Part shown: positions 1 to 64,000 of the stretch, piece after piece | Numbering within the stretch: position 1 is the stretch's first letter | How the letters are laid out: every line of letters starts with the position of its first letter | Assembly (NCBI GenBank): GCA_947184155.2 | Contig: CAMXCT020001768.1 | Span: 62,001 to 126,000, forward strand | Origin: Cladocopium goreaui | Taxonomy: Eukaryota; Sar; Dinophyceae; Suessiales; Symbiodiniaceae | Direction: 5' to 3' | DNA: 64,000 bases | The notes under the pieces: model-generated | Told to the model about the DNA's origin: nothing | The model's database searches: none | Seen by the model: only the letters and a program-made list of their open reading frames with translations | Translations under genes and position numbers: made by a program

Positions 1-130
1 TAATATAATATATAATACAATATATGATGATATGTATATATAATAGAATATAGAATATATACTACAATATAGAATAGTATACATATGATTATATATAATT
101 ATGAAATACTATTCACAATCATCCTTTTTG
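1..130. repeat. AT-rich TA-type low-complexity tract
   Basis: Almost pure A/T with irregular TATA-like dinucleotide runs. No coding signal. The next ~600 bases are unique non-coding DNA apart from a palindromic element at 531. Confidence 0.8.
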
Positions 131-530
131 AAGGTAGCCTTTGATTTTTTCACAACGGTATAGACGGCCCATTGAAAGATGATTTGTGATGATTTACCCA
201 TAAACATTGCGATTTTCCATAGCTACGTGAAACAACGAGAGGGTATGTCTGAAAATTGGGTACAGCGCAGCCCCAAAATAGCCATGTATGGGGAGTATGA
301 TCATAAACCACAATCAACCAATAGATTTGGGAGACCCCAATTTCAAGCAAGCCCAACCAGTTTTCCCGGGTGTTTTTTTGTTTTGATCCGTCCTCCCAGC
401 AAATCTCAACTTACCTCATTTGCTTAGATTTGCGGTTTGTTGGTGAATTCGGGTGGCATTTTCCCAAAGGTATCCACTAGTCCGAAATCGCGACGAATCA
501 GATTTGAGAAAGTCGGAATCCAAAAAGAAT

Positions 531-608
531 TTCAGGATCCAAAGATGGAGGTACAGTACCATCTACGGCTATATTTTGTAGGTACCTCCATTTTTTATCG
601 CTTCCTGA
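531..608. mobile_element. palindromic MITE-like element, GGAGGTAC family
   Basis: Left arm TTCAGGATCC..GGAGGTAC, right arm GTACCTCC..CTTCCTGAA, with a short spacer. Related copies sit at 5327, 22174 and 24073. No ORF, so non-autonomous if mobile. Confidence 0.6.
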
Positions 609-745
609 AATGACCATTGATAATTCACATCACACGTCACGAAATCTCGATTCTTTGGGCCTGTCAGGACCATTACCGGAAGAAGGGCCAGAAGGGCCAG
701 AAGGGCCTGGGCAATTCCAACTGTCCCCCCAAAATTCCTGGCCAG

Positions 746-839
746 AAGATGTATTTCGCTGGACCCGATGCATGCAGCATTGCCAGTGCCAACATGATGT
801 ATCTGGCGCACGATGGACACATCAAGCGCGCAGTCAAGG
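746..839 (+). CDS. exon candidate of unknown protein
   Basis: An open stretch preceded by CCAG and followed by GTGAGA, an excellent 5' splice site. It encodes about 31 residues including the stretch YFAGPDACSIASANMMYLAH. Composition and splice signals are exon-like, but no family is recognised and neighbouring exons were not found. Confidence 0.4.
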
Positions 840-902
840 GTGAGATCATCGAAATGAAGCTGAGAAATCGGTGCTTTCAGCGATTTTTTATTTGTTAAAA
901 TT

Positions 903-985
903 ATGGTTCATCTATGGTTCATCTATGGTTCATCTATGGTTCATCTATGTTTCATCTTGTTTCATCTATGTTTCATCTATGTATC
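903..985. repeat. short tandem repeat, GGTTCATCTAT unit
   Basis: Six to seven imperfect copies of a 12-13 bp unit (GGTTCATCTAT / GTTTCATCTAT). Confidence 0.85.
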
Positions 986-1249
986 ATCCAGGAAACTGTG
1001 ATTTTTAAAACAGGTATACAATATATATAATATATATAACTATATATAATATATATATATAACTATGTATATATATACAGATTCAATATACATATAACCG
1101 TTATACAATCAACAGAACTAGCTGATTGGTAGCTTCAAATCTGAGGAACTGCGATGATGTCATGTGCCCAATCCCTGTGATCCCTGACTGCTACATGTCC
1201 CCTGGCATTTGCAAAGCAGATGCTGGCTCCTGGTTTTAGAACCACATGG

Positions 1250-1371
1250 GGATGGGTCAAAACCCTGGTACCGTGCTATGTTTCACCCCAAGTCATAGCT
1301 GGTAAATAAATGGATGTTCATCCCACTAAAAATGTATCTATAGGTATTGACCCATACCCACATTTTTCTGT
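1250..1371. mobile_element. TIR element, GGGTCAAAACC family
   Basis: Left end GGGATGGGTCAAAACC is an imperfect inverted match to the right end GGTATTGACCCATACCC. A second copy at 26184-26291 shares the internal CACTAAAAATGTATCTATAG block. Diverged fragments occur near 3760-3870, 12140-12240 (opposite orientation) and 35625-35690. Confidence 0.6.
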
Positions 1372-3870
1372 GTCTGAAAATTTTTCGGTTGACTTTCCTG
1401 GAACCCTTTTCTTTAAGTGGCTACTTTTTGAAAGGGAAAAGATTGATGAAGCCACAGAATTTGGGGGTTTCCCTTCACATTTTCAGACACAGCCACATTT
1501 GTGAGTGTCCATTCTGAATGATTTGGGATTATCAAATCCACAATTGAGCAGTGTTTACCAACCCTGGTTGGTGGATGATTTCTTCGGGGGTTATACTAAC
1601 CAAGATGTATTGGGGGATGATCACAATCCAAGGGGAAGATTTGCAGGTTGCGGGTACAAACCATGGTAAAGCCTGAAACAGGATTTTCCGCGAAAGTGTA
1701 TTTTAGACACATGCATGCCGCGAAAGAAAAACGCCACATCGCGAAAGGTTTGAGAAAGAGATGGCGAAAGGTTTGCGACAGAATAGAACACAAATCATCG
1801 GGGTTTCGGCAACCGCTCTGTTGAGTTTCCAAACAAGCCAATCTGATCCAATCTATTGAAAACATACTCATTCTAGGTATATGTATATATATATATGTGA
1901 TGATCAATGGTATACAAGATCGCCCCCTCTTTTTTTTCCCGCTTCAGGACATGGTTGCACCAGAAACAGCCAAAAGTGGACGGTTGCATCCCCAAAATTT
2001 CCAGAATTCGTTGGTAGAACTATGGTTTCGGCTTACGCTTTCCCTGGTTTCTCCAATCATTATACACATTACTGTCATTGTTACAAATAGAACCGTTTTG
2101 ATCAAACATCATATTGATGCATGAACTTCTATCGAGCCATTATCAACCACCGTTATTAAGAATCATTAACCATTATAAACCACCATCAGTGACATATGCT
2201 AACATATTTTCAATGATTAATCATTATTAACATAATAGTTCAAAGATGATGGTTTTTGACGGATCACTCGTTCTTTCTTAAGTGGCGCCGTTTCGGCAGT
2301 GTTGTTTCTCACTTAAATTCATTGATTTGGATAACTTCTTTCGAGACTTCAAGTCAATTACGCTGAAATTTGTCCAGGTTAAGAGGTTAAGAGGAACCCA
2401 TGAACTCTAGATATCTCTGCCATAAACTCATCAGTAATTTTGCCTGTAGCCAACCATTGTGAGTGAATCAGTAAATCTTATCCGTCTATAACATGTAATG
2501 TACATTGCAAAACAAACATGTTTTAAACAGCTATTGAGTAGTCCCACCGCCCGGAACAGCCCGTGGGTTTAACTGCGTTTTTTCTTGCTTTAATGGTGAT
2601 GAAGTTGCGTCATGACATTATGGGGTCAGAGGTGGGCGGGTGTGTTGACGTTCCTGGCACTTGTGTCTTGAAGATGATGCTACACTACGGCACGTTGTCT
2701 TGGAAGTTGCGTCATGTCATGATGGGGGTCCGGGGTGAAGGTGGAAGGGCACAGAGTGGCTGACCCTGCGTTATCTGAACTGAACTGGGTTTTCAATTTG
2801 TTTTCTGACAGTCTCTGGCACCTGCAACTCCAAACGAGTTCTATTTGGCATCATTAAAGAGATTGCTGAGAGCCAACTGACTTTGGCACACTCGGAAGGA
2901 AAACAATCAGCTTTGGACCCCCTGAAATGTTCGAAAACTTTCAAATCCTATGGTCCAAAAACCGGACATGTTTCATCCCAGATAAATATATTACGCATTC
3001 GCAGAATTCGTGAAGTTCTAGAAAAACTAGTACTTGCGCAGTTGGGAGCAATGCAGGTGGACGTTTTCGAAGGAAATTAGACCAGGAACTACACAAGAGA
3101 AATTTCAAGCACTGTACGCGTTTCAGCCCTTGCTATGGTTGCAAGATTCTTGCCCAATGTAATTGCTGAGATTCAATGCGCTTGGAATATGAAAAGTGTG
3201 ATTTCGTATCACGGTCCGCTGTGAGCGGTGGACCTAGTTAAGAACATGAGCAGCTATAGAATTGAGTCAATATTGAATTCACTAATATGTTTGCCTATAA
3301 ATCTCTTAAAATAGCTATTGTTCATGATAAACTCCCTGTTTTGGATAGTTAGGTCCGTATTTTTGTTGGTTAAGGCCGTATTTTGTTGGTGAATTCACAA
3401 TGTTTGTTGGTAAATGCCTGTTTTTGATCGTCGAATCCCTATCTTTGATAGTTAAATCCCCATTTTTCATGGTTAAATCAAGCGAAATCTGTGGATTCCC
3501 CATGTCTTTTCCGTTCAGGATGAGTGGTGCTGGATCATGCAACATGAAAAGTGGGGAGCCTGGGCGATGGCTCCACTTCCGGATGGCACTTTTGGGCATA
3601 CGCCTGACGTGGGCTATTGTGACTTGGGCGATGATTGATTGAAGAGATATACCGTGATATAGCTATTAAACATCTCTGGGGTTAACAAGTTAGCCCCAGT
3701 AACTAGTTCGTTATAAGTTATAAGTTATAAGTTATTGAAAAGATGATTGATTGAAGAGATATGGATGTGGGTCAAAATGGAAGACCATTCATGGGACCAC
3801 AGATGTGAATGTCTAGTTTAGCATTAACCATCCATAATTTTGGGGTACCTAATTTTGACCCATACCCATA

Positions 3871-3995
3871 TAGCCTCTGGTTGTGACTAACATGGTCATG
3901 GAAAGATCCACCATGTTTAAGAACGGTTAACCATCTATAAATCGATTAGGGCCATCGAAAAACCATGGCGAACTGTTAGTCATAACCAGATGGTA
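3871..3995. mobile_element. palindromic TIR element, CCCTCTGG family
   Basis: Ends TAGCCTCTGG and CCAGATGGTA enclose the family core (GGAAAGATCCACCATG, then AACCATGGCGAAC). 125 bp. Confidence 0.7.
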
Positions 3996-4116
3996 GATGA
4001 ACAATCTATTGAACAGATATACCTATTAAACATCTCTGGGGTTAACAAGTTAGCCCCAGTAACTAGTTCGTTATAAGTTATTTGCGTACCATAAACAATA
4101 GTGACATTGGAGTTAT

Positions 4117-4248
4117 GTTCACCAACCTAGATCTTTGGATGTTTGTGGGTTTATAAACCATAACAAAACCCCTATTAACTATAGTTATATCTACCATAAA
4201 GCCACTTATAAGGCAACTTAGCTATCTTGGGGGCCCCATCCTGTACCT
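4117..4248. mobile_element. partial GAGGCCCCC/GATGGGGCCCC family element
   Basis: Right end CTTGGGGGCCCCATCCTGTA with the family interior (AACTATAGTTATATCTACCATAAAGCCAC). The left end is lost or rearranged. A related fragment lies just upstream at 4037-4140. Confidence 0.5.
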
Positions 4249-4430
4249 ATACCCTCTGGTTATGACTAACATGGCCATGGAAAATCAACCCCGGATGAGA
4301 CTAAACCATGGTTTATGACAATTAGGGGGGTACCCCTCCAATAGTCATAATATGATACTTAAATGGTACCCTCCCAATTAAACAATCTAGGGGTTTATTA
4401 ATCCAGGGTTGACATTACCTATTAAACATC

Positions 4431-4649
4431 TCTGGAGCTTTCCGAAGTCATGGGGGTACTCGAGTACTCATCCAGTTCTCATCCATTTTCAGATGGTTTT
4501 CCTTATTTCATAAACATCAATCAACCATCCATTTTACCATCTGGTTATTTAACAGTTCGCCATGGAAATTCACCATGTTTAAGAACGGTACACCATCTAT
4601 TTCTATGGGCCATCTACACCATGGCTATGTTAGTCATAACCAGAGGGTA
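4431..4649. mobile_element. composite of a TIR element and a CCCTCTGG-family copy
   Basis: 4431-4534 matches 26810-26912 almost base for base, beginning GGAGCTTTCCGAAGTCATGG. 4535-4649 is a CCCTCTGG-family copy with ends TACCATCTGG and CCAGAGGGTA. The same junction is found at 26.8 kb, so the composite was duplicated as a unit. Confidence 0.65.
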
Positions 4650-5326
4650 GATGAACAATCTGGGTACATTTTCCTGACCTCACCGCTCAGTGGAATCATG
4701 GTTAGGAAAATCATCCTCAAATGGCTTTGATATATATATATATAAACAAATAGATAGATACATGACTATATATATATATATATGTTTGTATAAATAAATA
4801 AATAAATCTGTGTTGAAAATTGTTTGATTTATTTTACATTCAGGGCGATTACACTATTGATCATCATGAACAATATTGAGAAAAATGATAAACCTAAGTG
4901 TCTTTTGACATGATTTTGCTATTGTGACATGGAATATTACTGATAAGAATTTTCATTGTTTCCTGAATTATAATCACGAAACATGTTTGAGACCAGAAAA
5001 TATAATATGAACAAACGTGTCTATGATAGGCGATTTTGTGTTTTGATTCTTAGGACTATTAAAAAAACGAATCAATCAGAATTGTAACATCAATTGTGCT
5101 ACATGATGGTTGGTATTATGAGCCAAGAATCAAATCGGATTATTAATCAGCAATCAATTGAGATACTGTGGTTCCCTCCCCCGGTACTTGGTGGCGCAGC
5201 CCACTTAAGAAGTGGGTGAGTTCACACCTTTGTAGTTGATTTTCCCAGGAACTAAACCTCCATGGGGCCACAGGGATTTACCAGCTTGTTACGTTTGAGT
5301 ACCAGAGGCTATTTCAACGGGAGATC

Positions 5327-5424
5327 TCCAGGATCCGATGGAGGTACGTAAGCGTACCATATGTTTGGCCATATTCTGAGGGTATATCCCCCGGTAGGTA
5401 CCTCCATCAATTGGATCCTGAAAT
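5327..5424. mobile_element. palindromic MITE-like element, GGAGGTAC family
   Basis: Arms TCCAGGATCC..ATGGAGGTAC and GTACCTCCAT..GGATCCTGAA; the flank AAATGGCCATTGA also occurs beside the copy at 531. Confidence 0.65.
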
Positions 5425-6228
5425 GGCCATTGACTATTCCTTCTTTGGTGCTGGCATCCAAGGTTCAAATTATATCCCGGCCTACGAGAAAGCATACGCA
5501 AAGGCCAGGCGGCCAGGGTGTCAGGGGAAGACCAGGATCGCCACGGAAGTGGCAAAATGATGATAGAACTGGTGAAATCCAATTTGTTGATTTAAACATA
5601 TTTAAAACCACTATCATTGCACATGATACCTACTGGAACACCCACATAGCCACCCAATATCACTGCTCCTATATAAATTTTTTTGAACATGCCCGGAAAA
5701 ACTCGAAACTTCCATGGTTTACCACCATATTCCTTATGTTCTAACGATGGCCATTGATGGCCATATCGTTTGGGCCCAAGCCATCCATTTCTGCACACAC
5801 CCTTCATCTTCCGAAACTTCAACTTGGATCTTTCAAAGCACTCACATCGCCACATTTGAAAACCAGCGCCTTGCACACCCGACGTAACGAATTCCGTGCT
5901 TCATTTGTTTTTTTGATTTATACATGTTCATTCTTCGACCACATCCAGACTTTCTGTCTATTCACCATCTTGAACACAGCTTGGCGACCAAAATTGGTCC
6001 CTTGAAATCTGTCATAACCTGGCTCTCGCAGGCCCTTGGTCGAACTTTGATAAACTTTGATGAACTTTATCCCAGTTGGTGATATGTCTCCATATATCCC
6101 TCCATATCCCTTTTTTAAACATATATCATTTTTTCACATTTTTTCATATGATATCCTATATGAATCCCTCATGACATGCCCATAAACCCATGGTTTCCGC
6201 TTCCATGGTTTTTTATGTTCATCTGCAG

Positions 6229-6357
6229 GCCATGGAAAAGAATGACCAGATGAAACTCAAGGAGCTGAACAAGTCTTTAGAAATCCTCTGTCCCAGCGGC
6301 TGGGATTGGAGTTTGTTGCCGCCATTTTTAGCTGTTGTGAATTTCTCTGAGCCATGA
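6229..6357 (+). CDS. possible terminal exon, unknown protein
   Basis: Begins after CTGCAG, a good 3' splice site, and is open for 42 codons to TGA. The first half is charged and helix-like (KNDQMKLKELNKSLEIL). No family recognised. Confidence 0.35.
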   Translation, partial: AMEKNDQMKLKELNKSLEILCPSGWDWSLLPPFLAVVNFSEP

Positions 6358-6568
6358 TATTATCAGTTATTGCAACTGATTCTTTGAGATATAAACTATA
6401 TATATATTATTATATATTACATATATACCTATCATATACCTATATATTATATATATAGTTATACCCAAAAACGAGCTCAACTGTTCTTGGGGATCATGAT
6501 AAAGCCACCATCAGTCGCCAGTTTCTCCAGTGATGTGTCGACCTACCATGACGCGACATGTTTACTTG

Positions 6569-6718
6569 GTGGCAAACTACCCACGAATCGTAAGTGGGTT
6601 ATAACCCCAGTGATTTACATGGGATTTTTGTAGGGTTAATCCACTTATAACTGGGGTTATAACCCACTTACTAAGTGGGATGAGCCACCAAGTACCCGGC
6701 CTGGTAATTTAACATAGA
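6569..6718. repeat. long inverted repeat plus a truncated TACCCGGCCTGG end
   Basis: ACTTGGTGG...CACTTA and AAGTGGGTTATAACCCC recur in opposite orientation within 125 bp, giving a strong hairpin. A solitary TACCCGGCCTGG end follows at 6693. Related pieces are at 5187, 32750 and 36115. Confidence 0.6.
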
Positions 6719-6808
6719 GACATTGCCTGTCCTTTTTATGGAGAGATGTCATGCATTGGCCTAGGAGATTTCAAATATAGCAACATTGAGGATGCAGCAG
6801 AGTAGTGT

Positions 6809-6916
6809 TACCCTCTGGTAATTTAACATAGCTATGGAAAATCACCATGATTAATGGGAAATTCCACTATTTCTATGGTCATGTTCAATAGCTATGTTAG
6901 TCATAACCAGAGGGTA
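6809..6916. mobile_element. palindromic TIR element, CCCTCTGG family
   Basis: Complete 108-bp copy: TACCCTCTGG...CCAGAGGGTA, with the ATAGCTATGG / ATAGCTATGT inner arms facing each other. TA at both outer ends fits a TA target duplication of Tc1/mariner type. Confidence 0.8.
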
Positions 6917-7472
6917 ATAGAGTAAAAGTATGTGGTAGAATCCTGGTAGAAAGGGGAAATGGGGGGAATGGGAGTGTTATCGGCGTTATCGATTTACACA
7001 TCGAAAAATACGAATGGGACAATTGCGAGGAACAATTCGGAATTTATGAATAACCTATCAGTTCAATCAGTTTATCGGGAGATAATGGGAGATCTACCCA
7101 ATGATAGGATTTTGAATGTGTTTGAGAATGGTGTATACCCCCAAAATGCTGGATTTAGGGGTACCGAATTTTCAAACGCAGAAATTCCAGGGTTGCTTCA
7201 ACCCATGATGGGCAAATCATAGGTTTTATTGGGGCGGAAATTGGTCATTTTTACTCTTTATCTATCCAGTTCCCTCACCTTGAATTTCGGGTATCCATAA
7301 ATTGGGAAGTTGATGGAAATTATGTTCTAGCCATAACTGTTTATTTTCCCATCTCTGTTTTTTTTTCATTTCATGTTTTTGCCAACGGACTGAAGTTCCC
7401 GTGCTCGTGAAAAATCGTGCGTTTTTCCAAGGGGGTGGGGTTTTTGGGTCACCGTTTTTTTTGTCACCGCAG

Positions 7473-7636
7473 GCAGTGCGCAGACCTTCGACAATGCTTG
7501 GCGTCCCATCAGGGGGCAGTGCTTGCCTTATCGTCAGGAGCAGCAGAGCTGTTTCCAACAGCAAGACTTAGCGCCGGCCTTTACAGGGGCTTTGGGGCCA
7601 CGATACAAGTTCCTTGGGGAAGAACGGTGGGATTGA
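7473..7636 (+). CDS. probable terminal exon, unknown protein
   Basis: Preceded by a T-rich tract and CCGCAG. Open for about 54 codons to TGA and rich in Gln, Trp and Arg (NAWRPIRGQCLPYRQEQQSC, then GALGPRYKFLGEERWD). Codon content is unlike the flanking repeats. It stops about 15 bases before the 20-bp satellite. No family recognised. Confidence 0.45.
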
Positions 7637-7649
7637 TATGGATTGGACA

Positions 7650-8095
7650 AAGACGGATTCAGAAACTACGCCGGATTCAGAAACTAGGGATTCAGAAACT
7701 GCTCGTCGGATTCAGAAAATAAACGTGGTATTCAGAAACTATTTCGTGGGATTCAGAAACTATTTCGTCGGATTCAGAAACTACTCGTGGTATTCAGAAA
7801 CTATTTCGTGGTATTCAGAAACTATTTCGTGGTATTCAGAAACTATTCGTAGTATTCAGAAACTATTTCGTGGTATTCAGAAACTATTTCGTGGTATTCA
7901 GAAACTACTCGTGGTATTCAGAAACTATTCGTAGTATTCAGAAACTATTGTCGTCGGATTCAGAAACTGCTCGTGGTATTCAGAAACTATTTTCGTAGTA
8001 TTCAGAAACTATTTCGTCGGATTCAGAAACTACTCGTGGTATTCAGAAACTATTTTTGCAGTATTCAGAAACTATTTTCGTCGGATTCAATGCTG
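7650..8095 (+). repeat. 20-bp satellite, GGTATTCAGAAACTATTTCG
   Basis: About 21 copies of a 20-21 bp unit in which GGATTCAGAAACT and GGTATTCAGAAACT alternate. It is open in several frames only because the unit lacks stops. The array at 10645-10990 carries the same core in the opposite orientation. Confidence 0.95.
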
Positions 8096-8139
8096 ACTCT
8101 ATGGTTTCTCCCAGCAATGATTGTGGTATCCCAGCAACT

Positions 8140-10140
8140 ATTCAAAACCGCCACCCCCTCTGGCCAATACGATGCAAAGGATCTTAACTTGAACTTATCT
8201 TCATGAGGGATCAAAACTGCCACCCTCTCTGGCCAATACATTGAATAGGATCTTAACGAAACTTAGCGAATAGGATCTTAACTTGAACCTATCTTCATGA
8301 GGGATCAAAACTGCCACCCTCTCTGGCCCATACATTGAATAGGATCTTAACTTCAACTTTTCCCCAGGAGAGATCAAAACTGCCACCCCCTCTGGCCAAT
8401 ACGATAAATAGGATTTTAACTTGAACTTATCTTCACGAGGGACAAAGCCGCCATCCCCTCTGGCCAATACATTGAATTGGATCTTAACCTCAACTTTTCT
8501 CCAGGAGGGATCAAAACTGCCACCCCCTCTGGCCCATACATTGAATAGGATCTTAACTTCAACTTTTCTCCAGGAGAGATCAAAACTGCCACCCCCTCTG
8601 GCCAATACATTGAATAGGATCTTACCTTGAAATTATCTTCATGATGAATCAAAACTGCCACCCCCTCTGGCCAATACGGTGCATAGGATCTTAACTTGAA
8701 CTTATCTTCATGAGGCATCAAAACTGCCACCCCCCTCTGGCCAATACATTGAATAGGATCTTAACGAAACTTAGTGAATAGGATCTTACCTTGAACCTAT
8801 CTTCATGAGGGATCAAAACTGCCACCTCCTCTGGCCAATACGATAAATAGGATCTTAACTTGCACTTATCTTCATGAGGGACAACACCGCCATCCCCTCT
8901 GGCCAATACATTGAATAGGATCTTAACCTCAACTTTTCTCCAGGAGGGATCAAAACTGCCACCCCCTCTGGCCCATACATTGAATAGGATCTTAACTTCA
9001 ACTTTTCTCCAGGAGGGATCAAAACTGCCACCCCCTCTGGCCAATACATTGAATAGGATCTTACCTTGAAATTATCTTCATGATGAATCAAAACTGCCAC
9101 CCCCTCTGGCCAATACGGTGCATAGGATCTTAACTTGAACTTATCTTCATGAGGGATCAAAACTGCCACCCCCCTCTGGCCCATACATTGAATAGGATCT
9201 TAACGAAACTTATTGAATAAGATCTTACCTTGAACCTATCTTCATGAGGGATCAAAACTACCCCCCCTTTGGCCAATACGATAAATAGGATCTTAACTTT
9301 TGTTCCTTATCTTCATGCGGGACAAAACCGCCATCCCCTCTGGCCAATACATTGAATAGGATCTTAACCTCAACTTTTCTCCAGGAGGGATCAAAACTGC
9401 CACCCCCTCTGGCCCATACATTGAATAGGATCTTAACTTCAACTTTTCTCCAGGAGGGATCAAAACTGCCACCCCTCTGGCCAATACATTGAATAGGATC
9501 TTACCTTGAAATTATCTTCATGGGGATTCAAAACTGGCCAATACGGTGCATAGGATCTTAACATATCTTAACTTGAAATTATCTTCATGAGGGATCAAAA
9601 CTGCCACCCCCTCAGGCCAATACATTGAATAGGATCTTACCTTGAACTTATCTTCATGATGAATCAAAACTGCCACCCTTCTGGCCAATACGGTGCATAG
9701 GATCTTAACTTGAACTTATCTTCATGAGGGATCAAAACTGCCACCCCCCTCTGGCCCATACATTGAATAGGATCTTAACTTCAACTTTGCTCCAGGAGGG
9801 ATCAAAACTGCCACCCCCTCTGGCTAATACTATGAACAGGATCTGAACTTGAACTTAACTTCCTGAGGGATCAAAACTGCCACCCCCTCTGTCCAATACG
9901 ATGCATAAAATCTTCACTTGAACTTATCTTCATGAGGGATCAAAACTGCCACCCCCTCTGGCCCATACATTGAATAGGATCTTAACGAAACTGATTGAAT
10001 AGGATCTTACCTTGAACCTATCTTGATGAGGGATCAAAACCGCCATCCCCTCTGGCCAATACGATGAATAGGGTCTTGACTTGAACTTAACTTTATGAGG
10101 GATCAAAACTGCCACCTCCTCTGGCCTATATAATGCGTTA
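8140..10140. repeat. 2-kb satellite of ~70-bp units
   Basis: Unit contains GATCAAAACTGCCACCCCCT, then GGCCAATACATTGAATAGG and either ATCTTCATGAGG or TTCTCCAGGAGG. A longer variant with GGATCTTAACGAAACTTA recurs near 8249, 8755, 9193 and 9977, so units are grouped in a higher-order pattern. The minus-strand open frames here are repeat artefacts. Confidence 0.95.
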
Positions 10141-10194
10141 GGGGTAGACCCTGCCCAAAGAGTGATCATCCGATACACTTACGTGGTACCGCCC

Positions 10195-10645
10195 TAATTG
10201 AATCATATACGCTACATGTTACTACGCTGCTGAGATCTCCGGGATCGTTGCTACGTTGCTTGTTACTACGCTGCTGGGATCTCTGGGCTCGTTGCTACGT
10301 TACTTGTTACTACGCTGCTGATGGGGTAGGGTGGGGTAGGGGGGGGCATGTCAACGTTCCTTGAACTTCGTACGTTATAGTGTGCTACACTGCTGAGATC
10401 TCTGGGATCGTTGCTACGTTACTTGTTACTACGCTGCTGATGGGGTGGGGTGGGGTGGGGTAGGGGGGGCATGTCAACGTTCCTTGTACTTCGTACATTA
10501 TAGTGTGCTACGCTGCAACGATCTGTGGGATCTAAAACTACGTTACATGTTACTACGCTGCTGGCATCTCTGGGACCTTACTACGTTACTTGTTACTACG
10601 CTGCTGAGATCTCTGGGATCCTTGCTACGTTACTTGTTACTACGG
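10195..10645. repeat. ~43-bp satellite, TTGTTACTACGCTGCTG
   Basis: Repeats of TTACTTGTTACTACGCTGCTG with AGATCTCTGGGATCGTTGC. Some units are separated by GGGGTGGGGTAGGG tracts followed by CATGTCAACGTTCCTTG. Confidence 0.9.
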
Positions 10646-10990
10646 GTTTCCAGTTTCCAATTATATCAGTTTCCAAATACCAATCTCAGTTTCCGAATAC
10701 CTTTTTCCAGTTTCCGAATACGACTCCCAGTTTCCGAATACCACTTTCCAGTTTCCGAATACCACTTCCAGTTTCCGAATACCAGTTTCCGAATACCACT
10801 TCCCAGTTTCCGAATACCACTGTCCAGTTTCCGAATACCACTGTCCAGTTTCCGAATACCACTGTCCAGTTTCCGAATACCACTGTCCAGTTTCCGAATA
10901 CCACTGTCCAGTTTCCGAATACCAGTTTCCGAATACCAGTTTCCGAATACCAGTTTCCGAATACCACTCGCCAGTTTCCGAATACCACCG
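10645..10990 (-). repeat. 20-bp satellite, inverted relative to the 7.65-kb array
   Basis: About 17 copies of CAGTTTCCGAATACCACTGT and shorter forms. Read on the minus strand the core is GGTATTCGGAAACTG, one base from the GGTATTCAGAAACT core at 7650-8095. Confidence 0.95.
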
Positions 10991-11117
10991 TGACCATATG
11001 GATTGATAGCATTTTTCGAAGAGCAGATTGGAAAATCAAGAAGCATTGACTCAGCAAATGGCTTTGTTCAAAACCGGATGGGATACCGGATGCAGAAAGT
11101 TGTGGGAATTTGGATGG

Positions 11118-11190
11118 TGATGACGACGATGACGATGAGGATGACGACGATGACGACGAGGAGGAGGAGGATGATGATGATCATGATCAT
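11118..11190. repeat. GAT/GAC trinucleotide tract
   Basis: Degenerate GATGACGAC / GAGGAG repeats running into ATGATGATCATG. Followed by a TATA-rich patch. Confidence 0.9.
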
Positions 11191-11333
11191 GATGATGTAC
11201 ATACATATATAGATGCATACACATGTATACATATATATATAAATGCAAATCGATATAGATATACTTAAACACCCTACTCAGCATTTCCCACCTGTTCCGC
11301 AAACTTCCATGGTTTCTCTAGGTTGGATGACAA

Positions 11334-11463
11334 AGGTTTTCCCATGGAACGTCCACTTGCGTGCGCGCCGGACCTCGTTTGCACGGCCCCCAACTTCAAT
11401 GTGTTGCCCAGCACCTGCGTGCAAAAACGACCGCAGAACATTTGTTGCCTGGTGAAGACCTAG
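11334..11463 (+). CDS. possible cysteine-rich terminal exon
   Basis: After ACAAAG the frame containing ACAPDLVCTAPNFNVLPSTC runs to a TAG. The spaced cysteines resemble secreted disulfide-rich modules. A second frame is also open across the same bases, which lowers confidence. Confidence 0.3.
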
Positions 11464-11913
11464 GTACATGTGCATGTAGGAACAAGAAACCACCCATGAC
11501 TGGGAATGGTAAGTAAACATGCCACCTATAAAAAATGCTGATGACTGGGGGATGGTGCAAATGGCATCGTTTTTACTGGGGGATTGTTTGTATTTATTTA
11601 TGGGGGATGGTGCAATAACCACAGTATTCAAATATGGGTGATTTACCATTGCTTTACCAAGCATTCTCGTGATTTCATGCGCCAGAGGCGAAGCTTTTGA
11701 TGGAGTTTGTTGGATTTTTTTTTTAAGGGAGGCAAATCATCCAAAGTAACCAATTTTATCCAATTTTTGTATTGACACCCATGGTGACGACTGGGGATTC
11801 TCCATTCTCAGAGCCCCCAGATGGAATTTTTGGGAAATCAAAATCAATGGCTTCTCCAATGTGTATCAGCAAGAATTCATTGTACCGATAGCAAGTTTCG
11901 CCAATTTGTTGAA

Positions 11914-12030
11914 TACCCGGCCTGGTAATTTGTTACATAACTATGGAAAGATCCACCATTTTTCATGGGACATTTCACATGAAAAATGGTGATTTTCCAT
12001 AGTTATGTTAGTTATGATTACCAGATTGTA
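11914..12030. mobile_element. TIR element, hybrid ends (CCCGGCCTGG / CCAGATTG)
   Basis: Left end TACCCGGCCTGG, right end CCAGATTGTA; interior GGAAAGATCCACCATT and GGTGATTTTCCATAG are the usual family arms. Confidence 0.7.
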
Positions 12031-12375
12031 CATGGTTCCCATCGCATTGAGCATGGAATACTAAAAATTGGGTCTGGATCTGATGTTCGTATTGAGTATC
12101 CACAAAACATCGCTAATAGACAAAAACAAATACTATTGAAGTGGCTATGGATCAATACCTATAGATACAGTTTATTAGGGGATGAACATCCATAAATCCC
12201 AGCTATTTTGATGTTCACCAGGGGTACAAGGTTTTGACACACTGTCAAGTGACAAAAACGATGGTTTCCTACTGACAAAAAAAACACAACCAGCTAAGGC
12301 TACTATGGTCCATGGTGGGATTCCAGCGATTGTCCACGTGATCACATGAAGGGCAAGCCGGGCTTGACTTACGAT

Positions 12376-12483
12376 CTGGTAGTCCAGGCGATGATCTCAG
12401 CAGCCATGCTCTATCCCGGCGAAATCGCTTGGACGGGGAACTGCAGTTGCTCGGCATGGCGTTTTACGCCGCCCTTGGAAGGG
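12376..12483 (+). CDS. weak exon candidate abutting a TIR element
   Basis: GC-rich stretch open in more than one frame, bounded by TAG and AAGG. The TACCCTCTGG element starts immediately at its 3' edge, so the element could supply the GT of the 5' splice site. Frame and strand are undecided. Confidence 0.2.
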
Positions 12484-12594
12484 TTACCCTCTGGTTATGA
12501 CTTACAAAAAGCTATTGAAAATGGCCATAGAAATAGTGAGTTTTCCCATTAAACATGGTGATTTTCCATAGCTATGTTAATTTACCAGAGGGTA
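12484..12594. mobile_element. palindromic TIR element, CCCTCTGG family
   Basis: Complete 111-bp copy with perfect 10-base ends. Confidence 0.8.
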
Positions 12595-14284
12595 TTCATT
12601 TTGAGATGTGCCATGCAACCGATCCCTTGGAACGGTTGCAAGTATTAAGGGTCAAGGTTTCCAAAATGGGGGTACAGGATTTGATTTTCGGCGTTGTTAA
12701 CATGTTGCACATGCTGTCGTATGGTCATCAGGGGAGTGTGGGCAGGTGGTGGGGGTATTAACGTTCCTGACGAGTAGTGCATTTACGTTACATTTACGTT
12801 ACGGAACATGTTGCCGTTGTTAAAATGGAGACCAATGTCCAGGCTCCACAAGAAAAACCAGAAAGTGCACAAAAAAAGGGACGCTTGGGCTTACAGCTGG
12901 ACATGGCGTTGAAATAGTTATAATGTCGCCTTGTTGCAGTCTGTGGCCGCTGCCTTGCCAAAAGCACTCTGGCACTGAAACTTCGAGAAGAGAAAAAACT
13001 GGATGGGTGGATGTTTTCCTGAGATGATTGAAAATCATGAATTTCTAATGTTTTTTGGAAGCCCTTGAAGAGCAGAATCGATTCACTGCGCAGCCGAAAC
13101 CCACATTTTTACACTTGAGTCACACCCCTGCCAATCGAAATGAATGTCCATATTGCAAACATATTTTGACAAGTCCCACAAATACCAGCACCTTGTCCCT
13201 TAACCTCAAAAATCATAATTTCAATTTCGTCACCCTTACAAGGGCGGCGAGCCAACCGGTTGCCTTGTTTTTTCTCGGAGATTTCTGGATGTTTTTTGTT
13301 GATTTCAGTGAAGTTTGGTGAATGAATATCCAGTGAAATTTTTGAGACATGTTGTCTTTATGTCTGTGTTTTCTTGATTTTCCACCAAAAAAACAGGGCT
13401 TTAACATGATTTAAGCATGAGCTATCGAGGTTTCTCATAAAAATCAGGGTTTTGCTGCCGCATCAAAGGATTTATTTGACTCTTATTTCCATGAAGTTGG
13501 GGGGTGCGAGGTTACTGGGACCGCACTACGGAGATTGGCAAATCGGTGTTGCGGGTGCGTGAACAGATCTATAAGATTGCAGTAGAGCTGTGGCCTTGGG
13601 TGGTGCTGAAACGAGGACCACCCAGCCTGGAGGAGTTAGGAGACTGGCTTGAAATTTTGCAGATTTTTCGTTGAGGCTTTTGATGTTTTGGCTGGTGGAA
13701 CGGATTGCATTGGGGAAAATGCCAGACACTGTCCGTGGCTGTGGGCAAATGACATACTCAAGAACTGCGACTTTTCAACGTAAACCATGCGAATCGTAAA
13801 TGTAAGTATCCCAAAAAGGCAGAACACTTCCCATGTTTATATACATTTCTTCCGATTGACACCAATTGACCCAGCTGATTGAATGCAATGAATTTTGGGG
13901 ATTGAAACCATGATTACAGAACTTGTGGCTGGTGCCCAAAACGACATCTGTGATTTTCCATGCCCAAAAAGATGGCAGCAAAACGAAGATAGGCAGCGAT
14001 CCCCCAGACATTTTTCTATCCAACATCGACAGGAGAGATGCTGCCAGATCCCTTTGAGTATTTGGCAACTTCGATTTGTTGATCCTTTTGTTTTTCTATT
14101 TTCCCATTGGTTCCACTCGAATGTCATTTCATCCCAGTCCCTTAATATTCAACACCCCTAGAAAACGTGGTAAAAAGTAGGGGTAGAAACACATATTTAG
14201 GTAATAGGAAGGGGTGTTTAATCAGTGGAAATTTATATAGTTGGAAAACTTCTGAGTTACGGACGATGGTCATGGTTAGCATTT
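12595..14284. other. no gene seen
   Basis: Unique-looking DNA with T-rich and A-rich patches. Open frames on both strands overlap each other and carry no recognisable domain. Confidence 0.4.
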
Positions 14285-14553
14285 ATACCGTCATGTCAAC
14301 GGCATCATCATGTCAACCACATCACCATGCTAACCACATCACCGTGTCAACCCCATCATCATGTCAACCCCATCATCATGTCAACCCCATCATCATGTCA
14401 ACCCCATCATCATGTCAACCCCATCATCATGTCAACCCCATCATCATGTCAACCACATCATCATCATCATCATCACCAACATCACCATCACCACCATCAC
14501 CATCACCATCACCATCACCATCACCATCACCATCATCATCATCATCATCATCA

Positions 14554-14600
<47 letters not shown>

Positions 14601-14702
14601 ATCATCATCATCATCATCACCATCATCATCATCATCGTCGTCATCATCATCATCGTCGTCATCATCATCATCATCGTCATCATCATCCTTATCATCACCA
14701 TC

Positions 14703-14734
<32 letters not shown>

Positions 14735-14770
14735 CATCACCATCTTCATTTTCATCACCACAATCATCAA
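14285..14770. repeat. CAT/TCA trinucleotide tract with a 15-bp sub-array
   Basis: Starts as about nine copies of the 15-bp CATCATCATGTCAACCC, then becomes pure CAT/CAC/CGT triplets. The long poly-His, poly-Ser and poly-Ile frames are artefacts of the triplet repeat. Confidence 0.95.
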
Positions 14771-14774
14771 GTAG

Positions 14775-15600
14775 TTGGGAAGTGTAACAGTTCGGAAGCG
14801 TGTGAGTTCACGGGTGAAAGCGCTCTCGGGCGCGAAACCCTGTGTTTTTTTGGGGCAATGTGGCTCCTGGGCTTGCCGAAGTAGGGTGTGTTTCCGCAAT
14901 TCCACGGCTCGATTTGGTGAAGTTGTCGACAAAAAGGTTGTCGACAAAAGGCATGCAGACTGTAGCGAGAGCTCGATTTGCACTTCAAAATGTTTAAAGC
15001 TGTCACGTTTGGAGCACTTTTGGAAGATGAGGTCGGCAAAATGTGCACCAGACTGTAAAGAGAGCTTGATTTCAGACGAACATCGCAAAAAACTGGCCAG
15101 TTTGGAGCGGCGCCGGATTTGTGTGGTGGAGTGCGCATTGTTGACGCTGCGCGGATGTTGGTCGATTTGGTGCGACGCTCCTGCTAGGCGGATTTGCAAC
15201 CGGTTGTGACAAAATGCATGGGCGGGGCTGCGTGCAGCAAAGCGTCAGTGACGTTGCGACGCCCCCGCTATGGGGGATTGCAGGTGGAGGTTGCCAAATG
15301 CATTGTAACAGCTGCGCAAAAGGTAGTTTTTCACAACAGTGGCGTTCTTGTGTTATGCGGGATTGCAGTTGGAGGTTGCTAAGCTGCTAAGCGCAATATA
15401 ACAGATGCGCAAAGAGAAGAATTGGGTTGCAGAAGTTACAACACAGGTATATAGCTGGGAGGGAGTTCATGCAGAGCAGACGCGGATCAGAGAAGAAGCA
15501 GCATGCTGTCTAGGGGCTGCCCAGAGAAGAAGTAGCTGAGAGAAGAGGCACTTCAGCGAAAAGCTCGCTCAAGAAGTAGCTCAACAAAGAAGTAGCTTAC
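14775..15600. other. GC-richer non-coding block with diverged internal repeats
   Basis: Contains two copies of GGTTGTCGACAAAA-like sequence (14925-14950), two related CAGACTGTA..GAGAGCT..GATTT segments (14958, 15049), and two related GGGATTGCAG.TGGAGGTTGC segments (15274, 15360). An uninterrupted 144-codon + frame covers it, but the internal duplication and lack of any domain argue against a gene. Confidence 0.45.
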
Positions 15601-16175
15601 TTATCCATCCATCCGTCCATCCATCCATCCATCCGTCCATCCATCCATCCATCCATCCGTCAGTTCATGCATTCGTTCATTCGTTCATTCTCTGATTCAT
15701 TGGTTCATTGGTTCGCTGATTCAATGGTTCATTGATTCCATTCATTGGTTCATTGATTCGCTGATTCCTTGTTTCATTGATTCACTGACTCATTAATTCT
15801 TTGATTCCTTGATTAATTGGTTTATCGATTCATTCATTCATTTGTTCGTTCATTCGTTCATTTGTTCATTCGTTGTTCATTCATTGCTTGATTGATTCCT
15901 TCCTTCCTTCCTTCCTTCCTTCATGTTTCATTTTCATTTCATTTGATTTCGTTAATGCATTGAGTGCTTCATTGCTTCATTGATTCATCGTCTCACTGCT
16001 TCACTCATTCATTGATTCCTTGCTTCGTTGCGTCAATGGTTCATTTCTTTCTTGATTCATTGTTTGATTGATTTTCGTCTCATTGATTCATTGTTTCATT
16101 GCTTCGTTCTTTCATCGTTTTACTGATTCATTGTTCACTGCTTGATCGGGTCATTGGCTCATTGATTCATTCAGT
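15600..16175. repeat. CCAT/TTCA tetranucleotide-derived tract
   Basis: CCATCCATCCG, then degenerate TTCATTGATTCATTGG, with a pure CCTT run at 15897-15925. Confidence 0.9.
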
Positions 16176-16480
16176 CAGTTGTGCATGTATTCTTTCATGT
16201 CATTTCATTGGCATCTCAACCACAATCTGAAATATGCACATTCGTTGATGCGCCTCGCAACTTCAACGCTTCGTTGCTTCTGTATCTCTTTTTTTTTCTA
16301 CAGGCCATTTTCTTCCTACAAAGAAATTTTCGAAACTTCCACCTGGTCATGATATGGGATTTTATGAGATGATATAATGGCGCTACAACCAAATAACGCT
16401 ACTTAGAATGGGGGTTAACGATGGGGATGGCGGTAGGAAGGCCCCGAAGCATCCGAAACGGCGGCTGGATCTCAGGTGAA

Positions 16481-16610
16481 ACATGAGCACATGACGCCCC
16501 AGCAGGCCTCAGTGCAGTGTGCAAGCCAGTCAGATGAGAGCAACACCATGGTGTCGCACCTACTAACGGAGGCACACATCTTGGCTGCTCAGCCCAACAA
16601 GGTGGCTGGT
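16481..16610 (+). CDS. weak exon candidate
   Basis: Open + frame encoding QASVQCASQSDESN...SHLLTEAHILAAQ, bounded on the 3' side by AACAAGGTGG, a possible 5' splice site. No family recognised. Confidence 0.25.
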
Positions 16611-16820
16611 TTGCTGGTTTCAGTCATAATTTTCGTGCTGGTTCTTTGATTTCTGACATTTTTCCCAAGATAACATTAACTATAAGGCCTATAGGGGTTC
16701 TTCCTTTAATATTCAGGGGATCCTGATTGACTCCCAGCACTTGTCTCCCTTCATGATCGCCGGCCTTCCCTGCCGCTGCCGCCTTGTCTCCCAGTTTTGT
16801 CTTCTGCTCTCGCAGTTTTG

Positions 16821-16934
16821 TTTGGTAACTTGACATAGCCATGGTAACGATGGCCCATGGTTTATTTGGGTTTACCGTTCTTAAAAATGGTGGATCTTTC
16901 CATGGCAAACTGTGAATGTCATCACCAGATGGTA
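16821..16934. mobile_element. degenerate CCCTCTGG-family element
   Basis: Left end reduced to TTTGGTAAC; right end ACCAGATGGTA; interior GGTGGATCTTTCCATGG. Confidence 0.55.
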
Positions 16935-17110
16935 TCCCCCAGAGGCGTTTTCTGCTGAGGTCTGGAGTTTGGTCCATTTCTTTACCTTCAACTTGATCGA
17001 TCTGCAAATCACGGAAAGCAAAGCCTTAGCCTCGCAGGCGCTTGCGACATTGTTGGCAACTGGGCGTTACTATTTACTGCGACATGAATCTTGTGATCAT
17101 GGTACTAGAT
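16935..17110 (+). CDS. possible upstream exon(s) of the sulfhydryl oxidase
   Basis: Open + frame with YPPEAFSAEVWSLVHFFTFN followed by an Ala/Leu-rich helix. The W..LH pattern is reminiscent of the start of Erv-type domains, and the location 1.1 kb before the recognised oxidase exons fits. Boundaries not determined. Confidence 0.3.
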
Positions 17111-18117
17111 TGATACTACAAAAGATTTCAAAAGGGATCAACCTCCAACAATTAGACATCAAAAAAGAAAAAAATAATATGGATTAAGGGATATAACGGT
17201 GTGATGTTTGTAAATCTAACGGGGAATACACTAATTCATGGCAATTTTGAAGGGATGGAGAGGTTCAAAACATTTTAAACCATGAATTTTGTTCCAGAAT
17301 TGGTTCTGAAAGGAATTCTTCAGCAGCTTTGAGACGCGAGAGCTCCAGGGTAAACGGCCAAGTTTCCCTTTGTTTGCTCAAATCAAGGAAGTTTCAATGG
17401 GGGATAATAACATATTACAGCAACAAACATCTTCCAACAACTGGATTTATTATGATTTATTTATGTTTTTTTCCCGGAAAGGCATGGCATACCGCAATTG
17501 ATGGCGATCCTGCCAAGATGAGGTGTTTTCCTGCGAGAATCTTTTTTTTTGTTTGGGCTATTCGTCCTTGAGTGGTTTTGTTATTTGTCAAACAATGATA
17601 CCAAGGACTGAAAATGTGGAACATATCCCCAAACATATCCTTTGCCTCCAAAATATCATTTGCGAAACCATTTCATACGGGTTTAGCAAAGATATCTGCC
17701 CAACATGAGCATTTTCCACTTGTGGTTTGTCTAAACCTTGCTTGACCCCGTGAAGCCACGGAATGGTACCAGTTTTCTTGGTGAACACGTCCCTTTTCTG
17801 ATTGCCGAGATCCTCAAATTCTGATATCCATCCGATGTGCCCTGCACCTTCCAATCTTTCATCCCTTTGGTCCCAGAATAGAAGCCTAGTTCCCGGCCTT
17901 CCGTTCCGCTGGTTTGCAACCAATATATCTACCTTGATATCTTTGATACGTTACGATAAACCCAGGAGTTATTCGAAGTCTAAAAATAAGAAATCAGCTT
18001 GGCCGACTTATTTTATTTTTCCTTTTGAATCCCGATGAAGTATGGATTTCATCAAAAAAAAGAGCCCCTCACTCTTTTTTGGCGTTTTGGTCACCGCATG
18101 GGAAAAAATAGGCACAG

Positions 18118-18246
18118 AACTTTTGGTGCAACGACTGCCGGAGCTTCTTTGAAGTCGGTGTCATTAAGCAGTTCAACCTCCCCCCGCTGGATGGGAACGG
18201 GATGCAGATCGCGCGCTGGTGGCACCACGCCCATAATGTGGCGTCG
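18118..18246 (+). CDS. Erv/QSOX-type sulfhydryl oxidase, exon
   Basis: 43 codons between GGCACAG and a GC-type 5' site (TCG|GCATCT). It begins NFWCNDCRSFFE (CxxC followed by aromatic residues) and ends ARWWHHAHNVAS. This matches the family pattern of a C-x-x-C motif followed some 30 residues later by the W..HN segment that contacts FAD in Erv/ALR/QSOX enzymes. Such enzymes form disulfides with oxygen as acceptor, in the secretory pathway or mitochondrial intermembrane space. The exon ends in phase 0, matching the next exon. Family assignment is from motif spacing only. Confidence 0.55.
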
Positions 18247-18491
18247 GCATCTTGGACGATTTACGAAATGAATTGGGATTGAATCCATAATCAATCATGG
18301 AATGTATATCACTTATGTAGCCAAGAATAGAATTTGGCTTTGTCACATGGTTGTCACATCGAGAAAAACCTTGAACTCCGGCCGTTTTTTGGACATGCTG
18401 TTTTCAATCACCCAATGTGTTCCTTTTCCAATACTTTTCAGGTCAACCGGAACCGGGGGCCCCCGATGTCGATTCGTGTTTCACTCCCCAG

Positions 18492-18590
18492 GAACACGTG
18501 GCGACCACCAGGGCCGGACACCCCTGGATCCATCAAATTGATGCCTTGAAGGAATATCAGAATCCCTTCTACATGTCCTGGGATGATGCT
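18492..18590 (+). CDS. Erv/QSOX-type sulfhydryl oxidase, next exon
   Basis: Follows CCCCAG and opens in phase 0 with EHVATTRAGHPWIHQ, later NPFYMSWDDAYE. It continues the oxidase exon at 18118. In QSOX proteins the HN segment is likewise followed by a W-containing stretch. The 3' end is uncertain; a GC 5' site lies at GATGAT|GCTTATG. Confidence 0.45.
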
Positions 18591-18707
18591 TATGAGACTT
18601 CGATTCTACTAAAAATAGGTTTTTCTGCTTTTTTTTTTCATATTTTTCCCAGTCAATGAGATATCGGGGAATTGAAGAATGAGTTGATTCTTTTGAACCA
18701 AATCACT

Positions 18708-18796
18708 CCCATATGCTCAATGTATGGAATATTTACCAACATTTGCCCAAAAATCACCCAAATGTAGGTAAATATTCCATACATGGAGCATATGGG
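18708..18796. repeat. strong hairpin, GGTAAATATTCCATACATGG
   Basis: CCCATATGCTC..TGTATGGAATATTTACC faces its own complement across a ~25-base loop. Single-arm relatives at 39060 and 52110 share CCATACATGGAGCATATGGG, and a related hairpin is at 30635. Confidence 0.75.
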
Positions 18797-18819
18797 ACTT
18801 GGCGCGGAAATGAGGAGAT

Positions 18820-18995
18820 GTGGCGTGTGCCTCTCCTCAGCGCCTCGATTTCCGGCCGCCCGGCGCGGCGCAGCGGCGCCGCCGCGTCGAAGTCCTCGAA
18901 GTCCTCGGAGTCCTCGGAGTCCTCGGCCGCCGGCCGCGGAACCGGACCCGGAACGGAGCGGGGACGACGTGGTCGGGCTTGGGGAAGCCGAAAAA
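18820..18995 (+). CDS. GC-rich exon-like segment, low complexity
   Basis: Unusually GC-rich for the region. Open in three + frames over GTCCTCGGA repeats. It may be an exon, or a short GC-rich repeat. Confidence 0.2.
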
Positions 18996-19723
18996 ATTGG
19001 AGGTGATCACCTCTGGAAATGATGAGTTTAACCCAAAAATGTGGATTGAAGCACTCAACAGACGTGTGGATTTGGGAAAATGTCGAAGTTGAGCAGTAAG
19101 GACTGGGATTTAATTTTCAGCAGGAAAACTTGGGATTTGGAATTGATTTGAATAGATTGTTTGTTGACTTATATAGGGTTTATTAGATGTATCGAACTAG
19201 TTAATGGATGTTAGTGGGGTGAAACTAAGACATTCGTGCATAATAGCCTCCGCTTTTTCGCAGCTCTCCCGTGATTCTTGGGATGCTGGTTTCAGTTTGT
19301 TCCAGCGGGGGTTTCTCTATATTGGCCAGTCCTAGCCTGAAATGGCGGCTGGATTCTTAGTTCTGGGGCTTGATTCGCACCAAAGAGTGCTGCGAATGCA
19401 GTGCAGTTGTAAAGTCCAAAACCTGCTCCTGTTCCAAAACGCCTTGTCTTGCACAGTGGACCCAAAAAGTGCGCTGAGGAAACCATTTTTTCAAGTTCAG
19501 GAGGTAGAGATTTGGATTTGGATTGGCAATTTTCCAAGGGGGTGCCCCACATTTCTGGGCAAAACCATATGTTGTTTTTAAAAATCACCTGAAGCTTCAG
19601 GTTACTTTCCAACAAGCTGCCAAGTTCTTTGGATGCATCATATGCATCATCCTTCCTAACCTTCCAATAACCTGCGAAGCCAGTTTTTGGTAGTTCACCA
19701 TGGTTCCATTGTTCTGGTGGCAA

Positions 19724-19833
19724 TATCCTCTGGTAAACATACAAAGATAGATATTGAAAAAGGCCACAGAAATAGTGAGTTTTCCCATTAAAAATGGTGA
19801 TTTTCCATAGTTATGGTAGTTTACCAGAGGATA
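19724..19833. mobile_element. palindromic TIR element with matched variant ends
   Basis: Ends TATCCTCTGG and CCAGAGGATA: the third base is changed at both ends in a way that preserves pairing. Confidence 0.8.
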
Positions 19834-20238
19834 TCCTTTCTAGCATTTTCTCCCAACAAATTCCGGAAGTGGTGGCTTCCACAATGTTATTTTCACATCA
19901 TCCAGTGGAAAACATCAGGGATGATGGACGCCTTGGGTGGGGTTAGTGATAAATATCACCCATGGTAATTACCCGTGTAAGTTGGGAGTTTTTTTTTCCC
20001 CCAAAGCCATGGTTTTTATAAGTTATATAGCTATATGAATCATGATATATCATGATATATCCAATTCTGCAACTGCAAGCCCCAAAGAGACCCAAACCAT
20101 GATTCATTATATTCTGGTTGGTGGTTGAGAACATTTTTTATTTGTGGTTGTTTCTGTTTGTGAAACAACAAAAAAACTCCCAGTGTGGACTAAACTCTTC
20201 AGGACACCGTCAACCATGATTTATGAGATTTTTTGGCT

Positions 20239-20446
20239 TACCATCTGGTTATGACAGACTAACAGTTTGCGAAGTGGACGATTCCACTCATTTTTAAGAA
20301 CGGTAAAATCATAGATCATATATAGTTAGCGTTAGTTACCATCTGGTTATTTAACATATCCATGGAAAATCACCATTTTTAATAGGTAAAAACCATCTAT
20401 TTCCATGGGCCATCTATACCATGGCTATATTAGTCATAACCATTGG
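20239..20446. mobile_element. two adjacent CCCTCTGG-family copies, the first truncated
   Basis: A TACCATCTGG end at 20239 has no partner. A second copy starts at 20339 with TACCATCTGG and ends near 20446 with a decayed CATAACCATTGG. Confidence 0.6.
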
Positions 20447-20810
20447 CTTCGTTTCACTTCCAGGTGGAGTTGGTGGCCTCTACAGACGGGGTATGGGGCC
20501 CCAAAAAACGGCCGAATTCGGAGCGGTTTCGAATTGACACATTCCTAAGGGAGGACCATTTATTTGTTTTTTTTTTGAGCTTAGTTTTTTTTTGGGGGGG
20601 ATTTCTTCTGGTCTACGGTACTGCTTCTTTGCTTCTCTGCTTTTTTGCCTTTCCAGTTTTTTTTTTGTTTTTCCGCTTTTCGTTTTTTGCTGTTGCTTCA
20701 TCATCTTGAATCCTATATGTTTTTTCTTCGCTACCTGGTTCTTGATCCAGATCAAGATCAAACAAGCCTAAAGCACCATCGGAGACCAATGAGTGCGAAG
20801 GCGCAGCAAC

Positions 20811-21260
20811 CACCAACGACAACAACAAAGTCGTCATCATCATCATCATCATCTCATCATATGATCATATCATCAACAACAACAACCACGGCAACCACAC
20901 CCACACCCACAACCACCATAACAACAACACCGACATTAACTACACAACACCTACATAACACCAACACAACGTTGACGACACCAGCAACACCAACAATGCC
21001 ATCAGCGCCATTACAAACACCAAAACCAACACCCAAGAACAAGACTGACAATAAGAATAACAACAACATTCAAGAACCAAGAGCCAGAACAAGAACAATA
21101 ACAATAACAAGAAGAGCATCAACCAAGAACAAAAGCAAGAACAGAAACGAGAACACCACCACCACCTCAGCAGCAGCAACAACTACCACCACCACAACAA
21201 CAGCAACAACAACAACAGCAGCAGCAGCAGCAGCTGCTGCAACAACAGCAAAAACACAAA
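20811..21260. repeat. ACA/CAA-rich low-complexity tract
   Basis: AACAACAAC, ACCACC and GCAGCAGCAG runs. The Thr-rich and Leu/Val-rich frames on the two strands follow from composition. Confidence 0.9.
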
Positions 21261-21374
21261 CAAGGCTTCATCTCGCACATGTTACAAGCACCAGCCAAAA
21301 TGCCAGCTTGCTGACCCAAAATCGTGCATATATTATACAAAATCCAAACATGCAGCCTTGACATCGTACAAATA

Positions 21375-21570
21375 CCTTTCAAAAAGTAAACTTGAAACTG
21401 CGAAATGCTGCAAATAATACTGTATGCGAAATGAAGGTTCCAGCTCCCAATGTGCTGCAAATAGCATACACAATAGATAAATAGATACTTGCAGCCCCGA
21501 AATGCTACATAAATACCATGCAAAACGAAGGTTCCAGCTTCCAGATGCTGCAAATAGCATTGAAAACATA
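21375..21570. repeat. diverged tandem repeat, ~60-bp unit
   Basis: GAAGGTTCCAGCT and GATGCTGCAAATA-type blocks recur (GAAATGCTGCAAATA, AATGTGCTGCAAATAGC, AGATGCTGCAAATAGC). Confidence 0.7.
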
Positions 21571-22173
21571 CCCAACCAGAAATCTAAAAATCAGATCCAA
21601 ACACAAAAAACAAATCCCACACAATTTCCTATCCATTCCGAATGCATTCCTAAGTGGAGAGCCGGTTGGAGCTAGGAATTGAGTTTCCAAAGCACAAAAA
21701 ATGCTGTGATAGCCAGGGAAACTGTTGAATTATGGATGACATGACTATAGTTAGATAGGAATAAACCAGGAAACAACACTTTTTGGTGCTTCTTGAGGGA
21801 TTTTTTTTGTGGTCAGATGTAGAGATGGTTTCTCTCCTCAACTAGGATTTTCTCCGATTCTCGGGTGTCTGAAAGCGAAGCAAGCAACCGACCCAACAGC
21901 TTTTCTCAGATCTAAACTAAGTCCAAAGGTTTGCAGAAATCAGCCCCTTCCTGGACAATCATCCAGGGAGTCAATGAGATGTTTGCCAAAGTTCAAGAAT
22001 TATTTGGCATAATTTAACCAGAAATCAAATTTCAATCATCAAACCATCGATAACCATATTTTAAACCATATCATGAGGATTCATTTCTTTGGTATATGAA
22101 ACCATATCCTAATATCATCTAATCAATGGTTGAGATGGTGAAATTTAACCACTTTTTTTCAAACCACCTAATG

Positions 22174-22317
22174 TCAATGGGAATTTCAGGATCATAAATT
22201 GGAGGTACCTACCATATATAAGGCCTATTTTTCAGGCCTATGTAAGTGAATATCACCACAACATATAGCCTTAGATGGTACAGTACCTCCATTTTAGGAT
22301 CCTGAAATTCCCATCGA
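22174..22317. mobile_element. palindromic MITE-like element, GGAGGTAC family
   Basis: The best copy of this family. TCAATGGGAATTTCAGGATC at the left is matched by GGATCCTGAAATTCCCATCGA at the right; GGAGGTACCTACC and AGTACCTCC form the inner arms. Confidence 0.75.
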
Positions 22318-22430
22318 CCAAACTCACCAAACATCCACTAGATTCACTGACATTCCATGTTCCAACCCGCATTTTAGACCATATTTCCATTCCACATTCG
22401 AACCATACGTTTAGTATAGTTCAGTTGATA

Positions 22431-22770
22431 TACATTTCAGTATATATATATATATCACACATATATATATATCACATATATATATATATATGTATGTATC
22501 ACATATATATATATATCACACACACATATATATATATATCACATATATATATCACATATATATATCACATATATATATATATCACATATATATATATATG
22601 TATCACATATATATATATATCACATATATATATATATATCACATACATATATATCACATATATATATATATCACATATATATATATCACACACCCGCATA
22701 TATATATATATATCACATATATATATATATCACACACCCGCATATATATATATATCACATATAATATATA
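22431..22770. repeat. ATATATATCACAT satellite
   Basis: About 20 copies of (AT)n separated by CACAT or CACACACCCGC. Confidence 0.95.
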
Positions 22771-23015
22771 AATATGCACCACATCTATAAATCAATGAAT
22801 AAATACATATATATATACACTCCATATGCACCATATATTATATTCCAAGGATATTTTTTCATTTGTTTTCTGCTATATTTCAGCGGCACGTTCCAATCTG
22901 GACCCCTCTTGCAGGTGGCCAATTGCCTACTTTGGTTGTGGGAAGTTCAGCTGGATGAGATGGAAAACTTGTCCAACAGGTCTGGGACCTGTTGTGACCT
23001 GGGAGTACTCATGAG

Positions 23016-23136
23016 TACCCTCTGGTAAACTCGCAGAAAAACCGATGGAAAGATCCACCATGCTATGAAAATGGGTAAATCAAGTATTTCGACTGGGCCA
23101 TTTTCCAGTTCGCTTTTTGTATGTTTACCAGAGGGT
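23016..23136. mobile_element. palindromic TIR element, CCCTCTGG family
   Basis: 121 bp with perfect ends. The interior uses the CAGTTCGCTTTTTGTATG variant arm. Followed by a solitary CCAGAGGGTA at 23205. Confidence 0.75.
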
Positions 23137-24072
23137 AGCCATCATCAAACCAACCATTCATCACCATCAATAACCATTATTCACTATTAACCATTAATAA
23201 TTACCAGAGGGTATGTTTGATCTGGTGAAAAAAATAACCATTATTCACTATATTAACCATAGCAGTTCATTATTAACCATTAATAATTACCAGGTATAAT
23301 GGCTAATTATAGCAGTTTATTAACCAGTCAATTATAGTTATTCATATAAACTGCAAAAAACATATTCAGATCTGTTATAAAATAATCATTATTTATATAA
23401 CCATAGCAGTTTATCTGGTTAACTCGTAACTGGTAACTGGTGTTTTTTTTTGACCATCAAACACCGAGATTTCCGCCGAACAAAGTGGTGACCCCCAACA
23501 AGGGCCGGGGAGAAACTGATGGTCGTTGCCAAGGAGAAACAACATGTGGTTCGCAGTGGGTTGTTGGAAAAGGAACAAATCCCCAGATGTGTCGTTACTG
23601 TATGTATTTTCTCAAGGCCGATCTATTTCCAAGCACCGCAAATCAACTGTTTTTTTTTTTTCTCTTGCATCGTTTTTTCCAATCTTTGCCACATCTGATG
23701 ATCAGGGTTCCAAGTGAGCCATCAAAAACATCCCACTGTTGGTTGCTATTTTTTGTCAGGTCATACCTGGTCTAATCGAGATTGTGAACTAACCCACAAC
23801 TATTGAATACCAATACCTATTCAGCCTATAAAACCCAACCAGTATGTCAATGACATGCGAGCTATTTTCACTCTGAGGTCACAATCAACAAGTCACCATT
23901 TGATCAATTGAATAATCACCATTTAGCGATTAAAATGACAACCAATCAACAAGACTTAGTGGACTTGCATGGTTATGATGCTTATGACACTTCTAACAAC
24001 ACACATTTACCATATTTCATGGTGGTAAAATGGCACTTCTCTTTTTGTTGTTCCTTGGTTTGGTGACTTTGG

Positions 24073-24244
24073 TCGATGGGAGATCTTCAGGATCCAATTT
24101 ATGGAGGTACGTAAACGTACCATCTAAGGCTATATTTTCTGGGGATATTTTCCTTACATAGGCCTTAACAAAAAGGCCTTTTTTCTATGGAATCGGTACC
24201 TCAGGTACCTCCGTCCTTTTTCTCGGTTCCTGAAATTCCCAGTG
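24073..24244. mobile_element. palindromic MITE-like element, GGAGGTAC family
   Basis: Longest copy (172 bp). CGATGGGAGATCTTCAGGATC pairs with CCTGAAATTCCCAGTGA; internal GGCCTTAACAAAAAGGCC hairpin. Confidence 0.65.
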
Positions 24245-24294
24245 ATATCAGGGGCTTATTGATGCAAATCACCATCGATTAACCATTAACCATA

Positions 24295-24416
24295 TAGCCT
24301 TTGGTTATGACTAACAGTTCGCCATGGAAAGATCCACCATGCTAGTAATAGGTAAACAATCTATTTCGATTAGGGCCATCGAAAAACCATGGCTATGTAA
24401 CAAATAACCAGATGGT
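24295..24416. mobile_element. palindromic TIR element, CCCTCTGG family
   Basis: Diverged ends TAGCCTTTGG and CCAGATGGTA; closely related inside to the copy at 3871 (shared ATCTATTTCGATTAGGGCCA-like core). Confidence 0.7.
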
Positions 24417-25478
24417 ATGGCCATTGATTTGGTGTTTAGTCCCGGCCATCGGTTGACATTTTCCAAGGCCGATGGCCTTGGGTGGTCGCTATGGCACCCA
24501 CTGGCATCAGCCGTTGCTTCCCCTGGGTCCCATGCGGGTGACGAAGGGAGATCGCTTTAGCTTGGAGGTACCTCGGGGGGGTCTCAGGTCATGGCATGTT
24601 TTCGGAAATCGCTAGGGGATTCCCTGGTTTTTTGGGGCCATGAAGGTGGATTTTTTGGGCATTTTCTTCGGAAATTCATCGGAACTGGGGAATCTTTTGT
24701 GGGGTTTGGTGTTTTTTTCGGGGTTCGTTAAAGCAAACCCGAGAAGTGGTAAAGGACATTGCGAAGGTCCATGAACACTAGATAACAATAGGACATTAAT
24801 TAGATGACATCAGACTTTTTCTTTTGGAAGCTTGACGTAATACGTGATCTATTTGAATGAACCTGGCCAACTGAAAAGGTTGATGTTATAGACATATTGA
24901 CCACCACTGCCAGACTTGTGATATATCCATCCCAATCACTGGTGGCGTTTTTTTGGCATCCTTCTTATTCTTTCAATGTACAATTACATTTTTTCAGCTC
25001 ACTTGCTTTTAACAATCCCAATTTTAATCGTTGCTTCCACAGCCCCAATTTTGTTGGTTGATACTGGTCAATCTGTGGTTATTTTTTTGTGAAAGCCAAG
25101 GTTGTTTCGCCATTAGGACGGGGCGTAACTGATAATGTGAGAAAATCATCATCTCAGATATTGATTTGCGAAGTATCTGAGAGTGGCCGCGTGCTGGAAA
25201 GCATTCAGCCCAGAACTGCCTTGAGGAAAATCGAAACACCGGAACTGCTTTTTTTTTGGGGTCCAAAAAGCATGATATCCTGCAAGAATATCCCTTAAAC
25301 CAAGCAATGAAACTCCCCAGTTTTCCTGAACTGGTTCAATTCCAATTGTCGATTGTGGCAGGTGAACTTTTTTTTTTCGTCGCTTTAAAGAAAAAACTCC
25401 CAAGTCTTCTAGACACAGTCACATCATCACATGCCAATTTTCACCTGTTGAAACTTCCCCATCCTTTCGTATTTCAAG

Positions 25479-25553
25479 GTGAAGATTTCGGACGCTGTGG
25501 GGCAGAAACTGAGCTTTACCTTGAAAGCGGCAGAACCAGGTGCAGCCGGGATG
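25479..25553 (+). CDS. exon candidate of unknown protein
   Basis: Exactly 25 codons between TTTCAAG and GTAAAA, phase 0 at both ends, encoding KISDAVGQKLSFTLKAAEPG. Clean splice sites and unbiased protein-like composition make this a good exon. Family unknown. Confidence 0.45.
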
Positions 25554-26183
25554 GTAAAAAGGTTAGGTTCATAAAATCCATGAATTCCCAGACTTCCAAA
25601 GCACCAACCCAAACCGCCATGCAAGCTCAAGTTGATGATACAACTGATATAACTGATATATATATATATAATATACATAATGATTATATGTGTTTTTGTT
25701 TCCCTGCAAATATTGGATTATGAACTTATTAACAGTGTGAGAAAATATCCAATATGTTATGTATTATCCATCATGATTATAATTTATAATCCAATAACAG
25801 TGTGGATTATAATCATGATCATTATTAACCTACATGTTAATTGTATTTTATGGATTATCATTGATCCGTTGTGAGAATCCCGTTGGCAATTCCGGAGTTT
25901 TGGGAGGTCCCAGGTGTTTTCGGATTGCAATGGACGTGGCAATTTCACGGACATTGGAAAAGACATCTATGGCATTCTATGGCTATTTGTTGATATTTGT
26001 TGATATTTGTTGATATTTGTTGGTTTGAGGTGAGTTTTTTTTCTTACTGGTGGGTGCTAAACGCAGGGAATTTTCGGGAATGATTCATAATCATCACTAG
26101 TAATCATCATCCCAGCAACCCCCAGTAACCCATCCAGCAACCCTACGTCAAACGCACCAGTCTCATCAGTTTCATCCCAATTG

Positions 26184-26291
26184 GGGATGGGTCAAAACCC
26201 TGGTACCGTGCCGTGAACCCCAAAATAGCTGGGTTAAAATGGATGTGAATAACCCACTAAAAATGTATCTATAGGTATTGACCCATACCCA
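26184..26291. mobile_element. TIR element, GGGTCAAAACC family
   Basis: Second copy of the element at 1250, with GGGGATGGGTCAAAACCCTG at the left and GTATTGACCCATACCCA at the right. Confidence 0.6.
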
Positions 26292-26809
26292 ATTCTGATT
26301 TTTTTTTCTCTGCCAAGATGGATATTGTTCATGGTCCATGGGTTTTCGAAGGGAATCTCTGCTTCGCATTTTCTGGAAAGTTGAGGAAGTCGGATTTCTA
26401 CATATCTCTGTTCTTTCTGTTCTTTCTGTTCTTCCAGCCTGGTGATTTTAATCCACATCAGCCCACATCCTACAATTCGGTCTACCCAGTAGAACTTGGT
26501 TATCTAATTGGTTTGTCTTAGGTGTATAGCTAGATGGGTGCAACTCAAGCCACATACATAGCCAGGGCCCCGGGGGGGACCATTTTGGGACCATTTTGTA
26601 AGTCCGCAGCCCCGCAGCACATGGACTATCAGAGACCCCCAAGCGACCCCCTGAGGGCAACATATATCAGGTGTCAGTTGGAAAAAATGGGTTATACCAT
26701 GTTATAGCCACACATGATTTTTTTCGTTCTCTTTCCATTGTGATCCATCTTGTTCATGGTAAAATCCATGGTGAATTCCTACCATGTAACTTGACCCTTC
26801 CAGATAATC

Positions 26810-27027
26810 TGGAGCTTTCCGAAGTCATGGGGGTACTCGGGTACTCATCCAGTTCTCATCCATTTGCAGATGATTTTCCTTATTTCATCAACATCAATCA
26901 ACCACCCATTTTACCATCTGGTTATGACTAACAGTTCGCCATGGAAATTCACCATGTTTAAGAACGGTAAACCATCTATAAATCTGCCATTTTTTCAGTC
27001 ATTTTAAGGGCTACCCCCATGACTTAG
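26810..27027. mobile_element. TIR element with a CCCTCTGG-family fragment nested inside
   Basis: Outer arms AAGTCATGGGGGTAC (26823) and TACCCCCATGACTT (27011) are perfect complements. Between them lies a truncated CCCTCTGG-family copy starting TACCATCTGG. The same outer/inner junction occurs at 4431. An isolated TACCCCCATGACTTCGG end is at 32576. Confidence 0.65.
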
Positions 27028-27061
27028 GTAGGACCCCCAAAAAAATCCCATCATTTCCCAT

Positions 27062-27160
27062 GCCCCATGGCCAACATCGAAGCTTACAGGCTCGGCGAGT
27101 GCTTGGCAACCCTCCATGCGCCTGCCCTCCGATCCGCTCATGCCGTTGTTGACGGCTGAG
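27062..27160 (+). CDS. weak exon candidate
   Basis: An open + frame encodes MANIEAYRLGECLATLHAPA... and then stops. GC content is raised relative to the flanks. No splice site or family certain. Confidence 0.2.
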
Positions 27161-27469
27161 TTCTTTCTCTAAAAAAAAACAGGCGTTGAAAAGGTGCAAT
27201 TTCTAAGTTTCTCAGAACATTCAAGTTGAATTCCATTGAATTCCTAAAGTTAAGACTCTCATGTTCTGGAGCCGTTTTTGTTGACCAAAAACATGTTGAA
27301 AGTTCAGATCCTGGCTCTACGATTTCTGATTTAGACATGGCTTTTCTGATTCTGGTGCAAACTTCGGTGTACTGACTGAGGCTGAAGAATTGGCAGAAGG
27401 AGCTTGAGGAGGCGGAAGAAACATGGGGAGAATCATGGAGACTCATGGGGATATGCTGGGATTCATGGG

Positions 27470-27605
27470 GATTGATGATGATGTCTGGTGATTTCTTGAT
27501 GATTTCTGGTGATTTCTTGATGATTTCTGGTGATTTTTTGATGATGTCTGGTGATTTTTTGATGATTTCTGGTGATTTTTTGATGATTTCTGGCGTTTTT
27601 TTATG
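27470..27605. repeat. 20-bp tandem repeat, GATGATTTCTGGTGATTTTT
   Basis: Six to seven copies. The minus-strand frame reads NHQKSSK repeats and is an artefact. Confidence 0.9.
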
Positions 27606-28042
27606 ATTTCTGATGATTTATGGGATACTAAGGAGATATCTGGCTGCATTTGATCATGACCGTCGTGGCGTTCGTGGAATTGTGGTGATTTGGGAATCAT
27701 CCCCAAACGGCTTCATTTATATAGATGAGTTTGATTCAGCAAGAAGTATAGAGGGATGATGATTTACGGTGATGTATTTATGGGGATATCGAGTTGGGAT
27801 CTTTCACCAACAGCATGAGATATACACGGATACGAAGCATCAACGTGGATTTAGCTCCCCAAAAAAGGTAGGGATTAAACGATTAAACCAACGATTAAAC
27901 CAACGATTTCATGATTTTATGGGGGTATAACTCGACATTTTGGGACTTGTCCAGTCCCCTTTTTAGTGCGGGACCTGCAACCTTTGTGCCATGCATCCTA
28001 GTATTTCGTTGGTGATTTTGGTGGAGTTATTGACCTACCTTT

Positions 28043-28146
28043 TACCCTCTGGTAAACTAACATAGCTATTGAAAATTACCATTTTTAATGGGTAAATCAA
28101 CTATAAATGGCCATTTTCCATGGCTATGTTAAATTACCAGAGGGTA
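28043..28146. mobile_element. palindromic TIR element, CCCTCTGG family
   Basis: Complete 104-bp copy, close to the family consensus. Confidence 0.85.
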
Positions 28147-28371
28147 CCTTTTAACTTTTATATATTGGGAATGATCATAGTCCATGAACTGATTTAGTCC
28201 CCATGAACTGTTTTAGCTCCACCGTTAGCTCCGACTGGATTTTTGAAGCTGCACAACTTCAACTTGGCTGGTCACGGGTGAGGCCTGTGCGGAAAACACC
28301 GCACTGACCTCGAAGCCGGGGCCCTGGGATTTCATCTGTGGATTTTTTGGCGAAAAGTTGGACATAGGTGG

Positions 28372-28477
28372 TACCCCCTGGTAATTTGTTACATAGCTAT
28401 TGAAAATGGCCATTTATAGTTGATTTTCCCATGAAAAATGGTGATGTTCCATAGCTATGTAAGTTTACCAGAGGGTA
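28372..28477. mobile_element. palindromic TIR element, CCCTCTGG family
   Basis: Left end TACCCCCTGG, right end CCAGAGGGTA; 106 bp. Confidence 0.8.
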
Positions 28478-28611
28478 GGTGGTAAACATCCCATGATTTT
28501 TTGTTGGGTTTTCTATACCATTCCAAGTGGTGCAGGATTTCGCTGGCCCATCCACAGTATCTCATGAAAATACCTAGGATATCCTGAGTTCCTCGTAAGA
28601 ATACTAGGTCA

Positions 28612-28730
28612 ATCTTAGATGGATACAAACTAATCCTAACTAGTCTTTTGATATCTGGCTGGGAATATCTACTAATTAACCAGCAAAGATTTTGGTCCAT
28701 TTTTTGCAGGGTATCTGGCTGATTGGCAAT
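28612..28730. repeat. dispersed ~115-bp duplicate (copy 1)
   Basis: Shares GGATACAAACTAATCCTAAC through GGTATCTGGCTGATTGGCAA with 30333-30448 with only a few changes. One copy flanks each side of the first PPR exon. Confidence 0.8.
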
Positions 28731-28845
28731 GAATAGCAACTAAGTTGATGAGTTCATCATCTCATATTTTTCCTGAAACGGTGGCCACGGCACTTCCAAG
28801 CCCCGCGTTTAACAAAGCGCGGTGCCCGTCTAATGCGGCGCAAAA

Positions 28846-28962
28846 ATGTGCCGCGCCCGAGAATTCACGGCGGCAGTGCAGTGCTTGGGGCAACGAAGAG
28901 CCTGGCGCGAGGCGCTGCAGGTTTTGGAAAGCATGGAGAGTCAAGCGCTGCAAGCGACCTTT
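28846..28962 (+). CDS. PPR-repeat exon
   Basis: GC-rich segment encoding AREFTAAVQCLGQRRAW followed by REALQVLESMESQAL. This is the second half of a pentatricopeptide motif (A..C.....W.eAL.lL..M). PPR proteins bind organelle RNA base by base. A GT 5' site lies just after the coding match. The exact 5' boundary is uncertain (28846 or 28861). Confidence 0.55.
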
Positions 28963-29067
28963 GGTGGCGAGTTTGGTGGCAGGACCTGGATTCGTGGTGA
29001 AGAGCAATGCGATAACACACTGATTCATAGGATATCCCTATATGGTATAAAAAAAGGTGGTTGATGT

Positions 29068-29162
29068 CTCCTCTCTTTCTCTCTCTTTCTCTCTCTTTTT
29101 CTCTCTTTCTCTCTCTTTCTCTCTCTTTCTCTCCCTTTCTCTCCCTTTCTCTCTCTTTCTCA
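29068..29162. repeat. CTCTCTTT pyrimidine tract
   Basis: TCTCTCTTTC repeats. They generate Ser/Leu/Phe and Arg/Glu/Lys frames on the two strands. Confidence 0.95.
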
Positions 29163-29755
29163 ACCGGAGCAGCAAAGCGAAAAGAGTCAGCGGACCGAAG
29201 CGGCAAGTATTTCTCAACGAGTGCAACTGTAGACGGGTTTTTGCGAACATTTGATTTTCCCACATGTGGAGATATTCTTATACATACGCGATTCCATGGT
29301 GATTAAAGATTTGGGCATGACTTAGGCATGAGTTTCTCGAAACAGCGATTCCATGGTGATCTACTATATAGCAAGTTTTGACCCAGGCATGAGTTAGGCA
29401 TGAGTTTGTCGTTTGACTGTAGGAAAATGATTCAATGGATATATTTCATAGGATATTGACGGGGTATATATCAATGGGATAATATTGGGCTAGTAAGGAC
29501 AATAATTATTAGTTTGGAATCATCCTTTCCGTTTCTTTTGTTTAAAAGTGGCTGCTCGGTGCGTTTTGAGATGTTTCTATCGATGTCTGTTGGCAACGTG
29601 TTTTCTTGAGATGATGACTCATGGCGTTGCTTTGAGATCTTGGGCTTCAAAGTCACAGAATCTAACCTAGGAGTGAGAAATTCCTCTACGTCCGCAGACA
29701 CAGAAGATATTCCTGAGGTTCCCTGGAGCACAATGCAACAGTTCTTCACATCCAT

Positions 29756-29880
29756 ACAATGTGAGGCCCCCAAGATATCTAAGTTGGTTTATAACTCCAA
29801 TAACTATGGTTTATGGTACTTATAACTATAGTTACTGGGGCTTATAAACCAACTTATAACTGGGGGGCCTCACATTGTAG
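29756..29880. mobile_element. TIR element, GAGGCCCCC family
   Basis: ACAATGTGAGGCCCCCAAG at the left and GGGGGGCCTCACATTGTAG at the right, with internal complementary TTGGTTTATAA / TTATAAACCAA arms. 125 bp. Confidence 0.75.
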
Positions 29881-30129
29881 ATGATTTTCATCTGCTGTAT
29901 TTTTTTTTGTCCCCCAAGGTGCAACATCCACATTTCCACATTCAACATCCACTCCCCTTGGTTAACCGTTTGGTAGATTGAGACTAGCCAACTTAAAGTG
30001 AAGTTTCTGCGATTAGCACTAGATATTCAAAACTTTATGTCATAAAAGATCCCGGGGAAGCTCAATTTTTGTTGGTAATCAAAGATGAATTGCTTTTCCA
30101 GAGATTCCCAGATATATTCAACTCCTCAT

Positions 30130-30262
30130 CTGCTTTACGGTGGGTGCTAAACGCAGGGAATGTTCGGGAAATATCCATTTCATCACTAATTCGTGTCATG
30201 TCATCATCCCAGCAACCCCCAGCAAGCCATCCAGCAACCCTACGTCAAACGCACCAGTAAGA
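30130..30262. repeat. dispersed duplicate of 26045-26165
   Basis: GGTGGGTGCTAAACGCAGGG through ACGTCAAACGCACCAGT is shared with the 26.0-kb copy. The outer bases are weakly inverted (CTGGTG / CACCAG), so it may be another TIR element. Confidence 0.6.
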
Positions 30263-30332
30263 AACGTCATGTCCATCGGCAGTGAACATCCTCGGAGAAA
30301 GCTTCATCCCCATTTCTAGGTCAATCGGCTGG

Positions 30333-30448
30333 ATGGATACAAACTAATCCTAACTAGTCTTTTGGTATCTGGCTGGGAATATCTACTAATTCACCAGCAA
30401 AGATTTTGGTCCATTTTTTGCAGGGTATCTGGCTGATTGGCAATGATT
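30333..30448. repeat. dispersed ~115-bp duplicate (copy 2)
   Basis: Second copy of the block at 28612. Confidence 0.8.
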
Positions 30449-30634
30449 TTTGCTCAAATCACAAGGTGCTGATGGCCAAAAAAAACTTCCCAGATGGGTC
30501 ATGGAATTTCCCTGGTGATCGTAACTGGCTACCGGGGAATTACAATCAAACATATCATAACCAATTGGTTACTTAACATGACAAAATACCCTCAATCATA
30601 AATTAGTAACTTGTTATACAATTGGTTACATATA

Positions 30635-30736
30635 ACCCATAGGATCCATGTATGCTATATATGGTAACATTTACCATCAATATACCCCCATATACCCCCA
30701 ATGTTAGCATATATACCATACATGGATCCTCTGGGT
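30635..30736. repeat. hairpin, ACCCATAGGATCCATGTATG
   Basis: Left arm is complementary to CATACATGGATCCTCTGGGT, with ATATACCCCCA repeated in the loop. Same family of hairpins as 18708. Confidence 0.65.
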
Positions 30737-31108
30737 AATATTGTAATTGGTTACTAACCACTTGGGAAAATCGAGCCACCTCATGGCAGCAGACCCCATC
30801 TTGCTTCGCTTTACTAAACCGCCAGGGATGGTCAAACCCCCAGATTTTGATGGTGAATTTCCGCTCACCACATCCCTCAGTGGTGAAACGTGAAGAGAAA
30901 TCCTCCTTCAACATCCAACCTCCAACCTTCATTCATCCCCTGTTTCCTGAAATCTTCCTCGTTTTTTGTCGTTTGTAAAGCAGAATTCCAGACTTTGCTT
31001 CTTGAACTCCGTTGAACTCCACCTTTTTCCATGCTTTTTTCATGGAAAACCGGGCTGTTCCCATGAATTCACCCTGCAAAATCTCAGAAAATATACCATG
31101 AAATTCCA

Positions 31109-31234
31109 TCTGGTGGTGACTGGAACCATGGAATTTTATGACTTTCCATTCAGTTGGGAATGAAAAATCATCCCAACTGACTTTCACTCCACTCCATCAT
31201 TTTTCAGAGGGGTAGGAAAAAAACCACCAACCAG
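31109..31234. mobile_element. TIR element, TGGTTGGTGGTTT family
   Basis: Ends TCTGGTGGTGAC and AAACCACCAACCAGA. The interior has CCATTCAGTTGGGAAT facing CATCCCAACTGA. Relatives at 37052, 38561 and 40145. Confidence 0.6.
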
Positions 31235-31394
31235 ATAATTAATCATCATTTCACATCATTAACCATCATTAATCACCATTAACCACCATTAATCACCAAT
31301 AACCAAGTAGGTAGCCCCAACCAAGCAGCCATAAAATCACCATAAAATCACCATAAAATCCCATGAAATCACCATAAAAATCATCAGATCCCAG

Positions 31395-31577
31395 GAATCT
31401 CATCGTCCACAACGCCGTCCTCACCGCCCTGCGCCGCCACTGGCCTTGCGCCCTGCAGCTCTTTGCCGCGCTGCCGGCGCGGCGGCTGCGGCCCGATGGC
31501 GTCTCGGTCAACGCGCTGATGGCCTCAGACGGCTTGACGAAGCGACGGACCTTGGAGCTGCTCCGGGAGATGCCGAG
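31395..31577 (+). CDS. PPR-repeat exon
   Basis: Starts after CCCAG in phase 1. Encodes NLIVHNAVLTALRRHW..ALQLFAALP and then RLRPDGVSVNALMASDGL....TLELLREMP, i.e. one full PPR motif and most of the next. GC content is far above the flanking introns. It ends at a GC-type 5' site (CCGAG|GCCGAA) whose phase fits the exon at 33053. Confidence 0.65.
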
Positions 31578-31599
31578 GCCGAAAAAAAAACGGAGGATA

Positions 31600-31682
31600 T
31601 ATATATATATATTTTTTTTTTATTTTTGGATTTTTGGATTTTTGGAATTTTTGGATTTTTGGATTTTTGGATGGTAGGATGA
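31600..31682. repeat. TTTTTGGA tract
   Basis: (TA)n, T-run, then about eight copies of TTTTTGGAT. Confidence 0.9.
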
Positions 31683-32834
31683 TGAGCAACTTAGTGAGTT
31701 AGTGGATGTGAATGGATGTGTTTTTTGGATAGTTTATGTTTTGGATGGTTACTAATTTGGTTTTGGATAGGATTAACCATTTACGAAGACCATTTTATGA
31801 TTGGAATAGGTGATGGTTAATGACATTTACTAACTATCCAATGAGTTGGTTTTGATGATTATAATGGGGTATCGGATGTTAACGGGAGCTCAAGCATCTA
31901 AAGCAATAGGAACATCAGTGAAATGATGATTAATGATAGTAGAGCAATGGGAAAGCACTAGTAAAGAAAAATGGGTGGCATACATTTTACCATAAATAGA
32001 AACCCAATAGCAAAGCAATAGTAAATTTTGAATTCGAAATGATGATTAATGGTTGATAACTATCCAATAAATTTGGAATACATAAAGGGGATGGTCTCCA
32101 CATATTGATCAGAGGTTGATTGGGTTGATACGTCGGAGGTATAGTGGGAGAAATGACCATGAAACATGGAGAAATTCATGCGGATTTAGACAGTTTAGCG
32201 TGGTATTTGACCGTGATTTATCGGGGGTTTGAGCATGAATCATACAGAAATAGGGGATATCCACCAGAAATAGGGCGAATATATCAGAAGGACATCAAGG
32301 ACTGATGGTTGATAAATCCCTTACAACATGAACTAATATGGGGGGCTTCACCCTTTCCATTCTCGGTCACGAATTGTCAAGAAATTTTGGCCGACATTTT
32401 GGGTTGTTGGGTGATTCAGAAATTGGTGGTGAGGATCTTCAAAGCAATCCTCTTCACCCACACATCAAATGCCACCCAAAGGATCTGGTGGTTTCTTAAA
32501 ATTGTGATCCCATGAGAGGCGCACCATGGTTGTGAAAACCTATAGTAATCGTCATGACAACTGGATGGTTTGGGGGTACCCCCATGACTTCGGAAACCTC
32601 GATAAATGGAGGTTTGCTGAAGTAGGGGTAGCACCTAAATCATGAATTTCAATAGAATTTTCCATGAAATACACCATCCAGCTATTGGGGTAGCCCCATT
32701 TATGGAAACCTCCAAATGGTGCAATTTGGTGAAACATCTGCTATCTACTTGGTGGTTCCCACTTAGTAAGTAGCTTGAAACCTTGTTTTTTTTTGTGGAT
32801 GATCACCCTAGTTGTCCCACTTAGAACTGGGTAA
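31683..32834. other. PPR intron, no gene
   Basis: AT-rich unique DNA, one isolated TACCCCCATGACTTCGG element end at 32576, and TACTTGGTGG / CCCACTTAGTAAGT inverted pieces at 32748-32830. Confidence 0.5.
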
Positions 32835-32837
32835 AAA

Positions 32838-32990
32838 AAACTTAGAGACTTTAACCTACAAAAACGAACTGTTCTTGGAGACTTAACGTACAAAAACGAA
32901 CTGTTCTTAGAGACTTTAACCTACAAAAACGATCAAAAACGAACTGTTCTTGGAGACTTAACCTACAAAACCGAACTGTTCTTGAAGGGT
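32838..32990. repeat. ~37-bp tandem repeat, ACCTACAAAAACGAACTG
   Basis: Four imperfect copies of GAGACTT(T)AACCTACAAAAACGAACTGTTCTT. Confidence 0.9.
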
Positions 32991-33052
32991 AGTGAACCAG
33001 TGAACCAGCAACAAATTTGCTGCCCAGTGGAGGGTTCGGCTTCGCCACCGAG

Positions 33053-33153
33053 GCGACTGCTGTCGCCGGACGTGGTGACTTTCGGTGCCGCTTGCAGTGC
33101 CTGCGAAGTGGAAACGGCCTGGCGGGATGCCTTGCATTTGCCCCTTTGGATGT
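33053..33153 (+). CDS. PPR-repeat exon
   Basis: Starts at ACCGAG|G and joins the previous exon in phase. Encodes RLLSPDVVTFGAACSACEVE, then TAWRDALHLPLWM, a near-complete PPR motif. The proposed 5' site is GC type (ATGT|GCTGAG), which fits the next exon's phase. Confidence 0.65.
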
Positions 33154-33464
33154 GCTGAGTTCGGTTGGGAAATACAGCTGCGATTTCACCAATGATGGCG
33201 ATTTAACATGATTTAACCAACAAAAGTGGTGATTGGGTGGATTGTTCAGATGATTTAAGCATCAAAGATGGTGATTCAACGATCAAAAATGGTGATCTAA
33301 CTAACTATGCAGAATGGTGATTGTTCACTAACAAACATAGGTGATTGAAGCAACAAACATAGGCGATTCAACCATCACCCATGGTGATTTGAGCAAGAAA
33401 ATTGGTGGTACAACATGTCGGATATCTTTGGATCGCCCGGCTCTGAGGTTGGGGGAAGCCAGAG

Positions 33465-33574
33465 GTTTGAAGATCTGCAGTACCATCCTGTGCAGTTCGG
33501 TGATCAGCGCGTGTGGCAAGGGGAAGCAATGGCAAATCGCCCTAGATCTGCTGAAATCCATGGAGGACTCGGGA
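33465..33574 (+). CDS. PPR-repeat exon
   Basis: Starts after CCAGAG. Encodes STILCSSVISACGKGKQW and IALDLLKSME. This is the strongest PPR match here. The 3' end is uncertain: ATGGAG|GACTCG, a GA-type site, would fit the phase of the exon at 34562. Confidence 0.65.
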
Positions 33575-33946
33575 CAATCCGTGGATCTTTGGGGATTGGC
33601 CAAAAAAAAAGCCATGAATTTTCCTAAGGGATTTCTCTCACCCAACATCCCAAGTCCTTGAACCTCACCAAATGGACTCCGTGCATAGATGTCCTTCATG
33701 GATCCTCAATTTGATGATTGAAATACCCGTCACCGGCCTCATTTTTCCCAAGTGCCAGTTGTGTTTTTCGTGGTAATAATCCCCCAGTTTCCCAAGATTT
33801 TTCCAAAAGTCGCCTTGGAAAGTTTCAGGACATTGTAATCGATGCCCCCTTGACAGCCAGCAAAGACAGTGAAAGTCTTAGGTAATCTTAGGTATATATA
33901 TATATATATTGCCAAATCGACTGAAATGATAGATCACCCCATAATG

Positions 33947-34060
33947 TATCTGGGTAAGTTGTAACGACCTCACTGTTCTCCCGAAGCCTGGAATCATGCT
34001 TTAGATATAGGGAAATCATCCCCTTCAGGTTGGTGGAATATTGGAAAAATTACCCAGATA
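33947..34060. mobile_element. TIR element, TATCTGGGTAA family
   Basis: TATCTGGGTAA and TTACCCAGATA ends. The interior CTCCCGAAGCCTGGAA.TCATG is shared with the copy at 43413. Confidence 0.7.
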
Positions 34061-34415
34061 GATATAGAAAGTTATCCCATTCACATTCATTAAAATCCAT
34101 ACAAAACCCCCATGGAAAGCTCCATTCCACATATATACTGTATATATATAATATACACACACCATAAACTCAACGCTTATCGTGAAATGTTGACCAACTT
34201 CGCGATAAATTGCTGAGGGGACCCCCCCAACATTTTGGTTACCGTGAAATGTTGCCATGTTTGTTGGGATATGCCCCCCCCATAGCTATGGTGTAATCTA
34301 TCCACAAACAGTTCACTGGAAGTGAACTTCCAAGTAGATCATAGATGATTTTCCTGTGGAGTTCCCCACTTACAACTAAGGTTCTCCCACTTATTGTTTA
34401 ATTTCAGACACCATT

Positions 34416-34533
34416 TACCCTCTGGTAAACTAACGTAACTATGGAAAGATCCACCATTTTAATGGCTAATTCCACTATTTCAATGGCCATGGCTTCCAGT
34501 TTCGCTTTTTGTATGTAAAAACCAGGCCGGGTA
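34416..34533. mobile_element. TIR element with hybrid ends
   Basis: Left TACCCTCTGG, right CCAGGCCGGGTA; 118 bp. It ends 28 bases before the next PPR exon and so sits where the 3' splice-site tract is expected. Confidence 0.8.
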
Positions 34534-34561
34534 GTGACCCAGGTCCCTGAAATTTCGGCAG

Positions 34562-34789
34562 GACCTGGTCTTCCAACGGGTCCAGCCCAACGCCATCAGC
34601 TTCAACTCCGCCATCAACGCCTGTGGCCGTGGCAGCCAGTGGCCGCTGGCTGTGGCGCTGCTGCAGCGAATGGCGCGTCAGTCGCTGCGCCCCACGGCCG
34701 CGGGCTTCGGGGCAGTGGTGGCGGCCACGGGGCGGAAAGGCCTGTGGCGCATGGCGCTGCTGCTGATGGAAAAAATGGAGGACCTGGGA
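34562..34789 (+). CDS. PPR-repeat exon, two motifs
   Basis: Starts after CGGCAG in phase 0. Encodes RVQPNAISFNSAINACGRGS..WPLAVALLQRM, then SLRPTAAGFGAVVAATGRKG..WRMALLLMEKM. Two consecutive PPR motifs with the canonical P-N-x-[IV]-[ST]-[FY] start. Very GC-rich compared with introns. Confidence 0.7.
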
Positions 34790-34887
34790 ATCTATAGGGA
34801 CATCCCATCGGAAATCCACCAGAACTGGGGAATTTATAGTGAGTCTATTGGGAATTATAGGGGACTCACCCTATACATATCTATACT

Positions 34888-35018
34888 TACCCTCTGGTAA
34901 TGACTGTTACAGTTTGCGAACTGGAAAATGATGGAAGCCATGGCCCATAGAAATTTCATTGATTTATCCATGATGGTGATTTTTTGCAGTTTGCAAACTG
35001 TTAGTTTACCAGAGGGTA
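34888..35018. mobile_element. palindromic TIR element, CCCTCTGG family
   Basis: 131 bp, one of the longest copies, with perfect ends and GTTTGCGAACTGG / CAGTTTGCAAACTG inner arms. Confidence 0.8.
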
Positions 35019-35323
35019 AGATGGTGGGTGTTTGGATGATTCTTGGGGATTTTGATGTTGATTTTCCACTTCAATGTGGAGATTTTGATGAAAGATTGAA
35101 TGGGGATATTGATCGGATTGTATGGGAATTGATTGGACTTTGTGGGAAGAGAATGGGTGATTTTGAGGGGGATTTATATCACCTCAACTATCAAACATGG
35201 GTGTGCGTTCCCTGACCATGACCAAGGGTGATCAAGGGTGTGTGCCCTGAACATGTCTGATTTTCAAGTTTCCAAAAAGGCTTAGTCAGAAATGGGGAGC
35301 AACTCCACAAGGAAGAAGGGCTG

Positions 35324-35490
35324 GAGGTGAACCCGTGGATTCGCAGGGGCATCACGTGGACCTGCCGAAAAGCGAAAGCTGGAGATTTTCGGATGAACTT
35401 GGGAACTTCGCAGGGAACATGGGCAGATGCAGCCAATTCAGGATGGGAAAAGGCGCTATTTCAGTGCTGGGAAACTTTGAAGGATCCCTT
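35324..35490 (+). CDS. possible further PPR exon
   Basis: Open + frame with WTCRKAKAG, then WADAANSGWEKALFQCWETL. The second part resembles the helix-B half of a PPR motif (a..a..sgWekAL.....l). It lies in line with the preceding PPR exons. Boundaries uncertain. Confidence 0.35.
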
Positions 35491-35700
35491 GAGACTTGGA
35501 TTTGCTGGTGATTTTCTATTTTCCAACTGATCCATCGGAAAGCGGGAATCATTTTTTTGGAACACGTATTTGGGGGTGGATCGCAACATGTCAAGACCTA
35601 TTCAGCCATATTTGGTTTTCGTTTCACATCCATAAATTCCAGCTATTTGACGTCCAGTAGCAGATTCCATGGGGTTTGACCCATACCCGCCATAGCCGGA

Positions 35701-35900
35701 ATGCAGTTTGTTCGCTTTGTTTGTTCGCTATGTGCAAGGCAGAGATCTTCTGGAAGTTCTGCCTGGTACGACTTACTGCCTCCAAACGAAGTGCTGAAGC
35801 TGCTGCATCTGTCAGGAAAGGCTGGGCTGGCTGAAAATCTCTGGCAGCAGATGGCGGTCGTGGGCATGCAGGGACTCATTGGGTGGTTGGTCATGATGGA
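35701..35900 (+). CDS. exon candidate, unknown protein
   Basis: Open + frame encoding AWYDLLPPNEVLKLLHLSGK followed by AGLAENLWQQM, helix-rich. It ends near GGGCATGCAG. It may belong to the same gene as the PPR exons. Confidence 0.35.
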
Positions 35901-36288
35901 TGTCTGGCAAGCAAGGTGGGAAGTGCCAAAAGCTGAAGCACCGGGTCATCTGTTGGTCAACGGTTGGTGTTGAAGTTTGTCCCCAAGGAACTACGCAGCT
36001 TTGAAGAGATGCAGAGTATCTGAGATAAGCATGATATCTGCCAGGTCTTGAATAACTGCATATTAAATGAGGATCGAATGAAAAAACCAACAACATGACA
36101 CTTTAATGGGCCATGGAGTTAGTTAACTACTTAGTAAATGGCTTATAATTGGGATATAGGGGGTTATAACCCCAGTTACTAACCAGTTAGCTAATCCTAT
36201 GGCCCATCTAAGAAGAATACTCTGCACCTAGTTGATCTTCAATGAGTTGAAGTGATTTCAGTTCTCAACCCTCGAGGCCCCCTGCAGG

Positions 36289-36600
36289 TGTGACCGTCGA
36301 TGTTTGTTGCTGGCCACTTCCGGCGCCTCTCAGCAGCTCCGATCCGCCTGGAAATCGAACAACGGCGACGAAACGTGGACGACGGTGGAGGACTCCATGG
36401 ATTGGGCCGGGCAGATCTTGCAGGTGAACGACATGTTCTATGCCTTGGAGGTCAATCAGCGATCTGTTTTTGGACACCTCCATGGCACGTTTCGCAGCTC
36501 CTTGAGCTCGTTGGCGCAACTGAGGAAACCGAGAAGCGACCAGAGTTGGGGTGACGCTGCGCTGCAGGATACAGTGCTGGAGCAACACTTTTCACTGGGG
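36289..36600 (+). CDS. exon candidate, Trp-rich, weak Asp-box-like motif
   Basis: About 95 uninterrupted codons with QQLRSAWKSNNGDETWTTVE and then DWAGQILQVNDMFYALEV. SNNGDETW loosely resembles the Asp-box (SxDxGxTW) of beta-propellers, but one weak hit is not enough to name a fold. It is GC-richer than its flanks and contains no simple repeat. Confidence 0.4.
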
Positions 36601-36639
36601 CTTCTCGGTGGTGGTTTCATTGTTTCATTTCCGATGCCA

Positions 36640-36882
36640 AGTTGTTATGGGTCAGGACTCCGGACCCTGGTACTCTGGGGTTTCACCTTCCAATGAGATC
36701 ATCGGTTTTTCCAGCGAGCCACCAGCCAGGCTTTACTTCACTCCAGTTGCCCTGAATGAGCTGGGACTGAGATACCTTGATCCAGACGAAAAGAATTGGG
36801 TGCTGCAGTGCAGCCGGCTGTTCGGTCGTTGTTTCGAATTCTCAGTCCAAGGCGACAAGTCAGATCCCAACTTCAATGGTTA
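36640..36882 (+). CDS. exon candidate, continuation in another frame
   Basis: Opens after ATGCCAAG in a different frame from the preceding exon. Encodes GQDSGPWYSGVSPSNEIIGF and further on LRYLDPDEKNWVLQC...GRCFEFSVQ to a TAA. The frame switch suggests an intron or an indel near 36600-36640. Confidence 0.4.
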
Positions 36883-37051
36883 AGGTGAAGTTTACAGAGG
36901 ATTTCTTAAAAATTCTGCCATGAAATTTTGGCGAAGAACCGCTGTACACTTTTCATAACCAGCTCTACATGAAATTTTGGGAGCCACAGGTTGATGGACA
37001 TCAACCTCCATCAATCCATCAAATCCATGGTTTTGATGCTGACATCTACTT

Positions 37052-37190
37052 CTGGTTGCTGGTGACTGGAACCATGGAATGGAAAAAATGACTTTCCAGA
37101 AACAGTTGGGAATTTCCATCCATCCCAACTGTTACTCACTCACTCCACTCCATCATTTTTTCAGAGGGGTAGGAAAAAACCACCAACCAG
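37052..37190. mobile_element. TIR element, TGGTTGGTGGTTT family
   Basis: TCTGGTTGCTGGTGAC and AAACCACCAACCAG ends; internal ACAGTTGGGAAT / ATCCCAACTGT arms. Confidence 0.6.
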
Positions 37191-37300
37191 ACTTGTTTTA
37201 TGGCATTTTGCATGGTGAAGAATTGTATGAATCCCTGACTTTCATGGTGAAATCATAAATTTTCGATGTCTCAACCGCTCAACCCCCCTTTTTTGTTGAT

Positions 37301-37408
37301 TACCCTCTGGTGAACTAACATAGCAATGGAAAGATCCACCATTTTTCATGGGAAAATCCACGAACTAAATCACCATTTTCAATAGCTACGTTAGTTCACC
37401 AGAGGGTA
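37301..37408. mobile_element. palindromic TIR element, CCCTCTGG family
   Basis: Complete 108-bp copy with perfect ends. Confidence 0.85.
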
Positions 37409-37515
37409 AATCCAGAATGATAAACCAGTATTTCTGTTGGTTGTTTTTCCTGAAAGATCTGAAGCTTTGAAGGGTCAGGGCTTAACAAATTTGACATTTT
37501 CACCATGAAATCCAC

Positions 37516-37615
37516 ATAAAAAACAACATTAAAATCAGAAACATCACATAAACATCACATAAACATCACATAAACATCACATAAACATCACATAAACATC
37601 ACATAAACACATACA
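37516..37615. repeat. 11-bp tandem repeat, AAACATCACAT
   Basis: About seven tandem copies, degenerating at both edges. Confidence 0.9.
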
Positions 37616-38560
37616 AATAACCTAAAGATCAGGTTGAATCCACCATTAAATCCACGAAATGCATTTTTTGTGACTTCAAATCCACCATCCTTTCCCCAAA
37701 AACCTAGATGTTCCCAGCCGCAGTGAGTCCCCCAGGTTTACCTCGAAGGGCGATCTCAGAGGCTTGGCCCAGCTTCAACGGGCGGCGTCTTGGTGAAGGC
37801 GTTGGTCGATGATCTCACCCACGATTTCACCAATGAAAGGTGGCGATTTACATCTGATTAGCTATCCTGTTTGGTGGTTTAGAAATAGGATGTCATTTTA
37901 TTCTGAAAGTGGTGATTTCAATCTGATGAGCTATCCGATAGTTGGTGGTTTAGAACCCCCAAGAAATAGATGGCCAATGCCAACACCGGATTAATAAACC
38001 TCCCCCCCCCCAGAAGGTAGGGGGGTACCTTCTGGCTAGTTTTCTTGACGACCCCTTAATAATAAGCAACTCTAAACCATAAAACTTTGGATATGGCTTA
38101 CGTCAATTAGATCTGAATAGAATTCCATTGGATTTGTTAAAATTTCATGGATCAGAAAGGCGGTTGATTAATCAGGGGCAAACCCTGGTTATTATTAATG
38201 GGGGACATGGGCTCATGGGGGGTACCCTTTGGGAGCTATCCAAACTGATGATTTTTAGACAGATTTTAATTAGAAATCGATCATTTGGGGAATAGTTGTT
38301 TTTTGAAATTTTCAATGATCAACTTAAACCTGAAATATAACAATGATGATTAAAAAAAATGTAAAAAACAATTGGAAATAAATAGAATTGGAAATAAAAA
38401 ATGTTGGATAAAAAAAGGATTTCAGCACTGGTGGTTTTTTCATCGGGTGGGTTTATTAATCTGGGGGGACCACCTGTTTTTAAATTACATTTTTTTTGGG
38501 GGGCAGTGGTGGTTGATTAATCGGGAGGGGATTATTAATCCTCACTTGACATTAATACAA

Positions 38561-38694
38561 ACTGGTTGGTGGTTTGGAACATGAACGGATTATATATTTT
38601 TCCATTCAGTTGGGAATTTCATCATCCCAACGGACGAACTCACTCCATCATTTTTCGAAGAGGTTTTGGTATACCACCAAGCAGATAATTAATC
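38561..38694. mobile_element. TIR element, TGGTTGGTGGTTT family
   Basis: ACTGGTTGGTGGTTTGGAAC at the left; TACCACCAAGCAGAT at the right. Confidence 0.65.
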
Positions 38695-39574
38695 ATCAAC
38701 CATCATTAACCATCATTAATCACCATTAATCACCATTAACCAAGTAGGTCAACCAAGTTTTATAATTTGGTGATAGAACTCAGAAATGGGTGATTTTAAC
38801 CATGATTTAAGTATGAAAGCTGGAGAGTTCACCAAGAAACAGAGTTAAAACATGGGGAATTGCAGCAAGACAACACACATTTGTTTTCGCTGCGTAGAGG
38901 ATGATTCGATGAAGAAAGGGAATGAACACATCAAGGAATGGTTGAAGCTCCCAAAAAGGGATAAAAAGGGTGCATTATGTAGTCATCAAGCATTCTCATA
39001 CGCTCTATGGTGCTGGTATATTTACCTACAAAACTGGGTGATTTTTAGGGTACATGTTGGTAAAGATTCCATACATGGAGCATATGGGATTGTGATTTAA
39101 CCAACAACCATGCAGATATAGACCCAACGAAAGAAATAGGATGTCATTTTGCGGACAACCATGGTTTCATCGAAATCAGTTGGTAAACTGAGGCCTGCAG
39201 CAACAAATAATACCCGCCACGGTTTCCGCAACAGACGACTTGGTTGACACAGTTGACAAGTGGGTTACCCCATCAAATCCAAGGTACTTATAACATCTTA
39301 TAACGGTAAGTAGGGTTAGTCCAGTTGTGGGTAAATTTTGCCACGAAGTCTTTACCACCTGGGAAACACCACCATGTACTGGGCTGAAGACCGTGTTCCA
39401 CAATCGTGGCAACACACCATCCGCAGTTTCACCACAAGGAACATCATGCAGGAAATGGAAACACATCCAAAAAGCTAGCTTAGATAACAAGCTTGGAAGT
39501 GCAGTTCCAGTGAACTCTTTGTGGATAGGTTTCACCATAGTTTTTTTTGCCCCCATATCGCAAACATTAAGTGT

Positions 39575-39687
39575 TACCCTCTGGTAATTTAACATAGCTC
39601 TGGAAAATCCACATTTTTAATGGGAAAACTCACGAACTAAATGACCATTTTCCAGTTCGCTTTTTGTATGTAAAAACCAGGCCGGGT
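39575..39687. mobile_element. TIR element with hybrid ends
   Basis: Left TACCCTCTGG, right CCAGGCCGGGTA; the right 45 bases are nearly identical to the copy at 34416. Confidence 0.8.
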
Positions 39688-40144
39688 AGTTCATCATGGT
39701 TATAGCCATTTCTAAGTAACCTCAGTCCTGCACCCCTAAGTAGTGGATATCACAAACTCTTCACAATCGGAGGTATAAACCAACTTTGCCAACTATGAGT
39801 TATGCTCACCAAGTTTGAAAATTACTTAGACTTAGTTATAACTTTATAACCAATTATTCAGCAAGTTGATTCCAATTCCTCACCAACTTAGTCAACTATT
39901 AGATGTTGGTCAGGAATTTGTTCCACCATCGATGGGAATGCTTTGAGGTGTTGGTCCTATCTCTGATGCCCCGAGCCTTTGGTTCCTCAGCGCTCGCTTT
40001 GGTTCCGGAGCAGTGGGAGCGTTGGCGATCAGAAAGCACAGACCAGATCCACCATCCCAATATCAAAATTATGTTTGTATGTATATATATATAATATATA
40101 TATAGTATATATATAATATAATATATATATATACATACATATAT

Positions 40145-40259
40145 CTGGTTGGTGGTTTGGAACATGACTGGATTATTTTCCATTTCATATATGGGATGTC
40201 ATCCGAAACCCATTGACGAACTCCATCATTTTTCAAGATGGTTAAAACCACCAACCAGT
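40145..40259. mobile_element. TIR element, TGGTTGGTGGTTT family
   Basis: CTGGTTGGTGGTTT and AAACCACCAACCAG, perfect 14-base ends; the best copy of this family. Confidence 0.75.
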
Positions 40260-40403
40260 TATGTTTGTATATTAAGATATAATATTACTAACATATCATG
40301 TGTTGCTCAAGTATGTTTGCTGCGATGTGAAATGAAGACGCAGTTTCTGCACTGAATCCCCCCGAAAGTTACACTTGTTGTGGTTTCTAAAGAGCTGGTT
40401 TCT

Positions 40404-40508
40404 ATACCCTCTGGTAAACTAACATAGCTATTGAACATGGCCATTTATAGTGGATTTTCCCATTAAAAATGGTGATTTTCCATTGTTATGTTAGTTCACC
40501 GGAGGGTA
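40404..40508. mobile_element. palindromic TIR element, CCCTCTGG family
   Basis: Right end has one change (CCGGAGGGTA). 105 bp. Confidence 0.8.
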
Positions 40509-40966
40509 TTTGAATTCAAGGCCGAACATGATAGCCCCATGATCGCCCCCTGACTTTTGTGATTTTCCAGCCCTGTTTGATTAGCCAGAAGACTTCATGG
40601 TGGACTTTGCTATGCAAAAAGTTTCCGAATGGGGAAACCGCATGGTTTTTCTGGAAAATGGCCCGTTTCTAGATGATTTATGATGATTTACCTATGAAAA
40701 ACATGGTGATTTATCCCAGTTTTCGCAAACAGTTAGTTAAATAACCACAGGGTAATCCTGGTGGAGTTTGCTATATGCATAGTTTGTGTCCGGTTCTGGG
40801 GACGGAAACGGAACTTTCCGCATGGTGACCTGGCGAGGTTGTGATCCCTTCATCCGAGATCGGCTGCTGCAAAGTTACTTCGGCGTTGCCTACAAGTGAC
40901 ACGGGCCCCGCTCTCGGAAAATCCATGGCTCCGGCGGATGCTTGGGGATGGAACGGAAATGAAACC

Positions 40967-41083
40967 TACCCGGCCTGGTGAACTTTCACATAACTATGGA
41001 AAGATTCACCATAGAAATAGTGGATTTTCCCATGAAAAATGGTGGATCTTTCCATAGTTTATGTAACAGTTTACCAGAGGGTA
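40967..41083. mobile_element. TIR element with hybrid ends
   Basis: Left TACCCGGCCTGG, right CCAGAGGGTA; interior GGAAAGATTCACC pairs with GGTGGATCTTTCC. Confidence 0.8.
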
Positions 41084-41686
41084 GCAGAAATCGTGGGGAG
41101 ATTTATATTTATTTATGGGATGATGAGAGATTTTGGATAACTCTATGGATATTTCAGTGTTAACTGGCAGCAATTCCCAAAAACGAATTGCTGAAAGATG
41201 TGATTCAAAGAAGAAATCATGGAGTCTTCCAGCCTTCAGGGGCAGTGAAATTTACTGCATGACCTTGGGCCATTTTTGATGTCAAGCTTAAGGCTGCCAC
41301 CAGTGAGAAGTGGAGATCACCTGGGGTGAAAACTATAGCTGTGTTTTGACGCACAGTTCACTATCATAACTTGGTGAATGCTATGGTTGATTAGGGGGAT
41401 ACGAACTAGCTATGGTTTCACCAATAACCGAGCTATTAGTGAACAACTAGCTAGTTACTAGCTATGAGGGTGCTATGGTTACTAGTTGTATAACCAAGAT
41501 TTGATACAACGAAGAAACGTTACTGGGGGACCTCACGTTGCAACAAACACGTTCCTGGGGGACCTCATCATGGATCCCAGCTGGCAACAGCCGACAACAG
41601 ATCTCTTCGCCATGGCAGATGGTGGGAGGGACGAGTTATGTCGCTTGCCCGAAAAACAGCATCCGTGAAGATTTCCAGGAGTCAGA

Positions 41687-41806
41687 TAGCCTCTGGTAAA
41701 GGTTTACAAAAAACGATGGAAAGATCCACCATGCTATTAATGGGTAAATCAACGATTTCTATCGACTGGACCATTTTCAATAGCTATGTTAAATCACCAG
41801 AGGGTA
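41687..41806. mobile_element. palindromic TIR element, CCCTCTGG family
   Basis: Left end TAGCCTCTGG, right end CCAGAGGGTA; 120 bp. Confidence 0.75.
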
Positions 41807-42338
41807 GATATCTTTGTCGCGGTTGATGGATAGAGGGGTAACCGTTGAAAACTCCCCCATTTACATCGAGCGCGCTTCAACACTCGGTGAAATTAGGTAA
41901 ATATCCTCCAGTATCAAACATGGTGGGAAAATCCAGCTAGAAACCCTTCACAGAAATATTTTCAAAAACCATCAACCGCAGGGATTTCCAGTTGCTACGA
42001 AGAAACCAGAGGCTAAGTGGCAGCGTTACCATCCTGTGATCCAAATCGATTTATACATAATATACATACGTATATATAATTATATATATATATATACGTA
42101 TGTATATATACACGTATGTAAAAGGTATACGTATACGTATAGTGTATGTATGTATGTGCAATGAACATATATATTTCCACACATTTATGGCAATTTAATT
42201 TGTATCTTGACCACATTTATGGAAAAAAACCATAAGCTTCTGGCTTACATGATCAACACTGGACGAAGGGAAGCATGGAATGGTTCGCCCTGTTTTTTTT
42301 TCCACATGGCGGCAAGTCTTCCGATCCACCCCCGTTGA

Positions 42339-42373
42339 GGTTACGTTGCTCTGGGCAGCAATGTTGGTGACAG
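42339..42373 (+). CDS. HPPK-DHPS: HPPK-DHPS exon 1 of those seen
   Basis: Encodes GYVALGSNVGD plus two bases of Arg, the HPPK N-terminal signature. The upstream in-frame TGA at 42336 forces the exon to start at the AG|G there. 5' site GTGCGA. Confidence 0.8.
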
Positions 42374-45300
42374 GTGCGAGTGTCCAAAGATTGGGTCAAC
42401 TCCTGGTGGATTTGACCGATTTGACCTACACATTGGGATTTTAACCATAGATTTAAACATCAAACATGGGAAAATCACCATTTCGATAGGCGTTCTTTTT
42501 GATGTTGAGCGATTTTTGAGGGAATATCTTCTTTACACCTGATATTCCTCTTATGGTTCAATGATTGTCCCCCCCCAACCTAGTGGGTGGTATCCCCCGA
42601 GAAGCTTCTTTGAACACATTTGAGGGGGAAGCTCGGGGGTCTCGCCTCCTCTCGCCTCTTGGCCCCTCTCGTCCATCAAACAAATTAAGCAGCATGGTGA
42701 AGCTCCAGATTCTCAGACATCCCATGTTTTTCTTGGGTGAAACGCACTAAATCCATCTAGATCCACTAAATCCTCCAGATTTTTCATGATTTTTCTCTTC
42801 GTCGCGTCAAAAAGCCGCAGGTTGCGGCACCTGAGCCGCTCCATCAAGTCTTTGGTGCACTTGGAAGGCGTTGAGCTGCTGAGAACGTCGGGGCCTCAAT
42901 GGGACCCCCGTTCGAGCTCGCGTTCAGTTGCCAAAAAAAGGCTGAATTTTATGGTTTATGGTGGATGTAACTAGAGTGATTTCATGGGGACTTTCTAGGG
43001 ACACCTGTTTTTTTGTTGACATGCTTTGACGTTTTTTTGTTGAAATGTTTTGATGGTTCTGTGGAACCATGTTTTTTTCGATGAAAACTTGTGGCTGGAT
43101 TTTGGACAAAGTGATTTTTGTGATGACTATTTCACGATTTGTTCAACCATTTCCAGATATTTCCTGTGTTTTTTCCTTCAAACATGGCCAGAAGACCTAC
43201 ATGCCATGCGTCGTTGTGTCACGTCGTTGTGTCACGTGACAGGTCGAGCCTATACTCCACGAAAGCGCAGTATGTGAGCGACCAGCCGGCGTTTCTCAAT
43301 GCAGCCGCTTGACCTAAAGGAGCTTTGTCAAGGTCATGTCACACGATAGTTATACACAATTGTTGGGAATAGAAACCATAGTTGGGATACAGGCCCTATA
43401 CTCCATGGATTATATCTGGGTAAATTTCATCACGACCCCTCAGCCTGTCCTCCCGAAGCCTGGAAATCATGGTGAATGTATAGGGAATCATCCCCTGAAG
43501 CATGGCCCAAGAATTCAGGTTAGTGAAATATTAGAAAATTTACCCAGATGTATATACAAAGATTCCAAGGATTCCAAAGACGAAAAACATAGCCTCTGGT
43601 AAACGTAAAAACATAACGAACTGGACAGATCCAGCATGCTATGTAGCTGGGAAAAGTCACGAACTTTCAATGGCCATGGCTTCCAGTTCGCTTTTTGTAT
43701 GTAAAAGCCAGGCCGGGTATATCATCATATATCCCATTAAATCCCATTAAATCCCATTAAATGCCATTAAATCCCATTAAATGCCATTAAATCCCATTAA
43801 ATGCCATTAAATCCCATTAAATGCCATTAAACATCATCTGGTATCGAGATGAAGAATTGGGAATTCCATTAGAATGGCTCTCCGGCTATCCCAAAAAGCT
43901 GGGGCCGCCGGGTGAGTTCACCCTAGCATCCCAAGTGGATAGCCGGTGGCATCCGATGGGTTTGAAGCTCATTTTCCACCATTTTTGAGAGCCGTATTAG
44001 AGATCACAATGAGCCAACGGCTTCAACAGATTCCCCCCATTTTTGAGAAACTATGAGATCACAATTTTGGGTTTCAGGGGCTCACCATTTTCTTCCATAG
44101 TTGATATTATTGATATCCAGTGATAGCGGGTCAGTATCCAATAGCCGTACTGCGCTACGCAGTGACGCAGTGTTCTTGACATGAACAAGAGGCGGTTCAG
44201 AAGAAGAAGAAGAAGGAGAAGAATAAGAAGAATCCAGTGGATATAGTTATCCACATTTTGTTGATCAAATCTCCTGAAATTCACCACCACAGTATGTTGC
44301 CAATTTCGGCTCCCTCCCCAGGTAGTCATGCTGAGACTGAGTCCTGGGAGGCGTGCTGGGTGCCATGGTGACCCTTCAGATTTGATATTGAAAACCATTC
44401 GAAATGGGGAGTTTTATCAAACGATAGCAATATGACGTGGGATCACCCTGCTGAACTGGATTCAGATCTGAATAGCTTCTGGGGATAAATAATTTATCCA
44501 TATTTGGCATTGGAGGGATCCTTGAAAGGCCAAGAAACAAGAGTGTCTCTGCTTTTTGGATGGACAAAAATCGAAGAGTGACTTAAACAACACAGCTTTC
44601 CAAGTACAGAGTGACTTGTGGGGAAGAGTTACTTTTTGGGGAAGACCCCTTTTGGAGACAAGGTTTACCGGGTAACAAACCATAGCATTAGCTACGCATT
44701 TTCTGCACGACCGTCCATGGGAAGAGAAGCAAACTCAGCCTCGGATTCAACGTATTGATTTTGAAGCAAGGAAAAACCGATCTTGTCATAGCGGCTGATA
44801 CTTTCATCTACCCTCTGGTTATGTCAAAATAGCTATTGAAAATGGCCATAGAAATAGTGGATTTACCCATTGAAAATGGTGATTTTCCATAGTTATGTTA
44901 GTTTACCAGAGGGTATCTCAGAAGCTTATTGTTTCTTTTACCCTCTGGTTATGACTAACATAGCCATGGTATAGATGGCCCATAGAAATAGATGGTTTAC
45001 CTAATAATAGCATGGTGGATCTTTCCATTTAGCTATGTTAGTCATAACCAGATGGTAATACATGTATATATACATAGGATATTAATGTTTTTTTTTAGAA
45101 AAACTATAATAAAGGATATGAATTGGTGTTGAACCAGTTTGTTGTAGGTAAGCACTGGGATCCAACCATATTTTCGGATCTCTCCCCGCAGCCGCTGCGT
45201 TTCGGACGCAGGTTGGCGGATCTGCAAGGACTTCTGTCCGACTTCAAGAGGATCGAGGATGACCTCGGAAGGAGGTGCCTCTGCGGGTCTGGGCACACGG

Positions 45301-48300
45301 CTGGCTGTGTTCGAAATGGGGATTGGTCACATATTGAAAAAAAGTCACTGGGGATGAATCATGGGATGTATGATATATATTATATATATATGATCTATAT
45401 ATATATATATATTATAATATAATATATATGATTCATGATCTATATATGATCTATATATGATCTATATATGATCTATATATGATCTATATATGATCTATAT
45501 ATGATCTATATATGATCTATATATGATCTATATATGATCTCTATAATTCAGCAAACACTGTGGCTCTTCCGCCCCAATGGATGGGGCCCAAAATTCCGTT
45601 TTTTGGCCATTCTGAGTCCGTAGACCCATGGTGCCATGGGCTGGCTGAAAAAATAGCGATGGCTGGCTTGGTGATGTCAAAATAGCTATGGAAAATCACC
45701 ATTTTTAATGGGAAAATCCACTATAAATGGTGATTTTCTATGGTAAACATACAAAAAGCTATTGAACATGGTCATTGAAATAGTTGATTTACCTATTAAA
45801 AATGGGTGGTTTTCCATAGCAAAATGTTAGTTTACCAGAGGGTAAGGCCTAATTTATCAGCTAGTTTAGTGGTCTGAAAATTGGGCATCATTGTTTTTGT
45901 TTAGCCATAATCAACGGAATAGTTATTTAACAACCAGTTGGGATCATATTTTCTTCGGTGCCAACTTTAACAGTGATGGCAGTTCTTCAGCGAGATAGAA
46001 ATAGCTGATATAACTAGGAGGCAACAAAAACTATGGCTGGTTGGTGGTTTCAATGTTTTTCTTTTAGATGTTCAACCAACTGTGATGATCCACAATGACT
46101 ATAAGTTTTCTTTTTCTTTTTTAACGGGTAGTTTTTTTTTTTTAAACGGGTAGCTCAACCAAAAACCAGTAAGTTTGGTGGGTCAAATTGTATATTTCGA
46201 TTGAAGTCCACTCAGAGTTCTAGTCTGAAGATGTCCCTGGCAAAAACAGATTAAGCGTCAAATCTAGGGTACTCTACAGGATGGGGCCCCCCAGTTATAA
46301 GTGGGTTTATAAACCATTATAAGCCCTATTAACTAGTTCGTTATATCTACCATAAAGCCACTGAAATAAGGCAACTGAACGCTATCTTGGGGGCCCCACC
46401 CTCTAGGGAAAATCAAACAGAGCTGTGGCACATCACCATTTTTACTAGGTAAATCCACCATCAATGGCCATTTTCAATAGCTATTTTGACATAACCAGAG
46501 GGTATACCATCATATATCCCATTAAATCCCATTGAATCACCATCATATATCCCATTAAAACACCATTTTCAATAGCGTTTTGTATGTTTACCAGACTGGC
46601 TGAGCCCCAGGCCGGGCGTGCGTCGCGGTCCAAGGGTCATCGACCTGGACATGGTGGCAGTGGGCCAGTGGGGGACCCCAATTGGGACCTTCGGGAGCCG
46701 ATTTTGGAGAGATTTCACGGTGGAAAACGTGGCAAGTCTTGGCGATTTTTGGCCAAAACATGCTGGGAATTATGAAATTCATGCTGTTTCTTTTGGTGAT
46801 GATTTGAGAAAAAGGGAGATTTGAGATGATTACGGCACGAATTTATCGCTGCAAGAATGGATCATATGTGGAAACACATTGGAACCACATCTTTTAACGC
46901 GACACATGTCGCCAGCAAGAATTTCTGGGTGGGAACCTGCCACGGGACAAACATTCAACGGATCATTGCAACGGATCGTCAGCTTTGGCGTTTTGAACAA
47001 CTCGACGGGTAATTTTCTTGGAGTCATTCTTTCCAAATATTCAATGGATTGGTTTGTTGGGGAAAATCTTAACCGGAAACCATAGATTTTCCCATGAAGA
47101 TCATGGGGCTTTCCGGTTAAAATTTTCCCTTAAACCAATCCATTGAAATATGTCCGCGAGGTTTGCATATGCTTTCATTGATTCATTCTGCAGGCGAGTG
47201 TTGAACATCACCGAGGGGCAGTACCCATTGCAGGTGCGACAAAGTCGTGAGTTGGAACAGTCATGAACAGTCGCTACTGAGAAATCCAGTCCCGGTGTCT
47301 TTCATCACATGGATTCATAATATACAAATGGTGGTAGTTGACGCACACCCAGAGTTGTTTACCATGTGGGTGTGTCTAACATGGGGTATACCACCAAATG
47401 GCAATCTGAATCGGGAACATGTTAAACCAATGGAATGGAATGGGGTACCCAAACTCCACATTATTGCAGACAAACCCAATTTAATGATGGACTATCAATG
47501 ATCATTCCAACTGGTACTCTCCAGTATACTAACATTCGGGATTTCCCATCGAACTAAATGGGCCATGGTAGCCCATTTTTCATATCTCCATTCGAATTTT
47601 CCCATGGTAAATGAAGGATGGATCCATCAATTCCATGAATTTCCATCCCTGTTCCCATGGAGAAATCGCCCTGGAAATCTCCAATTTTTTCCTCCGAAAA
47701 AGTACCGAAAAAGGTCCCACACCTCCTGATGCACGAGCGGGATTTCGTGCTGGTGCCCATGGCCGAGCCGAAAGCCCAGGGAGTCCATGGCCGAAGCCGA
47801 AGACCCCGAAGTGATGGGGGATGAACTTGCCATTGTTATGTTTAACTTATATCAGTTGGGACCTATGGGGCGGTATATATATATACACATCTTATATCAT
47901 CAGATATCATGTTATGATTAATATTTATATCACTTATATCATCTTATATCTGTTCAGAACCCCTAACTGCAGCCCGCAAATCATGATGGCAATGGAAAGC
48001 GGTTCACAGAAATGCTGATTTGAAGAAAGCAAACTGCTGCTTTGAACCAAGAAGTGGGGCTTCATTTTTTGGTTTTAGCATCCCGAAATGGGGATCTTTT
48101 GGTGGCCGGGCCTCCATGAAGGTTTGCCGCTTTACAGGTGAAGATTCTGGTTCCACGTTCCAAACATATTAGACCCGGCCTGGTTATGACATTCACAGTT
48201 CGCCATGGTTTTTCGATGGCCCGAAAAATCGAAATAGATGCTTCACCGTTCTTTTTTTAGCATGGTGGATCTTTCCATTTGGCTATGGTAGTCATAACCA

Positions 48301-51300
48301 GAGGGTAATATATGTAATTATATATATATACATAGGATATTAATGTTTATCTCCATATATATATATATATGTATATATACATAGGATATACATGTTAGTC
48401 ATAACCAGAGGGTACTCCATTTATCTCCGTTTCATAGGTGAAACCATTTTTTTTGGCCTGGCGGAGATTCCAGGTTCATTGTGGTCGCGGCACCTGGTTG
48501 CCGGGTTTGGAAAAAATCCGTGCCATCGATTTTTTCCACACAAAAACTGGACATTTGGTGGCAAGCCCACGTATTTTCAGACACACCCAAGAGTTATATA
48601 AGATGTTATAAGAATCTTTTTGGCATACCTGCTACATGACGTTTTCAACATCTTAAAAGCAAAATCAATGTACCCTCTGGTAAACTAACATAGCTATTGA
48701 ACATGACCATTTATAGTGAGTTTTCCCATTCAAAATGGTGATTTTCCATAGTCATGTTAAATTACCAGAGGGTAACTATGCCAGCAAATGAAAATGATCA
48801 CCTTTCGCATCCCCTAAAAAAGCCAAAAAAGCAACCATTACCCTCTGGTCTTGTAGCAGGTTGCTCTGGTATGTACCCTCCAGTAAATTAACAGTTCGAC
48901 CCTGGGAGTCATCCGGGTTGGAAGATTAGTTTCCTCTAAAAAATGGTGATTTTCAGGGTCTATGTTAATTTACCAGAGGGTATGCCCCCTTTTGTTCCAT
49001 GATCTACCACCATTTAAGAGAGGCTTTCTGTACGATTTCCATCGCCACCTCCGCTGATTTATATACTCTAGTTATCTCTAGTTGATGTAAAATATCAAAT
49101 TGTACGTCTATATTGCATGATATTCCCGGAAACTTGTAGAAAATTGTAAGATTCTTGGTTTAAAGGCCATAAATCTAGTTGATTTACATACATCCTGGAT
49201 CCTACTATGGAAATCCAATAAATTATTAGATGTCCATAGTAGGATATATGTAAATCAACTAGATTTATGGCCTTTAAACCAAGAATCTTACAATGTGAGG
49301 CCCGCCGTTCGATATCTAAGTTGGGGTTCACATAACTCCAATGTCACTATGGTTTATGGTACGCAAATAACGAACTAGTTACTGGGGCTAACTTGTTAAC
49401 CAATGTTCACATCACAACGGGGGGCCTTACTTTGTACAATTTTGTACTTTCAAGCCGCAACCCAAGGCTCGACCCCAAGTGGTGTCATCCGACTTTATCC
49501 GGAGCCCCCAGCCTCGCGGATGCCTGCTCTGCACGATTTTCTTGGAGTTTTTTTTCGGGGAAAACGAAGGGAACATGGTTAGTTTAATAAAGGATGGGGC
49601 CCCCAAGATAGACAAGTTGCCCTATTTCAGTGGCTTAATTCTATGGTTTATGGTAGATATATATATATATATATATTATAATGAACTAGTTTTCATGGGG
49701 GTTTTGTCATGGTTTATGAAGCAGCAAAAAAAACTGGGGGGGCCGGGGCCCATCCTGTAGGGGTTAGCAACTCATCCCCTTTTCTCACCAACTCCCGGAT
49801 GGTCTCGCAGTCGACGGCACGTCGGCACTGGGTCCCATGTGTCCCATGGCACTGGAGTGATTTTTCGCGACCGGGACGAATCATCGGAATTAAAAGCTGG
49901 TTTCAATAGTGGCTTACCCGGCCTGGTAAACTGTTACATAACTATGGAAAATTACTATTTGAATAGGCAAATCAACTATAAATTGGACATTTTCTATAGC
50001 TATGTTAGTTTACCAGAGGGTAATAGGGATAAGAGTGGGACAATGATGGAATAACTTGGATGTTAATGGATGGAAACTATCAAACATGTGGCTAAATTCG
50101 AAGGGTTAGTAAGGGAAATTATCCCCAAAAAAAGCCGAACTTTTCAGGTTAGTGAACTATTGTCAGACACATGTTGGAAAATGATGATTTGACCATGGAA
50201 AACTGGGATTTAACATGATTTAACCAATGAAGAGTCATGGACACTTGATTCCTCATGTTTTCCTTTGAAAAGGGGATTCCTTGTCTTCAAAACTGTCCCC
50301 GTTTTGGCTTGGATGTGATGAAAAACATGTCTGGAATCTGTTTGTGGGGGATTCTTGAAGGAACATCTTGAGGGAATTTCGTTATTCCAAGGTTTCACGG
50401 ATCATCGGTTTTTACGAACCAATTTTGGGATCTTTTTGGGATGATGTCTCCCGATCAATGGGTCATCCCACACAGATTTTTGCTTAAATGAATGTCAGAA
50501 GTGCTTCTGAATGTCATCGTAAAGCAATAGCCCCGAAAGTAAAACAGCCTGTCAACAATCATCAACCCACAAATAGAAAAACACGTTGGACATCTGGACA
50601 TGTTTACCTGATTTTTTTGGAGGAAACATCATATGTGTTTCACATCCATTCACATCCCATACCCTCTGGTAAACTGTTACATAAGTATGGAAAATCACCA
50701 TTCTTGATGGGTAATAATCAACTATTTCTATGGCAATTTTCAATAGCAAACTGTAACAAATTACCAGAGGGTATATACTCCATTTCATCGGTGAACTCAT
50801 TTTTTCGTGCCTGGAGAAATTCAATTCATTCGTAAAGTCTCATCATTTATTTCACATCCATTCAGATCCTATACCCTCTGGTAAACATATAAAAAACGTT
50901 GGAAAATCACCATTTTTGGTGGGTAAATCAACTATTTCGACTGGGCCATTTGCAAGTTCGCAAACTGTCAAATTACCAGAGGCTACATCATATGTCTACA
51001 ATGTGAGGCCCCCCAGTGATGTTTGTTGGTTAACAAAAGCCCCAGTAACTAGTTCGTTATAAGTACCATAAACCATAGTGACATTGGAGTTATTTGCACC
51101 AACTTAGATATCTTGGGGCTTGGGGGCCTCACATATTAGGTGTTTCCATTCAGATCCGGGGGGGTACCCATGGCTTTCCATGGCTTCCTCCCGCCAAGGA
51201 TTTGGTCGAGCGCCTGAAATCGGGCGCGGCCAATGGACCCGCGGGAGCCAGCTTGGACTTGTGGCCCGTGCAGGTGTGAGAAATCGATGGGTCAAGCGAC

Positions 51301-54300
51301 CGCTGTTTTTCTCTGGTTATGTCAAAATAGCGAACTGGAACATGGCCATTGAAATAGTTGATTTACCTATGACAAATGGTGATTTTCCATAGTTATGTAA
51401 TAGTTAACCAGAGGGTAGATTCACTATATGAATTTGGCAGGTATCGTGGTGAATTATCCCATTAATAATGGTTAATAGTGATGAATAGTGATTTATCTCT
51501 TGCATAGTAATAGTGATTAATGATCGTCATAGCTTAAAAGATCGTGGTTAGTAGTGATTTTCATCCATAGAAAAATACTTTTACCACTATGAATCACTAA
51601 CAGTTATCCCATATTAATAATGGTCAATAGACTAATAGCGATTTACTTTTTGCTATCAATGCTTAATTTTTGGTAGCTATCCAAGATTCACCATATGAAT
51701 GCGCCATTTTTTTCTCGATGTTGGGGCAGATTGCGATTTGTATTTTTTTTTTGTTTCCATTTTAATGATTGAAGTTAGATATCCATGTTTGCATCTGCAG
51801 TTGTGTCAGGTTTTACGTCACCAGAGTAGTTGTTTTTGGGTTGGGCCTTTGGACTGGGACCTTTTTGTAGTGAATCATAGAAGTTGTTGGCACCCAATTC
51901 CAGGCTTGCTCCAGCCATAGGACAATTTTATGGATTCTGGATACCAGTATGATCAATGACATGGGAAAATTGGGTGGTTTTTCATGTGGTTTTTCTACCT
52001 CTTAAGATCTCTAGATATTCAGATAAGATATAGATAACATTAATATTCCCAGATGCGAACCATGGTGCTGGAATATGCACACCTACATTTACCCCATAAA
52101 TGACCCCAATGTTAGCATATATACCATACATGGAGCATATGGGATTAACATATAGATAACTAGATAACATATAGATAACATATAGATAACATATAGATAA
52201 CATATAGATAACATATAGATAACATACAGATAACTAGATCACATTTATGATATTTTTTCCACTACGTCAAATGATATCGCCATATTAATCACGGTTGGTT
52301 TCCCTTTCGCCACGAGGTGCTGCCGGCTGCCGGTGGTCTGATGGGTCGAAAGGAGGGAGCACTTTGGAGGCGGCGCCGGCGGCGCGGCTGGAAATTGCTG
52401 AGGTTTTTAGCAACAAAAGGGGAACGAATCATGAGTTAAACTGAAGCAACTTATCAGCCATTTCCATCCATTTCCAAGTTTTCTGAGGTTTCAAAAAAGA
52501 GACTTTTCCGAAGAAAAGGAGAACATCATGAACATCATGGGAAACTGAAGCAATGAACATGGGGAAAATGGTGAATATTTAGGGACATCTTGGGACAAGA
52601 ATCAACATCTTGGTGTAGCCAATACAACTGCTGTGTACAAATACCCTCTTGTAAACTAACATAGCTATTGAAAATGGCAATTTTTAGTGTTAAACATGGT
52701 GATTTTCCATAGCTATGTTAGTTTACCAGAGGGTATGTCGTTACTTTCAACGCGATTTGTTTCGGAATTTCACGGGATGCTGATGCCTCAATCTGGCAGA
52801 AAACTCTGGGCTCGACTGACAATTGGGTAGCCCATTCCATCCATGGGTTAATCATCATTAATTGTCCACATTAAAATGACAATTTGTGGGGTATACCTCA
52901 TTTTTAGATACCTATGTAGAGTCCTCATGAATTCTTCGAGATTGCTTGCTGCACCAGCCTAAGACAGCTGCACCCTGATGATAAGCTACAACAACACCTA
53001 TAAATAGTCCTTATGTTTTTCCAGGTAGCCTCTGGCAATCAAACGTGGCAATCGGAGATCCCCTATAATTAAGTGGATCAACTATCAATGGGAGATTTCC
53101 ATTGCCACGTTGGAGGATAAGGTTGGTTCATTTTTCTCGTGAAACTGGGTCTCAACATTGACAGGGGTGGCCCAGCTTTTACGACCCGCCGCCTTCTCCT
53201 GGCAGGCGCGGTGAACAGACACTGATCATGGGCATTCTGAACATCACCCCGGAGCCGCACGGCTGGGATGTGAAGGGGATCAATTCGCAGCATGGTCAAA
53301 GGTGAAGATTGGAACGGCCATGGTAACCAACACCATGACTGTTACAAGTGGTTTTACTTTCAAGAAGAGGAACCTGGAGGTTGCTTCCCTCACGAGTCAT
53401 ATCGAGTCCAAAGTCATGGAACCGCAGGAAAGTCATGGAACCGCAGGAAGGCAAAAACGGGGTTTGGATCAAACTTAGCCCAACAACTCGACATACCCTC
53501 TGGTAAACTAACATAGCTATTGAAATGGCCATTTATAGTTGATTTACCCATTGAAAATGGTGATTTTCCATAGTTATGTTAGTTTACCAGAGGGTAATTT
53601 TCAGATCACAAAGTAAGAAACATCTGTCAGATTCCCAGCCTTTGCCTTTTGTGGGTGGCGCTCCTACTTGGTGCATTCCTGGGATAGGACATAGGCCAGT
53701 GAGAACATCCCCACTGAGATGAATGGGTTATCCATGATTAATCCATCCAGGATTATTGGTTAATCATGGTTACCCTCTGGTAAACGTATACAAAAAACTA
53801 TGGAAAATCACCATTTGTCATAGGTAAATCCACTATTTCGACTGGGCCATTTTCCAGTTCGCTATTTTGACATAACCAGAGGGTAATCCATGCCCCAAGG
53901 CCCATCCAACCCCCACCCCCTTGATCACTCGAGCTCTGGCCACCTGGGCCACCTGGGCCATGCCCCGTAGGATTCATTCAGCGACGGAGGCGATCGTTTT
54001 GAGACAACAGCAGCGGTCGGAGTCTGAGGAATGGCCAGTGATTGGCCAGTGCCAGAAACGTGACGTTTGAAGATGTGGAAAACCTTACCCTCTGGTAAAC
54101 TGTTACATAACTATGGAAAATCACCATTTTCAATGGGTAAATCCACTATAAATGGCCATTTTCAATAGCTATGTTAGTTTACCAGAGGGTAAAAAGGGCC
54201 GCCATGGGGGAAAACGGAGGAACGCCGGAAATGGCTATGATGATCTAATGTGGTTAAAACATGTTAAAACAATGCCATTTTTACCACCCATGGGAATGGA

Positions 54301-54480
54301 TTATACAAAACAATGCCATAAACCATCCCCCAAATCACTATTAATCACTATTAACCACCACTATCCCATGATGGCCATGTGCTAAACTCATCCCACATGG
54401 CCAAACGTCGAAAACGTCGCCGAGTCGTCCCCGACGATTTCCATCAGGTTCAAGCCGCCAAGGAGATGATCTCTGCGCGG
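42339..54480 (+). CDS. HPPK-DHPS: HPPK-DHPS bifunctional folate enzyme (gene span, 3' part outside window)
   Basis: Twelve small exons joined on matching phase give an almost complete HPPK domain and the first part of DHPS. HPPK pyrophosphorylates 6-hydroxymethyl-7,8-dihydropterin; DHPS then condenses it with p-aminobenzoate to dihydropteroate. Motifs in order: VALGSNVGDR, GVELLRTSSLYST, DQPAFLN, KRIEDDLGR, RGPRVIDLDM (the DxD metal-binding pair), PHLLMHERDFVLVPMAE, then the DHPS start MGILNITP and DSFSDGGD. HPPK-DHPS fusions are usual in plants and apicomplexans. Five inferred 5' splice sites are GC or GA (GC in exons 3, 7, 8 and 12, GA in exon 10) and seven are GT. Remaining DHPS exons must lie past 64000, beyond a satellite and retrotransposon. 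The initiator Met and any targeting peptide were not located. Confidence 0.85.
42821..42886 (+). CDS. HPPK-DHPS: HPPK-DHPS exon 2
   Basis: CCGCAG|G to AC|GTCGGG. Encodes LRHLSRSIKSLVHLEGVELLR, the first HPPK helix and strand. Confidence 0.8.
43243..43306 (+). CDS. HPPK-DHPS: HPPK-DHPS exon 3
   Basis: GACAG|G to a GC-type site. Encodes SSLYSTKAQYVSDQPAFLNA, the pterin-site loop. Two GC sites, three bases apart, are possible at the 3' edge (after GCA or after GCC). Confidence 0.8.
43413..43550. mobile_element. TIR element, TATCTGGGTAA family
   Basis: TATCTGGGTAAATTT and AAATTTACCCAGATG ends; second copy of the element at 33947. Confidence 0.7.
43590..43719. mobile_element. TIR element with hybrid ends
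   Basis: Left TAGCCTCTGG, right CCAGGCCGGGTA; 130 bp. Confidence 0.75.
43725..43832. repeat. 10-bp tandem repeat, ATCCCATTAA
   Basis: About ten copies alternating ATCCCATTAA and ATGCCATTAA. A few copies also sit at 46515-46560. Confidence 0.9.
44809..44915. mobile_element. palindromic TIR element, CCCTCTGG family
   Basis: 107-bp complete copy; only 23 bases separate it from the next copy. Confidence 0.85.
44939..45057. mobile_element. palindromic TIR element, CCCTCTGG family
   Basis: Left TACCCTCTGG, right CCAGATGGTA; uses the GTTATGACTAACATAGCC variant arm. Confidence 0.8.
45192..45274 (+). CDS. HPPK-DHPS: HPPK-DHPS exon 4
   Basis: Follows CTCTCCCCGCAG. Encodes RLADLQGLLSDFKRIEDDLG and R; 5' site GTGCCT. 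Confidence 0.75.
45370..45545. repeat. 11-bp tandem repeat, TATATATGATC
   Basis: About eleven tandem copies after an irregular AT tract. Confidence 0.9.
45672..45844. mobile_element. chimera of two CCCTCTGG-family copies
   Basis: One copy lacking its left end (GTCAAAATAGCTATGG...GATTTTCTATGG) runs directly into a second (GGTAAACATACAAAAAGC...CCAGAGGGTA), as if one inserted in or recombined with the other. Confidence 0.6.
46276..46405. mobile_element. TIR element, GATGGGGCCCC family
   Basis: CTACAGGATGGGGCCCCCC and GGGGGCCCCACCCTCTAG ends, internal TATAAACC / AACTAGTTCGTTATA blocks shared with 4117 and 50998. Confidence 0.65.
46430..46504. mobile_element. partial CCCTCTGG-family element
   Basis: Only the right two thirds remain, ending ACATAACCAGAGGGTA. 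Confidence 0.6.
46611..46667 (+). CDS. HPPK-DHPS: HPPK-DHPS exon 5
   Basis: CCCCAG|G to CA|GTGGGG. Encodes PGVRRGPRVIDLDMVAVG with the catalytic Asp-Leu-Asp. The exon starts about 10 bases after an ACCAGACTGG element end. Confidence 0.85.
47042..47145. repeat. hairpin, CAATGGATTGGTTT
   Basis: CAATGGATTGGTTT..GGGGAAAATCTTAACCGGAAA is complementary to TTTCCGGTTAAAATTTTCCC..AAACCAATCCATTG; loop about 35 bases. Confidence 0.8.
47194..47233 (+). CDS. HPPK-DHPS: HPPK-DHPS exon 6
   Basis: CTGCAG|G to CAG|GTGCGA, encoding RVLNITEGQYPLQ. This spaces the DLD motif and the PH..HER motif as expected. Confidence 0.7.
47714..47766 (+). CDS. HPPK-DHPS: HPPK-DHPS exon 7
   Basis: Encodes VPHLLMHERDFVLVPMA and two bases of Glu; the HER..VL motif contributes ATP-binding residues in HPPKs. 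GC-type 5' site GCCGAA. Confidence 0.8.
48171..48306. mobile_element. TIR element with hybrid ends
   Basis: Left AGACCCGGCCTGG, right CCAGAGGGTA; 136 bp. Confidence 0.7.
48671..48774. mobile_element. palindromic TIR element, CCCTCTGG family
   Basis: Complete 104-bp copy. Confidence 0.85.
48874..48982. mobile_element. palindromic TIR element, CCCTCTGG family
   Basis: Left TACCCTCCAG, right CCAGAGGGTA; unusual CGACCCTGGG / CAGGGTC inner arms. Confidence 0.7.
49143..49294. repeat. large inverted repeat (~65-base arms)
   Basis: ATTGTAAGATTCTTGGTTTA at the left is matched by TAAACCAAGAATCTTACAAT at the right. Arms are nearly perfect over 60+ bases with a ~20-base loop. The right end runs straight into the GAGGCCC element at 49290. 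Confidence 0.85.
49290..49436. mobile_element. TIR element, GAGGCCCCC family
   Basis: ACAATGTGAGGCC at the left, GGGGGGCCTTACTTTGTA at the right. HPPK exon 8 starts 31 bases downstream. Confidence 0.65.
49467..49503 (+). CDS. HPPK-DHPS: HPPK-DHPS exon 8
   Basis: Encodes LDPKWCHPTLSG, the HPPK C-terminal W.HP.L segment. Phases fit both neighbours if the 5' site is GC (GCCCCC). Short, so less certain. Confidence 0.6.
49591..49760. mobile_element. TIR element, GATGGGGCCCC family
   Basis: AGGATGGGGCCCCCAAG at the left, GGGGCCCATCCTGTAG at the right, with a (TA)n insert. Confidence 0.65.
49915..50022. mobile_element. TIR element with hybrid ends
   Basis: Left TACCCGGCCTGG, right CCAGAGGGTA; 108 bp. 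Confidence 0.8.
50660..50773. mobile_element. palindromic TIR element, CCCTCTGG family
   Basis: 114 bp, perfect ends. Confidence 0.85.
50872..50985. mobile_element. palindromic TIR element, CCCTCTGG family
   Basis: Left TACCCTCTGG, right CCAGAGGCTA. It and the copy at 50660 are both preceded by ATTCACATCC/ATCCATTCAGATCC-like sequence, so the pair may be a segmental duplication. Confidence 0.75.
50998..51138. mobile_element. TIR element, GAGGCCCCC family
   Basis: ACAATGTGAGGCCCCCC and TGGGGGCCTCACATATTAG ends. The interior (AGCCCCAGTAACTAGTTCGT) is inverted relative to the copy at 49290. Confidence 0.75.
51199..51273 (+). CDS. HPPK-DHPS: HPPK-DHPS exon 9
   Basis: Exactly 25 codons, GCCAAG|G to CAG|GTGTGA, encoding DLVERLKSGAANG...LDLWPVQ, the HPPK end and linker to DHPS. 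Confidence 0.65.
51308..51417. mobile_element. CCCTCTGG-family element, left end eroded
   Basis: Left end TTCTCTGG, right end CCAGAGGGTA. Starts 34 bases after HPPK exon 9. Confidence 0.7.
51460..51660. repeat. dispersed AATAGTGAT-rich segment
   Basis: Contains GGTTAATAGTGATGAATAGTGATTTATC and related pieces that match the satellite monomer at 62.5-64 kb without tandem order. A reverse-complement piece (AATCACTATTAATCACTATT) is at 54341. Confidence 0.6.
52134..52232. repeat. 12-bp tandem repeat, ATAACATATAG
   Basis: About seven copies of ATAACATATAGA. Preceded by a single arm of the CCATACATGGAGCATATGGG hairpin family. Confidence 0.9.
52642..52735. mobile_element. palindromic TIR element, CCCTCTGG family
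   Basis: Shortest complete copy (94 bp): a central deletion; left end TACCCTCTTG. Confidence 0.8.
53219..53251 (+). CDS. HPPK-DHPS: HPPK-DHPS exon 10
   Basis: Encodes TLIMGILNITP, the DHPS first-strand signature. The 3' site is AACAG at 53218. An alternative AG at 53205 would require a different phase. The 5' site is GA type (CCG|GAGCCG). Confidence 0.75.
53494..53596. mobile_element. palindromic TIR element, CCCTCTGG family
   Basis: 103-bp copy, essentially consensus. Confidence 0.85.
53771..53885. mobile_element. palindromic TIR element, CCCTCTGG family
   Basis: 115 bp; perfect ends; ends 85 bases before DHPS exon 11. Confidence 0.85.
53971..54015 (+). CDS. HPPK-DHPS: HPPK-DHPS exon 11
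   Basis: CGTAG|G to GCG|GTCGGA. Encodes DSFSDGGDRFETTAA, which completes the TPDSFSDGG motif of DHPS with the preceding exon. Confidence 0.85.
54086..54191. mobile_element. palindromic TIR element, CCCTCTGG family
   Basis: 106 bp; perfect ends; starts 70 bases after exon 11. Confidence 0.85.
54448..54480 (+). CDS. HPPK-DHPS: HPPK-DHPS exon 12
   Basis: Encodes VQAAKEMISAR, the first DHPS helix that precedes the DIGGEST motif. The next exon is not in the window. GC-type 5' site GCGCTG. Confidence 0.65.
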
Positions 54481-54534
54481 GCGCTGAGCCGAAGAAAGCC
54501 GCCGGTTGAAGTGTCCCCGGGGAGAACTCAATGA

Positions 54535-54733
54535 TGTTTTGGTGGATTTATAGTCTAATTTATAGTGATTAATAGTGATTATAGTCTAATTTATAGTGAT
54601 TAATAGTGATTATAGTCTAATTTTTAGTGATTATAGTCTAATTTTTAGTGATTAATAGTGATTATAGTCTAATTTATAGTGATTAATAGTGATTATAGTC
54701 TAATTTTTAGTGATTAATAGTGATTATAGTCTA
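54535..54733. repeat. satellite, 31-bp unit (left of the retrotransposon)
   Basis: About six units of ATTTATAGTG-ATTAATAGTG-ATTATAGTCTA, built from 10-bp subunits, with some units shortened. The array is interrupted at 54734 and resumes at 62498. Confidence 0.9.
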
Positions 54734-54810
54734 AGATAGTTCCTTGAACGGTTTGTGAGAGAGATTCAGTGTTTAAATGCGGCTCATTGCTCTTTAGGCT
54801 CTCAGGTTTC
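54734..54810 (+). repeat. split direct repeat A1
   Basis: 77 bp, identical to A2 (62166-62242) except one G/T change. Begins AGATAGTTCC, ends CTCTCAGGTTTC. It should hold the promoter and 5' untranslated region. Confidence 0.9.
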
Positions 54811-54823
54811 AGGTGCTGTTTGC

Positions 54824-55540
54824 ATGTCTTGTGCTAAGTGTCGGCAAGCAGCTTCTGCCGATCCTGATACCTGGTGCACAGGGTGTAGCGCTTGGGAGGC
54901 TTTAAGTGGAGAGCTGACTGCACCTTGGCACTCTCCAGCGCTGCGACATTTCGCGAGCGAGCTGGTCATTGGGTGTGTCAAGTCGGTGAGGGCGCTGAGA
55001 GGGATCTCGAGCAGCCTACACAGCGCTGGCACCCGCCGTGCGGCTGTGGGTCTAAACCGATCTGGCAGTCCAGCTCCCATTGCCAGGCCCCCTGGCACCA
55101 GGCTATTGCTGCCTCCTCCGCCGCCTGTGCCGGTGAAAGAGCAGCTTGAAGCTTCTAGTTACGAGGAAGAGTCTGAGGAGGAGACTGAAGAGGACGAGCC
55201 GGTTACGGGTACGGTTGCAAAGGCACCACCAGCAGTACCCCGCACCTCTGGAGCACGGTCTCCCCAGCGTGATCGAGACCCTCGGATAACTGAAGCTCGT
55301 TCCCCTCACCGTGAGCGGGAGCATCAGCGCAAGCGTGAGCACAGTGAAGGAGGAGGAGATCATACAAGGAAGAAGAAGAAGAAAAAGAAAAGAGGCCATC
55401 GAGCAGGTAGGAAGCACCCCAGACTCTACCGTGCTATAGAGGAGCCTTCTACCAGGGTTCATAGACGAACCCCCGGGACCCACTACGACCGGGCGACCGA
55501 GAGGTCGTCACGTGCAGGAGGTCACAGAGACCATCAATGA
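54824..55540 (+). CDS. retrotransposon ORF1: zinc-ribbon-like, Arg/Lys-rich protein
   Basis: First in-frame ATG is at 54824; 238 codons. The N-terminus has CMSCAKC and WCTGCSAW (CxxCxxC ... CxxC), a plausible zinc knuckle. It is followed by a Pro-rich part, a run of Glu/Asp, then Arg/Ser/Lys-rich sequence with a poly-Lys block, which suggests nucleic-acid binding. Its TGA overlaps the ORF2 start as ATGA (55537-55540), so ORF2 may be translated by termination-reinitiation. Codons upstream of 54824 are also open but lack an ATG. A nucleocapsid-like role is inferred only. Confidence 0.65.
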   Translation: MSCAKCRQAASADPDTWCTGCSAWEALSGELTAPWHSPALRHFASELVIGCVKSVRALRGISSSLHSAGTRRAAVGLNRSGSPAPIARPPGTRLLLPPPPPVPVKEQLEASSYEEESEEETEEDEPVTGTVAKAPPAVPRTSGARSPQRDRDPRITEARSPHREREHQRKREHSEGGGDHTRKKKKKKKRGHRAGRKHPRLYRAIEEPSTRVHRRTPGTHYDRATERSSRAGGHRDHQ

Positions 55541-57405
55541 CGGAGGAACCTGTGTTTGGCACACTGTACTCGGCCGACGACGACGCGTTATGGTCCTCGT
55601 TGGTTATTCCTCGTCAGGTGGTAATGGAGGTGAAGGATTTGGTGCCCCCAGGAGAGGAAATAGAAGAAGGTTGGACCGCTTTTTGGGTGACAGACGTCCG
55701 CGTTGGTGCCTCTTTAGGGATAGAATTGGAGGCAAAGTTTGTGGGCACAGCCGTGAAGTCACTTGCAACCAAGTTGTCAAGCTTGTTCAATCGAAGGGTT
55801 GGGATTTTGCACCTTTGCCCAACCTATCCTTGCCCAATGGACACGCCGGGTGTGCATGGCCACGTCAACAAGTTCAGGTTGATACAAGTGGAGGAGTTCG
55901 GGGCCGACTACGTGTCAGCCCATGGACAACGCCAACTCAAGAAATGGTCAGGACTGGACGAAGAGGACGACGCAGAGGCCGATGGGCCGCCTGGAGGAGA
56001 GACATCAGATGGAGGAATCCGCCGGCCTGCCTTGAGGCCAGCACGTGCCGCTGTCCCCAAAGCTGGGGCCAGCTTGGGCAAGGATGTTGCCGCGAAAGAG
56101 GAAGATGCTCCGAGACGGGTAGGAGTAGGCACTCCTCCATTGGAGACTATCTCACGAGAAGAGCTGAGGAGGAAGCTAGAGAAGTCGCGACAGAGGATCC
56201 TTGGCGAAAAGCACAGGGATGGTGGCGCTGGCCGTGCGGCCGTGCGCAGCAACCAACCATTGGAGGTTCATTCAAGCGACTCTGCATCGCCCGGCTATTC
56301 CGCCTCTGTGTTGGACGATGCGCTGGTCCCGGGGATCGAGCTGCCGCCTGCACAGGAGGAGCGCAAGCAGCGGGTTGGCCGAGAGAAGCGGAGGAGCCGG
56401 AGCAAGAAGGCTTCTGGACGCCCCTCCAAGGAGGGTCTGCTGGCTATAAAAGATGGTACTATGACAACCTTGCAGAGCCAGCTAGTGCAGAGAGCCTCGG
56501 AGTCAGCGCAGAAGATGAGGAAACGCAAGAAGGAGAAGGACAAGAAGGAGAGCTCCAGCAAAGGGCTCTTGAAGATCCTTACCAAGGCCATGAAGGGGAA
56601 GAAGGAGGATTCCAAGAAAAGGAAAAGGAAGAAGAAGCGTTTGAAAGAAGAAGGAGGTTCCCCCGGCGGAGGATCCGACGACTCGGGGACAGGCAGTTCC
56701 GGGTCAAGTTACACAGCCTCGTCGAGCGAGTCATCGGGCGAGGCGGAGAAGGACTTGGATCCCCCTTTGAGGAAGCGTTCCAAAACCAAGCCAGGGTCGG
56801 TTTTACAGATGTTGGTCAACCATGCCAGGGCTCAGCTCGACACCACCAACAAAGTTTCAGCAAAAGAAGAAGACAACCCGACAATGGGGGTGAGAATCGC
56901 GAGCTATTTCAGCATTGTGATTCGACCCCAGCTGACTGGCAGTATGAATCAACAGAGGGAGATGCACCACTTGAGCAACGCGATAGATTTGCTCCGACAG
57001 GGGCAGCTGGATCGGTTGGGAGATCTTTTGGCTTCCCGTTTTATCAGCATTCATCAGTCGCTGATAGACGGGAATTGGAGCTCAGCCCGATTTTTGGAAA
57101 TCATGCCCATGGAGGAGATGTCTGCAGCCGACAGTTCAGTGGTACTGTCAGCGCGGAAGCATGCCAAGCTGAATGCCAAGGTGACCAACCCCGATCTGTC
57201 GAACACCTGGCGTGGACCCGCAAAAGGAAAAGGGAAGAACAAGTGGAGCACGTGGCACGAGAGCGAGGGCACCGCCGAGGGCAAAGGAAAAGGCAAGAAA
57301 GGAGGAAAAGGCAAGGGCAAACCGCGTTCATGGTGGACGAGCGCATGGCAGGGAGATGCAGATCCCGAGCAAGGCAAGAAAAAGGAGAAACCGCAGGACA
57401 AGTGA
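55537..57405 (+). CDS. retrotransposon ORF2: Gag-like protein
   Basis: 622 codons. The first ~110 residues look globular (LYSADDDALWSSLVIPRQVV, then hydrophobic strands). The middle is acidic and then very Lys-rich, with SKKRKRKKKRLKEE and a Ser/Gly linker. A second globular part, about residues 445-560, is Leu-rich helical (SNAIDLLRQGQLDRLGDLLA), a capsid-like position and character. The tail has KGKGK/GKGKKGGKGKGK repeats. This order suits a Gag with RNA-binding tail. No family domain is recognised with certainty. It overlaps the open Pol frame throughout; Pol is in the -1 frame relative to it. Confidence 0.6.
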   Translation: MTEEPVFGTLYSADDDALWSSLVIPRQVVMEVKDLVPPGEEIEEGWTAFWVTDVRVGASLGIELEAKFVGTAVKSLATKLSSLFNRRVGILHLCPTYPCPMDTPGVHGHVNKFRLIQVEEFGADYVSAHGQRQLKKWSGLDEEDDAEADGPPGGETSDGGIRRPALRPARAAVPKAGASLGKDVAAKEEDAPRRVGVGTPPLETISREELRRKLEKSRQRILGEKHRDGGAGRAAVRSNQPLEVHSSDSASPGYSASVLDDALVPGIELPPAQEERKQRVGREKRRSRSKKASGRPSKEGLLAIKDGTMTTLQSQLVQRASESAQKMRKRKKEKDKKESSSKGLLKILTKAMKGKKEDSKKRKRKKKRLKEEGGSPGGGSDDSGTGSSGSSYTASSSESSGEAEKDLDPPLRKRSKTKPGSVLQMLVNHARAQLDTTNKVSAKEEDNPTMGVRIASYFSIVIRPQLTGSMNQQREMHHLSNAIDLLRQGQLDRLGDLLASRFISIHQSLIDGNWSSARFLEIMPMEEMSAADSSVVLSARKHAKLNAKVTNPDLSNTWRGPAKGKGKNKWSTWHESEGTAEGKGKGKKGGKGKGKPRSWWTSAWQGDADPEQGKKKEKPQDK

Positions 57406-60400
57406 GAAGTCCAGCGGACATTGCTTGGGGGTCGACAAATTCTAATGAGGCGCTGGGTGCAGTACCCGTGCAGCCGGCCTTGTTTAAAGAGGTGGTGAGC
57501 CAGTGCACTAGCTACAGTAAACTTGGGTGTGCGCTGTGCTGGCTGCTGAGGGCCGGGCATGGCAGCGCCTTGTTGGGCGATGAATTGAAAGAGCTGGTTG
57601 ACGACTGGTTTTCAATGAGTGTCGCCAAGGCTCGGTTGGGCCGTCGAGGACGACATGGCTCGACTTTCCCTTTGAGAGAGGGGGACTTGCATGGTGTGTT
57701 AGACCGGATCCGTTCACTTTCCTTGCAGGAAGCTACAGCTGAAGGGTTTGTGGCATGCTGGAGGATTGAGGCTTGGACATATGTTACCGCTTGCTGCTTG
57801 AACCGTGTCGCTGGGTTTGCACCCGTGCTGACTCAGGGACGTTGGACGTCAATTGAACGTCGTGCGATTGGCAGCATTGCAGCCGCAGTGCGACGCCGCT
57901 GCGCTGGTGACGTAGGGTTGGAGCCGTTGAGCGAGATGGCGTGGCAAAAGGAGCTGTGCGGCAAACAGGTTAGTTATTCAGGGGAGGAAATCTCTGTCTG
58001 TTATCAGTTATCTTGGGATCAGGTAGTACCTGCATTACCACCAGAAGAGCATGGTGGCTGTGTCAACGCGTTGGATTGGGTAGGTCCTGCAACCCGTGAT
58101 TTCCTCCTTCATCCCTCCAAGCTTCTCAGAGATCCAGACACAGTAGAGTTGCCTAGGTTGCCGGGTAAGGTCCATGTGGTAGAGGCTGATCGAATGAGGA
58201 TTGCTTTTGAATTAGTCCGTAGAAATATTTGCGATTGGGTTCCGCTGGAAAAGGTTTATTCAATAAATGGGGTGAAGATTCTTAATGGCTTGTTTGGGGT
58301 TAAGAAATCAACAACCTTGAATGACGGACGCCCTGTACTTCGGCTCATCATGAACTTGACAGGGTCAAATTCAACGCAGTTGCAGTTGGAAGGAGGCTGC
58401 CGTTCACTTCCTATGATAACTAGCTGGCAGAGCATCATTTTGGAAGGAGATTCTCAACTTGAATTGTTTCAAAGTGATATGTCTTCGGCTTTTTACCTGT
58501 TCCGAATTCCCGATTGCTGGAAACCACATCTAGCTTTCAACATCATTGCCTCTGGATTGGATCTAGGACTTGACGATGATCGACAATTTGCGCTTTCATG
58601 TGCAGTGATTCCAATGGGATGGCTTAATTCAGTAGGAGTGATGCAGGAGATTTCTGAGAACTTACTGAAACAAAAGAAGCTCAATAGACTCAACCAAGTC
58701 ATGCGGGGTAAACATTTGCCTATTTGGTTCAATCAATTACTCACAGAAGCAACTACAGCAGAACGATGTTGGTGGCATGTATATCTTGACAATTTTTGTG
58801 CTGGAGAAAGAATTGACCCCTATCATCCAGGGGTATCTGGCAAAATGTGCCATGATGCGGCAGAGAATGCGTGGCGTGATGCAGGCGTAGTCTCTAGTGA
58901 GAAGAAACGGATTTCAGCTGCGTCCAGGGTAGCAGAACTGGGTGCTGAAATTGATGGAGAATTAAAAACTCTGGGGGTATCCACGGAGAAGGTTTGCAAA
59001 ATTGCGGTGGCTACTCTTTGGCTGCTGAAGCAACGTTTGTTGAACAAGAAACAGCTTCAGATTCTAGCGGGGCGCTGGGTGTTCGTCTTGCAATTTCGAC
59101 GTCCAGCCATGGTGATTTTTGACAAAGTGTGGAAGGTGATTGGTGGTTCAATTAGAGTGACTAGGGATTTGCGGCTTGCAGCCAAACGAGAGATGTTTAG
59201 TGTGATGTTGTTGTCACCGCTGCTTCACTGCAACCTGGGTGCAGAGTGCAGTGAAGCGGTGGTTGCAACTGATGCTTCTGAAACAGGTGGCGCTGTGGGG
59301 ATTTCGTCTGAATTGACTAGCGTTGGCCGAGATTTTGTGGCAACGGCAGAAACAATGGAGCAACTTGATGAGGCACTAGCGGCGCCAATTTTAATTATTA
59401 GTCTTTTTAACGGCATAGGTGGAGCCTTTCGTTGTTATGACATTGCAGGAGTTTTGCCCATGGGTCGGATTGCAGTGGACATTGACAAAGCGGGTAACCG
59501 CATTACAGAGAAGCGATGGCCTGGAACTGAGATTTATTTGGACATTAGGAGCATTGATGCAGAAATAGTGCAGAGTTGGGCTCGCCGCTATCTTCGCATA
59601 GCGGAAGTGCATGTTTGGGCCGGCTTTCCATGCAATGATCTCTCGTCGGCACGGGCAGGCCGCATGAATCTGGACGGGCCAGCCAGTATTTTATTTTGGG
59701 AAGTTCCCAGGGTGTTGAAACTGGTGAAAGACAATTTTGGAGAACATGTTATTGTCAAGTATGTGTTGGAGAATGTTGCAAGCATGGACCGAGAAGCCAC
59801 TGAAGAGATTAGCACAGAAATGGGGAGCACCCCCTACTTACTTGACCCCGTCCAAGCGGTGCCGATGCGGCGGCCTCGCTACTGTTGGAGTTCAGAAATA
59901 CTTGAAAGCGTTTTTCCTGACATTCAAGTTTTCCCAAAAGCATACTGGAAAGAAGTTGTAGCAGAGGCAGAGTATCCGCTCACTGAACAATGGCTTGAAC
60001 CCGATCATGAATGGAAAGGGGAGCAACAACATGCCGTGTTTCCAACATGTATGAAATGTGTTCCGAAACTTTCTCCTCCTTATAAACCTGCTGGGATTGA
60101 ACGGTGTTCGCCCAGTGTGTTGGAGCGCTGGACAGAAGACAAATTCAGATATCCGCCATATCAATACCGGCCCGAGTTTATCATCTCTACACCTCATACC
60201 TGGAGGTTGCTGAGCGCTTCAGAAAAAGAGCTTCTGATGGGGTTCGGTTTCGGACACACTCAGGTAGCATGGGCAGCTTCTGCGGCAAAACAGAATCCAC
60301 AAGGATTTGATGACGCTAGGCATACTGGATTGGGAGAATCTTTTAGCATCATCTCTTTTGCAATTTGGGCTGTGGTTTTGAGCAAACACTTTTTGCCAAC

Positions 60401-60968
60401 GGTCCCCTTTCGACATTTGGTTGGGCGCATGGGGTTGGCGCCCGGATTCCGTGCACCTTTACGGTTCACGGCACCTTTGAAACGTTGTTTGCAATATGGT
60501 TGTCTTTCAATCCCCCCGGCAGTTTACAATGATGGTATGGGAAAACTGAATAGGCTTTTACTTCGCAAGACTAATCACACAGGGTCTGACGTAAGGTTGG
60601 CATCAGGTGAAATCATTGGGGGAAAAGTTTTCCCTCGGCAATCTGTAGCGTCGGCATGGTGGCTCTGGCAGGACATTTTCTCAAAGCGTTGGGAATTCAA
60701 GGCTCATATTAATGTGTTGGAGATGCGTGCAATTTTATTGGGGGTAAAGCATCAGATTGAGAAACTGGGTTTTGCTGATAAACGTATTGTCCAACTCTCT
60801 GACTCTTTTGTTTGCATTAGCATAATTTCAAAGGGGCGCACCAGCAGTGATCAACTTTCCAGGGTGTTGCGGATAATCAACTGTTTATTGTTGGCACATG
60901 GGTTACAACTTGTCATGGGGCATGTAGACTCCTCTGACAACCCGACGGATAAGGGGTCAAGATTGTGA
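57330..60968 (+). CDS. retrotransposon Pol: RT, RNase H and nested C5-cytosine methyltransferase
   Basis: The frame is open from 55512, but coding character starts near the end of ORF2. 57330 is the nearest in-frame ATG, and -1 frameshifting from ORF2 is the alternative. Domains: unknown N-terminal part to ~58190; RT ~58200-59110, with DMSSAFYLF (motif A, Asp at 58476), IPMGWLNSVGVMQ (motif B) and WWHVYLDNF (motif C, 58782-58793, YLDN instead of YxDD); first RNase H strand VVATDASETGGAVG (Asp at 59271); methyltransferase ~59385-60395, with SLFNGIGG (motif I), GFPCNDLS (motif IV, Cys at 59631), LENVAS (VI), PMRRPRYCW (VIII) and GLGESFSI (X); then the rest of RNase H, with HINVLEMRA (Glu at 60720), LSDSF (Asp at 60801) and HVDSSDNPTDKGSR. 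Confidence 0.85.
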   Translation: MVDERMAGRCRSRARQEKGETAGQVRSPADIAWGSTNSNEALGAVPVQPALFKEVVSQCTSYSKLGCALCWLLRAGHGSALLGDELKELVDDWFSMSVAKARLGRRGRHGSTFPLREGDLHGVLDRIRSLSLQEATAEGFVACWRIEAWTYVTACCLNRVAGFAPVLTQGRWTSIERRAIGSIAAAVRRRCAGDVGLEPLSEMAWQKELCGKQVSYSGEEISVCYQLSWDQVVPALPPEEHGGCVNALDWVGPATRDFLLHPSKLLRDPDTVELPRLPGKVHVVEADRMRIAFELVRRNICDWVPLEKVYSINGVKILNGLFGVKKSTTLNDGRPVLRLIMNLTGSNSTQLQLEGGCRSLPMITSWQSIILEGDSQLELFQSDMSSAFYLFRIPDCWKPHLAFNIIASGLDLGLDDDRQFALSCAVIPMGWLNSVGVMQEISENLLKQKKLNRLNQVMRGKHLPIWFNQLLTEATTAERCWWHVYLDNFCAGERIDPYHPGVSGKMCHDAAENAWRDAGVVSSEKKRISAASRVAELGAEIDGELKTLGVSTEKVCKIAVATLWLLKQRLLNKKQLQILAGRWVFVLQFRRPAMVIFDKVWKVIGGSIRVTRDLRLAAKREMFSVMLLSPLLHCNLGAECSEAVVATDASETGGAVGISSELTSVGRDFVATAETMEQLDEALAAPILIISLFNGIGGAFRCYDIAGVLPMGRIAVDIDKAGNRITEKRWPGTEIYLDIRSIDAEIVQSWARRYLRIAEVHVWAGFPCNDLSSARAGRMNLDGPASILFWEVPRVLKLVKDNFGEHVIVKYVLENVASMDREATEEISTEMGSTPYLLDPVQAVPMRRPRYCWSSEILESVFPDIQVFPKAYWKEVVAEAEYPLTEQWLEPDHEWKGEQQHAVFPTCMKCVPKLSPPYKPAGIERCSPSVLERWTEDKFRYPPYQYRPEFIISTPHTWRLLSASEKELLMGFGFGHTQVAWAASAAKQNPQGFDDARHTGLGESFSIISFAIWAVVLSKHFLPTVPFRHLVGRMGLAPGFRAPLRFTAPLKRCLQYGCLSIPPAVYNDGMGKLNRLLLRKTNHTGSDVRLASGEIIGGKVFPRQSVASAWWLWQDIFSKRWEFKAHINVLEMRAILLGVKHQIEKLGFADKRIVQLSDSFVCISIISKGRTSSDQLSRVLRIINCLLLAHGLQLVMGHVDSSDNPTDKGSRL
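59385..60395 (+). CDS. C5-cytosine DNA methyltransferase domain (within Pol)
   Basis: All core motifs for a functional enzyme are present in the canonical order I-IV-VI-VIII-X: SAM loop FNGIGG, catalytic Pro-Cys in GFPCNDLS, Glu of ENV, Arg-x-Arg in RRPRY, and the GESFS motif X. GFPCNDLS and LENVAS are closer to the DNMT3/Dcm style (PCNDLS is typical of DNMT3) than to maintenance DNMT1. No target-recognition domain is obvious beyond the ~150 residues between VIII and X. It transfers a methyl group from S-adenosylmethionine to cytosine C5. Host-derived DNMTs in dinoflagellate retrotransposons have been published (de Mendoza and co-workers, 2018, from memory). Confidence 0.85.
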
Positions 60969-61903
60969 TGAAATATGTCTTGCTCGCTGGCAGATTCAGC
61001 CGAGCAGAGCGGGCCAAGCGACGGGCTCGAATCAATCTTGATGACGCTGGATTGAGCGAAAAGACCAGAAGTCGATACTATGTGGCACTTAGAAAGTTGA
61101 TACCTTATTTTGAACAGGTCGAATCCCCGCAGCAGCTGGATGTTTGGATGTCACGCTGGGTCCGTCGAATGTGGAAAGACGGAGAGCCCTCACTCACAGT
61201 GGGGGATGGACTTAGTAGCTTGTCATTTTTTCAGCCCTGGACAAAAAGATTGGTACCACATGCCTGGCGTCTTTTCGCCACATGGCGAAAAATTGAAATT
61301 CCGAATCGCGCTCCTCCCTTGACAAAGCCAATCGTGTACAGCCTTTCTGCGTATGAGTGGCAGATGGGAAATTATGAGATGTCTTGCCTTTTGCTCCTTG
61401 GGTTTCACTGTTTACTCCGTACAGGAGAACTCCTCAAACTGCAGTGTTCCGATTTTAGTCTGGGAGCCCGTTCCGGAATTGTTGCTTTGAAGGATACCAA
61501 ATCAGGTCGTAGAAATAGTGTCAACGAAATGGTAAGCATTACAGACATTACAACGTTGGAAGTGGTGCGATGTTTTGTTGACAGGCGCCGAACAGCCAGG
61601 TCCTTGCACTGGACAATTTGGTCAGGTTCTTCTGCCCAGTTTCGAGTGCGTTTCAATCAGTTGATGAAGTTGTTTCATCTTGAGCATTTACTTTTTCGTC
61701 CTTACAGCCTCAGACGAGGAGGAGCAACTCTGACATTTCAACAATCCAAATCCATGGAGGCCACGCTCCTTCGTGGAAGGTGGGAGAGTAGTCGAGTTGC
61801 TAAACTTTATATCAATGATGCGTTATCTCACCTTCCTTCCATCAAAATGTCCGAAAAATCCCGTCGTATGCTTTTGAAATTCAATTTTGCGACACTTCAA
61901 TAA
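60968..61903 (+). CDS. retrotransposon tyrosine recombinase
   Basis: 311 codons from the ATG at 60968, which shares its A with the Pol stop (TGATG). N-terminal SAM-like helical part, then the catalytic core: LLRTGELLKL (first Arg), a KDTKSGRR lysine hairpin, PYSLRRGGATL (H/Y-x-x-R box; the usual His is Tyr here), GRWESSRVAKLYI (Trp at the His/Trp position and the Tyr nucleophile in LYI). This is the integrase of DIRS-order elements; it joins a circular DNA intermediate to the target without duplication. Confidence 0.85.
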   Translation: MKYVLLAGRFSRAERAKRRARINLDDAGLSEKTRSRYYVALRKLIPYFEQVESPQQLDVWMSRWVRRMWKDGEPSLTVGDGLSSLSFFQPWTKRLVPHAWRLFATWRKIEIPNRAPPLTKPIVYSLSAYEWQMGNYEMSCLLLLGFHCLLRTGELLKLQCSDFSLGARSGIVALKDTKSGRRNSVNEMVSITDITTLEVVRCFVDRRRTARSLHWTIWSGSSAQFRVRFNQLMKLFHLEHLLFRPYSLRRGGATLTFQQSKSMEATLLRGRWESSRVAKLYINDALSHLPSIKMSEKSRRMLLKFNFATLQ

Positions 61904-61932
61904 TGAAGCGTGGTCACTTTGTTGGGAAGCGT

Positions 61933-62165
61933 GGATAATGACTGGGAAATAAGAACTTCTTCAAATGCTGATTCCGAAATCGTGCATTTGTGTCTTCTGC
62001 TTGGAAGAAAATCATTCCCTGCATGGGGAAGGTACATAAGTCAGTTTCAAAGATGCCTGCAAGGGCATGGACGATAAAGATCTTTGAATTCAACAGGTCG
62101 AGACACGAGTCTCTTTTGCAAGACCTTCGTCTTGGCGGCATGAAAACAAGCTGAGAGCGAGCACA
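61933..62165 (+). repeat. split direct repeat B1
   Basis: 233 bp, one mismatch to B2. Begins GGATAATGACTGGG, ends GAGCGAGCACA directly against A2. Confidence 0.9.
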
Positions 62166-62242
62166 AGATAGTTCCTTGAACGGTTTGTGAGAGAGATTCA
62201 GTGTTTAAATGCTGCTCATTGCTCTTTAGGCTCTCAGGTTTC
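62166..62242 (+). repeat. split direct repeat A2
   Basis: 77 bp. B1-A2 recreates the junction that an end-to-end circle of the element would have (GCACA|AGATAG). Confidence 0.9.
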
Positions 62243-62251
62243 CCCCCTCTC

Positions 62252-62266
62252 CCTCCACAGTGGAGG
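62252..62266. repeat. 15-base palindrome at the A2-B2 boundary
   Basis: CCTCCAC-A-GTGGAGG, perfect 7-base stem. It lies in the 22-bp spacer between A2 and B2 and takes in the first two bases of B2. Confidence 0.8.
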
Positions 62267-62497
62267 ATAATGACTGGGAAATAAGAACTTCTTCAAATGC
62301 TGATTCCGAAATCGTGCATTTGTGTCTTCTGCTTGGAAGAAAATCATTCCCTGCATGGGGAAGGTACATAAGTCAGTTTCAAAGTTGCCTGCAAGGGCAT
62401 GGACGATAAAGATCTTTGAATTCAACAGGTCGAGACACGAGTCTCTTTTGCAAGACCTTCGTCTTGGCGGCATGAAAACAAGCTGAGAGCGAGCACA
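62265..62497 (+). repeat. split direct repeat B2
   Basis: 233 bp. Its end GAGCGAGCACA marks the right end of the element; satellite follows immediately. Confidence 0.9.
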
Positions 62498-64000
62498 ATT
62501 TATAGTGATTAATAGTGATTATAGTCTAATTTTTAGTGATTATAGTCTGATTTATAGTGATTAATAGTGATTATAGTCTGATTTATAGTGATGAATAGTG
62601 ATTATAGTCTAATTTATAGTGATTTATAGTGACTATGATGTTGGTGGATTTATAATGACAAATGATGTTGGTTGATTTATAATGATGTTTGTTAATCAAC
62701 TATAATTAGATGGTTGATTTATAGTCTAATTTATATAGAGTGATTTATAAGCCTATTCACTGTATTTATATCATATTTATGCTCAATGATGTTTTGGTGG
62801 ATTACTAGTCTGATTTATAGTGACCAATAGTGATGAATAGTGATTATAGTCTGATTTATAGTGATTAATAGTGATGAATAGTGATTATAGTCTGATTTAT
62901 AGTGATTAATAGTGATGAATAGTGATTATAGTCTGATTTATAGTGATTAATAGTGATGAATAGTGATTATAGTCTGATTTATAGTGATTAATAGTGATGA
63001 ATAGTGATTATAGTCTGATTTATAGTGATTAATAGTGATGAATAGTGATTATAGTCTGATTTATAGTGATTAATAGTGATGAATAGTGATTAGTCTGATT
63101 TATAGTGATTAGTGATGATTTAGTCTGATTTATAGTGATGAATAGTGATTATAGTCTGATTTATAGTGATTAATGATGAATAGTGATTATAGTCTGATTT
63201 ATAGTGATTAATAGTGATGAATAGTGATTATAGTCTGATTTATAGTGATTAATAGTGATGAATAGTGATTATAGTCTGATTTATAGTGATTAATAGTGAT
63301 GAATAGTGATTATAGTCTGATTTATAGTGATTAATAGTGATGAATAGTGATTATAGTCTGATTTATAGTGATTAATAGTGATGAATAGTGATTATAGTCT
63401 GATTTATAGTGATTAATAGTGATGAATAGTGATTATAGTCTGATTTATAGTGATTAATAGTGATGAATAGTGATTATAGTCTGATTTATAGTGATTAATA
63501 GTGATGAATAGTGATTATAGTCTGATTTATAGTGATTAATAGTGATGAATAGTGATTATAGTCTGATTTATAGTGATTAATAGTGATGAATAGTGATTAT
63601 AGTCTGATTTATAGTGATTAATAGTGATGAATAGTGATTATAGTCTGATTTATAGTGATTAATAGTGATGAATAGTGATTATAGTCTGATTTATAGTGAT
63701 TAATAGTGATGAATAGTGATTATAGTCTGATTTATAGTGATTAATAGTGATGAATAGTGATTATAGTCTGATTTATAGTGATTAATAGTGATGAATAGTG
63801 ATTATAGTCTGATTTATAGTGATTAATAGTGATGAATAGTGATTATAGTCTGATTTATAGTGATTAATAGTGATGAATAGTGATTATAGTCTGATTTATA
63901 GTGATTAATAGTAGTGATTATAGTCTGATTTATAGTGATTAATAGTGATGAATAGTGATTATAGTCTGATTTATAGTGATTAATAGTGATGAATAGTGAT
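62498..64000. repeat. satellite, 31-bp then 41-bp unit (right of the retrotransposon)
   Basis: The first ~320 bases are 31-bp-like and irregular. From about 62815 the unit is 41 bp: GATTTATAGTG-ATTAATAGTG-ATGAATAGTG-ATTATAGTCT, i.e. the 31-bp unit plus an extra 10-bp ATGAATAGTG. Roughly 28 very similar copies run to the window end, with a few deletions (about 63090-63180 and 63910). Confidence 0.95.

Follow-up and report, generated by a model that had tools for sequence, protein, structure and literature searches.

A retrotransposon in the 64,000-nucleotide stretch of DNA analyzed here (the window) raises the question of whether a DNA methyltransferase can sit inside an RNase H domain rather than beside it. 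The initial annotation placed a C5-methyltransferase between the RNase H strand with the first catalytic Asp and the part with the remaining catalytic residues. We compared this Pol protein with an insert-free relative, with copies in the same genome, and with homologous proteins, and we predicted its fold. We consider it probable that a DNMT3-like methyltransferase was inserted in the loop between RNase H strands 2 and 3, that the two halves are still one enzyme, and that the resulting unit methylates cDNA. The same judgment covers the class of the element, which we take together with this explanation to be a tyrosine-recombinase retrotransposon of DIRS type belonging to the SymbioDIRS-Dnmt3 group, in either of that group's two structures.

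Organization of the element

The retrotransposon is intact and spans approximately 54733–62498. It has three ORFs in succession, each in its own frame: a gag-like ORF, Pol, and a tyrosine recombinase (Table 1). A Pfam scan of the gag-like ORF found no family over the cut-off. The recombinase ORF matches PF00589 with an E-value of 4e-4 and 20.4 bits, under the Pfam cut-off of 27.1. Its residues R156 and K183 are present in 18/18 sequences, R254 and W277 in 17/18, and Tyr286 in 16/18; the two sequences without Tyr286 (copies L014 and L016) both end ahead of it in the alignment.

The repeats of the window copy are ordered A-coding-B-A-B, and those of a second copy, L009, A-coding-B only. L009 is 99.8% identical to the window element over 7443 bp (14 mismatches and one gap) and lies between unrelated flanks, a sign that the element moved recently. 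The window element is flanked by an AT-rich tandem array, with a 31-bp array ending at 54734 and a related array starting at 62498. No clear target-site duplication was found at its flanks, a weak test since the target is a tandem array, and the flanks of L009 have at most TTA in common. An Rfam search gave nothing at the gathering score.

Table 1. Features of the window element as assigned by computation (window coordinates).
Feature	Coordinates	Strand	Remarks
Left terminal repeat A1	54733–54810	+	77/78 identical to 62165–62242; adjoins the 31-bp tandem array
Pol-frame ORF	55440–60968	+	1842 aa; over its first ~650 codons overlaps the gag-like ORF, in the -1 frame
Gag-like ORF	55537–57405	+	Frame 1, 622 aa plus stop
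Reverse transcriptase and connection	58353–59243	+	Motif A FQSDMSSAF at 58467, motif C VYLDN at 58779; aligns to RVT_1-bearing P0294, E 2e-32
RNase H part 1 (strands 1 and 2)	59244–59306	+	First catalytic Asp 59271–59273; model residues 42–52 and 56–62; profile match to P0294
DNMT3-like cytosine-5 methyltransferase domain	59373–60401	+	Between predicted RNase H strands 2 and 3
Connector	60402–60668	+	NHTGSDVR at 60573–60596; near-invariant alignment columns; low-confidence model
RNase H part 2 (strand 3 to last helix)	60669–60965	+	Glu 60720, Asp 60801, Asp 60948
Tyrosine recombinase ORF	60968–61903	+	First ATG overlaps the Pol stop (TGATG)
Repeat B1	61933–62166	+	233/234 identical to 62265–62498
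Repeat A2	62165–62242	+	Partner of A1, 77/78 identical
Repeat B2, right end of element	62265–62498	+	Partner of B1, 233/234 identical

Motifs and domains of Pol

The Pol frame, a single open frame, holds every motif of the nested order. TDASETGG lies at 59268, followed by methyltransferase motif I at 59400, PC at 59628, and ENV at 59763, and then by the downstream RNase H motifs HINVLE at 60705, LSDSF at 60795, and HVDSSDNPTDKGSR at 60921. These positions agree with the initial annotation, which had the first Asp ahead of the methyltransferase and the Glu, Asp, and Asp behind it. Its separation of more than 1.4 kb also holds, with 1437 nt from the start of the first-Asp motif to that of the Glu motif.

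By its profile and fold matches, the methyltransferase is DNMT3-like. The full set of key motifs claimed for a C5-methyltransferase is present, at sites that we take to be motifs I, IV (PC), VI (ENV), VIII (RxR), and X. PF00145 is the sole methyltransferase family that Pfam found in Pol, and Pol ends at RNase H. Pfam scans of the window copy detected neither the reverse transcriptase nor the RNase H; the nested RNase H is missed because neither half is recognized. Motif C of the reverse transcriptase reads YLDN instead of YxDD, so its polymerase activity should not be taken as given.

An insert-free relative

In a further search, a query of 336 residues admitted shorter proteins only and matched 98 of them. 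It yielded a relative of the kind the initial annotation had proposed to look for: P0294, a 537-aa protein from a JGI metagenome with an RVT_1 domain (E 3.6e-16), no methyltransferase, and RNase H motifs 72 residues apart. BLASTP aligns P0294 to the window Pol in two collinear blocks, 68–387 to 258–598 (E 2e-32) and 435–534 to 1053–1153 (E 7e-12), between which lie 47 residues in P0294 versus 454 in Pol. This two-block alignment places the insertion within window positions 59298–60659. Profiles of the two family RNase H parts, another of the proposed checks, each match P0294, part 1 at 330–395 (1.1e-12) and part 2 at 435–535 (1.7e-26), both with a search space of 1. The initial annotation had allowed that TDASETGG might fail to align with RNase H; in P0294, whose RNase H is uninterrupted, the identical octapeptide is present. 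P0294 is the single insert-free relative among the gathered proteins and is distant (30%), which counts against the preferred explanation.

The methyltransferase might instead have been appended between the reverse transcriptase and a complete RNase H, with TDASETGG not belonging to RNase H at all. This is very improbable, as it is contradicted by the P0294 alignment, the part 1 profile match, and the fold and covariation described below, and a separate complete RNase H was dropped on the same grounds.

Recurrence of the nested order

A search of the element's own genome (1.17 Gb, 6202 contigs) gave 1508 first-look candidates, of which 76 were scored. One alignment spans the first to the last catalytic Asp in 73 of the 76 scored matches, and 73 of the 76 are stop-free inside, so the nested order is not chance. 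It is found in 22/22 own-genome copies examined, the window copy included (19 by alignment and 3 by motif). Sixteen of the 19 aligned copies retain every position checked in the reverse transcriptase, methyltransferase, and RNase H. Each of the other three has a single substitution: in L015 the RNase H Glu is Asp, in L017 the methyltransferase Cys is Gly, and in L023 the motif A Asp of the reverse transcriptase is Glu. A stop interrupts the span from reverse transcriptase to RNase H in L009. An assembly chimera or a one-off insertion, in favor of which nothing was found, is extremely unlikely given the 73 full-span matches and an order that recurs in every copy examined and in proteins from other sources; the chimera was dropped.

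Protein searches (E 0.001 or better) supplied the best 120 of 314 matches and the best 120 of 359, giving 222 distinct proteins, among which those with the source label Skav are presumably Symbiodinium kawagutii gene models. The element itself is probably of dinoflagellate type. Per-position residue counts omit gapped rows (for example, 49/222 at the first Asp). Ninety-three of the 222 cover more than 85% of the stretch and have a residue at the first Asp and Glu. The four RNase H positions read D, E, D, and D in 89 of these 93, and the eight methyltransferase key positions are intact in 87, in a set selected on coverage that includes the methyltransferase and is thus uninformative on whether it is always present. 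A chance motif was dropped as an explanation on the D-E-D-D count together with the full-span and stop-free matches. By pattern, 81 of the 302 gathered proteins have both the first-Asp and HIN-LE motifs, spaced 463–479 residues apart in 80; the other is P0294. No relatives were confirmed in viral contigs and genome contigs.

Distances in the reverse transcriptase and the methyltransferase correlate across 18 copies (r 0.89), and on these sequences the two are shown to be co-inherited. The correlation between RNase H parts 1 and 2 is weak (r 0.27, reached by 15/999 permutations), part 1 being a stretch of 27 residues.

Predicted fold and covariation

The structure prediction that had been suggested as a check gives a model in which RNase H part 1, the methyltransferase, and part 2 all fold, with the two RNase H halves together around the methyltransferase. 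The predicted order of strands 1-2-3, helix, strand 4, helix, strand 5, helix is that of an RNase H type 1 fold. Strands 1 and 2 are assigned from three sources, namely the secondary structure of the model, the alignment to P0294, and covariation, and not from a PDB match spanning the domain. Beyond the methyltransferase, where the initial annotation had considered that a separate intact RNase H could lie, the predictions show no further strand pair with a first Asp.

Foldseek and VIA returned only methyltransferases among the 50 matches listed for the whole model, and part 2 was therefore folded alone. Modeled in this way, it matches RNase H1 minus its first strands, and strand 3 is lost. Foldseek gave nothing under E 0.001 for part 2 alone (best 0.013, an RNase HII), and its reading as RNase H comes from VIA. 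The matches listed from a viral structure library are mostly cytosine methyltransferases or unnamed, with a few others such as a DNA polymerase and mRNA-capping enzymes.

The insert is predicted to join the core sheet directly, and the connector ahead of strand 3 is conserved and modeled at low confidence (pLDDT <50 at model residues 486–493 and 496–505), its conservation being read from alignment A1 with 91 of the 93 selected homologs (P0187 and P0202 are absent; A3 has all 93). Both features would suit a methyltransferase that acts on the RNase H itself, clamping the hybrid or duplex and gating cleavage from the strand 2-3 loop, with methylation secondary. We consider this role unlikely, since the methyltransferase catalytic residues are conserved and since related domains, two isolated from SymbioDIRS-Dnmt3 elements, made CG methylation in yeast according to the text of PMC5890265.

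Covariation was assessed by a mean-field coupling analysis of 118 sequences (effective 104), covering 4646 eight-residue ladders between the halves. The top ladder pairs 57–64 with 515–522, antiparallel, at a mean z of 1.60, and corresponds to the RNase H strand 2–strand 3 pairing in the same register as the model strands. When the halves were re-paired 40 times, the highest value of any ladder was 1.06 and that of the 57–64/515–522 ladder 0.57. The strongest single pair, 64–515, has a z of 5.1, and re-pairing gives up to 5.4. The strand 1–strand 4 ladder is not prominent, ranking 26th of 4646 at best when taken at the expected offset. With a modest number of sequences, a re-pairing that removes shared ancestry too, and an alignment that overlaps the model's alignment, covariation favors the strand 2–strand 3 pairing across the insert as support rather than proof. 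Taken with the P0294 alignment and the predicted fold, it sides with the claim that the methyltransferase is nested in, not appended to, RNase H, and at the level of sequence and model the computations show a nested architecture.

Relation to known elements

DNMT-bearing retrotransposons of dinoflagellates are already known, as the initial annotation stated, from the SymbioDIRS-Dnmt3 elements (de Mendoza et al. 2018, PMC5890265). As described in the text of that report, they resemble the window element in having a DNMT3-like domain and a reverse transcriptase in one Pol ORF, a tyrosine recombinase in a separate ORF (here indicated by the sub-cut-off PF00589 match and the catalytic residues), A-coding-B-A-B repeats (as in the window copy), and many copies. 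The same text, as distinct from the figures and supplements, gives distinct domain orders and does not mention a methyltransferase splitting RNase H. No such split is described in the compared texts of PMC5890265, PMC6338049, PMC12344493, PMC9998398, or PMC11453091, and a prior description is possible.

DIRS1-like elements, as presented in the text of PMC3266345 and PMC3783388, also carry reverse transcriptase, RNase H, recombinase, and a methyltransferase. Theirs is adenine-type and follows RNase H (the initial annotation likewise gave classical DIRS a Dam-like enzyme located elsewhere), whereas that of the window element is cytosine-type and appears nested; no Dam-like enzyme follows its RNase H. 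Their termini are inverted repeats, and those of the window element are split direct repeats. Neither inverted termini nor internal complementary regions were found among inverted pairs of at least 30 nt, as none of the 14 such pairs listed for 50000–64000 has an arm within 54733–62498. Ngaro elements have A-pol-B-A-B repeats (text of PMC3783388).

Whole domains within an RNase H-like fold are described for PARN and Hermes in the text of PMC3985635. Those inserts are nucleic-acid-binding and all-helical domains, whereas the window insert would be an enzyme in the strand 2-3 loop. The same text regards insertions among strands 1 to 3 as relatively uncommon except in RNases H2 and H3, where they are helices. 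KnitGypsy-Dnmt3 likewise has a DNMT3 within a retrotransposon Pol, but it is a charophyte Gypsy element with an independent acquisition (text of PMC5890265), unlike the DIRS-type window element.

Possible roles of the nested methyltransferase

In the explanation that we prefer, the methyltransferase entered RNase H at its strand 2-3 loop, and both parts of RNase H would fold around the methyltransferase as one enzyme that is active with the insert in place. Reverse transcriptase, RNase H, and methyltransferase would then act as one unit on cDNA. The reverse transcriptase would copy the RNA, RNase H would remove it, and the methyltransferase would add CG methylation to the new copy after this has become double-stranded. 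If this precedes insertion by the recombinase, the copy would enter the genome pre-methylated, possibly to the benefit of the element. A retrotransposon would in that case have built a DNA-methylating enzyme into its own replication machine, and the protein that makes new DNA copies could also methylate them. A whole enzyme in the RNase H strand 2-3 loop would also be an unusual protein architecture, and the nested unit offers a way to test if an element gains from self-methylating its cDNA in a fully methylated genome. More tentatively, and less probably than not, RNase H and the methyltransferase could have a core in common and form a tightly coupled two-in-one enzyme, in which methylation is licensed only once the RNA is cleared and duplex lies across both sites. 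Methylation could then mark copies as "self" in a heavily CG-methylated genome, and the placement could make the methyltransferase costly to lose.

Two observations in the text of PMC5890265 count against the preferred explanation: DNMT-bearing and DNMT-free elements expanded similarly, and SymbioDIRS-Dnmt3 shows no significant CG depletion. In the window, the observed/expected CpG ratio of the element (0.74) is not below that of bases 1–54000 (0.62), and a deamination footprint of self-methylation is thus not seen. The similar expansion, which includes DNMT-free DIRS and LINE elements, would also fit a methyltransferase that is nested and of little or no value to the element, kept mainly because most deletions would break RNase H, and the long motif spacing in 80 of 81 proteins agrees with this. 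We nevertheless judge such retention improbable. A mere passenger could lose its Cys and AdoMet site, whereas the eight key positions are intact in most covering proteins, and Ka/Ks for the methyltransferase domain is <0.2 in a majority of comparisons (text of PMC5890265).

The frame overlapping the gag-like ORF

Across the gag-like ORF, the frame in register with Pol has 0–6 stops versus 20–33 predicted by synonymous gag shuffles in 19/19 copies, and in each copy 0 of 300 shuffles is as low; the third frame is near expectation. The test covers 19 of 22 copies, a motif filter having removed L011, L012, and L021, and approximately 18 of the 19 are independent, as the window copy and L009 are near-identical. 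In the reverse test, for which L009 offered no testable stretch, the gag frame of 18 copies is without stops versus 4–8 expected; in two of the 18 at least one of 200 shuffles is also stop-free, and the third frame is also at or below expectation. The same relative frame is mildly depleted of stops in the region from reverse transcriptase to methyltransferase (62.0 versus 69.1 expected). Residue identity among 14 copies is 0.228 in the overlapping frame versus 0.184 expected (above in 91/91 pairs) and 0.218 in the third frame versus 0.189 expected (above in 85/91 pairs). The overlapping frame is open and its residues are little constrained, which suggests that it may be translated as an N-terminal extension of Pol or reached by frameshift.

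A distant relative with a methyltransferase

The gathered protein P0290, which shares 28% identity with the query and whose sequence is incomplete at its end, carries YLDD, SDACETGG and then the C5-methyltransferase motif LFAGIGG (PF00145), in that order. P0290 perhaps represents a second, deeper lineage with the methyltransferase at the same place as in the window element. Between the methyltransferase and the second part of RNase H, the window element has the motif NHTGSDVR, the columns of which are mostly near-invariant across the family. In the predicted structure spanning both RNase H parts and the methyltransferase, most of this motif has very low prediction confidence, and it looks like a conserved flexible contact.

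Features of the element and its flank
Feature	Position	Remarks
Gag-like ORF	window 55537-57405	overlapped by frame in register with Pol (open frame 55440-60968)
RT motif C, YLDN	window 58779-58793	
NHTGSDVR motif	window 60573-60596; model residues 485-492	follows the methyltransferase and precedes RNase H strand 3
Pol stop-ATG overlap	window 60966-60970	
Tandem array, 41-bp unit	window 62800-64000	continues up to window end
L009, near-identical second copy	G000:C3013:313500-323400	

Reading frames and reverse transcriptase

Reverse transcriptase motif C is usually YxDD; in the window element, Asn replaces the second Asp. This Asn occurs in 157 of the 158 homologues with a residue at that position, and the motif reads YIDD in the insert-free relative P0294 and YLDD in the distant P0290. 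A literature search for YLDN together with reverse transcriptase found no paper.

Over the gag-like ORF, the frame in register with Pol contains 0–6 stops versus 20–33 expected in each of the 19 copies tested (of 22), with residue conservation barely above expectation. At the other end of Pol, stop contexts showed an overlapping ATG as TGATG in 6/19 copies and as TAATG in 2/19. The ATG of the window copy shares its reading frame with the recombinase, and coupled re-initiation is possible.

Second copy and flanking array

The repeats of copy L009 are A-coding-B only, and its missing A2-B2 tail could possibly reflect repeat recombination or assembly collapse. A stop lies within its RT-RNase H span. 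The 41-bp unit of the flanking array resembles the 31-bp array that the element entered.
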